Source: an uncultured Anaerolineae bacterium
GTDB taxonomy: Bacteria; Chloroflexota; Anaerolineae; J036; Brachytrichaceae
Length of the DNA: 64,000 bases
Assembly (NCBI GenBank): GCA_938034415.1
Contig: CALHLE010000008.1
Span: 1 to 64,000, forward strand
Reading direction: 5' to 3'
In this document: positions 1 through 64,000 of the stretch, one piece after another
How positions within the stretch are numbered: the first letter of the stretch is position 1
Layout of the letters: each line of letters starts with the position of its first letter
Made by a program: the position numbers and the translations under genes
The notes under the pieces: model-generated
What the model saw: only the letters and a program-made list of their open reading frames with translations
The model's database searches: none
Told to the model about the DNA's origin: nothing

Positions 1-1398
1 GCTGCACTGATAATAAGCAACTCCACTTTCTCCATCGGCGCTCCCTCCAACTGATAATGTGGTTGGGTTCCACGTGCCTATACTGAAACCGCCTAGACTC
101 AGCGTCGGGGCGGTGGGTGGCGCATTGTCCACCAGATAAGACACGCTCGCGCCGGTGATTGTTGTATAGCCACTCTTGTAGGTGCCGTCGTAGTTACTTG
201 GGTTGAACTCCAGCCTAAAGCGGGCATATCGCCCTTGAACACCGGATAAACCCACGCTCCAACCAGCCTGGCAGTTTCCAGCAATCCCTGACCAGCTCAC
301 CGGCTCAGCCCCACTATTCCACGCTTTGTAGCGCACGTAAATATTCGCGCCGCCGGCATAGTTGGCAATCCCATGGCAGGTGACGGATTGCCAGACGCTG
401 TTCGGCTTGCCGGAATCTATCACGTTGCTGTCGTAGTTGCCAATAGCAGACGTGGGCGCAGACGCATTTTGCTGACGGATATACACAATCGACATTATTG
501 TTGGGCTTGTCGCTGTTTCAGTGCGATTCCCTATCCATATCTGATAGCGATCATTGTAGTCCAGCACTCCAAGCTTGCTGCCTACTACGATAGCACGAGT
601 GGCCCCATTAGGGGCCAAATAATCGGTGTCAAGAAACTGCCCACATAACCAGCTAACTTCAACGCTGTTTCCATTTATAACCCGTAGGCGAGCGCCAATC
701 CCATATTGTGTTGGAGGTGTATATGAGGCAAACTGAACACAAGCGTTTTGGAAGTTACTGCTCTGCTCTTGTGATCCATCATTCCAGACTAGGCTCAATG
801 TGTACCCAGGACCAACTTGATGCCTAACACCAACCCATTTGTTCGATTGAACTTGAATGAGAGCAATGTTTCGCTGACTTCCTGTAGAAAAGCTTGACTC
901 ATCATTAGCCCAGCGAATGTAAATATCAGGGTTCGCCGAAAGAGGGGCAACACCGGGAGCAGACACATCACCCAGGTAGCAGCTACCGAAACAGGCTGAA
1001 GCACGAGCATTCGGATTTCCACCGGGTGACCACAGATAGAGTCTGCCGCCAGCAGTCACAGTTGTATTTGCTCCTGCGTCCTCCAGGGCACGCCAAGAGT
1101 TCGGAGCGGAGGCGTTGATATCGTAGACTGGTGCGGGTAATCCGTTGCCAAACAAGTAGCTGATTGCGCCCAGCACGCGCCCGGATCCTGCAGAGCCCCA
1201 CTGCGACTCAACACCACGGTCGCCAACACCGCCGACATTTGGTCCGGCAGTAGGATCGCCGTAGAAATCTGCTGTCAGATTTGTCCACGCTGTTGGCCCG
1301 GCCATTGTCGGCGTCGGCTTGGGGATAAAACTGATCGCCAGCGCCATCAGCGCGACGGTCAACCACAAACCAAGACTGCGAGAGTGAGACTTCTTCAC
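1..1398 (-). CDS. Exported or surface protein, partial (C-terminus beyond window edge)
   Basis: Manual reverse-strand translation is open for 466 codons from GTG at 1398 (MKKSHSRSLGLWLTVALMALAISFIPKPTPTMAGPTAWTNLTADFYGDP...) to base 1. AAGGAGG-like RBS just upstream (complement of ~1404-1411). Signal-peptide-like N-terminus. Not in the track because it has no stop inside the window. Confidence 0.85.
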   Translation of the reverse strand, partial: MKKSHSRSLGLWLTVALMALAISFIPKPTPTMAGPTAWTNLTADFYGDPTAGPNVGGVGDRGVESQWGSAGSGRVLGAISYLFGNGLPAPVYDINASAPNSWRALEDAGANTTVTAGGRLYLWSPGGNPNARASACFGSCYLGDVSAPGVAPLSANPDIYIRWANDESSFSTGSQRNIALIQVQSNKWVGVRHQVGPGYTLSLVWNDGSQEQSSNFQNACVQFASYTPPTQYGIGARLRVINGNSVEVSWLCGQFLDTDYLAPNGATRAIVVGSKLGVLDYNDRYQIWIGNRTETATSPTIMSIVYIRQQNASAPTSAIGNYDSNVIDSGKPNSVWQSVTCHGIANYAGGANIYVRYKAWNSGAEPVSWSGIAGNCQAGWSVGLSGVQGRYARFRLEFNPSNYDGTYKSGYTTITGASVSYLVDNAPPTAPTLSLGGFSIGTWNPTTLSVGGSADGESGVAYYQCS

Positions 1399-1462
1399 GG
1401 CATGCCTCCTTATGTGATTTGTGAAACGAGACTAACGCTCACGGATACGCTCATCGTGAAAC

Positions 1463-1561
1463 ATGATAGGGGGAAAAGAGGACACCGAGAGGGCGAAAAT
1501 AGGACAACTTTAGGACACAAATAGGACATCTTTTGACATAAGGGTGTCCTTTTCGTGTCCT
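1463..1561 (-). promoter_or_regulatory. Phased TGTCCT direct-repeat operator array with a -10-like element
   Basis: On the minus strand: GATGTCCTATT TGTGTCCTAAA GTTGTCCTATT TTCGCCCTCTC GGTGTCCTCTT TTCCCCCTATCAT, exact 11-bp register, TATCAT at 1468-1463. Two further TGTCCT units in plus orientation at 1545 and 1556. Confidence 0.65.
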
Positions 1562-1587
1562 ATTTGGGCAAGACATGCGCAGGCCGC

Positions 1588-1731
1588 CCATTTCTCGCCC
1601 TCACCCCCTTCCCCCTCCCCCAAGATGGGGGAGGGAAAGAAGCCCCTCCCCCTTCATGGGGGAGGGGTTGGGGGTGAGGGAGACAGCCCCTCCCCGGCCC
1701 TCTCCGCACGCGGGGAGGGTTGGGGGCTGTC
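1588..1731. repeat. C/G-rich nested inverted-repeat element (REP-like)
   Basis: CCCTCACCCCC...GGGGGTGAGGG followed by GACAGCCCC...GGGGCTGTC, with internal CCCTCCCCC / GGGGGAGGG arms. Confidence 0.6.
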
Positions 1732-1986
1732 GCCCGAATCGCGCGCAGGTTTCAGCCCTTCTGTTGTCCCCTGCGCGCGGGGACGACCGTCGGCCGAGGT
1801 TGATGCGCAAACAATCGAGGGGGAGCGAGCGTCCGGCGATCATCGCCGCCACAATTAGGGGCACGCCCCGCCGAGCGTAACTCAGCAGCCGCGGACAAGC
1901 GCAACGGGTTGGCCGACGGCGGTTGCGTGCGGCGGTCGCCCCAAGCGCGCGCACCGCAGCAGCCCTGCCGTATTACGATTCGCCCC

Positions 1987-2799
1987 ATGGATCTTTCCTT
2001 GCTGTTCAAAGCGCTCGTCATGGGCATCGTCGAGGGCCTCACCGAATTCCTCCCCATCTCTTCCACCGGCCACCTCATCGTCGCCGGCGCGCTGATCGGG
2101 TTCCCCGAAGCGATTGCCGCGACGTTCGAGATCTTCATCCAACTCGGCGCCATCTTGGCCGTCGTCGTTTACTTCGCGCGCGACTTGCTCGACCTGCTGC
2201 GGCGGGCGACGCGCGACCGGCGCGCGCGGCGGCCGCTGGTCAACGTGGCGATCGCGTTTGTTCCGGCGGCGGTCGTCGGCGCGCTGTTCAGCCGCTTCAT
2301 CAAAGACAACCTGTTCAACCCGCTCACGGTCGCGCTGGCGCTGATTGCCGGGGGCGTCATCATGTTGATCGTGGAATGGCGGCCGCGCCGGGCGGCGACG
2401 CATCGGGTGGAGGACGCGCATTGGCGACAAGCGCTGGTCGTCGGCCTCGCCCAGGTCGCCTCGCTGTGGCCGGGCTTCTCGCGGTCGGCCTCTACCATCG
2501 TCGGCGGGTTGCTGGCCGGCATGGATCGGCCTACGGCGCTGCGCTTTTCGTTTTACCTCTCTATCCCCACCATGCTGGCCGCGACCGTGTTCGACTTCGC
2601 GCGCAACCTGGACGCCATCCATCCGACCGAGTTGCCGGCCTTCGCCGTCGGGCTGGCCGCCGCGTTCCTCGTCGCGCTCGTCGTCATTCGGCTCTTTCTC
2701 GGCTACGTCGCCCGGCGCGACCTGAAACCCTTTGCCGGGTATCGCATCGCTGCGGGCGTCATGTTGCTGGGGTTGGCCGCCGTCGGCTTCTTCGGATGA
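1987..2799 (+). CDS. uppP: Undecaprenyl-diphosphatase (BacA/UppP family)
   Basis: MDLSLLFKALVMGIVEGLTEFLPISSTGHL motif; multiple TM segments; internal ATG start preferred over the track start at 1909. Confidence 0.93.
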   Translation: MDLSLLFKALVMGIVEGLTEFLPISSTGHLIVAGALIGFPEAIAATFEIFIQLGAILAVVVYFARDLLDLLRRATRDRRARRPLVNVAIAFVPAAVVGALFSRFIKDNLFNPLTVALALIAGGVIMLIVEWRPRRAATHRVEDAHWRQALVVGLAQVASLWPGFSRSASTIVGGLLAGMDRPTALRFSFYLSIPTMLAATVFDFARNLDAIHPTELPAFAVGLAAAFLVALVVIRLFLGYVARRDLKPFAGYRIAAGVMLLGLAAVGFFG

Positions 2800-2843
2800 C
2801 GTTGCATTGGACGAATGTCATACCTACCTGTGACAAAACGTCA

Positions 2844-2872
2844 CTGACGGGGCGGGTGTCTCGTGATATATT
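2844..2872 (+). promoter_or_regulatory. Predicted sigma70-type promoter upstream of the cytochrome module
   Basis: CTGACG (2844-2849), 17-bp spacer, TATATT (2867-2872); perfect inverted repeat GTGAC-aaaac-GTCAC at 2830-2844 abutting the -35. Confidence 0.5.
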
Positions 2873-3001
2873 GCGCACCGGTACAAGACCGCCTTGGCGC
2901 GCGTAAGTACAGTCTCGCGCGAGGCGAGGCGGCGCCCGAGCGTAGCGCTCGGCCAGTTGCCAAGGTTGCACAGCGCAAACGACGACTTTGAAGGAGTGTC
3001 A

Positions 3002-3814
3002 ATGGCAGAGACAACAGAACCTAAGGGAGCATCGGCGTCTCAACCCGCCGAGGGCGCTCAGCCCGCGGTCGAACAGGCGGCCGGCAAGGTCGCGGATAAA
3101 GCGATCGCTGCCGCAGAGGGCGCGGCGAAAGCAGCGGCTGCCAATCCTGCGCAGCCGGCCGCAGGCGCCGTAAAGTCGGCCACGCCATCAGCGGCTGCGA
3201 AGCCGACGGCGGCAGCTAAGCCTGCAGCCGCGAGCGCGGCGCCTAAACCGGCGGCCGCCGCCGCGAAAGAGAAGGAAGCGGAGGCGCCGGTCGCCGCGCC
3301 AAAAGGCGTGACGCGGCGCGAGTTCCTCAACTACGTGTGGGGCGCGTCCATGGCGCTCTTCCTGGTGCAATTCGGCGGCATCACATTCTTGTTCGCCATG
3401 CCGCGCTTCCGCGCCGGCGAGTTCGGCGGCAAGATCACCGTGCGCGCCGACGAGTTCCCGCAGCCCAATCAAGCGCCGGTCTCGAACAACGTCGGCAAGT
3501 TTTGGTTGGTGCACACCGACGCCGGCATCAACGCGCTATACAAAATCTGCACCCATCTGGGCTGCATCTTCCCGTGGAGCGACGCGGCGAAGATCTTTGC
3601 CTGCCCGTGCCACGGTTCGCAGTTCCAGCTCGACGGCACTTACATCGCCGGACCTGCGCCGCGCGACCTGGATCGTTTCACCTTTGAGGTGCTCGACGCC
3701 AGTGGCAACGTCATCGCCGCATCTACGGATGGCCAACCCATCCCGATGCCGCCGGGCGCCGACACCGTGGTCGTCAACACAGGACAGAAAATCTTGGGCA
3801 AATCGCATTTCTGA
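3002..3814 (+). CDS. Rieske [2Fe-2S] protein with Ala/Pro/Lys-rich N-terminal extension
   Basis: [10 protein letters not shown] ... CPCHGSQF ligand motifs; [11 protein letters not shown] twin-Arg plus TM; GAAGGAG RBS before ATG 3002. Confidence 0.93.
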
Positions 3815-3867
3815 TGGAGATTCGAGATCGTGTTGTGTGCTGAGAGTATAAGGAGGTAAGACCCGAT

Positions 3868-5556
3868 ATGGCCATTGTTGGACAGAAACTGGTCAAGCAG
3901 ATTCAGGCCACCGGCCTGAAGGCGACGGTGGCGCAGCGCCTCGACGATGCGTTCACCCGTTTCACGGCGGGCTTGTCGTGGAACGACGTGCGCGGCGTCT
4001 TGCGCGGCGACCCCCCGGCCAAGCCGAACCCGCGCGTGAAGCCGCACACCGAGGGGTTCTGGTTCCACATCCGCCCGACGTTCTATCACGAAGCCGTCAC
4101 CACGCTCTATCCCACCTTCCGCCTGGGACTGCTCTCGGCGCTGTTCTTCACGTTCGAGATCATCACGGGCATCTTCCTGATGATCTTCTACACGCCGTCG
4201 CCGTCCTACGCCTACGGCAACATGCTCGACATCCTGACCAACGTGCCGTTTGGCAAGTTCATGCGGGACATGCATCGCCTGGGCGCGGAAGCCATGGTGA
4301 TCGTCGTCACGCTCCACATGGCGCGCACTTTCATCACCGGCTCATACAAGAAGCCGCGCCAATTCACCTGGTTCACCGGCGTGGTGCTGCTCGGCGTCAC
4401 GCTGTTCATGTCGTTCAGCGGCTATCTGCTGCCGTGGGACCAGCTCGCGTTCTGGGCTGTGACGATCGGCACCTCGATGGCGGATGCCGTGCCCGGCATC
4501 GGCCCGCAGCTCAACCTGCTGCTCCGCGGCGCGCCCGACATTGGCGCCGGCGGCTTGCTGCGCTTCTATCTCTTCCACGTCGTGCTGTTCCCGCTGATCG
4601 GCGTGATCTTCGTCGCGGTGCACTACTACAAAGTTGTGCGTTTCGGCATCAGCCTGCCGCCGGAGATGGAGGCCATCGGCGAGGACACCGCCCGCAAGGT
4701 GCCCCCGGAGAAGCGCGTGAACTTCTTGCCGGATATCCTCACCAATGAGCTGATGTACGCCGGCGTGGCGTTCGCCGTCCTGGCCATCTCCTGCGCGACG
4801 TGGTACTCCGCTCCGCTGGAGCATCACGCCGACCCGCTGGTGACGCCGAACCACACCGTGGCCCCGTGGTACTTCTACTGGTTGCAGGGTCTGCTCAAGA
4901 TTCCACACATGATCCCGCTTCTGCCCGAAGGCATCGCTGGCGAGGTGGATCGCTTCTTCGCCAACGTCTTCGGCCTGACGCCGAAGGTGTTCTGGGGCGT
5001 GATCGTTGGCCCGCTGATGTTCGCCCTGCTGTTCGTCGTGCCTTACATTGACCCGAACCCCAGCCGCCGCTATGGCGACCGGAAGGTGATGCTCACCTTC
5101 GGCGCGCTCTTTGCCGCTGCGATCATCTACCTGTCGCTCGCCGGCATCCCCACCGGCGTACCGATCATCGGTTTCGGCTACGTGGGCGGCGACCCGGCGT
5201 CGGAAGTGGGGCAGGCCTTCATCCCCGATGAAGGCGTTGGCCCGGTGCGCTTGCTGCCATATGAACAATATGTCGTCGGCAAGTTCACGATTAGCGCACA
5301 GCCAAACACTGGTTCGGCGGGACTTGACCGACTGATCCGCGACATCCACAACGACATGGAGGCGCGCAAGGCGCGGCCTGACCCGCTAGGTAAGACGCTC
5401 TCTGCCGACGCGACCGGCTCGCTGGAGGTGAAGGAGATTCAAGCGAATCTCAAGCAGGTGATCATTACCTTGGATTACACCGACGTGAACGGCGCTCCAG
5501 CGCAATTCAAGAAGTACACCTTCCTGCATGCGCAGTCGGGTTACGCTTCTGAGTAA
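3868..5556 (+). CDS. Cytochrome b (b6/bc type, full length, with C-terminal extension)
   Basis: Haem-b TM helices (MHRLGAEAMVIVVTLHMARTF; SFSGYLLPWDQLAFWAVT), FYLFHVVLFPLIG, C-terminal TM domain; AAGGAGG RBS. Confidence 0.93.
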   Translation: MAIVGQKLVKQIQATGLKATVAQRLDDAFTRFTAGLSWNDVRGVLRGDPPAKPNPRVKPHTEGFWFHIRPTFYHEAVTTLYPTFRLGLLSALFFTFEIITGIFLMIFYTPSPSYAYGNMLDILTNVPFGKFMRDMHRLGAEAMVIVVTLHMARTFITGSYKKPRQFTWFTGVVLLGVTLFMSFSGYLLPWDQLAFWAVTIGTSMADAVPGIGPQLNLLLRGAPDIGAGGLLRFYLFHVVLFPLIGVIFVAVHYYKVVRFGISLPPEMEAIGEDTARKVPPEKRVNFLPDILTNELMYAGVAFAVLAISCATWYSAPLEHHADPLVTPNHTVAPWYFYWLQGLLKIPHMIPLLPEGIAGEVDRFFANVFGLTPKVFWGVIVGPLMFALLFVVPYIDPNPSRRYGDRKVMLTFGALFAAAIIYLSLAGIPTGVPIIGFGYVGGDPASEVGQAFIPDEGVGPVRLLPYEQYVVGKFTISAQPNTGSAGLDRLIRDIHNDMEARKARPDPLGKTLSADATGSLEVKEIQANLKQVIITLDYTDVNGAPAQFKKYTFLHAQSGYASE

Positions 5557-5558
5557 GG

Positions 5559-6527
5559 ATGGCTTTGATGAGCATCTTTAAGAAGATCGTCACCTTTCGT
5601 CCCAGCTTCACCGTACGCATCCTGACCGGCCTGATCAGCATGCTCATCCTGCTCAGCGTGTGCACGTTCATCGGCCTGGCCGATCAAACTCGCTTGAACG
5701 TGCGCGCCGCTCAATTTGACGCCCGCTCGATCGAGGCAGGCGCCAAGGTGTACTTTGAGCAATGCGCGCGCTGCCACGGCGTGAACGGTGAAGGCGTCGA
5801 GGGCTTGGGGCCGGCGCTGGCCAGCGAGCAGTTCGTCGGGCGGATCGAACTCGTCCGCGACAGCATGCAACTTCAGACGGTCAAGGTGATCAAGCCCAGC
5901 GCGCGCATGGAACAGATCGGCTGGACCGGCACGTTGAAGGATTACATCCTCAGCGTGACGGCGTCGGGCATCCCGGTCAAGACCAGTAACGTCTGGGACG
6001 TCAATCACCCGACGTTCAGCGAGCGATTCGGCGGGCCGCTGCGCGACGACCAGATTCGCGACGTTGCCAACTTCATCTTGAACTACGGGCTGAACCCGCT
6101 GCCGGACGATCAGGCGTTGCTGCCCCCTGCTCCCGGCGAGGGCATGGCGCCGCGCCCGACGCCCGTGCCGCTCACCCCGCAGCAGGAAGCCGGCCGCGAG
6201 GTCTATCTGGCCAAGGGCTGCGCGGCGTGTCACGCCATCCGCGGCGTCGGCGCGCAAGGCGCCATCGGCCCGAACCTCACACGCATCGGCGCCGTCTCGG
6301 AAGAGCGCATCGCCAGCGATAGCTACAAGACTAACTTGAAGGATCAGCCGCCTGCCACCACCGGCGCCGAGTACATCCGCCAATCCATCCTGTACCCGAA
6401 TGCCTACATCGTGGCGCAGTGTCCGCAAGGCCCCTGCCTGGCCGGCGTGATGCCGCAGAACTACGCGCAGCAGTTGACGCCGGAGGAGCTGGACAACCTG
6501 GTGGACTATCTGAACTCCCTCAGGTAG
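5559..6527 (+). CDS. Membrane-anchored diheme cytochrome c
   Basis: Two CXXCH motifs (CARCH, CAACH); N-terminal TM segment; directly follows cytochrome b. Confidence 0.92.
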   Translation: MALMSIFKKIVTFRPSFTVRILTGLISMLILLSVCTFIGLADQTRLNVRAAQFDARSIEAGAKVYFEQCARCHGVNGEGVEGLGPALASEQFVGRIELVRDSMQLQTVKVIKPSARMEQIGWTGTLKDYILSVTASGIPVKTSNVWDVNHPTFSERFGGPLRDDQIRDVANFILNYGLNPLPDDQALLPPAPGEGMAPRPTPVPLTPQQEAGREVYLAKGCAACHAIRGVGAQGAIGPNLTRIGAVSEERIASDSYKTNLKDQPPATTGAEYIRQSILYPNAYIVAQCPQGPCLAGVMPQNYAQQLTPEELDNLVDYLNSLR

Positions 6528-6548
6528 TCGTCGTCGCGAGTTTCGCAC

Positions 6549-6580
6549 AAGGGCGGGTCGAACGATCCGCCCTTTTCTTT
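6549..6580 (+). terminator. Intrinsic terminator of the cytochrome operon
   Basis: AAGGGCGG-gtcgaacgat-CCGCCCTT followed by TTCTTTT. Confidence 0.8.
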
Positions 6581-6604
6581 TGCGTCGCCGATAATGGGCG
6601 GACC

Positions 6605-6834
6605 ATGTCGCTACTTCGCTCCGGTGCCCTGTTGCGCGTCCTGGTTGGGCTGATGCCGGCGCAGGCCGCGCACTCCATCGCTGTCACGGTGAACATGCTC
6701 GCCGCCGTGCAGTTGAGCGGCCAGCGGGATTCACCGCGCTGTCGGCTGTCGGCTTTGCGGTGGCGCTGCTGCCGTTGTTGGGGGTAAGCTTCACCTCGGC
6801 GGGGCAGACGCCCGATGCGCCCCGCGCGCGTTAG
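6605..6834 (+). pseudogene. Possible decayed membrane-protein (MFS-like) C-terminal fragment
   Basis: RVLVGLMPAQAAHSIAVTVNMLAAVQLSG in one frame, GFTALSAVGFAVALLPLLGVSFTSAGQTPDAPRAR* in another; together they read like the last TM helices of a transporter. Confidence 0.35.
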
Positions 6835-6869
6835 GTGTCGCCGTCCGCCATCTCATACAATCGCGCACT

Positions 6870-8282
6870 ATGCACGACATCTGCGACCTGCGTTCCTATC
6901 TCGACTTGCTCGACCGGCATGGCCAACTGATGCGCATTACCAAGCCGGTCAACATCATCCACGAAGCCGCCGACGTCGGCGCCACCTGCGAGCGGGTGGG
7001 CGGGCCGGCGCCGTTGTTCGAGTCCATCTACGAAGACGGCTCCGCAACAGATTCAGGTCAACCTGCCGCCACTTCGGCGCAAGTGTTCAAAGGCTGGCGG
7101 CTGTTCAGCAGCGCCGTGGCCAATCAAGCGCGCGTGGCGTTGGCGCTGGGCTGTGGGCAGCACGAGGTGACGGCGACCATGGCGCGCGCGCTTGAGCCGG
7201 CCAACGCCATCCCGCCGGTTTGCGTGGCCGATGCGCCGTGGAAGAAGAATCTCATCACCGACCCGGATGCGATTGACGTCCGCCGCTTGCCCATCCCCAA
7301 ACACGCCGTGGGTGACGGCGGGCGCTTCATTACCGGCGGCGTCGTCGTCAGCAAGCATCCCGAGACGGGCGTAGGCAATTTGGGCTACAACCGCATGGAG
7401 ATCCTTGGCCCGCGCACCCTCGGCATGAACATCAACCAGTGGCGCGACGTGCAGCGCGCGCACGCCGCCGCCGAGGCGCAAGGCAAGCCGCTCGGCATCG
7501 CCGTCGCCATCGGCCTGGACCCGGCGCTGATGATCGCCGCCGGCTGCAAGTATGAAGGCGACGAGAACAACATCGCCGGCGCGATCCGCGGCCGGCCGGT
7601 CGAGGTGACGCGCGGCGTCACGGTGGATGTGGACACGATCCCCGCGCACGCCGAGCTGGTGCTGGAGGGGCGCGTGCTGCCCGGCCTGCGCCGCAGCGAA
7701 GGCCCGCTGGCCGAGTTCCACGGCTACTACGGCGAGCCGTGGGAATCGCCGGTGTTTGAGGTGACGGCGATCGGCCATCGCGACGATCCCATCTTCCAGA
7801 CCATTGTGCCCGGCTGGAACGAGCACATCTACATCGGCAACGTGCTGCCGCGCGAGCCGTTGCTCATGCGCTTCGTCCGGCACGCCAGCAAGAACGTGCG
7901 CGCGGTACACATCCCGCCCTACACCAACGGCTTCCTGGTGGTCGTGCAGCTCGACAAGAAGACGAACATGGGCGAGCCGCGCAATGTGGCGCTGGCCGCC
8001 TTCGCCGCGCACCCCAACTTCCGCGTGTGCGTGGTGGTCGAGGGCGATGTGAACATCTACGACCCCAGCGATCTGCTCTGGGCGCTGACGACACGGGTGG
8101 ACTGGGGACAGGACGTGTTCACCGTGCCGCGTGCGCAAGGGCACGAGATGGACCCGGCCAACGATAGCAAGGGCATCGGCACGAAGATCGGCATTGATGC
8201 GACTTTCGACAAGGGCCGCCGGCCCTATGGCCGGCGCGTGAGTTACCCGATGGTGGAGTTGGCGAAATATCTGGCGGAGTAA
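6870..8282 (+). CDS. UbiD-family decarboxylase
   Basis: MHDICDLRSYLDLLDRHGQLMRITKPV..., YNRMEILGPRTLGMNI, PPYTNGFLVVVQLDKKTNMGEPRNVALAAF typical of UbiD. Confidence 0.88.
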   Translation: MHDICDLRSYLDLLDRHGQLMRITKPVNIIHEAADVGATCERVGGPAPLFESIYEDGSATDSGQPAATSAQVFKGWRLFSSAVANQARVALALGCGQHEVTATMARALEPANAIPPVCVADAPWKKNLITDPDAIDVRRLPIPKHAVGDGGRFITGGVVVSKHPETGVGNLGYNRMEILGPRTLGMNINQWRDVQRAHAAAEAQGKPLGIAVAIGLDPALMIAAGCKYEGDENNIAGAIRGRPVEVTRGVTVDVDTIPAHAELVLEGRVLPGLRRSEGPLAEFHGYYGEPWESPVFEVTAIGHRDDPIFQTIVPGWNEHIYIGNVLPREPLLMRFVRHASKNVRAVHIPPYTNGFLVVVQLDKKTNMGEPRNVALAAFAAHPNFRVCVVVEGDVNIYDPSDLLWALTTRVDWGQDVFTVPRAQGHEMDPANDSKGIGTKIGIDATFDKGRRPYGRRVSYPMVELAKYLAE

Positions 8283-8534
8283 CCCTGGCGCTGCTGCCCG
8301 GCGCGCGAATTGAATCCGTGAGGCAAGATACGGTTGGGCACCGGCGCGGCCTGCGCCGTCTTCTACCACGAACATGGGCTTGCGCATCGCGCGTTGGACC
8401 TCAACGTGGTAGAATCCCGCCCGGCGCGAAGCCGGAAATATCACATCATGCGCTTCGATGGTTGAGGCCTGTTCCGCTTGCGGAATCCGAAAACCGCGTG
8501 AGAGGCGCAGAGGAATCTAAGGAGAAAACCGCAT

Positions 8535-9362
8535 ATGCCCGTTGTCCCCATGAAGGCGCTCCTCGAAACGGGGGTGCACTTCGGCCATCGCACGAAGCGA
8601 TGGAATCCCAAGATGAAGCCGTATATCTTCACGGAAAGAAACGGCATTCACATCATTGACCTGCAGCAAACGATCGTCGCCATTGACACAGCCGCGGCGC
8701 TGATTCGCGATATTGTCGCGCGCGGCGGCACAGTTCTCTTCGTCGGCACCAAGCGCCAGGCGCAAGAGCCGATCATGACCCAGGCGCAACGCGCCGGCCA
8801 GCCTTACATCACCGAGCGCTTCCTGGGCGGCACGCTGACCAACTGGCGCACCATCAAATCTCGCCTCGATCGCTTGGCCGAGCTGGAGGCGATGCAGGAA
8901 CGCGGCGAGCTGGAGCGCTTCACGAAGAAGGAAGCGCTGTTGCTGACGCGCGAGATCGGACGGTTGAACCGGCGCATGGGCGGCATCAAAAACATGCGTC
9001 GGCTGCCCGATGCGCTGTTCGTGGTGGATGTCGGCCGCGAGGCCAACGCGGTCAAGGAAGCCAACCGGCTGGGCATCCCCGTCATCGCCATGGTGGACAC
9101 CAACTGCAACCCCGACGGCGTGGACTACGTGATCCCCTCAAACGATGACGCAATCCGCGCCATCAAGTTGATCGTCGAGGCGATGGCCAATGCGGCGCTA
9201 GAAGGCCTGGCGCTGCGCAAGGGCGCGGACGAGATCGAGGCCGTCGCTGGCGCTGAGGAGAAAGCTGCCGCCGTCGAAGACGCGCGCACCGATGAATTCG
9301 CGCTGGATGAGGAGACAATGTTGCGCTCGTTCGCCCCTGACCTGGAAGAAGACGAAGAATAA
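8535..9362 (+). CDS. rpsB: 30S ribosomal protein S2
   Basis: [41 protein letters not shown]. Confidence 0.98.
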
Positions 9363-9380
9363 AGATCGGAGTGAACGAAG

Positions 9381-9980
9381 ATGACAATCACAGCGGAGAT
9401 GGTGAAACAACTGCGCGAACAGACCGGCGCAGGCATGATGGATAGCAAGAAGGCCCTCGAGCAATTCGATGGCGATATGGCCAAGGCGGCTGCCTGGTTG
9501 AAGGAGAAGGGCCTGGCCACGGCGGCAAAGAAGGCGTCGCGCGAAGCCAAAGAGGGCATGATCGAGGTGTATTCGCACATGGGCGGCCGGCTGGCCGTGA
9601 TGGTCGAGGTGAACTGCGAGACGGACTTTGTGGCGCGCATGCCGGAGTTCCGCGAGTTAGCGCATGACCTGGCGCTGCAAATCGCGTCCGCCGCGCCGAC
9701 CTACGTGAAGAAGGAAGACGTGCCCGCCGAGGTCATCGCGGCGCAGACCGCCAAGTTCAAGGAGGATGCGATCGCCGAGGGCAAAAAGCCCGAGATCGCC
9801 GAGCGCATCGCCGCCGGACGCATGGAGAAGTTCTATCAAGACCACGTGCTCATGGAACAGGTCTTCGTCAAAGATGACAAGGTCAAGGTCAAAGACCTGA
9901 TTGCTGCCGCAATCGCAAAATGCGGCGAAAACATCCAAGTGCGAAGGTTCGTCCGGTATCAGCTCGGCGAAGAGAGCTGA
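9381..9980 (+). CDS. tsf: Translation elongation factor Ts
   Basis: [49 protein letters not shown]. Confidence 0.98.
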
Positions 9981-9987
9981 ACGATTG

Positions 9988-10015
9988 AAAAAGGGCATTT
10001 CAAATGCCCTTTTTA
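9988..10015 (+). terminator. Intrinsic terminator after tsf
   Basis: AAAAAGGGCATTTCAAATGCCCTTTTTAT hairpin plus T tract. Confidence 0.85.
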
Positions 10016-10074
10016 TTTGCAACGCGGCCGGCACGCTCGACGCGCAGGGCGCGGTGTGAAAGGAGGCAAGCGCT

Positions 10075-10797
10075 ATGAACGTCCCCAAATACAAACGCGT
10101 GTTGTTGAAGATCGGCGGCGAAGCCTTTGCTGGGCCGGGCGGCATGGGCATCGTGCCGCAATTGGCCGAGGAGGTGGCCGCTAAAGTCCGCGCTGTGCGG
10201 CAACTCGGCGTGCAAGTGGTGATCGTGCTCGGGGCGGGCAATTTCTGGCGCGGCAAGGACGGCATCGCCCACGGCATGGACCGCACCACGGCCGATCACA
10301 TCGGCATGCTCGCAACGGTCATGAACGCGCTTGCCCTGCGCGATGCGTTCGAGCGGCTGGGCACGGAAGCGCGGGTGCAGACGGCGATCGAGATACGCTC
10401 CGTGGCCGAGCCTTACATCCGCCTGCGCGCCATCCGGCACCTGGAGAAAGGGCGCGTGGTGATCATCGGCGCCGGCACCGGCAACCCCTACTTCACAACC
10501 GACACCGCCGGCGCGCTCCGCGCCGCCGAGACCAACTGCGACATCCTCATCAAAGCCACGAAGGTGGACGGCGTTTACAGCGCCGATCCGCACAAGGACG
10601 AAGGGGCGCAGCGCTATGAATTTATGACATACCTTGATGCGCTGAATCAAAAAGTCGGCGTGATGGACAGCACCGCCTTGACTTTATGCATGGAGAACAA
10701 CTTGCCCATCCTTGTTCTCAACCTCTGGCAGCCCAATAGCCTGGAGCGCGCCGTTCTGGGTGAGAAGATCGGCACGCTGATCACTTCGGGACGTTGA
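10075..10797 (+). CDS. pyrH: UMP kinase
   Basis: [15 protein letters not shown]..., [32 protein letters not shown]. Confidence 0.97.
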
Positions 10798-10912
10798 TGG
10801 TTTGAGCATAACTAGACTGCCAAAATCTACAACTGCGTCTGTGATAGCATTTTGTAGCGCCTCTGCGGATGTGTGCAGGGCGATTCAACTACAAAAGAAG
10901 GGGTACTCTGAA

Positions 10913-11479
10913 ATGGCCGACGAAATAAAAAGCGTCATCAAAGAGATTGAGAAGGAGATGGAACGCGCGATCCAGGCGATGGAAGTTGACTTTCAAGCGA
11001 TTCGCACCGGTCGGGCATCGCCGGCCCTGGTCGAGCGGATCCCTGTCGAGTACTACGGGGCCCAGGTGCCGCTCCAGCAGTTGGCCACGATCACCGTGCC
11101 GGAGGCGCAGGTGATTATGATCAAACCGTTCGATCCGACGACGCTGAAGATGATTGAGAAAGCGATCAGCGCTTCCGATGTCAAGCTTGTGCCGAACAAC
11201 GATGGCAAAGTGATCCGCTTAAACATCCCGCCGCTGACCGAGGAGCGGCGGCGCGACATCGTCAAGTTGGTGCATAAGCGCCTGGAAGAGGCTAAGGTTT
11301 CCATTCGCAACCACCGACGCGAAGGCATGGAGAAGTTGAAAGCGTTCGAGGAAAAAGAGCTGATCACCGAAGATGACCACAAACGCGGCAAACAAGAGTT
11401 GGAGAACCTGACCCATCGCTTCACTGCGCGGGCCGATGAACTCGGCGCGCGCAAGGAACGCGAAATCATGGAGCTGTGA
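10913..11479 (+). CDS. frr: Ribosome recycling factor
   Basis: MADEIKSVIKEIEKEMERAIQAMEVDFQAIRTGRASPALVERIPVEYYG; internal ATG preferred over the track start. Confidence 0.97.
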   Translation: MADEIKSVIKEIEKEMERAIQAMEVDFQAIRTGRASPALVERIPVEYYGAQVPLQQLATITVPEAQVIMIKPFDPTTLKMIEKAISASDVKLVPNNDGKVIRLNIPPLTEERRRDIVKLVHKRLEEAKVSIRNHRREGMEKLKAFEEKELITEDDHKRGKQELENLTHRFTARADELGARKEREIMEL

Positions 11480-11488
11480 CCAGCATCT

Positions 11489-12277
11489 ATGGCCCTATCC
11501 GTCGCAACCTTCAAGCGGTCTTTCACACAGAAAGCGCAGGACGTCGCTGCGCCCCAGGCGGGTGCGCAAACCGCAGCCGCGGCGCATGGCATCAAACACC
11601 TCGCCATCATCATGGACGGCAATGGCCGATGGGCCAAGCGCCGCAACTTGCCGCGCCTGGCCGGGCATAAGGCCGGCACAGATAATCTGCGTCGCATCTT
11701 GAGGGCATGTAAGGATCACGGCATCAAGATCGTGACCTTATATGCCTTCTCCACCGAGAACTGGCGCCGTCCCGAGGAGGAAGTGAACGGGTTGATGAAG
11801 CTCCTCGAGGCCTCGATTGAGAAAGAGCTGGACGCGCTGCACCAAGAAGGCGTGCAGATCCGGCACATCGGCCGCACCGACCGCATTCCCCCGGCGCTGC
11901 GCGAGAAGATCCGCTACGCCATTGCCTACACGCGCAACAATACGGAGCTAATCCTGAACGTGGCGATGAACTACGGCGGACGGGCCGAGATCGTGGACGC
12001 CGTGAGGCACATGTTGGCCGATGACCTCGATCCGAGCTGCGTGGACGAGGCCACGTTCAGCCGCTATCTCTACACCGCCGATCTGCCCGACCCCGATCTG
12101 ATCATCCGCACCAGCGGCGAATATCGCGTCAGCAACTTCCTGATCTGGCAGGGGGCGTATTCTGAGTATTACGTGACCGATGTGCTGTGGCCTGACTTTG
12201 ACGAGAAGGAGCTGCAAAAGGCCATTGAGCACTACCGCAGGCGCGAACGTCGTTTCGGCGGGCTCGTCGGCAAATAG
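11489..12277 (+). CDS. uppS: Isoprenyl transferase (undecaprenyl diphosphate synthase)
   Basis: [48 protein letters not shown]. Confidence 0.96.
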
Positions 12278-12313
12278 CGCGCCCGCCTTACACGTCCGTA
12301 TAGAATCCCTTCG

Positions 12314-13135
12314 TTGCAGACGTCGTCCAACGATCTCGCTGCGCGCCTGATCGGCGGCGCGGCTACCGTCATCATCGCCGTCGTCTTCGGCGCGCTGGGC
12401 GGATGGTGGTTCGCGCTGCTTGTTGCGGCCGTCATCGCCCGCGCGACGTTTGAGCTATGGCAATTGCTTAGGCGCGCTGGTTATCACGCATCGCTGGCCG
12501 TAGCGCTGGGCGCGGCAGCGGCAGCCTTCGCCGGCGTTCGCCTGCCCAGTTTGTTTGCCCTCATCCCGGCGCTGACGCTGGTGTTGCTCGCATCGCTGGC
12601 CTGGCAGTTGCAACGCGCCCAGACGCGCAACTTTGGCGATTGGGCGGTGAGCTTCGCCGGCGGGTTTTACCTCGGCTGGACGGGCGGCCACCTGGCTAAA
12701 CTGATCGTCCTGCCTCCCGATGGGCGCTGGTGGCTGGCGCTGACGCTGGCCACCCTGTGGTCGGCCGACAGCATGGCCTACGTTTTTGGGCGACTGCTCG
12801 GCAAGCACAAACTCGCGCCGACCATCAGCCCCGGCAAGACTTGGGAGGGTTATACCGCCGGCCTGATTGCCAGCACCCTCGCCGGCGTCATCCTCGGCTT
12901 GTTTGCGCCCTTTGGCGTGTCCGTCGGCGCCATCGCGGGCATCCTCGTTGGCGCGTTGAGTCCCCTGGGCGACCTGATCGAATCCATGATCAAGCGTCAG
13001 GCGCACGCGAAGGACTCCGGCAATGTGATCCCCGGACACGGCGGCGTGTTTGACCGGATAGACTCGCTGCTCTGGGCCGGCGTCGTGGTGACCTATGTTG
13101 CGGCGATTGCCTTGGGAACCTTCCAGCTCCCCTGA
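12314..13135 (+). CDS. cdsA: Phosphatidate cytidylyltransferase
   Basis: SADSMAYVFGRLLGKHKLAPTISPGKTWEG ... SPLGDLIESMIKRQAHAKDSGNVIPGHGGVFDRIDSLL signature; TTG start. Confidence 0.95.
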   Translation: MQTSSNDLAARLIGGAATVIIAVVFGALGGWWFALLVAAVIARATFELWQLLRRAGYHASLAVALGAAAAAFAGVRLPSLFALIPALTLVLLASLAWQLQRAQTRNFGDWAVSFAGGFYLGWTGGHLAKLIVLPPDGRWWLALTLATLWSADSMAYVFGRLLGKHKLAPTISPGKTWEGYTAGLIASTLAGVILGLFAPFGVSVGAIAGILVGALSPLGDLIESMIKRQAHAKDSGNVIPGHGGVFDRIDSLLWAGVVVTYVAAIALGTFQLP

Positions 13136-13164
13136 GCGACATTTCTAGGCGCTACAATCGTGGC

Positions 13165-13482
13165 ATGTGGACGCTGCTGGCGCTGTTGGGCATCTATGCC
13201 GGCACTTCGGCCTTGGGCACAAGCATTCGGCTGGGTTGGGTGAGCACGCGCGGCTGGCGATGGGCGCATCATGCGCTCTTCGCCCTGATCTGGCTTGCGC
13301 TGGGCGGCGCGGCGGCTTGGGGATTTGCGTTCGGCGCGCCCTGGCGATGGCCGTTGTTCATCGTCGCGCCGTTCCTGATACTGTTGCCGCGCTTCCGCCC
13401 GGGGTCGTCGGCGCATTGCTGGACGGCGACGGGCGGGCTGGTGGTGCTGGCCGGCCTGGTCGTTTGGGCGGCTGCCGCATAG
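13165..13482 (+). CDS. Small hypothetical membrane protein
   Basis: ORF with several hydrophobic segments, downstream of and co-oriented with cdsA. Confidence 0.45.
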   Translation: MWTLLALLGIYAGTSALGTSIRLGWVSTRGWRWAHHALFALIWLALGGAAAWGFAFGAPWRWPLFIVAPFLILLPRFRPGSSAHCWTATGGLVVLAGLVVWAAAA

Positions 13483-13571
13483 ATGCCTATCGCGCATTGC
13501 GCGACCATGACGCAGGAGCGTAAGGCGCGAATCGCGAACTGTTAAATCCCTAATCCCTAGACCTTAAACCG

Positions 13572-14411
13572 ATGGATCTACTGGAAGCCATCCGCAAGCG
13601 CAAGACGACCAACACGCCTTTTCGGCCGGAGCGCATCAGCGATGAGCACAAGCGGCTGTTGATCGAGGCCGCCTCGCGCGCGCCCTCGCACTTCAACAGT
13701 CAGCCCTGGCGCTTCATCGTGATCGAGGATCGCGAGCGCATCGCGCAGATTGCCGACATCGCCGGCGATTCGATGAAGCGGCTGATGGACGAGGGCGCGT
13801 TCGTGGCGCGCTACCGACGCTACTTCCGCTTCGACGCCGAGGAGTCTATGGCTACGGGCAGCGGCATCTATGTGGACAATGTGCCGGCGGCGCTCCGGCC
13901 GATGGTCAGGCTCGTCTTCTCCGAACAAGTCGGATCGCTGCTCAGCAAATTCGGTGCATCCACTATCTTAGGCAACGACCAGCGCAAAATCGTGCGCAGC
14001 GCGCCGATGCTGCTGGCGATCGCGCTGGACAGGCAAGAATATCGCCCCGGCGAGCTAAGCGGGCTTTACGCTTCAATCACGCTCGGTGCCGTGATTCAGA
14101 CGCTGTGGCTGGTCACGACGGCGCTGAATATCGGCATGCAGTTCATCAGCACGCCGCTGGAGGTGGCGGAGAACAAGGCGCGCATCGTCGCGCTGCTCAA
14201 GATCCCCGAGACGCATGAGCTGGTGGCGATATTCCGCATGGGCTACAAGGATCCGAGCGTCGCCCGCAACACGATTGACTGGACGAGCAACCAGCGCAAG
14301 CCGTTCACCGAACTGGCGCGCTACAACGACTGGGAGACTCCGCTGCCTGAGCCGTTTGCCTCGGCGCGCAGCCTGCTCTGGGGGGATGGGGGAGCGCCGG
14401 CGGAACCCTAG
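13572..14411 (+). CDS. Nitroreductase-family protein
   Basis: MDLLEAIRKRKTTNTPFRPERIS..., AASRAPSHFNSQPWRFIVI. Confidence 0.88.
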   Translation: MDLLEAIRKRKTTNTPFRPERISDEHKRLLIEAASRAPSHFNSQPWRFIVIEDRERIAQIADIAGDSMKRLMDEGAFVARYRRYFRFDAEESMATGSGIYVDNVPAALRPMVRLVFSEQVGSLLSKFGASTILGNDQRKIVRSAPMLLAIALDRQEYRPGELSGLYASITLGAVIQTLWLVTTALNIGMQFISTPLEVAENKARIVALLKIPETHELVAIFRMGYKDPSVARNTIDWTSNQRKPFTELARYNDWETPLPEPFASARSLLWGDGGAPAEP

Positions 14412-14462
14412 CGCAGCGCTCTAATCTGGTGCTTATGGGTTGCCGGTAGATTTAGGTTCCAA

Positions 14463-15137
14463 ATGGAACACATTCTCGTTATTGAAGACGACCCCGCCAT
14501 TCGCGACCTGTTGCGGCGCGGATTGACCTACGAAAATTACAAAGTGACGACGGCCAACGACGGCGCAAGCGGGCTGGCGGCAGCCCGCGATAATCCACCT
14601 GACCTCGTCATCCTCGATTGGATGATGCCCGGCTTGAATGGGCTAGAGGTGTGCATGCGGCTGCGCGCGGCGAGCAACGTCCCGATTTTGATGCTGACGG
14701 CGAAGGACTCAGTGCCGGATCGCGTGCTCGGCCTGGAGAGCGGCGCGGATGACTATCTGGTCAAACCGTTCGCCTTCCCCGAGCTGCTGGCGCGCGTGCA
14801 TGCCCTGCTGCGCCGCACTCAACCGAGCAGCAAGCCGGAGATTTTGAAGTATTCCGACCTGCAACTCGACACCGGCACGCGCCTGGCTAAGCGCGGCGAG
14901 CGGCAGTTCGAGCTGACGGCCAAAGAGTACGACCTGCTCGAATACCTGATGCGCAACCCGCGCCAAGTGCTGACGCGCGAGCAAATCCTGGATCGGGTCT
15001 GGGGTTACGACTTCGGCGGCGAGAGCAACGTGCTTGAGGTGTATATCCGCTACTTGCGCCAGAAGACCGAAGCCAACGGCGAGCCGCGGCTGATCCACAC
15101 CGTGCGCAGCGTCGGCTACGTGCTCAGGGAAGAGTAG
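14463..15137 (+). CDS. OmpR/PhoB-family response regulator
   Basis: Receiver ([45 protein letters not shown]) plus winged-helix ([26 protein letters not shown]). Confidence 0.95.
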
Positions 15138-15163
15138 GGCGCGTCGCGCGATAACCCTCCAGC

Positions 15164-16336
15164 CTACTTCCGCTGATCGATCGGCACGTAGTGCACGTTC
15201 AGCGGGCCGATGTATTCCGACTGCGGGCGGATGAGCACGTTGTCCTTGTATTGCTCGATCACGTGGGCGGCCCAGCCGGCGATGCGCGCGCAGGCGAACA
15301 TCGGCGTGAACAGGTCTATCGGGATGCCCGCGTAGTACAGCATCGAAGCGCTGTAGAAGTCCACGTTCGGATACAGTTCGCGATGGCGATGGACGGCCTC
15401 GACGACCTTGAGCGACATCTCGTAGTACTTGGGTCGTCCCACTTTGCGCCCCAGCTTCTCCGCCCACTTACTCAGGTGTTCTGAGCGTGGGTCGCCGCTC
15501 TTGTAGATGCGATGGCCGAAGCCCATGATCTTGCGTTTGGCGGCGAACATCGCGTCAATGTAGGCGTCCACGTTATCCGGCTCGCCGATTTCCAGCAGCA
15601 TGCGCATCGTGGCTTCGTTGGCGCCGCCGTGCAGTGGCCCTTTGAGTGATGCGAAGGCGCTCGATACGGCCGAGTGCAAATCGGCCTGCGTGCTGGCTAC
15701 CACGCGCGCGGTGAATGTGCTGGCGTTCATGCCATGGTCGGCCAGCAGGATGAAATACAGATTGATCGCTTGCACGAAGTCCGGATCAAGGTCCGACCCC
15801 AACATGTAGAGCGTGTTGGCCGCGTGGCTCAAGCGCGGGTTGGGCGCGATCGGCTCTTTGCCTTCGCGCAGGCGTTGGTAGGCGGCGCACAGCGTGGGGA
15901 GTTGGGCGATGAGCCGCACCGCTTTGCGCTGCGTGGCCTCGATGCTGATGTCTTCGATTTCGGGGTCGTAGAACGATAGGGCGGACACCGCCACCCGCAG
16001 CGCCTCCATGGGCACGGAATCGCGCGGCAGGCCGCGCAGCAAGTCATATACCGGCGCCGGCAACCACCGGTTGGCCACCAGGCGCGCGTTGAAGTCGGCC
16101 AGCTCCGAGCGGTTGGGCAGGTGGCCGTTCAACAACAGGAAGGCGACCTCTTCATAGCTCGCTTGCTCGGCCAATTCGTGGATGTTGATGCCGCGATAAA
16201 GCAAGGTGCTGTTTGGGCCGTCTACAGCGCTGATTTCCGTTTGAACAGCAACTACGCCGTCCAGCCCCTTCACGAAGGGTGGCTTAGCCGTCGTCGGGCT
16301 GTTGTTAGTTGTGGGGGAAGGGGATGCGTTGGTCAT
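15164..16336 (-). CDS. gltA: Citrate synthase
   Basis: LKGPLHGGANEATMRMLLEIGE, MGFGHRIYKSGDPRS, YYAGIPIDLFTPMFACARIAGWAAHVIEQ. Confidence 0.94.
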   Translation of the reverse strand: MTNASPSPTTNNSPTTAKPPFVKGLDGVVAVQTEISAVDGPNSTLLYRGINIHELAEQASYEEVAFLLLNGHLPNRSELADFNARLVANRWLPAPVYDLLRGLPRDSVPMEALRVAVSALSFYDPEIEDISIEATQRKAVRLIAQLPTLCAAYQRLREGKEPIAPNPRLSHAANTLYMLGSDLDPDFVQAINLYFILLADHGMNASTFTARVVASTQADLHSAVSSAFASLKGPLHGGANEATMRMLLEIGEPDNVDAYIDAMFAAKRKIMGFGHRIYKSGDPRSEHLSKWAEKLGRKVGRPKYYEMSLKVVEAVHRHRELYPNVDFYSASMLYYAGIPIDLFTPMFACARIAGWAAHVIEQYKDNVLIRPQSEYIGPLNVHYVPIDQRK

Positions 16337-17019
16337 GCTGAAATCCTATGCTTCTTCAGATTGGGCTTTTTGCGCTGCGCCGATGTCGGCGACGCGCTGT
16401 TCACCCATGCGTCTGAACGGTAATGGATTATAGAATCGAGTTCGGATTTACTCAGATCGCGCCACTGGCCGGGCGACAGGCCGGCGATCGTGATCGGTCC
16501 GATGGCGACGCGCACCAGCCGCAGCGTTGGCAGGCCGACGGCTGCGGTCATGTGGCGCACTTGGCGCTTCTTCCCTTCGCGCAGCACGATCTCGAGCCAG
16601 GCCGTCGGCCCGTGCGGGCTGACGGGCTTGCCGCGCGGCGGCAGATCGGGTTCGACGTCCAGCGCGCGCGCTTCGCAGGGCAGGGTGCGATAGCCCTTGA
16701 TCGTCACACCCTGCCTCAGTTGACGCAGTGCGGCTTCGGTGGGCGCCCCTTCGACCTGCACGTAGTAGGTCTTCGGCAGCTTGTAACGCGGGTCGGTGAG
16801 GCGATGGATGAGCGCGCCGTCGTCGCTCAAGATGAGCAACCCCTCGCTGTCGTAATCCAGCCGGCCGGCCGCATAGACCCCTTTAGGCAAACCGAACTCG
16901 CTCAGCGTGCGCTTGGGCGGCAGGTCGCTCGCCGCGCGGTCGGCGCGCCCAGGTTGCGCCTCGTGGGTGAATGACGACAGGACGCCAAAGGGCTTGAAGA
17001 AAGCGATGGCGCGAGACAT
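16333..17019 (-). CDS. RsuA/RluE-type pseudouridine synthase
   Basis: AAGRLDYDSEGLLILSDDGALIHRLTDPRYKLPKTYYVQVEG; EGKKRQVRHMTAAVGLPTLRLVRVAIG; ATGA overlap with gltA. Confidence 0.93.
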   Translation of the reverse strand: MSRAIAFFKPFGVLSSFTHEAQPGRADRAASDLPPKRTLSEFGLPKGVYAAGRLDYDSEGLLILSDDGALIHRLTDPRYKLPKTYYVQVEGAPTEAALRQLRQGVTIKGYRTLPCEARALDVEPDLPPRGKPVSPHGPTAWLEIVLREGKKRQVRHMTAAVGLPTLRLVRVAIGPITIAGLSPGQWRDLSKSELDSIIHYRSDAWVNSASPTSAQRKKPNLKKHRISA

Positions 17020-17042
17020 GCGTTTGGTATCATCTCCAAAGT

Positions 17043-17273
17043 ATGTCGGAAGTCAAGACTGCTCCTTCATCCGAAGGTGCGCACGCGCCAAAAATCATCG
17101 CCAAGTTCTTCGTTGACGGACAGGAAGTCGGCATGCTGGTTTTGAGTCCGAAGCAATTCAGCACCGGCAGCACGGGTTTCTTCGCCAACGGCAAGGTGTC
17201 GCTCGGCGATGACGCCGAGAAGGGCTACCAAGCGCAGGTGCAACTGGTGCGCATCGGCAGCAAGCTGAAGTAG
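17043..17273 (+). CDS. Small hypothetical protein
   Basis: 76-aa ORF upstream of the epimerase; plausible codon usage, no recognised domain. Confidence 0.5.
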
Positions 17274-17296
17274 CGATCGCGAGGAGCAGGCCAAGC

Positions 17297-18256
17297 ATGA
17301 GAATACTCGTCACCGGCGGAGCCGGATTCATCGGCTCGCATGTGTGCGACCGGCTGATTGCCGATGGCCATCACGTCATTGCGATGGACAATTTCATCAC
17401 CGGCTCGCGCAACAACATCGCGCATCTGATCGGCCATCCGCAATTTGAGTTCATCGAGTGCGACATTATCGAGTCGTGCTGGGTGCAGGGGGCGCTGGAT
17501 GCCGTGCTGAACCTCGCCTCGCCGGCCAGCCCAGTCGGTTACCTCGATAATCCCATCGAAACGATGCTGGCGGGTTCGCACGGCACGCACAACGCGCTGG
17601 AGTTGGCGCGGCGCAAGGGCGCGCGCTTCCTACAGGCCAGCACCAGCGAAGTCTACGGCGACCCGCTGGAGCATCCCCAACGCGAGACTTATTGGGGCAA
17701 CGTCAACCCAATCGGCGTGCGCTCGGTATACGATGAAGCCAAGCGTTTCGCCGAGGCGTTGACCATGGCCTATCATCGCAAATTCGGCGTGGCGACGCGC
17801 ATCGTGCGCATCTTCAACACCTATGGGCCGCGCATGGACATCGGCGATGGCCGGGTGGTGCCCAACTTCGTCGCTCAGGCCGTGCGCAACCAGCCGTTGA
17901 CCGTCTATGGCGATGGCAGCGCGACGCGCGCGTTTTGCTACGTCAGCGATTTGGTGGATGGCATGTTGCGCTTACTGTGGAGCGATGAGGTTGAGCCGGT
18001 GAACATCGGCAGCCCTCACGAGATGACCATCCTCGAATTCGCCCAGGCCGTGAAGGCGGCCGCCGGCCCGGAATGCACCAGCGAGATCGTGTTCTGCCAG
18101 CCGCGACAAGAGCGCATCGCCGACGATCCCCAACGCCGCCGACCGGATATCACCCGCGCCCGCGCCATCCTGGGATGGGAGCCCAAAGTCTCGTTGGAAG
18201 AAGGGCTGCGCAGGACGATAGACTACTTCCGCGCGTTGGCGCAACAGCCGACGTGA
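17297..18256 (+). CDS. NAD-dependent sugar-nucleotide epimerase/decarboxylase (UDP-glucuronate decarboxylase-like)
   Basis: [85 protein letters not shown]. Confidence 0.93.
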
Positions 18257-18266
18257 CGGCTGTTGC
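18241..18266. terminator. Perfect GC-rich stem-loop over the epimerase stop codon
   Basis: GCAACAGCCG-acgtga-CGGCTGTTGC (10-bp arms) in a convergent intergenic region; no T tract. Confidence 0.45.
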
Positions 18267-18319
18267 CGGCGGCCGACGAGTCCGTCGGCGACATCGCCTT
18301 CGGCGAGTCGCCGACCGAG

Positions 18320-19162
18320 TCACTTGCCCTGGCCTATCCCTACCTCGCGGATCTGCTCCTTGCCGCGCACGGCGTCCCAGATGCGGTTGATGCTCCACGC
18401 GCCCTGAATCAGCCGGGTGAATGACGCCAGGCGATAGGCCACCACGTCGTCGCGCAGCCGGTCTAGTTCTTCGGTCAACGCCTGCTCCATGCGCGCGGTG
18501 ATCTGCCGGGGATTAAGCGCCTCCGCGCCGTCTTCCTTGCGCACGACGAAGGGCTGCCCGACGCTGATAAAAGCGTCGGGCTTTTGCTCGCCGATGAACT
18601 CGTAGCGCAGGGCGATGGGATACAGCGCGCACGCGCCAACCTGCTGCGCCGTCTTGCTCGCGATGCGGCCGACACCCTGGTAGAACCTCAGCGGTCGCGC
18701 GTCGTTGGCGCGGATTTCGCCCTGTGGAAAGATCAGCAGGGCACGGGGCGCTGCGCCGCGACGCGTCGCGGCGGTCAGGAGGCTGACGGCGTAGTTCAGG
18801 CTCTCCACTGCGCTTCGCGGGTCGCGCCGGTTGACCGAGAACGCGCCGCACCAACGGAAGAAACTGTAACGCGAAAGCTGGATGTCCTCGACTATCACGT
18901 AGCCGTCCGTGCGCCAACATTCCTCGTTCAAAGCCATCACCAGGTGCGCGTCCCACCAAGCGCTGTGGTTGCCAAACATGATCAGCGGGGGAGAATCCGA
19001 TCCTGGCGGCGGCGCGGCCTGCCTCAGGTAGATGCGGTGAAATGCTGACTTCAGCGGCGCCTTAATCAAGAAGGCGTAGATCAGCCGGTTGAGCAAGGGG
19101 TTCTTGCGAGCTGTGAGCACGTCCAAAGCTATGGTACACGATTTGGATGAGCGCCGGTTCAT
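18320..19162 (-). CDS. PlsC-like 1-acyl-glycerol-3-phosphate acyltransferase family protein
   Basis: NHSAWWDAH (HX4D-type) block, LLIFPQGEIR (PEG-type) block. Confidence 0.82.
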   Translation of the reverse strand: MNRRSSKSCTIALDVLTARKNPLLNRLIYAFLIKAPLKSAFHRIYLRQAAPPPGSDSPPLIMFGNHSAWWDAHLVMALNEECWRTDGYVIVEDIQLSRYSFFRWCGAFSVNRRDPRSAVESLNYAVSLLTAATRRGAAPRALLIFPQGEIRANDARPLRFYQGVGRIASKTAQQVGACALYPIALRYEFIGEQKPDAFISVGQPFVVRKEDGAEALNPRQITARMEQALTEELDRLRDDVVAYRLASFTRLIQGAWSINRIWDAVRGKEQIREVGIGQGK

Positions 19163-19339
19163 GTGCGGGCAGCAGCCGCGCGGCGCAGACTGTGTCGGCG
19201 CGCTCAGCGGCGCTGCGCTAGAATCCGCAATGACACAGCAAATTGCGTAATGCAGCGTCGCGCGAAGACCCATGGTGGCGAGTAGCTGCTTTCACGCAAG
19301 TTGCAAACATCCCGTGCCAAGAAGAGAGGAGTTTCCAAC

Positions 19340-20224
19340 ATGAACAGACAGCGCATCATCGGATTGTTTGTCACAGCAACGATCGCCCTGTCCGCCTGCG
19401 CGGCCCCGCCGGCTGCACCTGCAGCGCCTGCGGCGCAGCAACCGACCACGACCTCCGGCTTGCCCGATCTGGGCGGCCGCGAGATCACCATCGCCATCGA
19501 AAACGCCTACATCCCGTTCAACTACATCCGGTTGGACAACGGCCAGGCCGAGGGCTGGGACTACGACGCCATCGCGGAGATTTGCAAGCGGCTGAATTGC
19601 AAGCCCGTGTTCCGGGAGATCGCCTGGGACGGCATGATCGCCGCCGTCGCCGCCGGCCAGTTCGATATGGCGGCTGACGGCATCACTATCACCGAAGAGC
19701 GCAAGCAAAGCGTGGATTTCTCCGACGGCTACATCAAGGTGGATCAGCGCCTGGTCGTCCGCGTGGATGAGGACCGCTTCAAGAGTGTCGAAGAGTTCAA
19801 GAACGGCAACTTCAAGCTGGCGACGCAGAAAGGCACAACCAACTATGCCGAGGGCGTCAAACTGGTCGGCGAAGCGCGTGTGATCGCGTTCGACGACTTC
19901 GGCTCGGCGGTGCAGGCGGTGATCTCTCAGGATGCTGACGCGGTTATCATCGACGACGTGGCCGGCCAAGGCTACGTGGGGGTGAATGCCGACAAACTCA
20001 AGCTGCTCGACGGCATCGTCAGCGAGGGCCAAGAGCTGGGCTTCATCTTCCCCAAGGGCAGCGACCTGGTCGGGCCGATCAACGCTGCGCTGAAGTCCAT
20101 GCGCGAAGACGGCACCTTGCAGCGCCTGCAGGACAAGTGGTTCCCGAAGGGCCGCCAGGTGATCGAATACGATCAGATTGGCCCAGGCGCCTATGGCGAC
20201 CCAACGCCGACGCCGCAGCCGTGA
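19340..20224 (+). CDS. Polar amino-acid ABC transporter substrate-binding lipoprotein
   Basis: Lipobox [11 protein letters not shown]_bac_3 pattern ([68 protein letters not shown]). Confidence 0.92.
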
Positions 20225-20267
20225 TGACCGAAGGGCACTTGCGCGATCGCTCGCATTGAGTACAACA

Positions 20268-20307
20268 AGCGCGCAGCCGAGCAAGAAGCCGGTTGCGCGC
20301 TGTTTTT
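20268..20307 (+). terminator. Intergenic stem-loop with T tract between the SBP and permease genes (attenuator-like)
   Basis: AGCGCGCA (20268-20275) ... TGCGCGCT (20294-20301) then GTTTTTC, 5 nt before ATG 20312. Confidence 0.6.
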
Positions 20308-20311
20308 CATC

Positions 20312-21208
20312 ATGTCGCTGACTACCGGGCCGCAGCAGCCTGCGGCCATCCCGCTCGACCCGACAACGGATCACTCGGCGCAGGGCCGGTTCGTTGACCG
20401 CATGGCGAACTGGCCATGGTGGCTGCTGATCATCGTGTTCTTCGGCGTGCTGATCGCGTGGAATGCGATGACCAGCGAGCTTTACGCCGCAATCTTCAGC
20501 CGGCTGCTGCTGGGCATCGGCGTCACCATCTTCACCACGTTGGTCGCCTACAGCCTGGCCATCGTCATTGGCCTGACCGCCGGCCTAGGCCGCGTGTCGC
20601 AAAATCCGCTTGTCTTCAACGTCGCCACGCTGTACGTGCAGGTCATCCGTGGCGTGCCGATCCTGGTGCAGTTGCTGGTGATCGCGTTCGTCATCGTGCC
20701 CATTGTCATTGACGGCGTCAACCTGCTGGGCAACGCCCTAACGCCGATATTGGGCGCTGATAACTTTCTTTTGCGCACCAAGCCGCAGGATGTGCCATTC
20801 TTGACCCGCAGCATCATCGCGCTGGCCATCGCCTATGGCGGCTTTCAGGCGGAGACCTTTCGCGCCGGCATCCAGTCTATCAGCAAAGGGCAGATGGAGG
20901 CGGCGCGCTCGCTGGGCATGAGCTACTTGCAGGCCATGCGCTACGTCATCCTGCCGCAGGCCGTCCGGCGCGTGCTGCCGCCCTTGGGCAACGACTTCAT
21001 CGCCATGCTGAAGGATTCGTCGCTGGTGTCGGTGCTCGGCGTGCGTGACATCACGCAAGAGGCGCGCCTGTATGCCGCAGCCTCGTTTCGCTTTCTGGAG
21101 ACCTACACGTCGCTGGCCTTCTTGTATCTGGCCATGACCATCGTGCTGTCGCTAGGCGTCAAATGGCTGGAGAACCGCTTGAACAGCGAAGGCCGCGCTC
21201 AAGGCTGA
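20312..21208 (+). CDS. Amino-acid ABC transporter permease (HisM/GlnP type)
   Basis: [58 protein letters not shown]. Confidence 0.93.
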
Positions 21209-21222
21209 GGAGGATGAGCGCC

Positions 21223-21966
21223 ATGCAGCACGATGAACCGATGATCGTCATCAAGCACCTGGTCAAGCAGTTTGGCAACCTGCGCGCGGTGGACGACGTG
21301 AGTCTAACGGTGGGGCGGGGCAAAGTGACCGTGATCATCGGCCCCAGCGGCAGCGGCAAGAGCACCGTGCTGCGCTGCATCAACCACCTCGAGACCCCCA
21401 CCAGCGGCGAGATCTGGGTGGATGGCATTCACCTCACCCATGACGCGAAGAACATCAACGCCGTGCGGGCCGAGGTGGGCATGGTGTTCCAGCAGTTCAA
21501 CCTCTTCCCGCATCTGACGGTGCTGGAGAACGTGACACTGGCGCAGCGCGTGGTGCGAAAGCGCAGCGAAGCCGAGGCGCGCGACATCGCCATGCAACAG
21601 CTCACCCGCGTCGGCATCCCGGAGAAAGCGAATGCCTATCCCAGCCAACTCAGCGGCGGCCAACAGCAGCGCGTGGCCATCGCGCGTGCCCTGGCCATGA
21701 ATCCGAAGATCATGCTGTTCGACGAGCCGACCAGCGCGCTCGACCCGGAGATGATCAAAGAAGTGCTGGATGTGATGCTGGAGCTGGCGCGCAGCGGCAT
21801 GACCATGGTGGTGGTTACCCACGAGATGGGCTTTGCGCGCAACGCTGCCGACGAGATCGTATTTATGGATCGCGGCCGGATTGTTGAGCAGAACACGCCT
21901 GACGCGTTTTTCACCAACCCGCGTGAGGAGCGCACGCGGGCGTTCCTCAGTCAGATTCTGCGCTGA
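21223..21966 (+). CDS. Amino-acid ABC transporter ATP-binding protein (GlnQ type)
   Basis: Walker [10 protein letters not shown], signature [15 protein letters not shown], Walker [15 protein letters not shown]; start chosen at MQHDEPM. Confidence 0.94.
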
Positions 21967-23673
21967 TTACACCAAGCCTTCGTCCAGTGGCCGACGGCCG
22001 AGCTTTTGACGGTTGGCTTCGGCGCGCGCCTCCGGCGTCATCTCGGCCGACGGGTCGGCGAACTGCCGGTAAATCGCCTCGCCGTATTCGGTCGTGCGCA
22101 CCACAACCGGCATGGGCACGGCGTGACCCATGATCAACGCCTGTTGCTTGCTCTCCAGCGATAACAGCACGTTGCGCAGATGCGGCGCGCCGCCGATGCC
22201 GGTGAAGACCGCCCTGATATCTTCCTCGTCGCTTAGTGCACAGGTGATGCGGGTGCCGATCTGGCTCATCACCTCGGCGTCAATTTGGCTGGGGCGTTGA
22301 TCCACAATGAGCAAGGTCACGTTGTATTTGCGCAGCTCGCGCGCAATCGTGCCGAAGATGGTCAAGTCGGCCACGTCCGGCTCCAGGAACTTGTGCGCCT
22401 CTTCGATCGCGATGACGAGTTTCTTGGGCTCCTCTCCGCCCCCGCCCTCTGCGGCTTCCTTCATCTCGACGTAGCGGCGGTGGATGCGCCGGGTGAGGAA
22501 GTTGGCGACGAAGACGTAGGCTGGCAGGTCGTTGCCATAGCGCCCGAATTCCACCACCACGCTCTCGCCACTTATGAGATGGTTCAGCACCCGCTCGGCG
22601 AAATCCTCGGTCACTTTTCGGCGCAAGAAGTCGAACTTCAGCAGCCGGCTAAGCCTGCGCTGTAGGGCGTAGTAGGTGTACTCGGCGATCTTGTTGCTGT
22701 CGAACAATTCCTGCACTTCCTCGGAGACGTCGCTGCTGAGCAGTTGGTGCACCCAGTTGTTGGGAAAGCGGCGCTTGAGCACGTGCAAGGCATTCACCTG
22801 CACATCGTTCAGGTTGAGCACGCCGCGCAGCGTCTCGATGTCTTCTGGCTCGATCTGGTCATAGCCAATGTGCAAGGCGAAATCCGGCCGCGAGCCGCGC
22901 GATTTGGACGACTCCTCGTCCAGCGTCGCGATGACCACCTTGTGGCAGATGGCGTTGAGCTGTTTCAGTCCCTTTAACTTGCGCCCCCCGTCACCTTTGA
23001 GCGTGTACCCGTAGTCGTTGTGCATGTCGAAGATCAACACGCTGGCCAGGTCGCGCCGGATGATGCTGGCAAGCAGCGGCAGGGTGAGGAAGGTCTTGCC
23101 CGTGCCGCTGCGACCAAACACGGCGCTGCTGCGCTCGATCAAGCGTTCCAAATCCAACCTGATCTCGATGCTCTCGTCTTCGACCGAGGCGCCGATGCGA
23201 TATGCGGTGCGCTCGTCAGCGGCGAAGATCTCTCGCACTTCGTCGGGTGTGGAGCGGTAGGCGACAGCGAAATGCGACGGCACGCTCTTCACTGGCTTCG
23301 CTTCGCCCTGGCCTTCCTTCACCAGCATCGGTTTGACGTGCAGCACGCTATAGGCCACTGTGCCGCGGTAGATCTCCAGGCGCGGATTGCCGGGGTCCGG
23401 CGGTGATTGCGCCAGCAGGTCGGCGTCGGTCACGTCGAGCTGAATATCGGTAACCAGGCCGAAGAACTTACGGTCGGTCTGACCCTTGATGGTGACGTAA
23501 GAGCCGGCGGCTACGCCCTCAACGATCAAGTCATCGTCCAGTTTGACGCGAAGGTTGTCGTTGAGCGAACCGCTGATGACGACGCCAAGGCGCGCGGGCG
23601 ATACATCGCGCTGTGGCCGCGCCAAATCGCTTGGCGCGAGGGGGTTGAGTTCTGAGAGTAGATCTGCTGTCAT
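21967..23673 (-). CDS. HerA-like HAS-barrel / P-loop ATPase
   Basis: N-terminal beta-barrel-like region (GSYVTIKGQTDRKFFGLVTDIQLDV), Walker A FGRSGTGKTFLTLPLL, Walker B KLVIAIEEAHKFLEP. Confidence 0.88.
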   Translation of the reverse strand: MTADLLSELNPLAPSDLARPQRDVSPARLGVVISGSLNDNLRVKLDDDLIVEGVAAGSYVTIKGQTDRKFFGLVTDIQLDVTDADLLAQSPPDPGNPRLEIYRGTVAYSVLHVKPMLVKEGQGEAKPVKSVPSHFAVAYRSTPDEVREIFAADERTAYRIGASVEDESIEIRLDLERLIERSSAVFGRSGTGKTFLTLPLLASIIRRDLASVLIFDMHNDYGYTLKGDGGRKLKGLKQLNAICHKVVIATLDEESSKSRGSRPDFALHIGYDQIEPEDIETLRGVLNLNDVQVNALHVLKRRFPNNWVHQLLSSDVSEEVQELFDSNKIAEYTYYALQRRLSRLLKFDFLRRKVTEDFAERVLNHLISGESVVVEFGRYGNDLPAYVFVANFLTRRIHRRYVEMKEAAEGGGGEEPKKLVIAIEEAHKFLEPDVADLTIFGTIARELRKYNVTLLIVDQRPSQIDAEVMSQIGTRITCALSDEEDIRAVFTGIGGAPHLRNVLLSLESKQQALIMGHAVPMPVVVRTTEYGEAIYRQFADPSAEMTPEARAEANRQKLGRRPLDEGLV

Positions 23674-23707
23674 GGCATGTCCTCCTGAAGACGGCGCGAG
23701 GCCAAGG

Positions 23708-24298
23708 TTAGCCTAACCGGCTCAGTAAACTGTCGAGCCGCGCGCTGTCTTTAGCCAGCAGTCGGGCTAGTTCGCGGCCGCACCTGCGCAGAAAGGCTTG
23801 CGGATCGTTGTGCGTCTGAGATGCAAGTCGCAGGCTGGCGGCCAACAGCTCATCGCTCGGTATGTCACGCGCATCCAGCACCAGACGGAAAAAGTCAAGC
23901 TTCTGGGTGAATTCCTTCACCTCGTCTGCGCTGCAACTGAAGACCTCATTGAGCGTGACCGGCGGCTGTGGCGGGAGGGCCTGCCGAATTGCGTGGCCTG
24001 CCTCGTTGCCTTCGCGGTAACCAACGCATAACACGCTGACCTCGATCGGCAGGCGCCGGCTGCGCTGCCAGGCGATCTCCTCGGCCTTCACCAGGTCATC
24101 CTCGGCGATCGACAACATGCGCGTCATGCCGTCGTCCTCGATAAGGATGTCGTAGATCAGCCCGAACACCGTGGCTGCTTTGTGCTGAATGTGCGTCTTG
24201 ACAAATGCGCCGAAGATCGGCACGTCTTCCCTCGGCACGCGCGTGCCGAAGATGAAGGAGCGCGTGTTGGCGCGCAGGATTCTGCCGTTGATTTCCAT
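23708..24298 (-). CDS. HerA-associated protein with HAS-barrel-like N-terminus
   Basis: MEINGRILRANTRSFIFGTRVPREDVPIFGAFVKTHIQHKAATVFGLIYDILIED...; ends 34 bp before the HerA ORF, same strand. Confidence 0.7.
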   Translation of the reverse strand: MEINGRILRANTRSFIFGTRVPREDVPIFGAFVKTHIQHKAATVFGLIYDILIEDDGMTRMLSIAEDDLVKAEEIAWQRSRRLPIEVSVLCVGYREGNEAGHAIRQALPPQPPVTLNEVFSCSADEVKEFTQKLDFFRLVLDARDIPSDELLAASLRLASQTHNDPQAFLRRCGRELARLLAKDSARLDSLLSRLG

Positions 24299-24443
24299 AT
24301 CCGAGTCGAACAATTGTTCTAATTATAGCGCACGCCGACCGGGAATCAAGGGAGGCGCGAGATATGGGCAGGCGCTGCCTGCGTCCATCTGGCCGACTTG
24401 CCTGCGTTGCACCTGAAATGCGAACGGGACGAAAATACAGGGC

Positions 24444-25595
24444 ATGACAGAACACTTCGACGTCATCGTGATCGGCGCCGGCGTGATGGGCAGCGCTGCC
24501 GCTTATCACCTCGCTAAGGATGGCCAACGCACGCTGCTCATCGAGCGCTTCGAGATCGGCCACACCCTCGGCAGCTCACACGGCGAATCGCGCATCTTTC
24601 GCTTCGCCTACAACAACCCCGACTATGCGCGGTTGGCGATGCAGAGCTATCCGCACTGGCGCGCGCTCGAGGCCGATAGCGGCGAGCCATTGTTGGAAGT
24701 CATCGGCGGCCTCGACCTCGCGCACGAGCCGGCGCATCACCCCGACGTGGACGCTGTGGCCGACGCGCTGACTCAGGTTGGCGGGAGGTTCGAGCGGCTG
24801 GACGCCGCGCAAATCAGCGCGCGCTACCCGCAGTGGCGCTTGGGCGACGCGGCGATTGCCGTGTTCTCGCCCGACTCCGGCTTCTTGCGCGCGACGCGCT
24901 GCGTGCAGGCCATGGTCGCGCAAGCTGCCAAACACGGCGCGACGGTGCGCGAGCGCGAGGCGGTCAACGCGATCGCCCCCGGCCGGCCGGTCGAAGTCGT
25001 CACCGACGCCGGTCGATATCGCGCCGACAAATTGATCATCACCGGCGGCGCCTGGATTAACGAGCTGATCCGATACGTCGGCCTGCAGTTGCCGGTGCGC
25101 ATCGAGCAAGAGCAGGTGACGTACTTCACGCCGCTGCGCAACGCCGAGCACTTCCGGCGCGGCCGCTTCCCGATCTTCATCCACTGGCGCAGCCCGATCC
25201 CCGCCTACGGCTTCCCGATGATTGACAAACCGGGGGTCAAAATCGGCTTTCACCATGAGGGATACTTGGTGGATCCCAACGCGCCGCGCATGGCGCGCGA
25301 TGAAACCACCCGGCGGGTGCTCGATTACGCGCGCGCGCATCTGCCCGACGCTGCCGGCGCGCCGTTCGAGCCAACGGCCTGCCTCTATACGACTACGCCC
25401 GATGAGGATTTCGTGATTGACTTCGCGCCGGACTTCGATAACGTGGTGATCTGCTCGGCTTGCAGCGGCCACGGCTTCAAGTTCGGCGCCGGCATTGGCC
25501 GCGCGCTGGCCGACCTGGTGGAGCACGGCGCTACCGAGATGCACATCGGCCATGTGCGGTTGCGCCCATTCGCTACGGGATCCCCAGCTCAATGA
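24444..25595 (+). CDS. solA: FAD-dependent oxidoreductase, sarcosine / N-methyl-tryptophan oxidase type
   Basis: FDVIVIGAGVMGSAAAYHLAKDGQRTLLIERFEIGHTLGSSHGESRIFRFAY; YTTTPDEDFVIDFAPDFDNVVICSACSGHGFKF. Confidence 0.88.
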   Translation: MTEHFDVIVIGAGVMGSAAAYHLAKDGQRTLLIERFEIGHTLGSSHGESRIFRFAYNNPDYARLAMQSYPHWRALEADSGEPLLEVIGGLDLAHEPAHHPDVDAVADALTQVGGRFERLDAAQISARYPQWRLGDAAIAVFSPDSGFLRATRCVQAMVAQAAKHGATVREREAVNAIAPGRPVEVVTDAGRYRADKLIITGGAWINELIRYVGLQLPVRIEQEQVTYFTPLRNAEHFRRGRFPIFIHWRSPIPAYGFPMIDKPGVKIGFHHEGYLVDPNAPRMARDETTRRVLDYARAHLPDAAGAPFEPTACLYTTTPDEDFVIDFAPDFDNVVICSACSGHGFKFGAGIGRALADLVEHGATEMHIGHVRLRPFATGSPAQ

Positions 25596-26084
25596 GGTAG
25601 TAGATCAGGTCAATGTTGCCCGGCGAGTAGCCGAAATTGGTCAGAATTGCGGCGGCTTCGCTGCGGTGTTGCATGTCGTGAAAGACCATGTGCTTCAGGC
25701 AATGCTCCACCGTATGTTGGCGCGTCTGTGGGTTGACCATCGTCGTATAAGTCACGACGCGCGTGAGGTCGCCGTCGTTTGAGCCGGCGATATATTCGCG
25801 CATGTGTCGCTCCTCCGTTTGCCAGCGGGACAGCAGCGCCGACGGGTCGGGGAACTCAACCGGCTTTAGCGCGGCAACGGGTGAAATGCCGTGCCACAGC
25901 CGCATGCGCCAGGCTCACTCGAAATTCAAGATGGGAACGAGCGTGCCGCGCAAACTGCCTGCGCTGAAGCTGGGGGGTGAGGTGCGGCGAATTGCTCGCC
26001 GCTCAACTGAGCGGCTCGGTCGAGGATGCGCCGGTTGGCCCAGTAGTTGTAATCGAGCAATAGCGCAAGGTCTTTGGCGTTCAT
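25573..26084 (-). pseudogene. DinB-family protein disrupted by a frameshift and an in-frame stop
   Basis: MNAKDLALLLDYNYWANRRILDRAAQLSGEQFAAPHP / (frameshift near G6 25972-25977) SFSAGSLRGTLVPILNFE*AWRMRLWHG...; the TGA (25917-25915) falls where DinB proteins have Trp. Confidence 0.75.
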
Positions 26085-26186
26085 GCGGCTACTCTATCAC
26101 TCATCTTTGCTTGCGCAACGACTTTGCAAATGACATCGCGCGCAAGTAGAACAGTGCTTCGCCCCGCATGCCGATAGAATGCGCCT

Positions 26187-30110
<3,924 letters not shown>

Positions 30111-30163
30111 ACCGACAAGGCGCGGCGTCTGCCGCAGCGAGCGGCGTTGTGCGGCCGTCTCGC

Positions 30164-31333
30164 TCAGATGCGCTGGCCCGAATCGAAGAGTCGCGCGTGC
30201 TCGGCGAGGGCGAACCGGTCGGTCATGCCCGCGATGTAATCACACACGGCCCGGCCGAGCGACAGACGCTCGATCTGATGGCGCGCGCTCTCGGGCATGT
30301 TGCGCGGCTCCTTCGTGTATGCCCGAAAGAGGTCGCTGACAACGCGCTCAGCTTGCCTGGCCATGCGCAGGACATGCGGATGATCGTATACGCGCTCGTG
30401 CAGAAAGCGCTTCAGTTCTCGGTTCATCTGCTCCGCCTCGGCCGAGTAGCCGACCAGCGGCGCCGGCCAGCGGCGCACATCATCCACGCCGACCCGTGAG
30501 CCGTGCCGCGCCAGCAATGCCTCAATGCGGCGCGAACTCTCCACCAGTAGATCGGTCACAACGAGGTCAATCAACCTGCGAATGATGCGGTGACGCTTGA
30601 TGTCGGTGAAGGCCGCCTCGCCATCTACCTGCGCCGCTTCGCTAGCGCGTTGCCACCAGGCCAGCGCCTTCACGTCCTCTTCGCCGACCAGTCCGGCGCG
30701 CAGCGCGTCGTCCAGGTCGTGCGCGTTGTAGGCCAGCTCGTCCACGATGGCGGCGATCTGCGCTTCGAGCGTGCCGCGCAATTCCGGCCAGTAGTCGGGT
30801 GGCGCTTCGACGGGCAGGACGTCTGCATTGTGTTTGAGGATGCCCTCTCGAAATTCATGGGTGAGGTTGAGGCCGGGGAAGTCGGGATAGCGGCGCTCCA
30901 GCTCGGTGATGATGCGGAAGCTTTGCCGGTTGTGATCAAAGCCGCCTTCCGAAGCCATCAGCGCATTTAACGCGCGCTCGCCGGAATGGCCGAAGGGTGG
31001 GTGACCCAGATCGTGCGCCAGACAAATGCCCTCCACCAGGTCTTCGTTTGCGCCGAGCGCGCGCGCGATGGTGCGGCCGATCTGCGCTACCTCCAACGTG
31101 TGTGTGATGCGGGTGCGGTAGTAATCGCCTTCGGTCGTCACGAAGACTTGCGTCTTACCCTGCAGGCGGCGGAACGCGGTGGTGTGCAGGATGCGTTCGC
31201 GGTCGCGCTGGAAGGCGGTGCGGTACGCCGCTTCTGGCTCAGGGTGCTGCCGCCCGCGCGATGCGGCGCTTTTCATCGCATAGGGCGCGAGCGTCAATGC
31301 CTCGAGCTGTTCGAGTTCTTCGCGCGTTCGCAT
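30164..31333 (-). CDS. dGTPase-like HD-domain hydrolase
   Basis: FRRLQGKTQVFVTTEGDYYRTRITHTLEVAQIGRTIARALG...EGICLAHDLGHPPFGHSGERAL. Confidence 0.93.
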   Translation of the reverse strand: MRTREELEQLEALTLAPYAMKSAASRGRQHPEPEAAYRTAFQRDRERILHTTAFRRLQGKTQVFVTTEGDYYRTRITHTLEVAQIGRTIARALGANEDLVEGICLAHDLGHPPFGHSGERALNALMASEGGFDHNRQSFRIITELERRYPDFPGLNLTHEFREGILKHNADVLPVEAPPDYWPELRGTLEAQIAAIVDELAYNAHDLDDALRAGLVGEEDVKALAWWQRASEAAQVDGEAAFTDIKRHRIIRRLIDLVVTDLLVESSRRIEALLARHGSRVGVDDVRRWPAPLVGYSAEAEQMNRELKRFLHERVYDHPHVLRMARQAERVVSDLFRAYTKEPRNMPESARHQIERLSLGRAVCDYIAGMTDRFALAEHARLFDSGQRI

Positions 31334-31343
31334 GGATAGAAAA

Positions 31344-31381
31344 TAAAAACCCCTCGCAGGGCGCGCGCCCTGCGAGGGGTT
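31344..31381 (-). terminator. Intrinsic terminator of dnaK
   Basis: Perfect 32-bp palindrome acccctcgcagggcgcgcgccctgcgaggggt, followed on the minus strand by TTTTTATTTTC. Confidence 0.85.
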
Positions 31382-31389
31382 GAAGCGGC

Positions 31390-33276
<1,887 letters not shown>

Positions 33277-33445
33277 CTTCTCTTCCTCCACACTTTCACT
33301 TCACGCGACGATTTCGCGAAGGTTTCTCCGCTTGAGACGCCCTTAACCTTACGCACAGGCCGTTAGAGATATAACGGCTTCGCGTTAGCGTTGTGTTAGC
33401 AGGCTGGGACAGCTCGCAGAGGCGTTGAGCTACCGCCTCCGTCGC

Positions 33446-34204
<759 letters not shown>

Positions 34205-34274
34205 AGCTCAGCGATCGGTTCTGCAACTTCAAACTGGCGTCTTGTGCAAAGCCCCGCAGGACGTGAACTTGGGG

Positions 34275-35489
34275 TTACCTTCCTACACTCAATCGCGCTT
34301 CCAAGCGCTGGCTGAAGGCAGACATGAGATAGCAGAATACGCCATAGACCAGCGCGACGAACAGGTACACCTCGGCTTGCAGTCCAAGGAAGTCCGGCTG
34401 GGCGAGCACCGCCTTGGCGATGCCCATCAAGTCGAGCAGGCCGACGATGACCACGAGCGAGGTGTCCTTGAACAAGGCGATGAACTGTCCGACCAGGATC
34501 GGGATGACGGCTTTGAGCGCCTGAGGCAGGATGATGAGCAGCATCATCTTCCAGGTGTTCAAGCCCAGCGCACGCGCCGCTTCGTACTGCCCACGCGGGA
34601 TGGCTTGCAAGCCGCCGCGCACGTTCTCGGCCAGGTAGGCCGCGCTGAACAAGACGATGCCGGCCATCGCCCGCACCACGCGGTCAATGGTCACGCCGGG
34701 CAGGAAGAGCGGCAGCATGAGCTGAGCCATGAACAACACGGTGATGAGCGGCACGCCGCGGATGACCTCGATGTAGATCACGCAAAGCGCGCGCACGATC
34801 GGCAGGCTGGACTGCCGGCCCAGCGCAAGCAGCACCCCCAGCGGGAAGGAGAACACGATGCCCACCACGGTGAGCAGCAGGGTGAGCAGCAAGCCGCCCC
34901 ACAGATTAGTGGTCACCAAGGGCAGCGGCCCGTCTGCGCCGCCGAAGCCGCTGATCAGCAGGATGACGAGCGGGAAATAGACCACCCAGCCGATGATGCT
35001 GATGCGTTGTAGCTGCGCGCCGCGCCAGCGGCTGAGCGCAAAGCCGACCGCGCCAGCGACGCCGACGATGAGCAGCGCGACGCGCGCTTCGTCCTGTGCG
35101 AGGATGGCCAGGAGAAACGGCAGCGCGCCAAAAGCGATTGCGCCGGCGCGCTGGTTGCGTCCCCAGATGCCCCAGGACAGCCCGATCAACAAGGCCAGCA
35201 AGATCACACAGGCCCAGGCGCGCCATGTCGCAGCCGCCGGATATTGCCCGACCATGAACAGCCGCAGGTTGGTCGTGATGACCTCCCAGCGCGCCTGCGT
35301 GAATGCCCATTCCAGAAAGCCGCGCAGCAACAGGACGACGATGGCGCTAAAAATCACCGTCAACAGCGCGTTGTACCAGGTGCTAAATAGGTTCTTGCGC
35401 AGCCAGCCCAGCGCCGTGTAGCGCTCGGTTGGCGGCGGTAGCACCTCGGCGCGCGAGGGAAGCGAAGGGGTGGTCGCGCTCATCGTCAT
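34275..35489 (-). CDS. Amino-acid ABC transporter permease (AapM type)
   Basis: True start at MTMSATTPSLPSRAEVL (35489), ATGA overlap with the upstream permease; EVIRGVPLITVLFM; EAARALGLNTWKMMLLIILPQALKAVIPILVGQFIALFKDTSL. Confidence 0.9.
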   Translation of the reverse strand: MTMSATTPSLPSRAEVLPPPTERYTALGWLRKNLFSTWYNALLTVIFSAIVVLLLRGFLEWAFTQARWEVITTNLRLFMVGQYPAAATWRAWACVILLALLIGLSWGIWGRNQRAGAIAFGALPFLLAILAQDEARVALLIVGVAGAVGFALSRWRGAQLQRISIIGWVVYFPLVILLISGFGGADGPLPLVTTNLWGGLLLTLLLTVVGIVFSFPLGVLLALGRQSSLPIVRALCVIYIEVIRGVPLITVLFMAQLMLPLFLPGVTIDRVVRAMAGIVLFSAAYLAENVRGGLQAIPRGQYEAARALGLNTWKMMLLIILPQALKAVIPILVGQFIALFKDTSLVVIVGLLDLMGIAKAVLAQPDFLGLQAEVYLFVALVYGVFCYLMSAFSQRLEARLSVGR

Positions 35490-36682
35490 CGCTCCACCAA
35501 CCGCACGCGGCGGTTGTACCAGTTCATCAATAACGAAGTGAGCAGGCTGACTGACAAATACACGCCCATGACGACCACGATCATTTCCACAGCCCGGCCG
35601 GTCTGGTTGATGATGGTGCCCGATACGGCGAACAGGTCGGGATAGCCGATCGCCACGGCCAGCGAGGAGTTCTTCGTCAGGTTCAGATACTGGCTGGTGA
35701 GCGGAGGGATGATGACCCGCAATGCCTGAGGGAACACCACCAATTGCAAGGTGCGCCGGCCGTTCAGCCCCAATGCGCGCGCTGCCTCTACTTGCCCCTT
35801 CGGCACCGACTGGATGCCGGCGCGCACGACTTCGCCGATGAAGGCCGCAGTGTAGATCACCAGGCCGATCAGCAGCGCCATAAACTCCGGCGTCAACACC
35901 AGCCCGCCGCGAAAGTTGAACGCGGCGATCTGCGGCGTGGTGATCGTCAGCGGCGGCTGCGGCAGGGCGAGCCACCCGATCACGGCTATGGCCGCAAACG
36001 TGCCCAGCGCCGGCAGCACGATCGGCTTAGGTCGCCCGCTGCGCTCTTGCCAGAGGCGCAGCCCGGTCGCCGCCAAGGCGGCCGAGCCTACCGCGGCGAT
36101 GATGATATAGAGGTAGATCGGCCAGGTCTCCGTTGGCTCGCCCCACGGCATGGCCACGCCGCGATTGCTCAGGTAAATCGGCCCCAGGCTGATGGCTTGC
36201 CGCGCACGCGGCAATTTCAGGAAGAAGGCCGTGTAAATGAAGATGAGCAGCACCAGCAACGGCACGTTGCGCATCAGCTCGATAAACAACCAGGCCAGCC
36301 GGTTGACCAGCCAGTTGCTGGAGAGCCGGGCGATGCCGACGATGACGCCGAGCACCGTCGCCAAGACGATGCCCAGCACGCTGACGAGCAGCGTGTTGAG
36401 CAAGCCGACGAGCAATGCGCGGGCGAAGGTATCGGCGTTGGTGTAGCGGATGAGCGATTCGCCGATGTCAAAGCCGGCAGCGTTGTCGAGGAAGCCGAAG
36501 CCCAGCGCGATGCCCTGGCGCTGCAACGAGGCGGCCATGTTTTGGACTAGGACGAAGGCCAGGCCGGCGACAATGGCCAGGACGATGAGCTGCGCGGCAA
36601 ACTGGATGAAGCGATCGTCGCGCCAAAACGCGCGGCTCATCCTCGGCGGCGAGTCGGGAGGTGGAAGCGGAACGTTCGCCAT
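35486..36682 (-). CDS. Amino-acid ABC transporter permease (AapQ type)
   Basis: Start MANVPLPPPDSPPRMSRAFWRDDRF; ELMRNVPLLVLLIFIYTAF; EAARALGLNGRRTLQLVVFPQALRVIIPPLTSQYLNLTKNSSLA. Confidence 0.9.
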   Translation of the reverse strand: MANVPLPPPDSPPRMSRAFWRDDRFIQFAAQLIVLAIVAGLAFVLVQNMAASLQRQGIALGFGFLDNAAGFDIGESLIRYTNADTFARALLVGLLNTLLVSVLGIVLATVLGVIVGIARLSSNWLVNRLAWLFIELMRNVPLLVLLIFIYTAFFLKLPRARQAISLGPIYLSNRGVAMPWGEPTETWPIYLYIIIAAVGSAALAATGLRLWQERSGRPKPIVLPALGTFAAIAVIGWLALPQPPLTITTPQIAAFNFRGGLVLTPEFMALLIGLVIYTAAFIGEVVRAGIQSVPKGQVEAARALGLNGRRTLQLVVFPQALRVIIPPLTSQYLNLTKNSSLAVAIGYPDLFAVSGTIINQTGRAVEMIVVVMGVYLSVSLLTSLLMNWYNRRVRLVER

Positions 36683-36740
36683 ACCTTGGGGCGCAGTTAT
36701 AGCCAGTTTCGGCGAATTCGCAACATCCCAGCGCTGCCAA

Positions 36741-36900
36741 AAGGCGCGGCGGGCGGCAGCGCAGCGCGCGTTCGCAGCCGGCCTGGACGTGGTGATGGAC
36801 CGCTGCGTCAAGCTGGAGCACGCGCGCTTCCGAGGCGGCCAGCACTCGATCGGCCTGAAACATCGGCGTCATCAGTGCGAAGCGGCTGCGGCCGGGATGA
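36741..36900 (+). pseudogene. 3' remnant of a CoA-binding (YccU-like) protein
   Basis: AAAQRAFAAGLDVVMDRCVKLEHARFRGGQHSIGL, then after removing one A, NIGVISAKRLRPG*; resembles the conserved C-terminus of CoA-binding domain proteins. No start or N-terminal part present. Confidence 0.55.
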
Positions 36901-36906
36901 TTCAAT

Positions 36907-39123
36907 TCAGTCTGCGGCTGCTTCGTCTTCGCCCGGCGCCGGCGGTGTGTCGCCCGCGCCGCCGAGCGTCGCGCTGTCAGATGCGCCCTTCCGCGCGCTG
37001 AACGCCGCGATCAACTCGCGCCATTGCTCGTCCAGTCCTTCATCGGTGACGCCGTAGAACACCACGACTTTGCCGCTGGCGTCGCGTATCGCCAGATCGG
37101 AGCGCATCTTGCCCGCGCGCATCTCGCGCGTGAGCACGGCGCGGTCGCCTTGCCATTCGATCTCCTCCGGTCCGCTGGGATGATCGGCGAACTGCGTGAT
37201 GGCATAGTGCCATAGGTCGCGCGCGCTCTTCATCGTCACGTTGCGAATGATTGAATTGTTGCGCAGGTCGCGCACGGTGAAATAGACCACGCCGCCGCGC
37301 TCTTCCATAGAAAGCACCTGGACGCCGGTCTTGGGTGTGCCTGGGAGCGCCGATGCGCCGTTGTTCTCCGCCGGCAGCGGCTGCGCGGCAATCGTCACGC
37401 TTGTCGGCTCGGTGGGCCGCGATTTGTCTCGACGCTCGCGCTGGGCTGGCGGCTGCGGTGGCTTGACTGCCGGCTGGTTTGGCTGCGGCGGGCGCTGTGG
37501 GTGCTGCTGTTGCGGCTGCGGCTGGGGTTTGCGCTGCTCATGTTGGCGTCGCTCTGGCTGTGGCTGCGACGGCTGCTGTGAGCGACGATCGGGTTGCGGT
37601 TGCTGAGCAGGCGGGCGTTGTTCTTGCGGCCTCGGCTTCTCATAGCCGCGCCGGGCGATGGCCACAATCTCATCGCGCGTCGCCGGGCGACTCTCCGCGT
37701 CTGCGCGCACGAAGAAACGCTCGCCGTCCAGCACGTAGGGCGCATCCTCGCCGCGCGGCACCTGGATCTGCAGCACGCTGGCGCCGTCCAGCGCGCGAAC
37801 CTGAACCGGGGCTAGAAGCCTCGGCGCGATGCGCTTCTCCATCTCGAGCGACAACTTCTGCAACACGTCGGGCGCATCGGATATGCCCGGCGCTTTCTTG
37901 TTGGGCTTGGCGTCGCAGCCGATGAAGATATTGCCTCCTTCACCATTGGCCATCGCGCAGATGTCACGCAGCACGGCGGCGAACCGATCGCCGCGTTTGG
38001 GCAATGACGCATAAAAGGCGACCGTGGCGCTCGGGCCGCGCTCGCGCGCCTTCACCAATTCATCTTCGGGCAGGTCCAGCACGTCGAATACCGGCCGCAC
38101 GCGGCTGAAGTCCTGGCTAAGGAACACGTTGCGCAGCGCCTCGAAGCTGACTTCGTCGAGTTGGATCTCCGTGGCGCGTTCGCCTACGCCCAATCGCTTG
38201 GCGTTCTCCTTCGAGGCGGTCAGCCGGTGGGCGTCGCTGCCCTGGATGGCGAACATGCGACGCGGATACTCCGGCTTGACGCCGGTGAACAAGTGCGCGC
38301 TAGAGTAACGTCCTCGGTCGAGGTCGGTGAACTCGATGGCGTGCAAATGCGGGTCTTGTGTGAAAGCGATGCGCGTCTGGCCGCCGAGATCGCGCCCGCG
38401 CATGGCAACGCCGTTCGACGAGTTGGCATGCGCGGCGATCGCGATGCCGCCAGCCTCGTCAATCGCCTCGTAGGCCTGCAGCACATCGCTGGTGGCGCCG
38501 GCTTCGGTCAAGCCCTTGTCCAGCGCATGGCCCGGCACGCGCAGGTCCATCAAGATGTGCTCGATGTCGCGCAGCGGCTTATCCGGCGGAAAGATGCCTA
38601 AGATGTGAAATCCGAACGTGGCTGTGAATTCAAACCCCGGCAGCACGAGGATCTTCTGGAGCAGGCGGCGGTACTCATTCAGGCGCGCCAGCTCGTCTGG
38701 ACGGATGCGGTCGAGCTTCTCCAGATATTCGAGATGCTCGATCTCGTTCATCATGTTGCGGTATCCGTTCACCGTGTTGTGATCGGTGAAGGCGATGATG
38801 CTGAGGCCGCGTCGCTCGGCTTGCTTCAGGATGTCGAGGTAGGTGATGTTCGGTTCTTCGTAATCGTGCGACGCCGGGGTGTGAACGTGCAAATCAACGC
38901 GCTTCCATGGACTGTCGGATGGCGATGCAGGTAGCAGGGGCTTTACCTCGGGTGCGCTTGCCGCGACCTTGCTCGCGCGGTTGCCGCGGCGCGACGATGT
39001 GCTGCGCGTGGATTTGGGTTCGGATTTCGATTTCTCGGATTCTAAGTCTGTCGCCTGGGTCGTCTTGTCGTTTTGCGATTCGCCCGATGCTACAGTGGTG
39101 GCTTCTTTCTTCTTTCTGGCCAT
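36907..39123 (-). CDS. PHP-domain protein fused to AlbA_2/Schlafen-like domain, Q/P-rich linker and a conserved-looking C-terminal domain
   Basis: WKRVDLHVHTPASHDYE...GLSIIAFTDHNTVNGY (PHP); CAMANGEGGNIFIGCDAKPNKK...FFVRADAESRPATRDEIVAIARRG (AlbA_2-like); PRPQEQRPPAQQPQPDRRSQQPSQPQPERR linker; TGVQVLSMEERGGVVYFTVRDLRNNSIIRNVTM. Confidence 0.82.
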   Translation of the reverse strand: MARKKKEATTVASGESQNDKTTQATDLESEKSKSEPKSTRSTSSRRGNRASKVAASAPEVKPLLPASPSDSPWKRVDLHVHTPASHDYEEPNITYLDILKQAERRGLSIIAFTDHNTVNGYRNMMNEIEHLEYLEKLDRIRPDELARLNEYRRLLQKILVLPGFEFTATFGFHILGIFPPDKPLRDIEHILMDLRVPGHALDKGLTEAGATSDVLQAYEAIDEAGGIAIAAHANSSNGVAMRGRDLGGQTRIAFTQDPHLHAIEFTDLDRGRYSSAHLFTGVKPEYPRRMFAIQGSDAHRLTASKENAKRLGVGERATEIQLDEVSFEALRNVFLSQDFSRVRPVFDVLDLPEDELVKARERGPSATVAFYASLPKRGDRFAAVLRDICAMANGEGGNIFIGCDAKPNKKAPGISDAPDVLQKLSLEMEKRIAPRLLAPVQVRALDGASVLQIQVPRGEDAPYVLDGERFFVRADAESRPATRDEIVAIARRGYEKPRPQEQRPPAQQPQPDRRSQQPSQPQPERRQHEQRKPQPQPQQQHPQRPPQPNQPAVKPPQPPAQRERRDKSRPTEPTSVTIAAQPLPAENNGASALPGTPKTGVQVLSMEERGGVVYFTVRDLRNNSIIRNVTMKSARDLWHYAITQFADHPSGPEEIEWQGDRAVLTREMRAGKMRSDLAIRDASGKVVVFYGVTDEGLDEQWRELIAAFSARKGASDSATLGGAGDTPPAPGEDEAAAD

Positions 39124-39374
39124 AACAGCGGTCACAATGTTCAGTTCAAAATTACAGGCGCCGGTAGCGTTCCGGAGGGAATACCGCCCAAAATCAAAAT
39201 TCGCCGGCGAGCCTGAAATTCTCTGTCGCATTCGACCCCAGCGAGATGAGCAAACGCTGAGTGAGCGAAAGCGTCCTTTTCGACCATTATACAGACCGCC
39301 AGTGTGCTGATCGTTGGTCGAACCAGGACAGACGCCGATGAGTCGTCCAGCTCATGTAGCATAGAGGAAGACAC

Positions 39375-40811
39375 ATGCGCACCAAAATCGTTTGCACCCT
39401 TGGGCCGGCCAGCGAGGACGAAACAGTCCTGCGAGGCATGATCCGCGCCGGCATGGCCATCGCGCGGTTGAACTTCTCGCACGGCAGCTGGGCCGACCAT
39501 GAGCGGCGCATCGCCCTGGTGCGTCGGGTAGCTGCCGAAGAACGCGCCAGCATCACCCTGATGGGCGACTTGCAAGGGCCGAAGTTTCGCATCGGACGTT
39601 TGGCCGACCAGGGCATTGCGCTGCAGCGCGATCAGCAGGTCATCTTCAGCGATCAACCGAATGGTGAAGCCATCCCGCTGCCTCACCCCGACCTGTTAGC
39701 CGCGATCCAGGTGGGCCAGCGCATGCTGATTGACGATGGGGCAATTGCGCTGACCGTCGTGCGTCGCATTGACTCGACCACGATTGCGTGCCGCGTGCTC
39801 AACGGTGGGGTAGTAACGTCGAACAAGGGAGTGAGTGTGCCCGGCCTAAAGATCGTTGCGTCGGCGCTCACGCCCAAGGACCGCGACGATGTGCAGTTCG
39901 CCATCGCGCAGCGGATGGATGCGCTGGCGATGTCGTTCGTGCGCAGCGCGGAAGACGTTTATGAGCTGCGCCGGCTTATCCAGGATTGCGGCGGGAACCA
40001 ACTCATCGTCGCCAAGATCGAGAAGCCCGAAGCGCTCGACGACTTGACGGGCATTGTGCGCGCCAGCGATGTCGTCATGGTGGCCCGCGGTGACTTGGGC
40101 GTGGAAGCGGCGCCGGAGGAGGTGCCGTTCTACCAAAAGCGGATCATTCTGACCTGTCTGCGCGCCGGCAAGCCGGTCATTACTGCTACGCAGATGCTAC
40201 AGAGCATGATTGCTTCGCCGCAGCCCACGCGCGCCGAGGCCAGCGACGTCGCCAACGCAGTGCTCGATGGCGCCGATGCGCTGATGCTCAGCGGCGAGAC
40301 GGCGGTGGGCGCATTTCCTGTGCAAGCGGTGGAGGCCATGGCCCGCATCGCTGCGCGCGCCGAGGCCAGCGTCGTCTATCGACCTCGCACGCCTCTGTCG
40401 GAGTTGCACGAGGCGCTGGCCGATGGCGACAGCGCTGACCATAAAACCGACGCCATCACCACCGCTGCGGTGCGCATCGCCGAGACGGTCGGCGCGAAGG
40501 CCATCGTGTGCGCGTCGGCGTCCGGCTTCACGGCGCGCATGATCGCGCGTCACCGCCCTGCGGTGCCCATCGTATGTCTGACGCCCCACGATCGCACCAA
40601 GCGTTACGCAGCGTTCATGTGGGGTGTAGTGGCAGTGATCACAGAGACGCGCAGGACGGACGCCGATACGCTGTTCGAGGCGGCGTGCGACGCAGCGCAG
40701 TGGCTGGGCTGCGCGAAGCCCGGCGATACCATCGTCGTCACGGCCGGCTTGCCGCTGGGCGCCGGCTCCGGTCACACCAACGTCATCCGGCTGATGGAAG
40801 TTCGCGCGTAG
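39375..40811 (+). CDS. pyk: Pyruvate kinase
   Basis: MRTKIVCTLGPASEDETVLRGMIRAGMAIARLNFSHGSW; VMVARGDLGVEAAPEEVPFYQKRII; MLSGETAVGAFPVQAVEAMARI. Confidence 0.97.
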   Translation: MRTKIVCTLGPASEDETVLRGMIRAGMAIARLNFSHGSWADHERRIALVRRVAAEERASITLMGDLQGPKFRIGRLADQGIALQRDQQVIFSDQPNGEAIPLPHPDLLAAIQVGQRMLIDDGAIALTVVRRIDSTTIACRVLNGGVVTSNKGVSVPGLKIVASALTPKDRDDVQFAIAQRMDALAMSFVRSAEDVYELRRLIQDCGGNQLIVAKIEKPEALDDLTGIVRASDVVMVARGDLGVEAAPEEVPFYQKRIILTCLRAGKPVITATQMLQSMIASPQPTRAEASDVANAVLDGADALMLSGETAVGAFPVQAVEAMARIAARAEASVVYRPRTPLSELHEALADGDSADHKTDAITTAAVRIAETVGAKAIVCASASGFTARMIARHRPAVPIVCLTPHDRTKRYAAFMWGVVAVITETRRTDADTLFEAACDAAQWLGCAKPGDTIVVTAGLPLGAGSGHTNVIRLMEVRA

Positions 40812-40825
40812 GCGTCTCCGCTACA

Positions 40826-42049
40826 ATGGCGCGGTCCGCTATGCGCACCACTTCCTTGCTCTTTGTCCTTGGGTGCTATGCCTTCGTCAGCCTTGGTGTG
40901 AATGCGGCATTGCTGGGTCCGGCGTTGCCAACGCTGGCTACCAGAGCGAATGCCGGCCTCGACCGCACCGGCTTGATCTTCGCCTCGATGTCGCTGGGCT
41001 ATCTCACGTCCGCCCCGATCATCAACACGATAGGCGCGCGCATGGGCACACGCGCCATGCTCATTGTCAGCCCGCTAGTGGTCATCGGCAGCATGGCGCT
41101 GCTAGCGCTCGGCGCGCATCTGAACGCCTTCTTTGTGGCGACCTATCTGCTCGGCCTGGGCCAATCCGGCTCACAGGTGGCTTACAATGCCATGTTTGGC
41201 TTGCAGGCAGAGGGGGGACGCGCCTCGGCAGTGCTCAATCGGCTCAATGCGTTCTTCGGCGTCGGCGCGCTCATCGGGCCGCTGTTCGTAGCAGCGAGCT
41301 ACACACTCATCAACGCGGCGACGTTGGCGTTTTGGATTGCGGCTGCGATGGCGCTGCCGCTCACGCTGGGGGCGCTGTGGGCGCGCGATGGGCTGCGCCA
41401 TTCGTCGCCCGCGCGCGCGACATTGCCAGACGGCGGCGCAGCGCGCCGCTTATTGACCTCGCCGGCAGCGTGGGGATTATGCGTCGTGATGGGGTTGTAC
41501 GTCGGCTGTGAAGTCGCCTTCAGCGGATGGGCGACCGAGTTCACCAGCCGCATGACGGGCGCAGGCACGGCGCAAGCTGCGGTTGCGGTGAGCATCTTCT
41601 GGGCGGCGCTGGCGCTCAGCCGTTATTTCACCAACATCGTCGCGCGCCGTATTCCGCCCACGGTGTTGATCGGGTTGCTCTTTGCGCTGGCCATCGTCGG
41701 GTTGGTGGTGATGCTGCTGGCCGGGCAGGTGAGCGCCGCAGCATGGGCAGGAGCGTTTCTGGTGGGCGTCGGCTTCGGCCCGATCTATCCTACGCTCATC
41801 GCCATCGGCATCCAGCGCTTCCCGTTTGCTGCGCAGATGATCGCCAGCGTGCTGACCAGCACCGGCGCGCTCGGCGCGCTTTTCTTGCCGGCGTTGATGG
41901 GCTTCGCGATGGATGCGTCGGCGCTCGGCGCGGTGAGCGCATGGATGATGCTGGCCGGAGTGCTGGCGCTGGTCATCGGCCTATGGCAATTCACGCGCCG
42001 TGCCCTGGGTCGTGAGGATGTCGCGGCACTGCAAGCGCGCGCCGCGTAG
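40826..42049 (+). CDS. MFS-family transporter
   Basis: About 12 hydrophobic segments; internal start MARSAMRTTSLLFVLG (in frame with the ORF at 40508). Confidence 0.85.
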   Translation: MARSAMRTTSLLFVLGCYAFVSLGVNAALLGPALPTLATRANAGLDRTGLIFASMSLGYLTSAPIINTIGARMGTRAMLIVSPLVVIGSMALLALGAHLNAFFVATYLLGLGQSGSQVAYNAMFGLQAEGGRASAVLNRLNAFFGVGALIGPLFVAASYTLINAATLAFWIAAAMALPLTLGALWARDGLRHSSPARATLPDGGAARRLLTSPAAWGLCVVMGLYVGCEVAFSGWATEFTSRMTGAGTAQAAVAVSIFWAALALSRYFTNIVARRIPPTVLIGLLFALAIVGLVVMLLAGQVSAAAWAGAFLVGVGFGPIYPTLIAIGIQRFPFAAQMIASVLTSTGALGALFLPALMGFAMDASALGAVSAWMMLAGVLALVIGLWQFTRRALGREDVAALQARAA

Positions 42050-42212
42050 TTCCCGGCGTCGTCGCGCGTTGATCTGCTGACTTAAACGTGACCTTCTGGC
42101 CTCATCTAGCTCAGCCGCGTCTCACCCGTCCCTGTTAGAATCCACTCGTCAGTTTGTGCATATTAGCGCGCAATGTCGCGCACCCTGCGTTTGCGCTGCC
42201 TGTGGAGATGAA

Positions 42213-43322
42213 ATGGCTGTCACCGAAAAGGAAGTGATGTCCGCGCTTTCGCGCGTGATCGAACCCGAGTTGCATCGAGACCTGGTCTCGCTGAACATGA
42301 TCAAGGATCTACAGATCCGCGGTAACGACGTCTCGTTCAAGATCGAGCTGACCACGCCGGCCTGTCCCCTGAAGGACGTGATGGATAAGGCGGCGCGGGC
42401 TGAATTGGGCAAGATCCCCGGCATCGGCAAAATCGAGATCGGTTGGACGAGCAACGTCGCCGCCAACGCGCGGATGCGCAGCGCGCTCAACCTGCCCATC
42501 AAGAACATCGTCGCCGTCGCCAGCGGCAAAGGGGGCGTGGGCAAGACCACCGTCGCGGTGAACCTGGCCGTCGCGCTCGGCCAAACCGGCGCAAAGGTTG
42601 GCCTGCTCGACAACGACGTGTATGGCCCGAACGTGCCGCTGATGGTCGGCCTGCCGACGGCCGAGCTGTTGCCGGACGGGCGCGCCATGCCCAGCGTGGC
42701 CCAGCAAAACGGCAAGCTCGTCCCCGAGGAGAAGTTCGGGATCAAGATCTTCAGCATTGGGTTTATCTATCCTGCCGAGTCGCCCCTGGTGTGGCGCGGG
42801 CCAATGTTGCACAGCGCCATTCGCCAGTTTCTTCAGGATGTGGACTGGGGCAACCTGGACTATCTGATCGTGGATATGCCGCCCGGCACAGGCGACGCGC
42901 AGCTCTCGCTGGCGCAGACGGCGCAGGGCGTGATGGGCATCATCGTCACCACGCCTCAATTGGTCTCCATGGGCGACGCGCTCAAGGGCTTGGCTGCGTT
43001 CGAGCAGCTCAAGATTCCAATCATCGGCGTAGTTGAGAACATGGGGCCATACACCGACCCGGCCACCGGCAAAAAAGTTGCTATGTTCGGCGAGGGCGGC
43101 GGCGAGCGCTTGGCTGCGATGAAGCAGGTGCCTTTCTTGGGCAGCGTGCCGCTCGACCCGGCCATCCGCGTCGGCGGCGATAGCGGCCGACCGATCGTCG
43201 CGGCGTATCCTGAGAGCGAAGCGGCCAAACGCCTGATCGAGATTGCCAAGCAGGTCGCGGCGCGCGTCAGCGTGCTGAATTTCCAACAAAACAACGTCAT
43301 CCCGATCTCGATCATCGGGTGA
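42213..43322 (+). CDS. Mrp/ApbC-type P-loop ATPase, Fe-S carrier family
   Basis: N-terminal MIP18/DUF59-like domain plus VASGKGGVGKTTVAVNLAVAL and DYLIVDMPPGTGDAQLSLAQT. Confidence 0.93.
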   Translation: MAVTEKEVMSALSRVIEPELHRDLVSLNMIKDLQIRGNDVSFKIELTTPACPLKDVMDKAARAELGKIPGIGKIEIGWTSNVAANARMRSALNLPIKNIVAVASGKGGVGKTTVAVNLAVALGQTGAKVGLLDNDVYGPNVPLMVGLPTAELLPDGRAMPSVAQQNGKLVPEEKFGIKIFSIGFIYPAESPLVWRGPMLHSAIRQFLQDVDWGNLDYLIVDMPPGTGDAQLSLAQTAQGVMGIIVTTPQLVSMGDALKGLAAFEQLKIPIIGVVENMGPYTDPATGKKVAMFGEGGGERLAAMKQVPFLGSVPLDPAIRVGGDSGRPIVAAYPESEAAKRLIEIAKQVAARVSVLNFQQNNVIPISIIG

Positions 43323-43394
43323 GACGGCCCCGAAGGGCAACGGCTGATTCGCCGACGCGCGCGTCGCTGGCGTCTCTTGCGAATCAACGCTTAA

Positions 43395-44645
43395 ATGTCT
43401 AGCATGGACGCTACGGTCAAAGAGCCTTCGATGTTCGACCTGCCGGAATGGACGGGCGTCTATCCACCGGAAGAGCAGCCGCCACAGGCTAAGCCGCGCC
43501 TGGTCGGCGTGCGCTTTCAACGGGTCGGCAAGATCTATTACTACAGCGCCGAGGGCTTCGATGATTTGAAAGTTGGCGACTGGGTGATTGTGGACACCGC
43601 GCGCGGCAAGCAGATGGGGCAAGTGGCCACGCTCAAGCCGCCAAAGGAAATAGGCGGCCCCTACAAGCGCATCGAACGCCGCGCTACGGGCCGCGACATG
43701 GCCATGCGCCACTACTACGAGAGCAAGGAACTCGAAGCGATGATCGCTTGTCGCGCCGAGAGCGCCGCGCTCAACTTGCCGATCAAAATCGTGCGCGCCG
43801 AATACAGCTTCGATGGTCAGACGCTCACCTTCCTCTATTCGTCCGATCAGGAAGAGCGCGTCGAAGTGAGCGCGCTGCGCGAGGCGATGAGCCGGCTCTA
43901 TCGCGCGCGCATCGAGACGCGCCAGATCAGCCCGCGCGAAGTGGCCAAGATCCTGGGCGGCATGGGCGCGTGTGGCATCGAGGAGCGCTGCTGCTCGCGC
44001 TTCCTGACCGAGTTCAGCCCAATCTCGATCAAGCACGCTAAGGAGCAGAACCTCAGCCTGAATCCGCACGACATCACCGGCATGTGCGGTCGCTTGCGTT
44101 GCTGTCTCATCTATGAGTACGAGCAATATGTGGAGGCGCGCCGTCATCTGCCCAAGCTCAAGTCCATGGTCGGCACGCCAATGGGGCCGGGCAAAGTAGT
44201 TGAGATCTTGCACCTGCGCGACTCGGTGCGCGTGAAGATCGGCGAAGGGCCGGAGGCGCGCGAGGTGGAGTTCCATCGCGAACAACTCGTCCCGTTGGAG
44301 GAATGGAAGCGGCTGCAAGAGAAGGCTGCCAGCGGGACGTGCGACCGCCATCAGCACGGCGAATGCAACTGCGGCAAGGGTGAGCCGCGCAAAGCCGAGC
44401 CGTCGCAACCAACCCGGTCGGATGAACTCCCGCCGGCGGCCAAGGCGTTTATCGAGGCCAATGAAGCGCAGCAGGAACAGGGGCAAGCGCGCCCGAACCG
44501 CGCGAAGCGGCAGGAGCGCAAGCAACACGGTGAGCGCCGGCCAACCGATGTCGGACGCCATCAGCCGCGCGCCACAGATGCCGATAGCGCAGGCGGCGCG
44601 CAGCGCAAGCGCCGGCCGCTGCTCCGCCGCAAGCCGGGCAAATAG
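43395..44645 (+). CDS. PSP1-domain protein with basic C-terminal tail
   Basis: GVRFQRVGKIYYYSAEGFDDLKVGDWVIVDTARGKQMGQVA; GGMGACGIEERCCSRFLTEFSPISIKHAKEQNLSLNPHDITGMCGRLRCCLIYE. Confidence 0.92.
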   Translation: MSSMDATVKEPSMFDLPEWTGVYPPEEQPPQAKPRLVGVRFQRVGKIYYYSAEGFDDLKVGDWVIVDTARGKQMGQVATLKPPKEIGGPYKRIERRATGRDMAMRHYYESKELEAMIACRAESAALNLPIKIVRAEYSFDGQTLTFLYSSDQEERVEVSALREAMSRLYRARIETRQISPREVAKILGGMGACGIEERCCSRFLTEFSPISIKHAKEQNLSLNPHDITGMCGRLRCCLIYEYEQYVEARRHLPKLKSMVGTPMGPGKVVEILHLRDSVRVKIGEGPEAREVEFHREQLVPLEEWKRLQEKAASGTCDRHQHGECNCGKGEPRKAEPSQPTRSDELPPAAKAFIEANEAQQEQGQARPNRAKRQERKQHGERRPTDVGRHQPRATDADSAGGAQRKRRPLLRRKPGK

Positions 44646-44693
44646 CCGCTCATCATCCCCCACATCCCAACAGCCCAGCTCGGCCCGCGAACC

Positions 44694-45380
44694 GTGAACG
44701 TCCTCGTCATCATCGCTCATCCCGACGACCCCGAGTTCTTCGCCGGCGGCACGATCGCCCGTTGGTGCCACGAAGGCCACAACGTGCGCTACGTCGTCGT
44801 CACCGGCGGCGAAAAGGGCAGCGACCAGCCCGATATGACGCCGGCTCGGCTCTTGGCCATCCGCCGCGACGAGCAACGCAACGCTGCCGCCGTCCTGGGT
44901 GTGCGCGATGTCACCTTTCTCAGCCACGTGGACGGCGAGCTGCTGAACACGCTAGACATACGGCGCGATCTGGTGCGCGAAATTCGCCGGGCGCGCCCGG
45001 ATATCGTCCTAACGACCGACCCACAGACGCTGCACTACGGCGCGATGCGCGTTAACCACAACGACCACCGCGCCGTCGGCCTGGCGGTCTGCGACGCAAT
45101 CTTCCCGGCGGCGAGCAACCGAATGTACTTCCCCGAACTGCTGGCGGACGGCTTCGCGCCTCATGCGCCGAAGGAGATCTACTTCGCCGGCCCGGCTCGG
45201 CCGAATGCGCTGGTGGATGTCACCGATTTCATCCAGGCCAAGATCGAGGCGATCCGCATGCACGCTTCACAAGTTAAAGCGCCGGACGAGCTGGAGTCGC
45301 GCATCCGGCAGGGGCTGCTGCGCATGACCGCCGACGGTCGCATCTTTTTCGCAGAGGCGTTCCGGCGCATCTTGCTATAA
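44694..45380 (+). CDS. PIG-L family deacetylase (LmbE-like)
   Basis: MNVLVIIAHPDDPEFFAGGTIARW; HNDHRAVGLAVCDAIFPAASN; GTG start. Confidence 0.9.
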   Translation: MNVLVIIAHPDDPEFFAGGTIARWCHEGHNVRYVVVTGGEKGSDQPDMTPARLLAIRRDEQRNAAAVLGVRDVTFLSHVDGELLNTLDIRRDLVREIRRARPDIVLTTDPQTLHYGAMRVNHNDHRAVGLAVCDAIFPAASNRMYFPELLADGFAPHAPKEIYFAGPARPNALVDVTDFIQAKIEAIRMHASQVKAPDELESRIRQGLLRMTADGRIFFAEAFRRILL

Positions 45381-45721
45381 GCCTCGGGACGGATGAGCGC
45401 ATTTCCGGCAAGGGGCAGGCGCAAGTACTGCCCCTCGCCTGTCCATATCTCGCCCCGGCAGAGCAATGCACCCTGACGGACGACGCGCGCAGTCGCCGTG
45501 CTAGAATGCACAACTGGTGTTATCCTATAAATCGTAATCCGAAATAATCTGAAATAATGATGATTCGATGAGATGAACCGATCAGCGCTGCCGCACATCG
45601 TGGCTGAGACGGTTTACTCCAATGCACCCGAGCCGATCGCGTTCCGTAGGTGCATGGCCTGCGCCGCATTGGGCGCTTACTGAAGTCCATAGAGGGTAAC
45701 GCTATAACGCGAGGCGCATAT

Positions 45722-48652
45722 ATGAATGGGCCTTCTATGCATCGAGAATCCGATTCGAGTGCCTCGGGCGCTTCGGATCCCGGTTTATCAGGCTTGACAG
45801 AGACGCCGGTCATTGACCGCATCCCTCGGCTGGCCGATAGAAAGCACAAGCCACCGCGCTCAACCCGCGAAACCCCACGCACGCAGTTCCTGCTGCCGAC
45901 GACGCGCGCGGGTTGGCTGAAAGTGATCGGCGTTGCCTTCGCCGCCGTCTTGTCCGTAGGCGCGGCGCTTGTGAGCCTGCGCCTGCTCAGCGCCAATGAT
46001 TGCAGCGAATTCACGACCGAGCGGACGACGGTGGCTGCCGAGGACTTTCAGATTCAGGTGATGCCGAGCGATCTGACCGGCAGCTTTGGCGTGAAGCTGG
46101 GCGTCTTGTCGTTGGCCGACCTCACTGCTGCGTCTCGTGACGCCGAGCTTCAAGCTGCTGCCTCCGGCCTGCCATCTGGGTTAACGATTGTGGGCGACCC
46201 GGTCAGGGTCAAAACCTGCAGCGCCGATCCCAAGCGGGCGACGCTGCGCATGAGCATCCCGCCTGGCGTGGAAGCAGACACGAGTTTGGATTTGTATGGC
46301 TGGGATAGCCGAGCGCGTGCGTGGGCGTGGCTCGGCGGCGAGTTGGATGCGGCGTCTCGAACTGTTGTGGCGCATGTGACCCGCGTGCCTTCGCTCGTGG
46401 CGTTAATGAGAGTTGCGCCCATTCCGCCTGCGCTCGGCGTCGAGCTGCCGCCGGCGTCCCGTGATCCGACGGCGATCGCCCAGTCTATCCCGCCTGGCGC
46501 CGGGATCGGCTATGCCACTGGCCTCTATCTGGGCGACCGCAGCAGCATCGTCGGCGACCCGGGTAGGTTGCTGCGGCCAAGCAGTGTGCCCCTGAGGGTC
46601 ATCCCAGTCGTGCGCAACTGGGGCGCGCAAGGCGAAGTCAACCGCACGCTGCTGCGCGCGATGCTGGCCAGCGAAGCAAGCCGCGCTGCGCATGTGAACG
46701 CGCTGATTGGTCTCGTCGCGGCCGGTGGCTTCGAGGGCGTGCAGATAGACTATCGCGGCGTGGAAGCGGCGCAGCGCGACGCCTTTTCGCAATTCATCGA
46801 GCAACTCGGCGCGCGTTTGGCCGAGCGTGGCAAGATCCTCAGCGTCGCCGTCCCTGCCCCCGCGCTCACGGACCCAACCGGCGTGTTCGACTCGTTGGGC
46901 TATGACCTGTATCGGATTGGCCAAGCCGCTGCACTGGTGCAGCTCGATTTAAGCGCCAACCCTGAGGTGTGGTGTACCGACCGGTTGGATCCGTTGATGA
47001 CATGGGCGGTTGGCCGTGTGGATCGCCGTAAGCTGCAGGTGATCCTCCCGACCCTGAGCGTCCAGAAAGATGCCAACGGGCGGGTGAGGCTGGCCGGCCT
47101 GGAGGAGGCGCTGGCTGTTCTGGGTGGGCTGCAGACCGTAGCGCCCGCCGTTGCGCCTGGCGCCAGCGTCAGGATGTGGTGGAGCGGCGATGTCGAACCG
47201 TCCGATGCGCGCTATGACCCGACCGGTCAGTTCTACTCCTATAGCTACGTAGATGAACGCGGCATCCAGCAGACGGTGTGGCTGAACACTGCCGCCAGCT
47301 TTAAGCGCACGCTGGAGCGCCTGAGTCGGCATAACATGCGCGGCGTCACACTGCGCGGGCTGACGCATCCCGGCAACGATGACGGCGTGATGCAAATTGT
47401 GGATGGCTTCATGCGCGGCGACCTGGCTTCGGTGCAGGCGCCAGAACCGGTGATCAAAGTGTCGTTTGGCGCCGGCACGCCGTTTAGCCTGCTGCTGAGC
47501 CAGGGCGCAGAGGCGATGATCGTGCAGGCGCCTGGCGGCGAGGGCCAGTATGAGATCACTTCTGCCTTTCAAAGCGCGCGGGCGGTGACCTTGAACCCGG
47601 CGCGTGTGTTGGTATCCAAAGATGCGCCCACTGACGAAGGCGGCGCAGATGCGGCGTCTGTTGCGTCGGCTGCTGCGGGTCAAGCGTCTCAAGGCGCTGC
47701 GTCTCCCATGCCCGGCGTAAACGCCGAGCGATTCGAACTCGGCGGCCATGTCAACGACCTGGCCCACGCCGCGCAGATGAAGACCGCAGGCATGACCTGG
47801 GCGCGCACCGAGGTGCGCGGCGAAGCCGTGCCCGAGGCATTTATCGCCGAAGCCAAAGCCAAAGGATTGAAAGTGCTCGTCACCGCCGTCGGCGATCGCA
47901 GCCGCGTGATGGATGTCGCTTACCGCGATCAATGGGCGCAACACCTGGGCAAAATCGCGGCTGCCGGCGCGGATGCGATCGAGGTGTGGAGCGAGCCGAA
48001 CTATAAGGCGGAATGGCCGGCCGGTCAGATCAGCGGTGCGTCTTATGCCGACCTGTTGAAGCGCGCTTACTTTGCCATCAAACAGGTTAATCCCAATGTA
48101 CTGGTGATCAGCGCCGGACTGGCGCAGACATCGGGCGTGTTTGCCGGCGGATGCGCCGAGGACGGCTGCGATGAGTTGGCCTTCCTGAACCAGATGGCCG
48201 CCGAGCGAGCTCAGGATTACATGGACTGTGTGGGCATCCACTACACGTCTGGCTTTGAGTCGCCCAGCGCGGTAGGCGCGCTCCATTACTCTCAATATTA
48301 CGAGCCGCTGCGCAACGCGCACTATGGCGCGTTCAACGGCGCCAAGCCGGTGTGCTTCACGGCGCTGGGCTATGTGACGGCGGATGGGTTCCCTTCAGGC
48401 ATGCCGGCCAAGTATTCGTTTGCCGCAGGCACGACGTTGGCCGATCATTCAGCATGGTTAGCCGAAGCGGCTAAGCTCTCCAAAGCAAGCGGCAAGGTCC
48501 GTTTGATGATCGTGTGGAACGTGGATGCGACGGAGTGGATTGCGGATGATCCTTCTCGAAACATCGAAGGTGATCCTCAGGCAGGCTACGCCATGATTCG
48601 ACCTGACGGCACGTGTCCGGCTTGCGAAGCTTTGCGCAGCGTCATGAAATGA
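45722..48652 (+). CDS. Membrane-anchored two-domain glycosidase-like protein (GH18-like plus GH-A clan-like), probably catalytically degenerate
   Basis: N-terminal TM anchor; GGFEGVQIDYRGVEAA (GH18-type strand); AIEVWSEPNYKAEWP and VCFTALGYVT (GH-A-type strands with the usual second Glu absent). Confidence 0.7.
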   Translation: MNGPSMHRESDSSASGASDPGLSGLTETPVIDRIPRLADRKHKPPRSTRETPRTQFLLPTTRAGWLKVIGVAFAAVLSVGAALVSLRLLSANDCSEFTTERTTVAAEDFQIQVMPSDLTGSFGVKLGVLSLADLTAASRDAELQAAASGLPSGLTIVGDPVRVKTCSADPKRATLRMSIPPGVEADTSLDLYGWDSRARAWAWLGGELDAASRTVVAHVTRVPSLVALMRVAPIPPALGVELPPASRDPTAIAQSIPPGAGIGYATGLYLGDRSSIVGDPGRLLRPSSVPLRVIPVVRNWGAQGEVNRTLLRAMLASEASRAAHVNALIGLVAAGGFEGVQIDYRGVEAAQRDAFSQFIEQLGARLAERGKILSVAVPAPALTDPTGVFDSLGYDLYRIGQAAALVQLDLSANPEVWCTDRLDPLMTWAVGRVDRRKLQVILPTLSVQKDANGRVRLAGLEEALAVLGGLQTVAPAVAPGASVRMWWSGDVEPSDARYDPTGQFYSYSYVDERGIQQTVWLNTAASFKRTLERLSRHNMRGVTLRGLTHPGNDDGVMQIVDGFMRGDLASVQAPEPVIKVSFGAGTPFSLLLSQGAEAMIVQAPGGEGQYEITSAFQSARAVTLNPARVLVSKDAPTDEGGADAASVASAAAGQASQGAASPMPGVNAERFELGGHVNDLAHAAQMKTAGMTWARTEVRGEAVPEAFIAEAKAKGLKVLVTAVGDRSRVMDVAYRDQWAQHLGKIAAAGADAIEVWSEPNYKAEWPAGQISGASYADLLKRAYFAIKQVNPNVLVISAGLAQTSGVFAGGCAEDGCDELAFLNQMAAERAQDYMDCVGIHYTSGFESPSAVGALHYSQYYEPLRNAHYGAFNGAKPVCFTALGYVTADGFPSGMPAKYSFAAGTTLADHSAWLAEAAKLSKASGKVRLMIVWNVDATEWIADDPSRNIEGDPQAGYAMIRPDGTCPACEALRSVMK

Positions 48653-50100
48653 GCCGATACACCTTCAACCCTAAGCTCGACCCCAGTCGGGAACGCAATC
48701 GTCGTTTGCTCGTCAGCGTCGCCGCATTAGGCGCGACTGCGTTGTTTGCCCTAGCGCTGCTCGGCTTCGGCATCTGCTTGTTGACCGGCGGGTGCGCGAT
48801 CGGCAGCACAGGAGCGGCTGAAGAACCCACGCCGTTCGTCCCAGAGGTGACCATCTTTGCGCCGCAAGTTACACCGCCGACGAGCGGAGTTTCGGACAGC
48901 GCGTCGGCCAACACTGCGCCGCCGCCCGCTGCAACCATGGATCCGCGCGGGAAGATCGAAGGCATTGACGACTTTGTGTGCCCCAACCCGCGCCCTGCGC
49001 CGGCGCGGTTCGGTTACGGCATCCAGAGCAACTGGCCGGTCGGCGACATCGGCCTGTTCAACTCCATCATGGCCGAGCAACTGAAGATGGACTGGACGAA
49101 GGCACAGGTGCGCTGGACGGACTTTGAGCCTAACGGTCGCGGTCAATACGAGCTATACAAGTGGCAACTGCTGGACGCCTTTACCGCTGACGCCAATAAG
49201 AAAGGCTTGCACATCTTGTTCGGCGTGCTCGATGCGCCGGCATGGGCGCGACCCCGAAACGCCAACCCCGCGCGGCCGGACCTGCTTGGCCCACCGGATG
49301 ACTACGAGGACGCGCGCATCTTCATCGAGAAGCTGCTCGCCCGCTACAAGGGCTGCGTGCAGGCCATCGAGGTGTGGAACGAGATGAACCTCGACCGCGA
49401 GTGGACGGTCGCCTCCCGCCAGATCAAAGCCAGCGATTACGTGGCTTTCCTGGATGCGATTGTGCCCACCATCCGCGCGATCGACCCGAGCGTCATCGTG
49501 CTGATGGGCGCTCTCTCGCCAACCGGCGCGAACATCACTCAAGATGGTGTGATGCAGGTGGTGGATGACCTGACCTACATGGATCAGTTCGTCGCCGCCG
49601 GCGGCCCCGCCCGCGTGGACTGCATTGGCGTGCACCTGAACGGCTACAACATGCCGCCCGATAAGGAGTGGAACGAGGGCTACAACGATCCCACGGCGAC
49701 CTTCCGCGGCCCGTTCGACTCGCCTCATCCGTCGTGGTCGTTCAAGAGCACGATGCGTCTGTATCACGAGAAAACGCGAAAGCCGCTGTGCGTGACCGAA
49801 TTCGGCTGGGCTTCGATGGAGAACCTCAAGCGCTCAGACGGGTCGCCCGTGCAAGGCGCGCCGCCTGGGTTCGGCTTTGCGCTCGACAACACCGAGCAAG
49901 AGCAAGCCGACTGGATCGTGCAAGGCTTCCAGATCATGCGCGATAGCGGCTATGTCAAGTTCGCCATCGTCTTCAACCTAGACTACATTCAGAAAGTGGG
50001 CGGCGAGCCGGATCAGGAGAACGTCGCGCCGTATAGCATTACGCGGCGCGATGGGTCGCCGCGCCCGGCTTTTGAGGCGCTGAAGGCCATGCCGCGCTAG
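48649..50100 (+). CDS. Membrane-anchored GH-A clan (GH39/GH5-like) glycosidase
   Basis: ATGA overlap with previous gene; TM anchor; AIEVWNEMNLDREW (acid/base) and LCVTEFGWAS (nucleophile). Confidence 0.78.
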   Translation: MSRYTFNPKLDPSRERNRRLLVSVAALGATALFALALLGFGICLLTGGCAIGSTGAAEEPTPFVPEVTIFAPQVTPPTSGVSDSASANTAPPPAATMDPRGKIEGIDDFVCPNPRPAPARFGYGIQSNWPVGDIGLFNSIMAEQLKMDWTKAQVRWTDFEPNGRGQYELYKWQLLDAFTADANKKGLHILFGVLDAPAWARPRNANPARPDLLGPPDDYEDARIFIEKLLARYKGCVQAIEVWNEMNLDREWTVASRQIKASDYVAFLDAIVPTIRAIDPSVIVLMGALSPTGANITQDGVMQVVDDLTYMDQFVAAGGPARVDCIGVHLNGYNMPPDKEWNEGYNDPTATFRGPFDSPHPSWSFKSTMRLYHEKTRKPLCVTEFGWASMENLKRSDGSPVQGAPPGFGFALDNTEQEQADWIVQGFQIMRDSGYVKFAIVFNLDYIQKVGGEPDQENVAPYSITRRDGSPRPAFEALKAMPR

Positions 50101-50130
50101 CCTGGTCGCCCGCCTTCAGCCCAGCTAACG

Positions 50131-51297
50131 ATGAGACGAGCACGCCAGGCCGCCTGGATGGTCGTTGCGGCGTTGGTAGCCGCATGCGCAGCGCCAAACG
50201 TCATGCGTCCGCCGCCGCAGGCCGAGTCGGCGCGGCCCGTCGCGCCGCAATTTCCTCCGCCGCGCCGGGTCGAGTCGCCCGGCTATGGCTTTGAGGCCTA
50301 TCTGTGGTGGAAGCCGGAGATCGCCACGCGCGACTTGGGGCTAATTCGCGAGGCCGGCTTCAAGTGGGTCAAGCAGACCTTCGCCTGGCGCGACATCGAG
50401 ATTGAGCAAGGCATATACGACTGGAGCCGCGCCGATCAGGTCGTGTTCCTGGCGACGGAGGTCTTCACGCGCAATTTGATCGCGCGGTTGGATCGCGAGC
50501 CGTACTGGGACCGCCGCGACTATCCACTCGGCCAGGGCATCGCCGCCGGCCCACCGCGTCACCTTCAGCATTTCTTTAACTTCTGCGCTGCCATCGCTGC
50601 GCGCTACAAAGGCAAGATCGCCGCGTATCAGGTCTGGAACGAGCCGAACCTGGCGCGCGAGTGGGGCGGCATGCCTCCCGATCCGCGCGCCTACGTCGAG
50701 ATGTTGAGGGGATGCTACCTGGCCATCAAGCAAGCCGACCCCGATGCACTCGTGATCAGCGCCGGCTTGGCGCCGACCGGCACTGGCCCGCCGCTGGCCA
50801 TGCCGGACGAGCAATTCCTCATCGCGATGTATGAGGCCGGCGCAGCGCCCTACTTCGACCTGTTGGGCGTGCATGCGCCCGGGTTCCGCGCCGCGCCGGA
50901 GACGCCGCCCGGCATGGCCGTCAGCATCCCTGAGCTGGGTGGGCAGCGTTTCTTCGCCTTCCGCCGCGTCGAGGACTTGCGGGCGATCATGGAGCGCTTC
51001 GGCGATGGTCACAAACAAGTTGCCGTGCTGGAGTTCGGCTGGACGACCGATCCGGTCAACACGAACTACGCCTGGTTCGCCATAGACGAGCAGTTGAAAG
51101 CGGACTACATGGTGCGCGCCTTTCGCTGGGCCAGGCAGAATTGGCAGCCGTGGATCGGCCCGATGATCGCGCTCTCCATCCCGCAGTTCGACTGGACGCC
51201 GCAGAACGAGCAGTACTGGTGGGCTGTTGTGGATCCGCACTATCCGGAGACGCGCACGCGCCCGGCCTATGAGGCGCTGAAGGCGATGGACAAGTGA
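50131..51297 (+). CDS. Lipoprotein GH-A clan (GH39/GH5-like) glycosidase
   Basis: Lipobox-like LVAACAAP; YQVWNEPNLAREW and VAVLEFGWTTD. Confidence 0.8.
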   Translation: MRRARQAAWMVVAALVAACAAPNVMRPPPQAESARPVAPQFPPPRRVESPGYGFEAYLWWKPEIATRDLGLIREAGFKWVKQTFAWRDIEIEQGIYDWSRADQVVFLATEVFTRNLIARLDREPYWDRRDYPLGQGIAAGPPRHLQHFFNFCAAIAARYKGKIAAYQVWNEPNLAREWGGMPPDPRAYVEMLRGCYLAIKQADPDALVISAGLAPTGTGPPLAMPDEQFLIAMYEAGAAPYFDLLGVHAPGFRAAPETPPGMAVSIPELGGQRFFAFRRVEDLRAIMERFGDGHKQVAVLEFGWTTDPVNTNYAWFAIDEQLKADYMVRAFRWARQNWQPWIGPMIALSIPQFDWTPQNEQYWWAVVDPHYPETRTRPAYEALKAMDK

Positions 51298-51304
51298 TCC
51301 GGCC

Positions 51305-52501
51305 ATGCGCTGCGTGTTCGATGTCCTCGACGGCGCGCCATTGTGCGATGCGTTCAGCCTGTCCGGGCGCGCCATCCCGCGCATCGTCGGCGAGTTCTGG
51401 ACGGCGCGGCAGCGGCAGGCCTGTTCGCTCCACGAGATCTCCTATCGCGCTTGCTTCAAGCCACAGCTCCCGCGCTACTTCATCGAGCGGCTGACCCGAC
51501 CCGGCGACATCGTGTACGACCCGTTCAGCGGGCGCGGGACGACGGCTGTTGAGGCGGCGCTGTTGGGCCGACGCGTCATCGCCAACGACGTGAACCCGCT
51601 CAGCGCCATCCTCACTGCGCCGCGTTTGCGCCCGCCGACGCTCGAAGCGGTGGCTGACCGACTGGCGCGCATTCCAGACTCCGTGCAACGCGCCGAGATC
51701 GATCTCTCGATGTTCTTCCATCCGGATACCGAGCGCGAGATCGTCGGCCTGCGCGGCTATCTGGCGGCGCGCCGCCAGGCCGGCGCGGAAGACGACGTGG
51801 ACGCCTGGATTCGCATGGTGGCGACCAACCGGCTGACCGGCCACTCGCGCGGCTTCTTCTCGGTCTATACGCTCCCGCCCAATCAGGCGGCCAATCCCGA
51901 GCGCCAGCGCCGCATCAACGCTCGCTTGAATCAGCAACCCGAGTACCGCGACACGCGGGCCATCATCTTGCGCAAGACGGCGAGCCTGCTGCGTGGGCTT
52001 ACCGAGGCGCAGCGCGCGAACCTGCGCGCCGCAGCCGAATCGGCGCTGCTGCTGACCTGCGACGCGCGAAGCACGCCGGCCATCCCGGACGGCAGCGCTC
52101 AGCTCACGGTCACTTCGCCGCCGTTTTTGGACGTAGTGCAATATGCCGCAGACAACTGGCTGCGCTGTTGGTTCAACGGAATTGCGGTCGAAGAGGTCGC
52201 GCCGCGCATCACGCTGTCACGCACGTTGCAATCCTGGTCAACTGTGATGCGTGCGGTCTTCGACGAGCTGCATCGAGTGACGCGGCCGGGCGGCTGGGTG
52301 GCGTTCGAGGTGGGGGAGGTGCGCGGGGGGCGCGTGCGCCTGGATGAACATGTCGCCCCGATAGGCGAATCGGCCGGCTTCGCCTGCGCCGCGATCCTGG
52401 TCAACCAGCAGCGCTTTACCAAAACTGCCCACATCTGGGGCGTGGCCAACAACGCCTGCGGCACAAACACCAATCGCATCGTGGTCTTTCGCAAAGAGTG
52501 A
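51305..52501 (+). CDS. DNA methyltransferase (N4/N6 amino-MTase type), solitary
   Basis: Motif I VYDPFSGRGTTAVEAALLGRRVIANDVNPLS; motif IV LTVTSPPFLDVVQYAADNWLRCWF; no nuclease gene adjacent. Confidence 0.82.
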   Translation: MRCVFDVLDGAPLCDAFSLSGRAIPRIVGEFWTARQRQACSLHEISYRACFKPQLPRYFIERLTRPGDIVYDPFSGRGTTAVEAALLGRRVIANDVNPLSAILTAPRLRPPTLEAVADRLARIPDSVQRAEIDLSMFFHPDTEREIVGLRGYLAARRQAGAEDDVDAWIRMVATNRLTGHSRGFFSVYTLPPNQAANPERQRRINARLNQQPEYRDTRAIILRKTASLLRGLTEAQRANLRAAAESALLLTCDARSTPAIPDGSAQLTVTSPPFLDVVQYAADNWLRCWFNGIAVEEVAPRITLSRTLQSWSTVMRAVFDELHRVTRPGGWVAFEVGEVRGGRVRLDEHVAPIGESAGFACAAILVNQQRFTKTAHIWGVANNACGTNTNRIVVFRKE

Positions 52502-52759
52502 TGACCGCAGGACAACGCCGGCCGTCGCTTGCGCCGGCCTAAATAATTTGGCTACATAAATAAGGCTGTCGTAGCGGGTTGGACGTGATAACTTCGGGTG
52601 CCGAACAGGTGTGGTAGGGTTGAAAGTGAAACGTTACGCTGCTTTCTCCTTCGGGCCGCGAGCGCGCGCCGGGCGAGACAGTCGTGGCGTCACTTTGCAG
52701 CGGACGACAAGCCAGGCAGCTTGTCGCCGAACCGGACGTTTATCGTTACCCGAACAGAG

Positions 52760-53863
52760 ATGATTCGTTTGACACGGCAAACGCTCGAAAAGTATCAGGT
52801 CTTGATCTATTTTGTGGCCGTCGGCAGCGGCCTGATCGTCGGCATGGCTCAACCGATGTGGCTGGGGACGCTGGAGGCCATGCTGCGGCCCGTCCTTGCG
52901 TTGCTCCTTTACACCACCTTCACCCAGGTGCCGCTGGCCCATCTGCGCGAGAGCATCGCTGACCGGCGCTTCATCCTCGCCGCCGTGGTGGGCAACTTCC
53001 TCATCGTGCCGGCGCTGGTGGCCGGCCTGGCGCAATTTTTGCCGGGCGACGTGGCGATTCGCCTTGGGGTATTGATGGTGCTGCTGGTGCCCTGCACCGA
53101 CTGGTTTATCACGTTCACCCATCTGGGCGGCGGAGACACCCGATGCGCCATCGCTTTCGCCCCGGTCAGCCTGCTGCTGCAAGGCCTCTTGCTGCCGTTG
53201 TATCTCTGGCTTTTCCTCGGCGAGGCGCTGGGGGTGGCGATGGTGTGGCGCGAGATGCTGATCGCCTTTGGCAGCCTGATCCTGTTACCATTGTTGGGCG
53301 CTTGGCTCACCGAGCGGTGGGCCGAGGGTGAGCCTCGGCGGCGCGGCGTACTGGGCAGGCTGTCTTGGTTTCCGTTGCCGCTCCTCGCCGTGGTCGTCTT
53401 CATCATCGCAGCAACGCAGGTGAACCTGGTGGCGGGATCGCTGGCGGCGCTCGGCCGGTTGCTCCTTATCTTCGTCGCCTACTTAGTCCTTGCCGGGCTG
53501 ATCGCCCGCGGCCTGGCGCGGGCCTTCCGCCTGCCGACGGCTCAAGGCCGCGTGCTGGCATTCAGCCTGGGCACTCGCAACTCGTTCGTGGTGCTGCCGC
53601 TTGCGCTGGCGCTCCCCCCGGCTTTTGGCCTAGCAGTCGTCGCCATCGTCTTCCAGTCCCTGGTGGAATTGGTCGGCATGGTCACGTATCTGTGGTGGGT
53701 GCCAAGGCGGCTCTTTCCCGAGGCCGCCCGCAGCGCGGCCCAGGAGGACACAACCCGGCGCGGCGCATTGGCCGATGCCGTCAAGCTGTCCGGCCAGGGT
53801 GAGTATCCGCCGCTACCGACGCGCTCTGCGCGACAGGCGCAGCATCTCGAGGGGGCGGAATGA
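52760..53863 (+). CDS. Bile acid:sodium symporter / ACR3 arsenite-transporter-like membrane protein
   Basis: Multiple TM segments; VLLVPCTDWFITFTHLGGGDTRCAIAFAPVSLLLQ; NSFVVLPLALALPPAFGLAVVAIVFQSLVEL. Confidence 0.75.
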   Translation: MIRLTRQTLEKYQVLIYFVAVGSGLIVGMAQPMWLGTLEAMLRPVLALLLYTTFTQVPLAHLRESIADRRFILAAVVGNFLIVPALVAGLAQFLPGDVAIRLGVLMVLLVPCTDWFITFTHLGGGDTRCAIAFAPVSLLLQGLLLPLYLWLFLGEALGVAMVWREMLIAFGSLILLPLLGAWLTERWAEGEPRRRGVLGRLSWFPLPLLAVVVFIIAATQVNLVAGSLAALGRLLLIFVAYLVLAGLIARGLARAFRLPTAQGRVLAFSLGTRNSFVVLPLALALPPAFGLAVVAIVFQSLVELVGMVTYLWWVPRRLFPEAARSAAQEDTTRRGALADAVKLSGQGEYPPLPTRSARQAQHLEGAE

Positions 53864-53891
53864 GACTCGGAAAGCGCTCAACCTCGCGGCG

Positions 53892-54446
53892 TCAATGTAA
53901 CTTCTTAATCTCTTCGTCGAGCTGAGCCAGACGGCCTTCGACGCTGTCTTTGAAGCGGGCCAGCGCTTCGGAGAACGCATCGGTCGCCTCCAGCAGCTCG
54001 TTGGCCACTTGGCTGGGCGACTTGAGGTTGAGCAGGTTTGTGGGGTCGGGCAGCGGGGCAAAACCGACGAACGCGCCGTCGGCGTCGCGCACGGCCGAGC
54101 GCACGCTGATGATTGCATCGCGGTTGATCGGCCCGTAGATGTGCGGGAAGCGCGGCGCACCGTCCGGCGCAGTGTCGCTGACCGATGCTTCCGGCGGAAG
54201 CGGAGCGCCGCCCTGGGGTGGAGCCGGCGCTTCCCAGCGCACCTCGCTGGTCAGGCGCGCCTCGTCAATTTCCAGGACGACGAACTCGCCTGGCCGGTCT
54301 TTGTAGAAGGCGTTGGCGATGCGCAGCAGGAGGTCGTCGCCTTGCGTCGCATGGATGAAGCCCTCGCGTGCCAAGCTGTCGGCGCGGTAGGGTTGGTCGG
54401 CCGGTGTAGCTTCCCAGTCGGCGCGCGGGGCAAGGTGTAGGATCAT
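53892..54446 (-). CDS. DUF952-domain protein with coiled-coil-like C-terminus
   Basis: MILHLAPRADWEATPADQPYRADSLAREGFIHATQGDDLLLRIANAFYKDRPGEFVVLEID...PHIYGPINRDAI; overlaps the tatC stop. Confidence 0.8.
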   Translation of the reverse strand: MILHLAPRADWEATPADQPYRADSLAREGFIHATQGDDLLLRIANAFYKDRPGEFVVLEIDEARLTSEVRWEAPAPPQGGAPLPPEASVSDTAPDGAPRFPHIYGPINRDAIISVRSAVRDADGAFVGFAPLPDPTNLLNLKSPSQVANELLEATDAFSEALARFKDSVEGRLAQLDEEIKKLH

Positions 54447-55231
54447 TTGGCGTCCTTGAGCTTCTCTTCGGGGTCGAGCATGGCCGGCACGGTGGCATGG
54501 CGGCGGGCGATGTAGGCCATCACGACGCTGAACACGTAGAGCAGCAACAACGGCACCATGACGATGCTCATGTTGACGGGATCGGGCGTTGGCGTGATGA
54601 GCGCAGCCAGTACGGCGACGATCACCACCGCCCAGCGCCAATGCCGCTTGAGCACGTTGGCGTTGATCACGTTGGCCTTGGCCAAGATGAAGATGATCAA
54701 TGGCATCTCGAACGCCACGCCCATCCAGAACATCACGCCGGCGACGAAGGGGATGTAGTCATCTGGCGTCAACGCGACGTTGAAGACGCTGGGGAAGATG
54801 CCGGTGAGGAAACCCACCGCTGCCGGCAGCATGACGAAAAACGCGAACGTCGCGCCCAAGATGAACAGCCCAAATCCGAACGGCAGGCCGATGAGGATCC
54901 AGCGCTTCTCGTGCGGCAGCAAGCCGGGGAAGATGAAAGCCAGGATCTGATACAAGATGAATGGCAGCGCTAGGATGGCGCCGGTGGTCACCGACACCGT
55001 GAAAACGTTGGTCAGCGGCGAAGTCGGGCTTGTCACCAGAAGCTGCTTGGCCGGGCCGTAGGGCGCGAGCAGGATTTTCAAAATCTGCTCTGCGAAGGCC
55101 AGCCCGACCGCCGTGCCTACGGCCAGCGCGATCACCGCCTTCAGGAGCCGATCGCGCAGTTCGCGCACGTGCTCGAGGAGGGTCATGCCCTCTTCTTCTT
55201 GTAGCTCGCCCATCGGTTGAACGTTTTGCGC
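54443..55231 (-). CDS. tatC: Twin-arginine translocase subunit TatC
   Basis: MTLLEHVRELRDRLLKAV; FEMPLIIFILAKANVINANVLKRHWRWAVVIVAVLAALITPTPDPVNM. Confidence 0.95.
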   Translation of the reverse strand, partial: AQNVQPMGELQEEEGMTLLEHVRELRDRLLKAVIALAVGTAVGLAFAEQILKILLAPYGPAKQLLVTSPTSPLTNVFTVSVTTGAILALPFILYQILAFIFPGLLPHEKRWILIGLPFGFGLFILGATFAFFVMLPAAVGFLTGIFPSVFNVALTPDDYIPFVAGVMFWMGVAFEMPLIIFILAKANVINANVLKRHWRWAVVIVAVLAALITPTPDPVNMSIVMVPLLLLYVFSVVMAYIARRHATVPAMLDPEEKLKDAK

Positions 55232-55260
55232 CATACGTCTGCCTAGATAGTTATACACGA

Positions 55261-55881
55261 TCACCCACGCCAGGGGTTATCGTCGTCCAGCCGATCGGTG
55301 CGGATCGTCGCGCCGACCGAGGCCCAGGGGTTGTCATCCGGCAGTTCGATCGGGATGTGGTCCTTGGAAGCGAGCAGGGGCGGAAGTACAACGCGCGCGC
55401 CATTCGATACATCGGCCGGCTGCTCGGTCGCGGTGGTCAGGTCAGCGTGAGATGCCGGGGGATGCGTTGCGGGGTGGGGCGGCGCAGGTAGAGGAGCGGG
55501 GGTGTTCAAAGGCGCGGCGGCGCCGTTCAGGCCGTTCGTCGCTGCTGGCAGGGTCGGTGTGCTCGGCGGCGGGTTCAGGCTGGCGGCCCTGCTGATGTCG
55601 TCGGCGTAAGGCTGCAGGATCGCGCGCAGGTCGGCTGCTTCTCGGATAGCCTGCACCTCACGGCGGATCTCACGGGTCACCTCGTCAAGGTCCTGGGCGA
55701 TGGGTTGCAGTTCGCCTTTGAACTCCTGGGTGAAAGCGATATACGTCTCGCGCAGGCGGCGCAGGGCAGCGCCCAGGCCGCGCGTAAACTCCGGCAGGCG
55801 CTCTGGCCCGAACACGAGGAAGATCAGGATCAAGATGAACAGCACCTCCAGCGGGCCAATGCCGAGAATCGTTCCGTTCAT
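55261..55881 (-). CDS. Twin-arginine translocase TatA/TatB-family subunit
   Basis: ILGIGPLEVLFILILIFLVFGPERLPEFTRGLGAALRRLRE with long Pro-rich tail. Confidence 0.92.
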   Translation of the reverse strand: MNGTILGIGPLEVLFILILIFLVFGPERLPEFTRGLGAALRRLRETYIAFTQEFKGELQPIAQDLDEVTREIRREVQAIREAADLRAILQPYADDISRAASLNPPPSTPTLPAATNGLNGAAAPLNTPAPLPAPPHPATHPPASHADLTTATEQPADVSNGARVVLPPLLASKDHIPIELPDDNPWASVGATIRTDRLDDDNPWRG

Positions 55882-56270
55882 AGATTTGCCGCGGCGCCCA
55901 ATACGCCGTTCACGAATCGTGAGCTTGTCTCGCTGCCGAATTCCTTTGCGACGTTCACCGCTTCGCTGATCGCCACCTGCACCGGCACCTTGCCTTCTCG
56001 CATCTCGTAAAGCGCAATGCGCAGGATGTTGCGGTCAATCGCCGAGAGTTGTTCGGCCGGGAATTTGGGGGCCAGCGCGTTGATGATCTGGTCAAGAGAC
56101 GTCGCCTCGCGCATCACGCCCTGCACCAGCTCGATGGCGTATTGGCGCACTGCCGCCGGCCATGCCACCTCTGCGAGGTGGCGATTCAGCACCTCATCGG
56201 CGGGGTGGTGCGCCGTGTCCGCTTCGTAAAGCGTCTGCAAGGCGAGCACGCGCGCGTCATGCCGTGACAT
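55878..56270 (-). CDS. nusB: Transcription antitermination factor NusB
   Basis: ARVLALQTLYEADTAHH; LDQIINALAPKFPAEQLSAIDRNILRIALYEM; ISEAVNVAKEFGSETSSRFVNGVLG. Confidence 0.95.
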   Translation of the reverse strand: MSRHDARVLALQTLYEADTAHHPADEVLNRHLAEVAWPAAVRQYAIELVQGVMREATSLDQIINALAPKFPAEQLSAIDRNILRIALYEMREGKVPVQVAISEAVNVAKEFGSETSSRFVNGVLGAAANL

Positions 56271-56571
56271 CCTCGAAATATACGTCCACTGCCGATACGC
56301 GCAGCCCGATGATCTCCTGAACCGCCTGTTGCACTTCCGACTGGATTGACCGGCCCAGCTCGATCAGCGAGACATCGTGCGCCGCGGTGAGATGCAGCTT
56401 CACGCGCACTTCGTCGCCGTCCATGCTGACCTCAACGCCTCTGTAACTGTCGCGGGGGCGTAGGGCGCGTGTGTGATCCACCAGCCCGCGCACGCCCGGC
56501 ATGGCGAGCACGGTGTTGCGCACGATGGTGCGCACGACGTCGGGCGAGATCGTTACCGAAGATTGGGCCAT
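56257..56571 (-). CDS. Asp23/Gls24-family protein
   Basis: VTISPDVVRTIVRNTVLAMPGVRGL...VKLHLTAAHDVSLIELGRSIQSEVQQAVQEIIGLRVSAVDVYFEDV. Confidence 0.9.
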   Translation of the reverse strand: MAQSSVTISPDVVRTIVRNTVLAMPGVRGLVDHTRALRPRDSYRGVEVSMDGDEVRVKLHLTAAHDVSLIELGRSIQSEVQQAVQEIIGLRVSAVDVYFEDVTA

Positions 56572-56575
56572 CGCA

Positions 56576-57325
56576 TCATTGCATGACCAGGCCGCCGTCC
56601 ACGCTCAAGACTGCGCCGGTGATGAAAGCGGCCTCGTCGCTGGCGAGGAATGATACCGCATAGGCGACTTCTTCGGGCGTGCCGAACCGGCCCAGCGGCG
56701 TGGCTTTGAGAATGGCTTGTTTTTGTTCCTCGGTGAGCGCCTCGGTAAGCGCAGTGGGGATGAAGCCCGGCGCTACCGCGTTCACGGTGATGTTGCGCGA
56801 GCCGAGTTCTTTGGCCAGCGACTTGGTGAAGCCGATCACTCCGGCCTTAGCTGCCGCGTAATTGGTCTGACCGCCTTGGCCGGCCAACCCAACGACCGAG
56901 CTAATGTTGATGATGCGCCCGCTGTGCGCGCGGATCATCGGCCGGATGGCCGCCTTGCAACAGTTGAACACGCTCTTCAGGTCGGCGCCGATCACCGCGT
57001 CCCAGTCTTCTTCGCTCATGGTCATGAGCAGCGTGTCGCGGGTGGTGCCGGCGTTGTTCACCAAGATGTCGAGCTTGCCGAATGCATCCAGCGCGGCTTT
57101 CACCAATGCGGTGGCCTCGTCCAGTCTGCTCACGTCGGCCTTGAAGGCGATGGCCGCGCCGCCGGCATCGGTGATGGCTTTGACCACGTCGCGCGCTGCG
57201 GCTTCGCTGGTGTTGTAGTTCACGACCACCGAGGCGCCGCGTCGGGCCAGTTCAATGGCAATCGCGCGCCCGATGCCGCGCGATGCGCCGGTAACGATGG
57301 CGGATTTGCTTTGCAGTTGTCCCAT
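56576..57325 (-). CDS. fabG: 3-oxoacyl-[ACP] reductase
   Basis: SAIVTGASRGIGRAIAIELARRGASVVVNYN; NNAGTTRDTLLMTMSEEDWD; YAAAKAGVIGFTKSLAKELGSRNITVNAVAPGFI. Confidence 0.96.
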   Translation of the reverse strand: MGQLQSKSAIVTGASRGIGRAIAIELARRGASVVVNYNTSEAAARDVVKAITDAGGAAIAFKADVSRLDEATALVKAALDAFGKLDILVNNAGTTRDTLLMTMSEEDWDAVIGADLKSVFNCCKAAIRPMIRAHSGRIINISSVVGLAGQGGQTNYAAAKAGVIGFTKSLAKELGSRNITVNAVAPGFIPTALTEALTEEQKQAILKATPLGRFGTPEEVAYAVSFLASDEAAFITGAVLSVDGGLVMQ

Positions 57326-57364
57326 GTCGTGCTTGTTTGTGTAGGCGCGCCTGTGCGCCGAGCG

Positions 57365-58267
57365 TCATCCGATGGCGCGCGTCTCTACATCTGTGACGAT
57401 GCGCCGGATCAGCCCGCACAAAACGTCTTTGGGGCCCAGCTCGACGAAATGCGTCACGCCCTGGTCGCGCATGAAGCGCACGCTCTCCACCCAGCGCACG
57501 GGCGCGGTGAGCTGTGCGGCCAGCTCGGCGCGGATGTCGTCGGGATGGGTGATCGGCTGCGCCGAGGTGTTGGCCACGACCGGCACGGCCGCCGGCGCGA
57601 TCGGCGTCGTCTCGACAAGTCGCGCGAACTCGTCAGCAATTTCGGCCATCAGCGGCGAGTGCGAGGCGACGCTGACGTTGAGCGGAATGACGCGTTTAGC
57701 CCCTTTGGCTTTGGCCAGGGCCGAAGCGGCTTCGACAGCCATTTTGCCGCCCGAGATAACAATTTGACCCGGCGCGTTGTCGTTTGCAACGACGACGCCC
57801 GGCGCGTGCTGCCGAGAGGCTTCGTGGCACGCTGCGCGCAGCGCGTCGGCGTCTAGGCCGATCACCGCCGCCATGCTGCCTGGGGCGCGCTCGCCCGCTT
57901 CCTTCATCAGCCGGCCACGCTCACGCGCCAGCTTCACGCCATCCTCGAAGGCTAACGCGCCCGCCGCGCACAACGCGCTCAGCTCGCCCAAGCTGTGGCC
58001 GGCGATAAAGGCCGGCGCTTCGATCTCGCCGGAAAGCCGCACCATCTCGTGCATTGCGATGCTGTGGGTCAAGATGGCGGGCTGGGTGTTGATCGTGTCG
58101 CTCAGTTCGGCTTCTGGCCCGTGCCAGCATAGGTGAGAAAGTGGGAAGCCCAGCACAGCGTCGGCGCGCGCAAAGATGCCTTTGACAATCGGCCGGTGCT
58201 GCGCCTGCTCCAGCCCCATCCCCACAAATTGCGACCCCTGGCCGGGAAAGACGTATGCGGTCGTCAC
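57365..58267 (-). CDS. fabD: Malonyl-CoA:ACP transacylase
   Basis: TTAYVFPGQGSQFVGMG; FIAGHSLGELSALCAAGAL; VSVASHSPLMAEIADEF. Confidence 0.96.
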   Translation of the reverse strand: MTTAYVFPGQGSQFVGMGLEQAQHRPIVKGIFARADAVLGFPLSHLCWHGPEAELSDTINTQPAILTHSIAMHEMVRLSGEIEAPAFIAGHSLGELSALCAAGALAFEDGVKLARERGRLMKEAGERAPGSMAAVIGLDADALRAACHEASRQHAPGVVVANDNAPGQIVISGGKMAVEAASALAKAKGAKRVIPLNVSVASHSPLMAEIADEFARLVETTPIAPAAVPVVANTSAQPITHPDDIRAELAAQLTAPVRWVESVRFMRDQGVTHFVELGPKDVLCGLIRRIVTDVETRAIG

Positions 58268-58297
58268 GTGTTCGACTGAAGGTGCTCCGGAGCGCGG

Positions 58298-58501
58298 TTA
58301 CTTCTTGTCGCCTTTGGCGTCGTCGCCGATGCGGACGACCATGCGGCCCTTGTAGTAGCCGCAGGATGGACACACGATGTGCGGTGGCTTCATCTCGCCG
58401 CAGTTGTCGCAGGCGATCAGTGGCACGGGTGTGAGATGGTCGTGTGCGCGTCGCCGATGCGTTCGGCCCCATGAGAACTTTCGCTTTGGTAGTGGACCCA
58501 T
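58298..58501 (-). CDS. rpmF: 50S ribosomal protein L32
   Basis: PLPKRKFSWGRTHRRRAHDHLTPVPLIACDNCGEMKPPHIVCPSCGYYKGR. Confidence 0.96.
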   Translation of the reverse strand: MGPLPKRKFSWGRTHRRRAHDHLTPVPLIACDNCGEMKPPHIVCPSCGYYKGRMVVRIGDDAKGDKK

Positions 58502-58674
58502 GTCTCAAAAAGCTCCTTCTACGTCGGACGGCGCGCCGAGCGGTGCGCGACAGCCGTCCGTTCTTCTGGTTACAAAGGCGCGTTATTCTAACCCACGTTG
58601 TCGGCGATTGCGGATGATCATCCCGGCGCAGGTTGCTCGCTTCTGGACTAGCCTGCTGGTCGGTTGCCTGTGAT

Positions 58675-59133
58675 TTATGAGGCGGTGGGAGTCGTGGGCG
58701 GGCTGTCTGCGGCGGTTGCGCTGGCTGCTGCTTCCGAGGGAGCGGCCTGCTGGACATTGGTCGCGGCCACATCCGGCGCGCGATCAGCTTGAGGGGCGGC
58801 TTGCCCGGCGCGCGCCGTCTCGAATGGGTCTTCGCCCCATACCTCGGCGAACATCAGCGATACGATGTCGCGGGCGAACATCATGAGATCGGCGCCGGCG
58901 GCGCGCCCCTGCGCTGAGTTCAGCGCGTAGTTCAGCGCGGCCATGTCGGCGAAATACACGTCGTGGATGAGGTAGTAGGGCGGCTCGCCGCGTGGCGCGC
59001 CCAGCGCGCGAGAGACCGACGTGCGCACAACGCCCGGCATGGCGGCGATCAGCGGCACGTGACGGTGCGCAAAGTGATCCTCGAAGGCTAAGATGTCCGC
59101 CGGCCGGCGAAAGAAAATGGTGAGCTTGACCAT
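58675..59133 (-). CDS. EthD-domain protein
   Basis: MVKLTIFFRRPADILAFEDHFAHRHVPLIAAMPGVVRTSVSRAL...YYLIHDVYFADMAALNYALNSAQGRAAGADLMMFA. Confidence 0.8.
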   Translation of the reverse strand: MVKLTIFFRRPADILAFEDHFAHRHVPLIAAMPGVVRTSVSRALGAPRGEPPYYLIHDVYFADMAALNYALNSAQGRAAGADLMMFARDIVSLMFAEVWGEDPFETARAGQAAPQADRAPDVAATNVQQAAPSEAAASATAADSPPTTPTAS

Positions 59134-59167
59134 GGCTGACGCTTAAGTGTAACCCCGAGCCGGCGCG

Positions 59168-60445
59168 CTACGACCATAGCCGATCCCACGATCGGTCGGC
59201 GTCCCAATAAGTGCTCGGCTCAAAGTAGCCGGCCGGATCTCCGGGCGTGAGATGCGCGCGGATCGCTTCCTCGTTCAGGTCAATGCCCAGGCCGGGGCCT
59301 TCCGGCACCGGGATGTAGCCGTCTTGAATGATCGGCTTGGGTATGCCGGTGACGAAGTCGTCCCAGTAGGGTAGGTCGGTGAAATGATGCTCGAGCGCAA
59401 TGAAGTTCTCGGTGGCGGCGGCGCTGTGTACGGCGGCGATGGTGGAAACCGGCGAGCCGGCCATGTGGATGGCCATGCTGATGCCGTATTCCTGCGCTAG
59501 GTCGCCGATCTTCTTCGTCTCCAGGATGCCGCCAGCCGTCGCCAGGTCAGGATGGCACACCGAGATCGCCTGCGCCTCGAACAATGGCTTGAAGTGGTCG
59601 TGCAGATAGATGTCCTCGCCGGTGCAGACGGGCGTCTTCAGGTGGGTGCGCAGCAGGCGCCACTGCTCGGTGAGCTGCCATGGCACCATGTCCTCCAGCC
59701 AGGCCAGGTTGAACGGCTCCAGCGCTTCGCCTAAACGCAGGCAATCCTCGACGCCGATGTGGCCGAAGTGATCCACCGCCAGCGGGATCTCGTAGCCGAT
59801 TACGCTGCGCACCTGCGCGACGTACTCGACGAGGATGCGGATGCCCTTGTCGGTCAGTCGGATATGGGTAAAGGGATGCATGACCGTGCGCGTATCCAAC
59901 ATGCCGGCCGGCGCACACAGCGCGCCGGGGATGTCGGCCAGCATTTCGATCCCTACATCCATCTTCAGGAAGGTGAAGCCCTTGTCTATACGGCCCTGTA
60001 GCTTCTTGCCCATCGCCTCGCCGGTCGGCTCGTTGGGCGTGTCGCAGTACATACGCACTTTGTCGCGGAACTTGCCGCCGGCCAACATGTAGCACGGCAC
60101 GCCGTAGGCCTTGCCGGCCAAGTCCATCAGCGCCATCTCGACGGCGCAGACGCCGCCGCCCTGGCGGGCATGCCCGCCGAACTGTTTGATCTTGCGGAAC
60201 AATTTGTCCACGTTGCATGGGTTCTCGCCGATCAACAGCCGCTTGAGCATCAGCGCGTAGTTCTTGCTGGCGCCGTCGCGCACTTCGCCGATGCCATAGA
60301 TGCCTTGATTGGTGTCAATGCGGATCAGCGGGCACATCCAGCCCGTCGGCGTGAGCTGCAGCGCCGCCGCGCGCACATCGGTGATTCTCAAGTCGCTCGG
60401 CCGCGAATAGGTGCGGACGTTGTCCTCAATTCGTTTGGATTCCAT
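59168..60445 (-). CDS. Enolase-superfamily (mandelate racemase / muconate lactonizing type) protein
   Basis: YGIGEVRDGASKNYALMLKRLLIGENP; FLKMDVGIEML; LAVDHFGHIGVEDCLRLGEALEPFNLAWLEDMVPW; TGEDIY. Confidence 0.9.
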   Translation of the reverse strand: MESKRIEDNVRTYSRPSDLRITDVRAAALQLTPTGWMCPLIRIDTNQGIYGIGEVRDGASKNYALMLKRLLIGENPCNVDKLFRKIKQFGGHARQGGGVCAVEMALMDLAGKAYGVPCYMLAGGKFRDKVRMYCDTPNEPTGEAMGKKLQGRIDKGFTFLKMDVGIEMLADIPGALCAPAGMLDTRTVMHPFTHIRLTDKGIRILVEYVAQVRSVIGYEIPLAVDHFGHIGVEDCLRLGEALEPFNLAWLEDMVPWQLTEQWRLLRTHLKTPVCTGEDIYLHDHFKPLFEAQAISVCHPDLATAGGILETKKIGDLAQEYGISMAIHMAGSPVSTIAAVHSAAATENFIALEHHFTDLPYWDDFVTGIPKPIIQDGYIPVPEGPGLGIDLNEEAIRAHLTPGDPAGYFEPSTYWDADRSWDRLWS

Positions 60446-60509
60446 GGTGAATCTGCTTTAAGGCTGAGTCTGGGTTACGGGCGGCGCGGCAGTGCGCACG
60501 CTGCGACCT

Positions 60510-61397
60510 TCATGCGTAGATCCACAAACCGTTCTGCTGAGTGCCGCAGAGGATCGTGCCGTCATCGCCGACCCACAGCGCCAGCGGGTCGCGCGGCATA
60601 CGGCCCTCGGTGCGCTCCCAAGTCTCGCCGAAGTCGGACGACAGCGCAACCACCATCGGCGTGGCAAGGGCGATCTTCGTCCCATCCGGCGATACGGCCA
60701 GCGCGCTGGTGGGGCCGGAACTGAACGCGCTGCGCTTGCTCCAGGTTGCGCCGCGGTTGGTCGAGTGATAGAGGCCGCGCGATTCGCTGCCTACGATCAG
60801 CGCGTTGCGTGCAAAGGCGATGCCGGCCAGCGGCAACGCTGCCGGCTCGATGGGCGATAGCCGCCAGGACTCGCCGCGGTTTGTGCTGTAGAACAGGCCG
60901 CCGACGACGGCGACGAAGAGCGTGCCGTCCACGGGGAACATCGGCGAGAGCGCGATCGCCGTCACTTCGTGATCCGGTAGGCCGAAGTTGCGATAAACCC
61001 ACGACCGGCCGCCATCGGTGGATCGCAGCACGCCGTGCGCTGTGGTCGCTGCGAAGGCGACGCCATCGTGGTCGAAGGCCGGCGAGGCGACGATGAACGC
61101 GATTTGCGCTGGCTCGGGCAACGCGCCGGCCGTCCAGCTTGCGCCGCCGTCGCCGGAATAGGCGATGCCGTCGTTGGCACCTACCAGGATTAGGCCGGCT
61201 TCGGGCCAAGCGCTGCCGCACGCGGCGACGGCGGTCAGCGATATGTGCTTCAGCGGCTCGGCGATCGGCTCGCACGCTTCGCCGCCGGCGTAGCGCCACA
61301 AGCCCTCGTTTGTGCCGAGCAGCCAGGCTGGCGAACCACCCTGCTGTGCGATTGCAAAAATCGTCTTAGGACTTGTTAAGTTTCGCCATCTTCGCAT
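60510..61397 (-). CDS. BNR/YCF48-like beta-propeller (sialidase-fold) protein
   Basis: Repeated GVLRSTDGGRSWVYRNFG / GLFYSTNRGESWRLSPI / GLYHSTNRGATWSKRSA Asp-box-like motifs. Confidence 0.82.
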   Translation of the reverse strand: MRRWRNLTSPKTIFAIAQQGGSPAWLLGTNEGLWRYAGGEACEPIAEPLKHISLTAVAACGSAWPEAGLILVGANDGIAYSGDGGASWTAGALPEPAQIAFIVASPAFDHDGVAFAATTAHGVLRSTDGGRSWVYRNFGLPDHEVTAIALSPMFPVDGTLFVAVVGGLFYSTNRGESWRLSPIEPAALPLAGIAFARNALIVGSESRGLYHSTNRGATWSKRSAFSSGPTSALAVSPDGTKIALATPMVVALSSDFGETWERTEGRMPRDPLALWVGDDGTILCGTQQNGLWIYA

Positions 61398-61611
61398 AAA
61401 CTAACCCGGAACTAGATGCACTTGCCTGGCGTCTATATCGCGAGCCGAGTTAATGAGTCGGAGGCTGACCGGCAAGCGTCGGTCGGGATGGATGCACACA
61501 GTGCATCGCGCATGCGCGTTGAGCGGCCTCCTACGTCGTCAAGGGTGATTTACGCGGAGCGCGTGTGCTCCGCAAGTTGAGTTGAGTTGAATAGACGCGC
61601 GAGCGAGAGGG

Positions 61612-63297
61612 ATGCGCATGAGAGTGTTCAAGCGGTATGGTTGTCGAAATGTCGTCGGCATCGTCGTAGGGACTATTCTAGCCTCGCTGCTCGCAGCGTG
61701 CCAGTCGCCGTTCCCGCCGACGCCGCCCGCGCCGACGGCGACACCGGCCAAGCCGCTGCCGTTCATCACCGTTGTCCCTAAACGGGTCACAGCCGGCGAA
61801 GTGGTGAATATTGTTGGTTCGGATTGGGACGCAGGCGAGGAGATCACCCTGGGGCTGGTCTCCACCGTGCCCACGACGGGCACCGGCTCGATCGTCCTCG
61901 CCGTGCTCCGCGCCGATCCGAATGGCCGATTCGAGCTGGCTACGACAATTCCCGCGCAGACCCCGTCGGGCGTTTGGCAGGTGTACGCGCAAACTCGCAC
62001 CGTCGGCCGCTTTGCCACGGATACGCTGACCGTGCTGGTTCCTACGGTAACGCCCGCGCCGCCCACGCAGACGCCTGCGCCGACGCAGACGCCGACGCGC
62101 GCTGCGCCCACGCGCCCGCCGCAGCGTCCGACTCGGACGCCGGCACCGCCCACGCCGGCGCCGACCACGATCGTCCTGCCCCCATTCACCGAATGGCGTG
62201 GCGAGTATTACGCGAACCCGAACCTGTCCGGCCCGCCCGTCATCATTCGCAACGATGCGGTGATTGATTTCAACTGGGGCTACGGTTCGCCCGACTCGCG
62301 CATCCCGACCGACAACTTCTCGGCCCGCTGGACGCGCACGCTGGAGTTCGCGCCGGGCACCTACCGATTCACCTTCCGCGTGGATGATGGCGTGCGCATG
62401 TGGCTGGATAACGTGTTGATGCTAGATGATTGGCGTGAGGGCGCGGCGCGCGATGTCTCGACCGACGTGACGCTAGGCGCGCGCCCATATTCCTTCCGCA
62501 TCGAGTACTTCGAGCGTTCCGGCGTTGCGTCCATTCGCTTTAGCATCTTCCAGTTGCCGCTGGCTACCCCATCGCCGTCTCCGACCCGCACGCCGACGCC
62601 TGTTCCGGCATCGCCCACACCGACGGCCACTCCGGCGCCACCCACGCCGACGCCTGTTCCGCCGACGGCGACCGCGACACCCATCCCAACGCAAATTCCG
62701 CCGCTGCCCACCGCCACGCCGATCCCGCTGCCGACGTTGACGGCCACGCCGATCCCGCTGCCGACGCCGACCAGCACGTTCACGCCGACGCCGCGACCAA
62801 CGGCGACGTTCACGCCGCAACCTACCGACACGCCGGAGCCGACGAGCACGCCTGCGCCGTCGCCGACGAGCACGTTCACGCCGGCGCCGCAACCAACGGC
62901 GACGTTCACGCCACAACCTACCGACACGCCTGAGCCGACCAGCACGCCGACGGAAGAACCGGCGACGCCCACCCCGACGCCTACATCTACGTCCACGCCC
63001 ACGCCTACGCCGACGTTGACCGCGACGCCGTCGCCGACGGCGACGGCTGTGTTGAGCCAGAGCGTGCAACTGCAGGTGACGGGCGAGCGTTGGCCACCAA
63101 ATGCGCGCATCTCGATCAGCCTGAGCGAGGAGCCGGACGGCTCGGACGCGACGTTGCTCGGCCGCATACGCGCCAATCGCAGTGGGCGCTTCACCTTCAC
63201 CTATGAGTTGGACGAAGCGCCGGCTGTGCCGCTCTACGTGGTGGTGGAATACCGGACTACCATTCGCGTCGTGGTGCCGGTTCAGGGCGCGCCGTAG
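61612..63297 (+). CDS. PA14-domain lipoprotein with long Thr/Pro repeat linker
   Basis: Lipobox [10 protein letters not shown]14-like [85 protein letters not shown]-rich stretch. Confidence 0.85.
62773..62964 (+). repeat. Two tandem 96-bp coding repeats (32-aa STFTP...TSTP units)
   Basis: AGCACGTTCACGCC... begins at 62773 and again at 62869 (96 bp apart), encoding [32 protein letters not shown] / [33 protein letters not shown]. Confidence 0.8.
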
Positions 63298-63320
63298 CAA
63301 TCTCCCTCGGAGCAACGCAC

Positions 63321-64000
63321 ATGCCCAAAGTAGACTTCTCGCCTGCGCGAGATGGCTTTCTGTTCGGGAACTATTTTGTCAATCAGATCGCCGACATTCC
63401 CGGCATCGGCAAATTGCAATCGGCCGGCCGGTGCGGCGGTATGTCGTACTGCGCGCTCGATCACTATGCGGCTCGGCGGCCGCTGCCGAGGTTCAAGCCG
63501 AGCGACTTCGGCGATAGAGGCGTGCCCCCCGATGGTCATCCGCTGGCCGATTACATCTACCAGCGCCAGCTTGACAGCTTCCTCACCCTCAGTGCGATCA
63601 AGTTCATCACATGGACCCTCGCGCCGGACGCGGGCAACTTCTTTATGCGCGGGGTGACGGATCGCACCAAAAACGAAGAGTTTAAGAAGCTGCGCGAGGC
63701 GATAGACCGCGGCGCGCCGGTGCCCCTGGGCCTCGTCGTTGCGCGCAATCTGAACGACCTAGGGCGCAACCATCAAGTGGTCGCCTACGGCTATGACCTC
63801 GACGCGAAAACGCAGCACATGACGGTTTACATCTATGACGTGAATTGGCCGGGACTGGAGATTACGCTCTCTTCGGGCAGAAACGACGCCGGCTGGTTCG
63901 AGTCAAGCCCAGGCAAGGAGCAGTGGCGCGGCTGGTTTGTGCAGGACTACGCGCCGCGCCGGCCGCCCCCCAATCTAGACAAACCCCTGCTCGAAGGAGC
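63321..64000 (+). CDS. Hypothetical protein with papain/C39-like Cys-His-Asp pattern, partial (C-terminus beyond window)
   Basis: Manual translation is open from ATG 63321 to the window end: MPKVDFSPARDGFLFGNYFVNQIADIPGIGKLQSAGRCGGMSYCALDHY...GRNHQVVAYGYDLD...VYIYDVNWPG...; absent from the track because no stop lies in the window. Confidence 0.8.
   Translation, partial: MPKVDFSPARDGFLFGNYFVNQIADIPGIGKLQSAGRCGGMSYCALDHYAARRPLPRFKPSDFGDRGVPPDGHPLADYIYQRQLDSFLTLSAIKFITWTLAPDAGNFFMRGVTDRTKNEEFKKLREAIDRGAPVPLGLVVARNLNDLGRNHQVVAYGYDLDAKTQHMTVYIYDVNWPGLEITLSSGRNDAGWFESSPGKEQWRGWFVQDYAPRRPPPNLDKPLLEG

Follow-up and report, generated by a model that had tools for sequence, protein, structure and literature searches.

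Upstream of an exported surface-protein gene, the window (the whole 64,000-nucleotide stretch of DNA that was analysed) carries a row of five hexamers in exact 11-bp register. Comparison with related genomes supports reading this array as a real, conserved and putatively activator-type phased multi-site operator. In relatives, rows of this kind are found at the promoters of a large regulator family, and the array is therefore probably a docking strip for one member of that family. We give about an even chance to the more specific proposal that the TGTCC units form an operator of the surface-protein gene, bound by an activator that is most likely an NB-ARC protein encoded on another contig (C27). 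Binding, the identity of the binder, its activating effect and the signal are what we infer from comparing sequences. The association between arrays and the regulator family is a stronger result than the assignment of the partner.

Array and promoter architecture

The features of the locus in the study genome (G000; 2.83 Mb, 98.5% complete, 83 contigs) are as follows, with presence noted for Thermoflexales bacterium SKYG95 (G022), a member of the same bacterial family and another genus.

1..1398, minus strand: exported surface-protein gene with GTG start at 1398-1396 and a signal-peptide-like N-terminus, truncated at the contig start (base 1)
1405..1411, minus strand: ribosome-binding site AAGGAGG, just upstream of the GTG
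1463..1468, minus strand: putative -10 box TATCAT of the exported-protein gene, without a consensus -35
1479..1484, minus strand: array unit 5, TGTCCT, 10 bp from the -10 box; not in G022
1490..1495, minus strand: array unit 4, CGCCCT (AGGGCG on the plus strand), in the -35 region; identical variant at the identical place in G022
1501..1506, minus strand: array unit 3, TGTCCT (direct reading), 33 bp from the end of TGTCC to the first -10 base; also in G022
1512..1517, minus strand: array unit 2, TGTCCT, at an 11-bp step (direct reading); also in G022
1523..1528, minus strand: array unit 1, TGTCCT (direct reading); also in G022
1545..1550, plus strand: inverted unit TGTCCT, offset 22 from 1523
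1556..1561, plus strand: second inverted unit TGTCCT, at an 11-bp step, offset 33 from 1523

Four TGTCCT units and one CGCCCT unit, the fourth of five, keep an exact 11-bp register on the minus strand. This confirms the sequence-only reading, which had placed AGGACA at 1479, 1501, 1512 and 1523. Pairs of the form AGGACA-N5-AGGACA with at most one mismatch occur three times in the window, all within the array, and 0.03 are expected from dinucleotide shuffles. Counted on the same strand, the distances to TATCAT are 33 bp for unit 3, 22 bp for unit 4 and 11 bp for unit 5. The distances first reported, 10 bp from the last unit to TATCAT and about 65 bp on to the GTG, also hold (the latter is 64 nt). 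A search of 1380-2000 for TTGACA-type promoters gave nothing, which leaves TATCAT without a consensus -35 partner. The two units in opposite orientation share the register, as had been claimed. No -10-like hexamer stands at a fitting distance from this plus-strand pair (by eye), and the suggested divergent control is thus unsupported.

The exported protein has no Pfam match. Among 60 relatives it has a single strong homologue, a surface protein of 1779 aa in G002 (37% identity over 375 aa). Further into the window lie an uppP-like undecaprenyl-diphosphatase gene (1987-2799) and genes for a Rieske protein, cytochrome b and cytochrome c (3002-6527), all named by eye from sequence and showing no sign of belonging to the array. 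GC-rich inverted CCCCTCCCCC/GGGGGAGGGG elements occur at 1600-1740 as well as upstream of the NB-ARC gene on G000:C27, and are apparently a dispersed intergenic repeat of this genome.

Uniqueness in the genome and recurrence in relatives

Exact TGTCCT pairs at 11 bp are confined to the array in G000, as are three-unit matches with three or fewer mismatches (reversed-pattern control, 0). The genome scan for further phased arrays that the sequence-only reading had proposed thus returned no multi-promoter regulon in G000, with no further members even when three mismatches were allowed. The lack of any other phased array had been named as a mark against the operator; that lack is real in G000, and the wider inference holds through the relatives.

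A three-unit scan allowing two mismatches gave matches in 15 of 61 genomes. In G022 the array repeats TGTCCT-TGTCCT-TGTCCT-CGCCCT between flanks that differ from those of G000; unit 5 is missing, the distance from unit 3 to a weakly scoring TTACAT is 33 bp by eye, and the contig stops just past the array. The CGCCCT unit, earlier called degenerate, is not just decay because it sits at the same place in this second array. Most other matches in relatives lie directly at the start codon of a divergently oriented gene for an unusual regulator. The other flank is usually occupied by solute-binding lipoproteins, ABC permeases or aldolase-type enzymes (partly by reading). A class-wide scan of 397 genomes gave the same picture, with arrays that agree in motif, period and orientation at the promoters of regulators and transporters in relatives.

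An exact three-unit scan of contigs returned at least 119 stretches. Most among the matches listed are unrelated judging by their titles, and the useful ones among them are L107, L123 (G022) and L067. The last (L067:124-180; JACPVG010000003.1, Chloroflexi NC_groundwater_778) has five TGTCC units at 11 bp plus nearby opposite-strand units and is the closest look-alike of the study array among the matches listed, with no family regulator within the 8 kb covered. At L249 (G376:C128, ~12606-12655), TGTCC units continue for five or more, perhaps seven, steps of 11 bp; this array precedes a gene resembling D-threonine aldolase, a pdxS-like gene is nearby, and the locus has no family regulator. Another TGTCC array (L014; G006:C1:1566488) lies upstream of a lipoprotein gene with hydrolase-like sequence and resembles a canonical array of the same genome (L023); it is possibly a target in trans. 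Head-to-tail 11-bp tandem repeats of the TGTCCTGAGCT kind in G074:C315, G378:C215 and G390:C295 were set aside as probably ordinary repeats that mimic the pattern.

The regulator family and its arrays

The canonical regulators beside the arrays consist of an N-terminal HTH domain, a HATPase-like part and a receiver domain (HTH-HATPase-REC). Neither Pfam nor NCBIfam has a family dedicated to the HTH domain. Compared with the PDB, a profile built from 27 members hits sigma factors over their HTH (1l0o chain C, E = 2e-4; also 8jzt and 8x6g). Members are present in all 61 genomes, from one copy to as many as 28. A version of 630-710 aa is encoded by many genomes and in G000 combines 7TM, GAF and the domain. 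An AlphaFold2 model of one domain, made without an alignment, is all-helical and too poor to use (pLDDT 53). A literature search found no paper on the family or the motif, an absence that is weak evidence of novelty, and this Chloroflexota DNA-binding domain is apparently undescribed.

Phased arrays are associated with the promoters of this family. Three-unit self-repeats peak at a period of 11 only, with at least 15/18 positions in 26 of 90 family upstream regions, and every other period from 7 to 23 gives 0 or 1 of 90 regions each. Three 11-bp-phased NGMCA units are present in 49 of 88 family upstream regions, compared with 0/81 promoter-like regions in the window and 2/115 in other loci; the members were partly found via arrays (nine seed sequences), and the protein profile by itself supplied the majority of the 88. 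GGACA/TGTCC, the motif of the study array, is the commonest class.

The position of the -10 box is also regular. A strong -10-like hexamer lies 10-60 bp away on the TGTCC strand in 44 of the 49 arrays (about 16 in shuffled flanks), and 36 of these 44 fall at 20-25, 30-33 or 42-43 bp beyond the array. The clustering rests on this list of offsets and not on the p-value of a Rayleigh test on -10 phase (R = 0.58), because one shuffled set reached 0.65 and periods 9-11 score alike. The study array follows both regularities, with at least three NGMCA/TGKCN units at exactly 11 bp (TGTCC three times, CGCCC, TGTCC) and, on the TGTCC strand, a -10 box 33 bp beyond unit 3 and 22 bp beyond unit 4. Its five units, where family arrays typically have three, count against a family member as binder. 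The same arrays at promoters of relatives and the clustered -10 positions support the earlier proposal of a putative activator-type multi-site operator for the exported protein. A good -35 is present at some family promoters and missing from others, and activator dependence is therefore something we infer.

The recognition helix may relate to the first base of the motif. Most family arrays go with a helix R[QH]xRR and the motif GGMCA. Writing the helix as R[QH]xZR, array-bearing members pair Z=R with GGMCA in 31 of 32 cases, Z=Q with CGMCA in 7/7 and Z=W with TGMCA in 3/3. Fisher's test for Z=R with G gives p = 1e-9 with relatedness ignored. On the tree, the Q/C pairing needs at least two origins, and independent pairs (3 concordant, 0 discordant) leave the code not significant once relatedness is allowed for. 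Such pairs are too few for significance, and the code is offered as a hypothesis.

A candidate partner in the study genome

Two profile searches found just two G000 proteins with the domain, one of the 7TM-GAF and one of the NB-ARC type, on C22 and C27. The latter (895 aa; G000:C27:10752-13436) is made of HTH, NB-ARC and TPR parts. Pfam Sigma70_r4 and r4_2 match it below cut-off, and Pfam finds neither a BTAD nor an OmpR-type winged helix in it. Its helix, DDRTVRRIL (RTVRR), has Z=R and therefore fits TGTCC; the 7TM-GAF member has SDLYR. We consider the C27 protein the likeliest partner of the array, a predicted assignment that draws on the distribution and neighborhood of its homologues.

The NB-ARC type is found in 8 of the 397 class genomes, all of the same bacterial family, and the G022 copy is 51% identical over its full length. 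A helix D[DE]RT[VA]RRIL is common to G000, G020 and G022, and other carriers have NERSARRVL or more divergent forms. Orphan three-unit TGTCC arrays, lying away from a canonical member, are present in G000, G020, G022 and G006 (the L014 array). Three of these four genomes fall within the 8 NB-ARC carriers among 29 genomes (p = 0.05, hypergeometric, by hand). The helix class was picked after seeing the data, so the match looks better than it really is. The other five carriers have no orphan three-unit TGTCC array, and the G020 orphan array could belong to another member. NB-ARC homologues adjoin or lie near genes for large exported proteins in G002, G008, G015 and G022, and the strongest homologue of the study gene (G002:C73) is among these exported proteins. 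A weaker 11-bp repeat (15/18; GTGATCAAACT / GTGAGCAAAAT; L292:2329-2362) occurs in G002:C73 and G015:C3 between an NB-ARC paralogue and cellulase and surface-protein genes.

Several observations bear on the assignment from the other side. The C27 gene is on a different contig from the study array, no family gene lies next to the array within its locus, and the approximately 400 bp upstream of the C27 gene, up to the contig end, contain no array. No clear array was found upstream of the NB-ARC homologues in G008, G002:C71, G015:C11 and G007. Two further points count against it: G000 has no canonical HTH-HATPase-REC member, the type that defines the family arrays, and the exported gene beside the G022 NB-ARC gene has an ordinary promoter with no array.

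We suggest that copies of an activator, in G000 most likely the 895-aa HTH, NB-ARC and TPR protein, would occupy the TGTCC units as neighbors along one helix face, one per turn. The bound row would place RNA polymerase on a -10 box that has no proper -35, and the signal would act via the NB-ARC/TPR part, by analogy with AfsR. A broader form of the proposal is more tentative and falls somewhat short of even in our estimate. It holds that an unnamed Chloroflexota domain, carried on HATPase-receiver, 7TM-GAF or NB-ARC-TPR proteins, reads 11-bp-phased operators as a side-by-side row, that the Z residue of R[QH]xZR tracks the first base of NGMCA (R with G, Q with C, W or F with T), and that the study array is an in-trans target of the NB-ARC-TPR type in surface-protein control.

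Alternative explanations

OmpR/PhoB-type regulators are common in bacteria, and PhoB repeats are of the TGTCA type. The period and the similar TGTC core could point to a response regulator of this type as the binder, yet a Pho-type regulon would give several arrays where G000 has one (three units, up to three mismatches), and the same-motif arrays in relatives adjoin another family; we consider this reading unlikely. A canonical HTH-HATPase-REC member, its gene either lost or absent from the assembly, is a slightly poorer candidate. Members of the GGACA class, together with arrays, are present in the genus-mates G001-G004 and G006, and the assembly is 98.5% complete in 83 contigs, but the two profile searches of G000 found the 7TM-GAF and NB-ARC proteins only and G022 also has no canonical member. 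Binding by a SARP/BTAD activator is more doubtful again. The geometry fits, since the repeats step by 11 bp and 10 bp separate unit 5 from TATCAT, under a spacing rule that is not specific to SARPs, and G000 encodes a single full BTAD protein, C29:55020, which has no link to the array, plus one weak match. Against this, the part of the array common with G022 has no -10-proximal unit 5, the same-motif arrays in relatives adjoin the family with the region-4-like HTH, and the spread of BTAD does not follow the array because BTAD is present in 27 of 29 sampled relatives and the array in G000 and G022 only. The SARP or OmpR identity proposed from the sequence is not supported; the array-associated proteins carry another HTH, related to sigma-70 region 4. 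That the array is no protein site at all is improbable: the stretch 1523-1550 allows an inverted repeat and a terminator-like hairpin to be drawn, and TGTCCTGAGCT tandem repeats exist in other genomes, but the hexamers alone repeat between differing spacers, unlike a tandem duplication, no plus-strand gene runs into the hairpin and the -10 phase of the array is kept in G022.

Significance and comparison with known systems

Gene control in the abundant, mostly uncultured Anaerolineae is little known. Arrays and domain together could make operators, -10 boxes and targets predictable, including sugar-binding lipoproteins, ABC transporters and surface proteins. If confirmed, the helix-to-base code would provide a simple test bed for HTH specificity. 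The NB-ARC-TPR member would represent a design that resembles the SARPs but uses a different DNA-binding domain.

SARPs bind direct repeats 11 or 22 bp apart, with the 3' repeat about 8 bp from the -10, and one of them, AfsR of Streptomyces, which also contains nucleotide-binding and TPR domains, recognizes a pair of 11-bp repeats over the -35 (PMC10936776). The study array resembles the sites of AfsR and large SARPs in having 11-bp direct repeats beside a -10 with a poor -35, and the C27 protein resembles AfsR in combining DNA-binding, nucleotide-binding and TPR domains. Unlike AfsR, it has a sigma-70 region-4-like HTH and no BTAD or OmpR-type winged helix in Pfam, and the distance to the -10 is one to three turns greater in most family arrays than in SARP sites. 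PhoB sites consist of two 11-bp direct repeats (PMC3978041). The family shares such repeats with PhoB/OmpR, and its canonical members have a receiver domain; it differs in a DNA-binding domain of another fold class (by profile), a HATPase-like domain between HTH and receiver, at least three units and a TGTCC core. No BTAD was found in the C27 protein, and the domain that accompanies arrays of this motif is a different one; membership of the SARP or PhoB type is thus not established. Similarity to sigma-70 region 4 or ECF-like HTHs extends over the HTH in profile comparison. In contrast to sigma factors, the family's HTH is fused to sensor or NB-ARC-TPR modules with no other sigma regions, and it goes with phased repeats rather than a -35.
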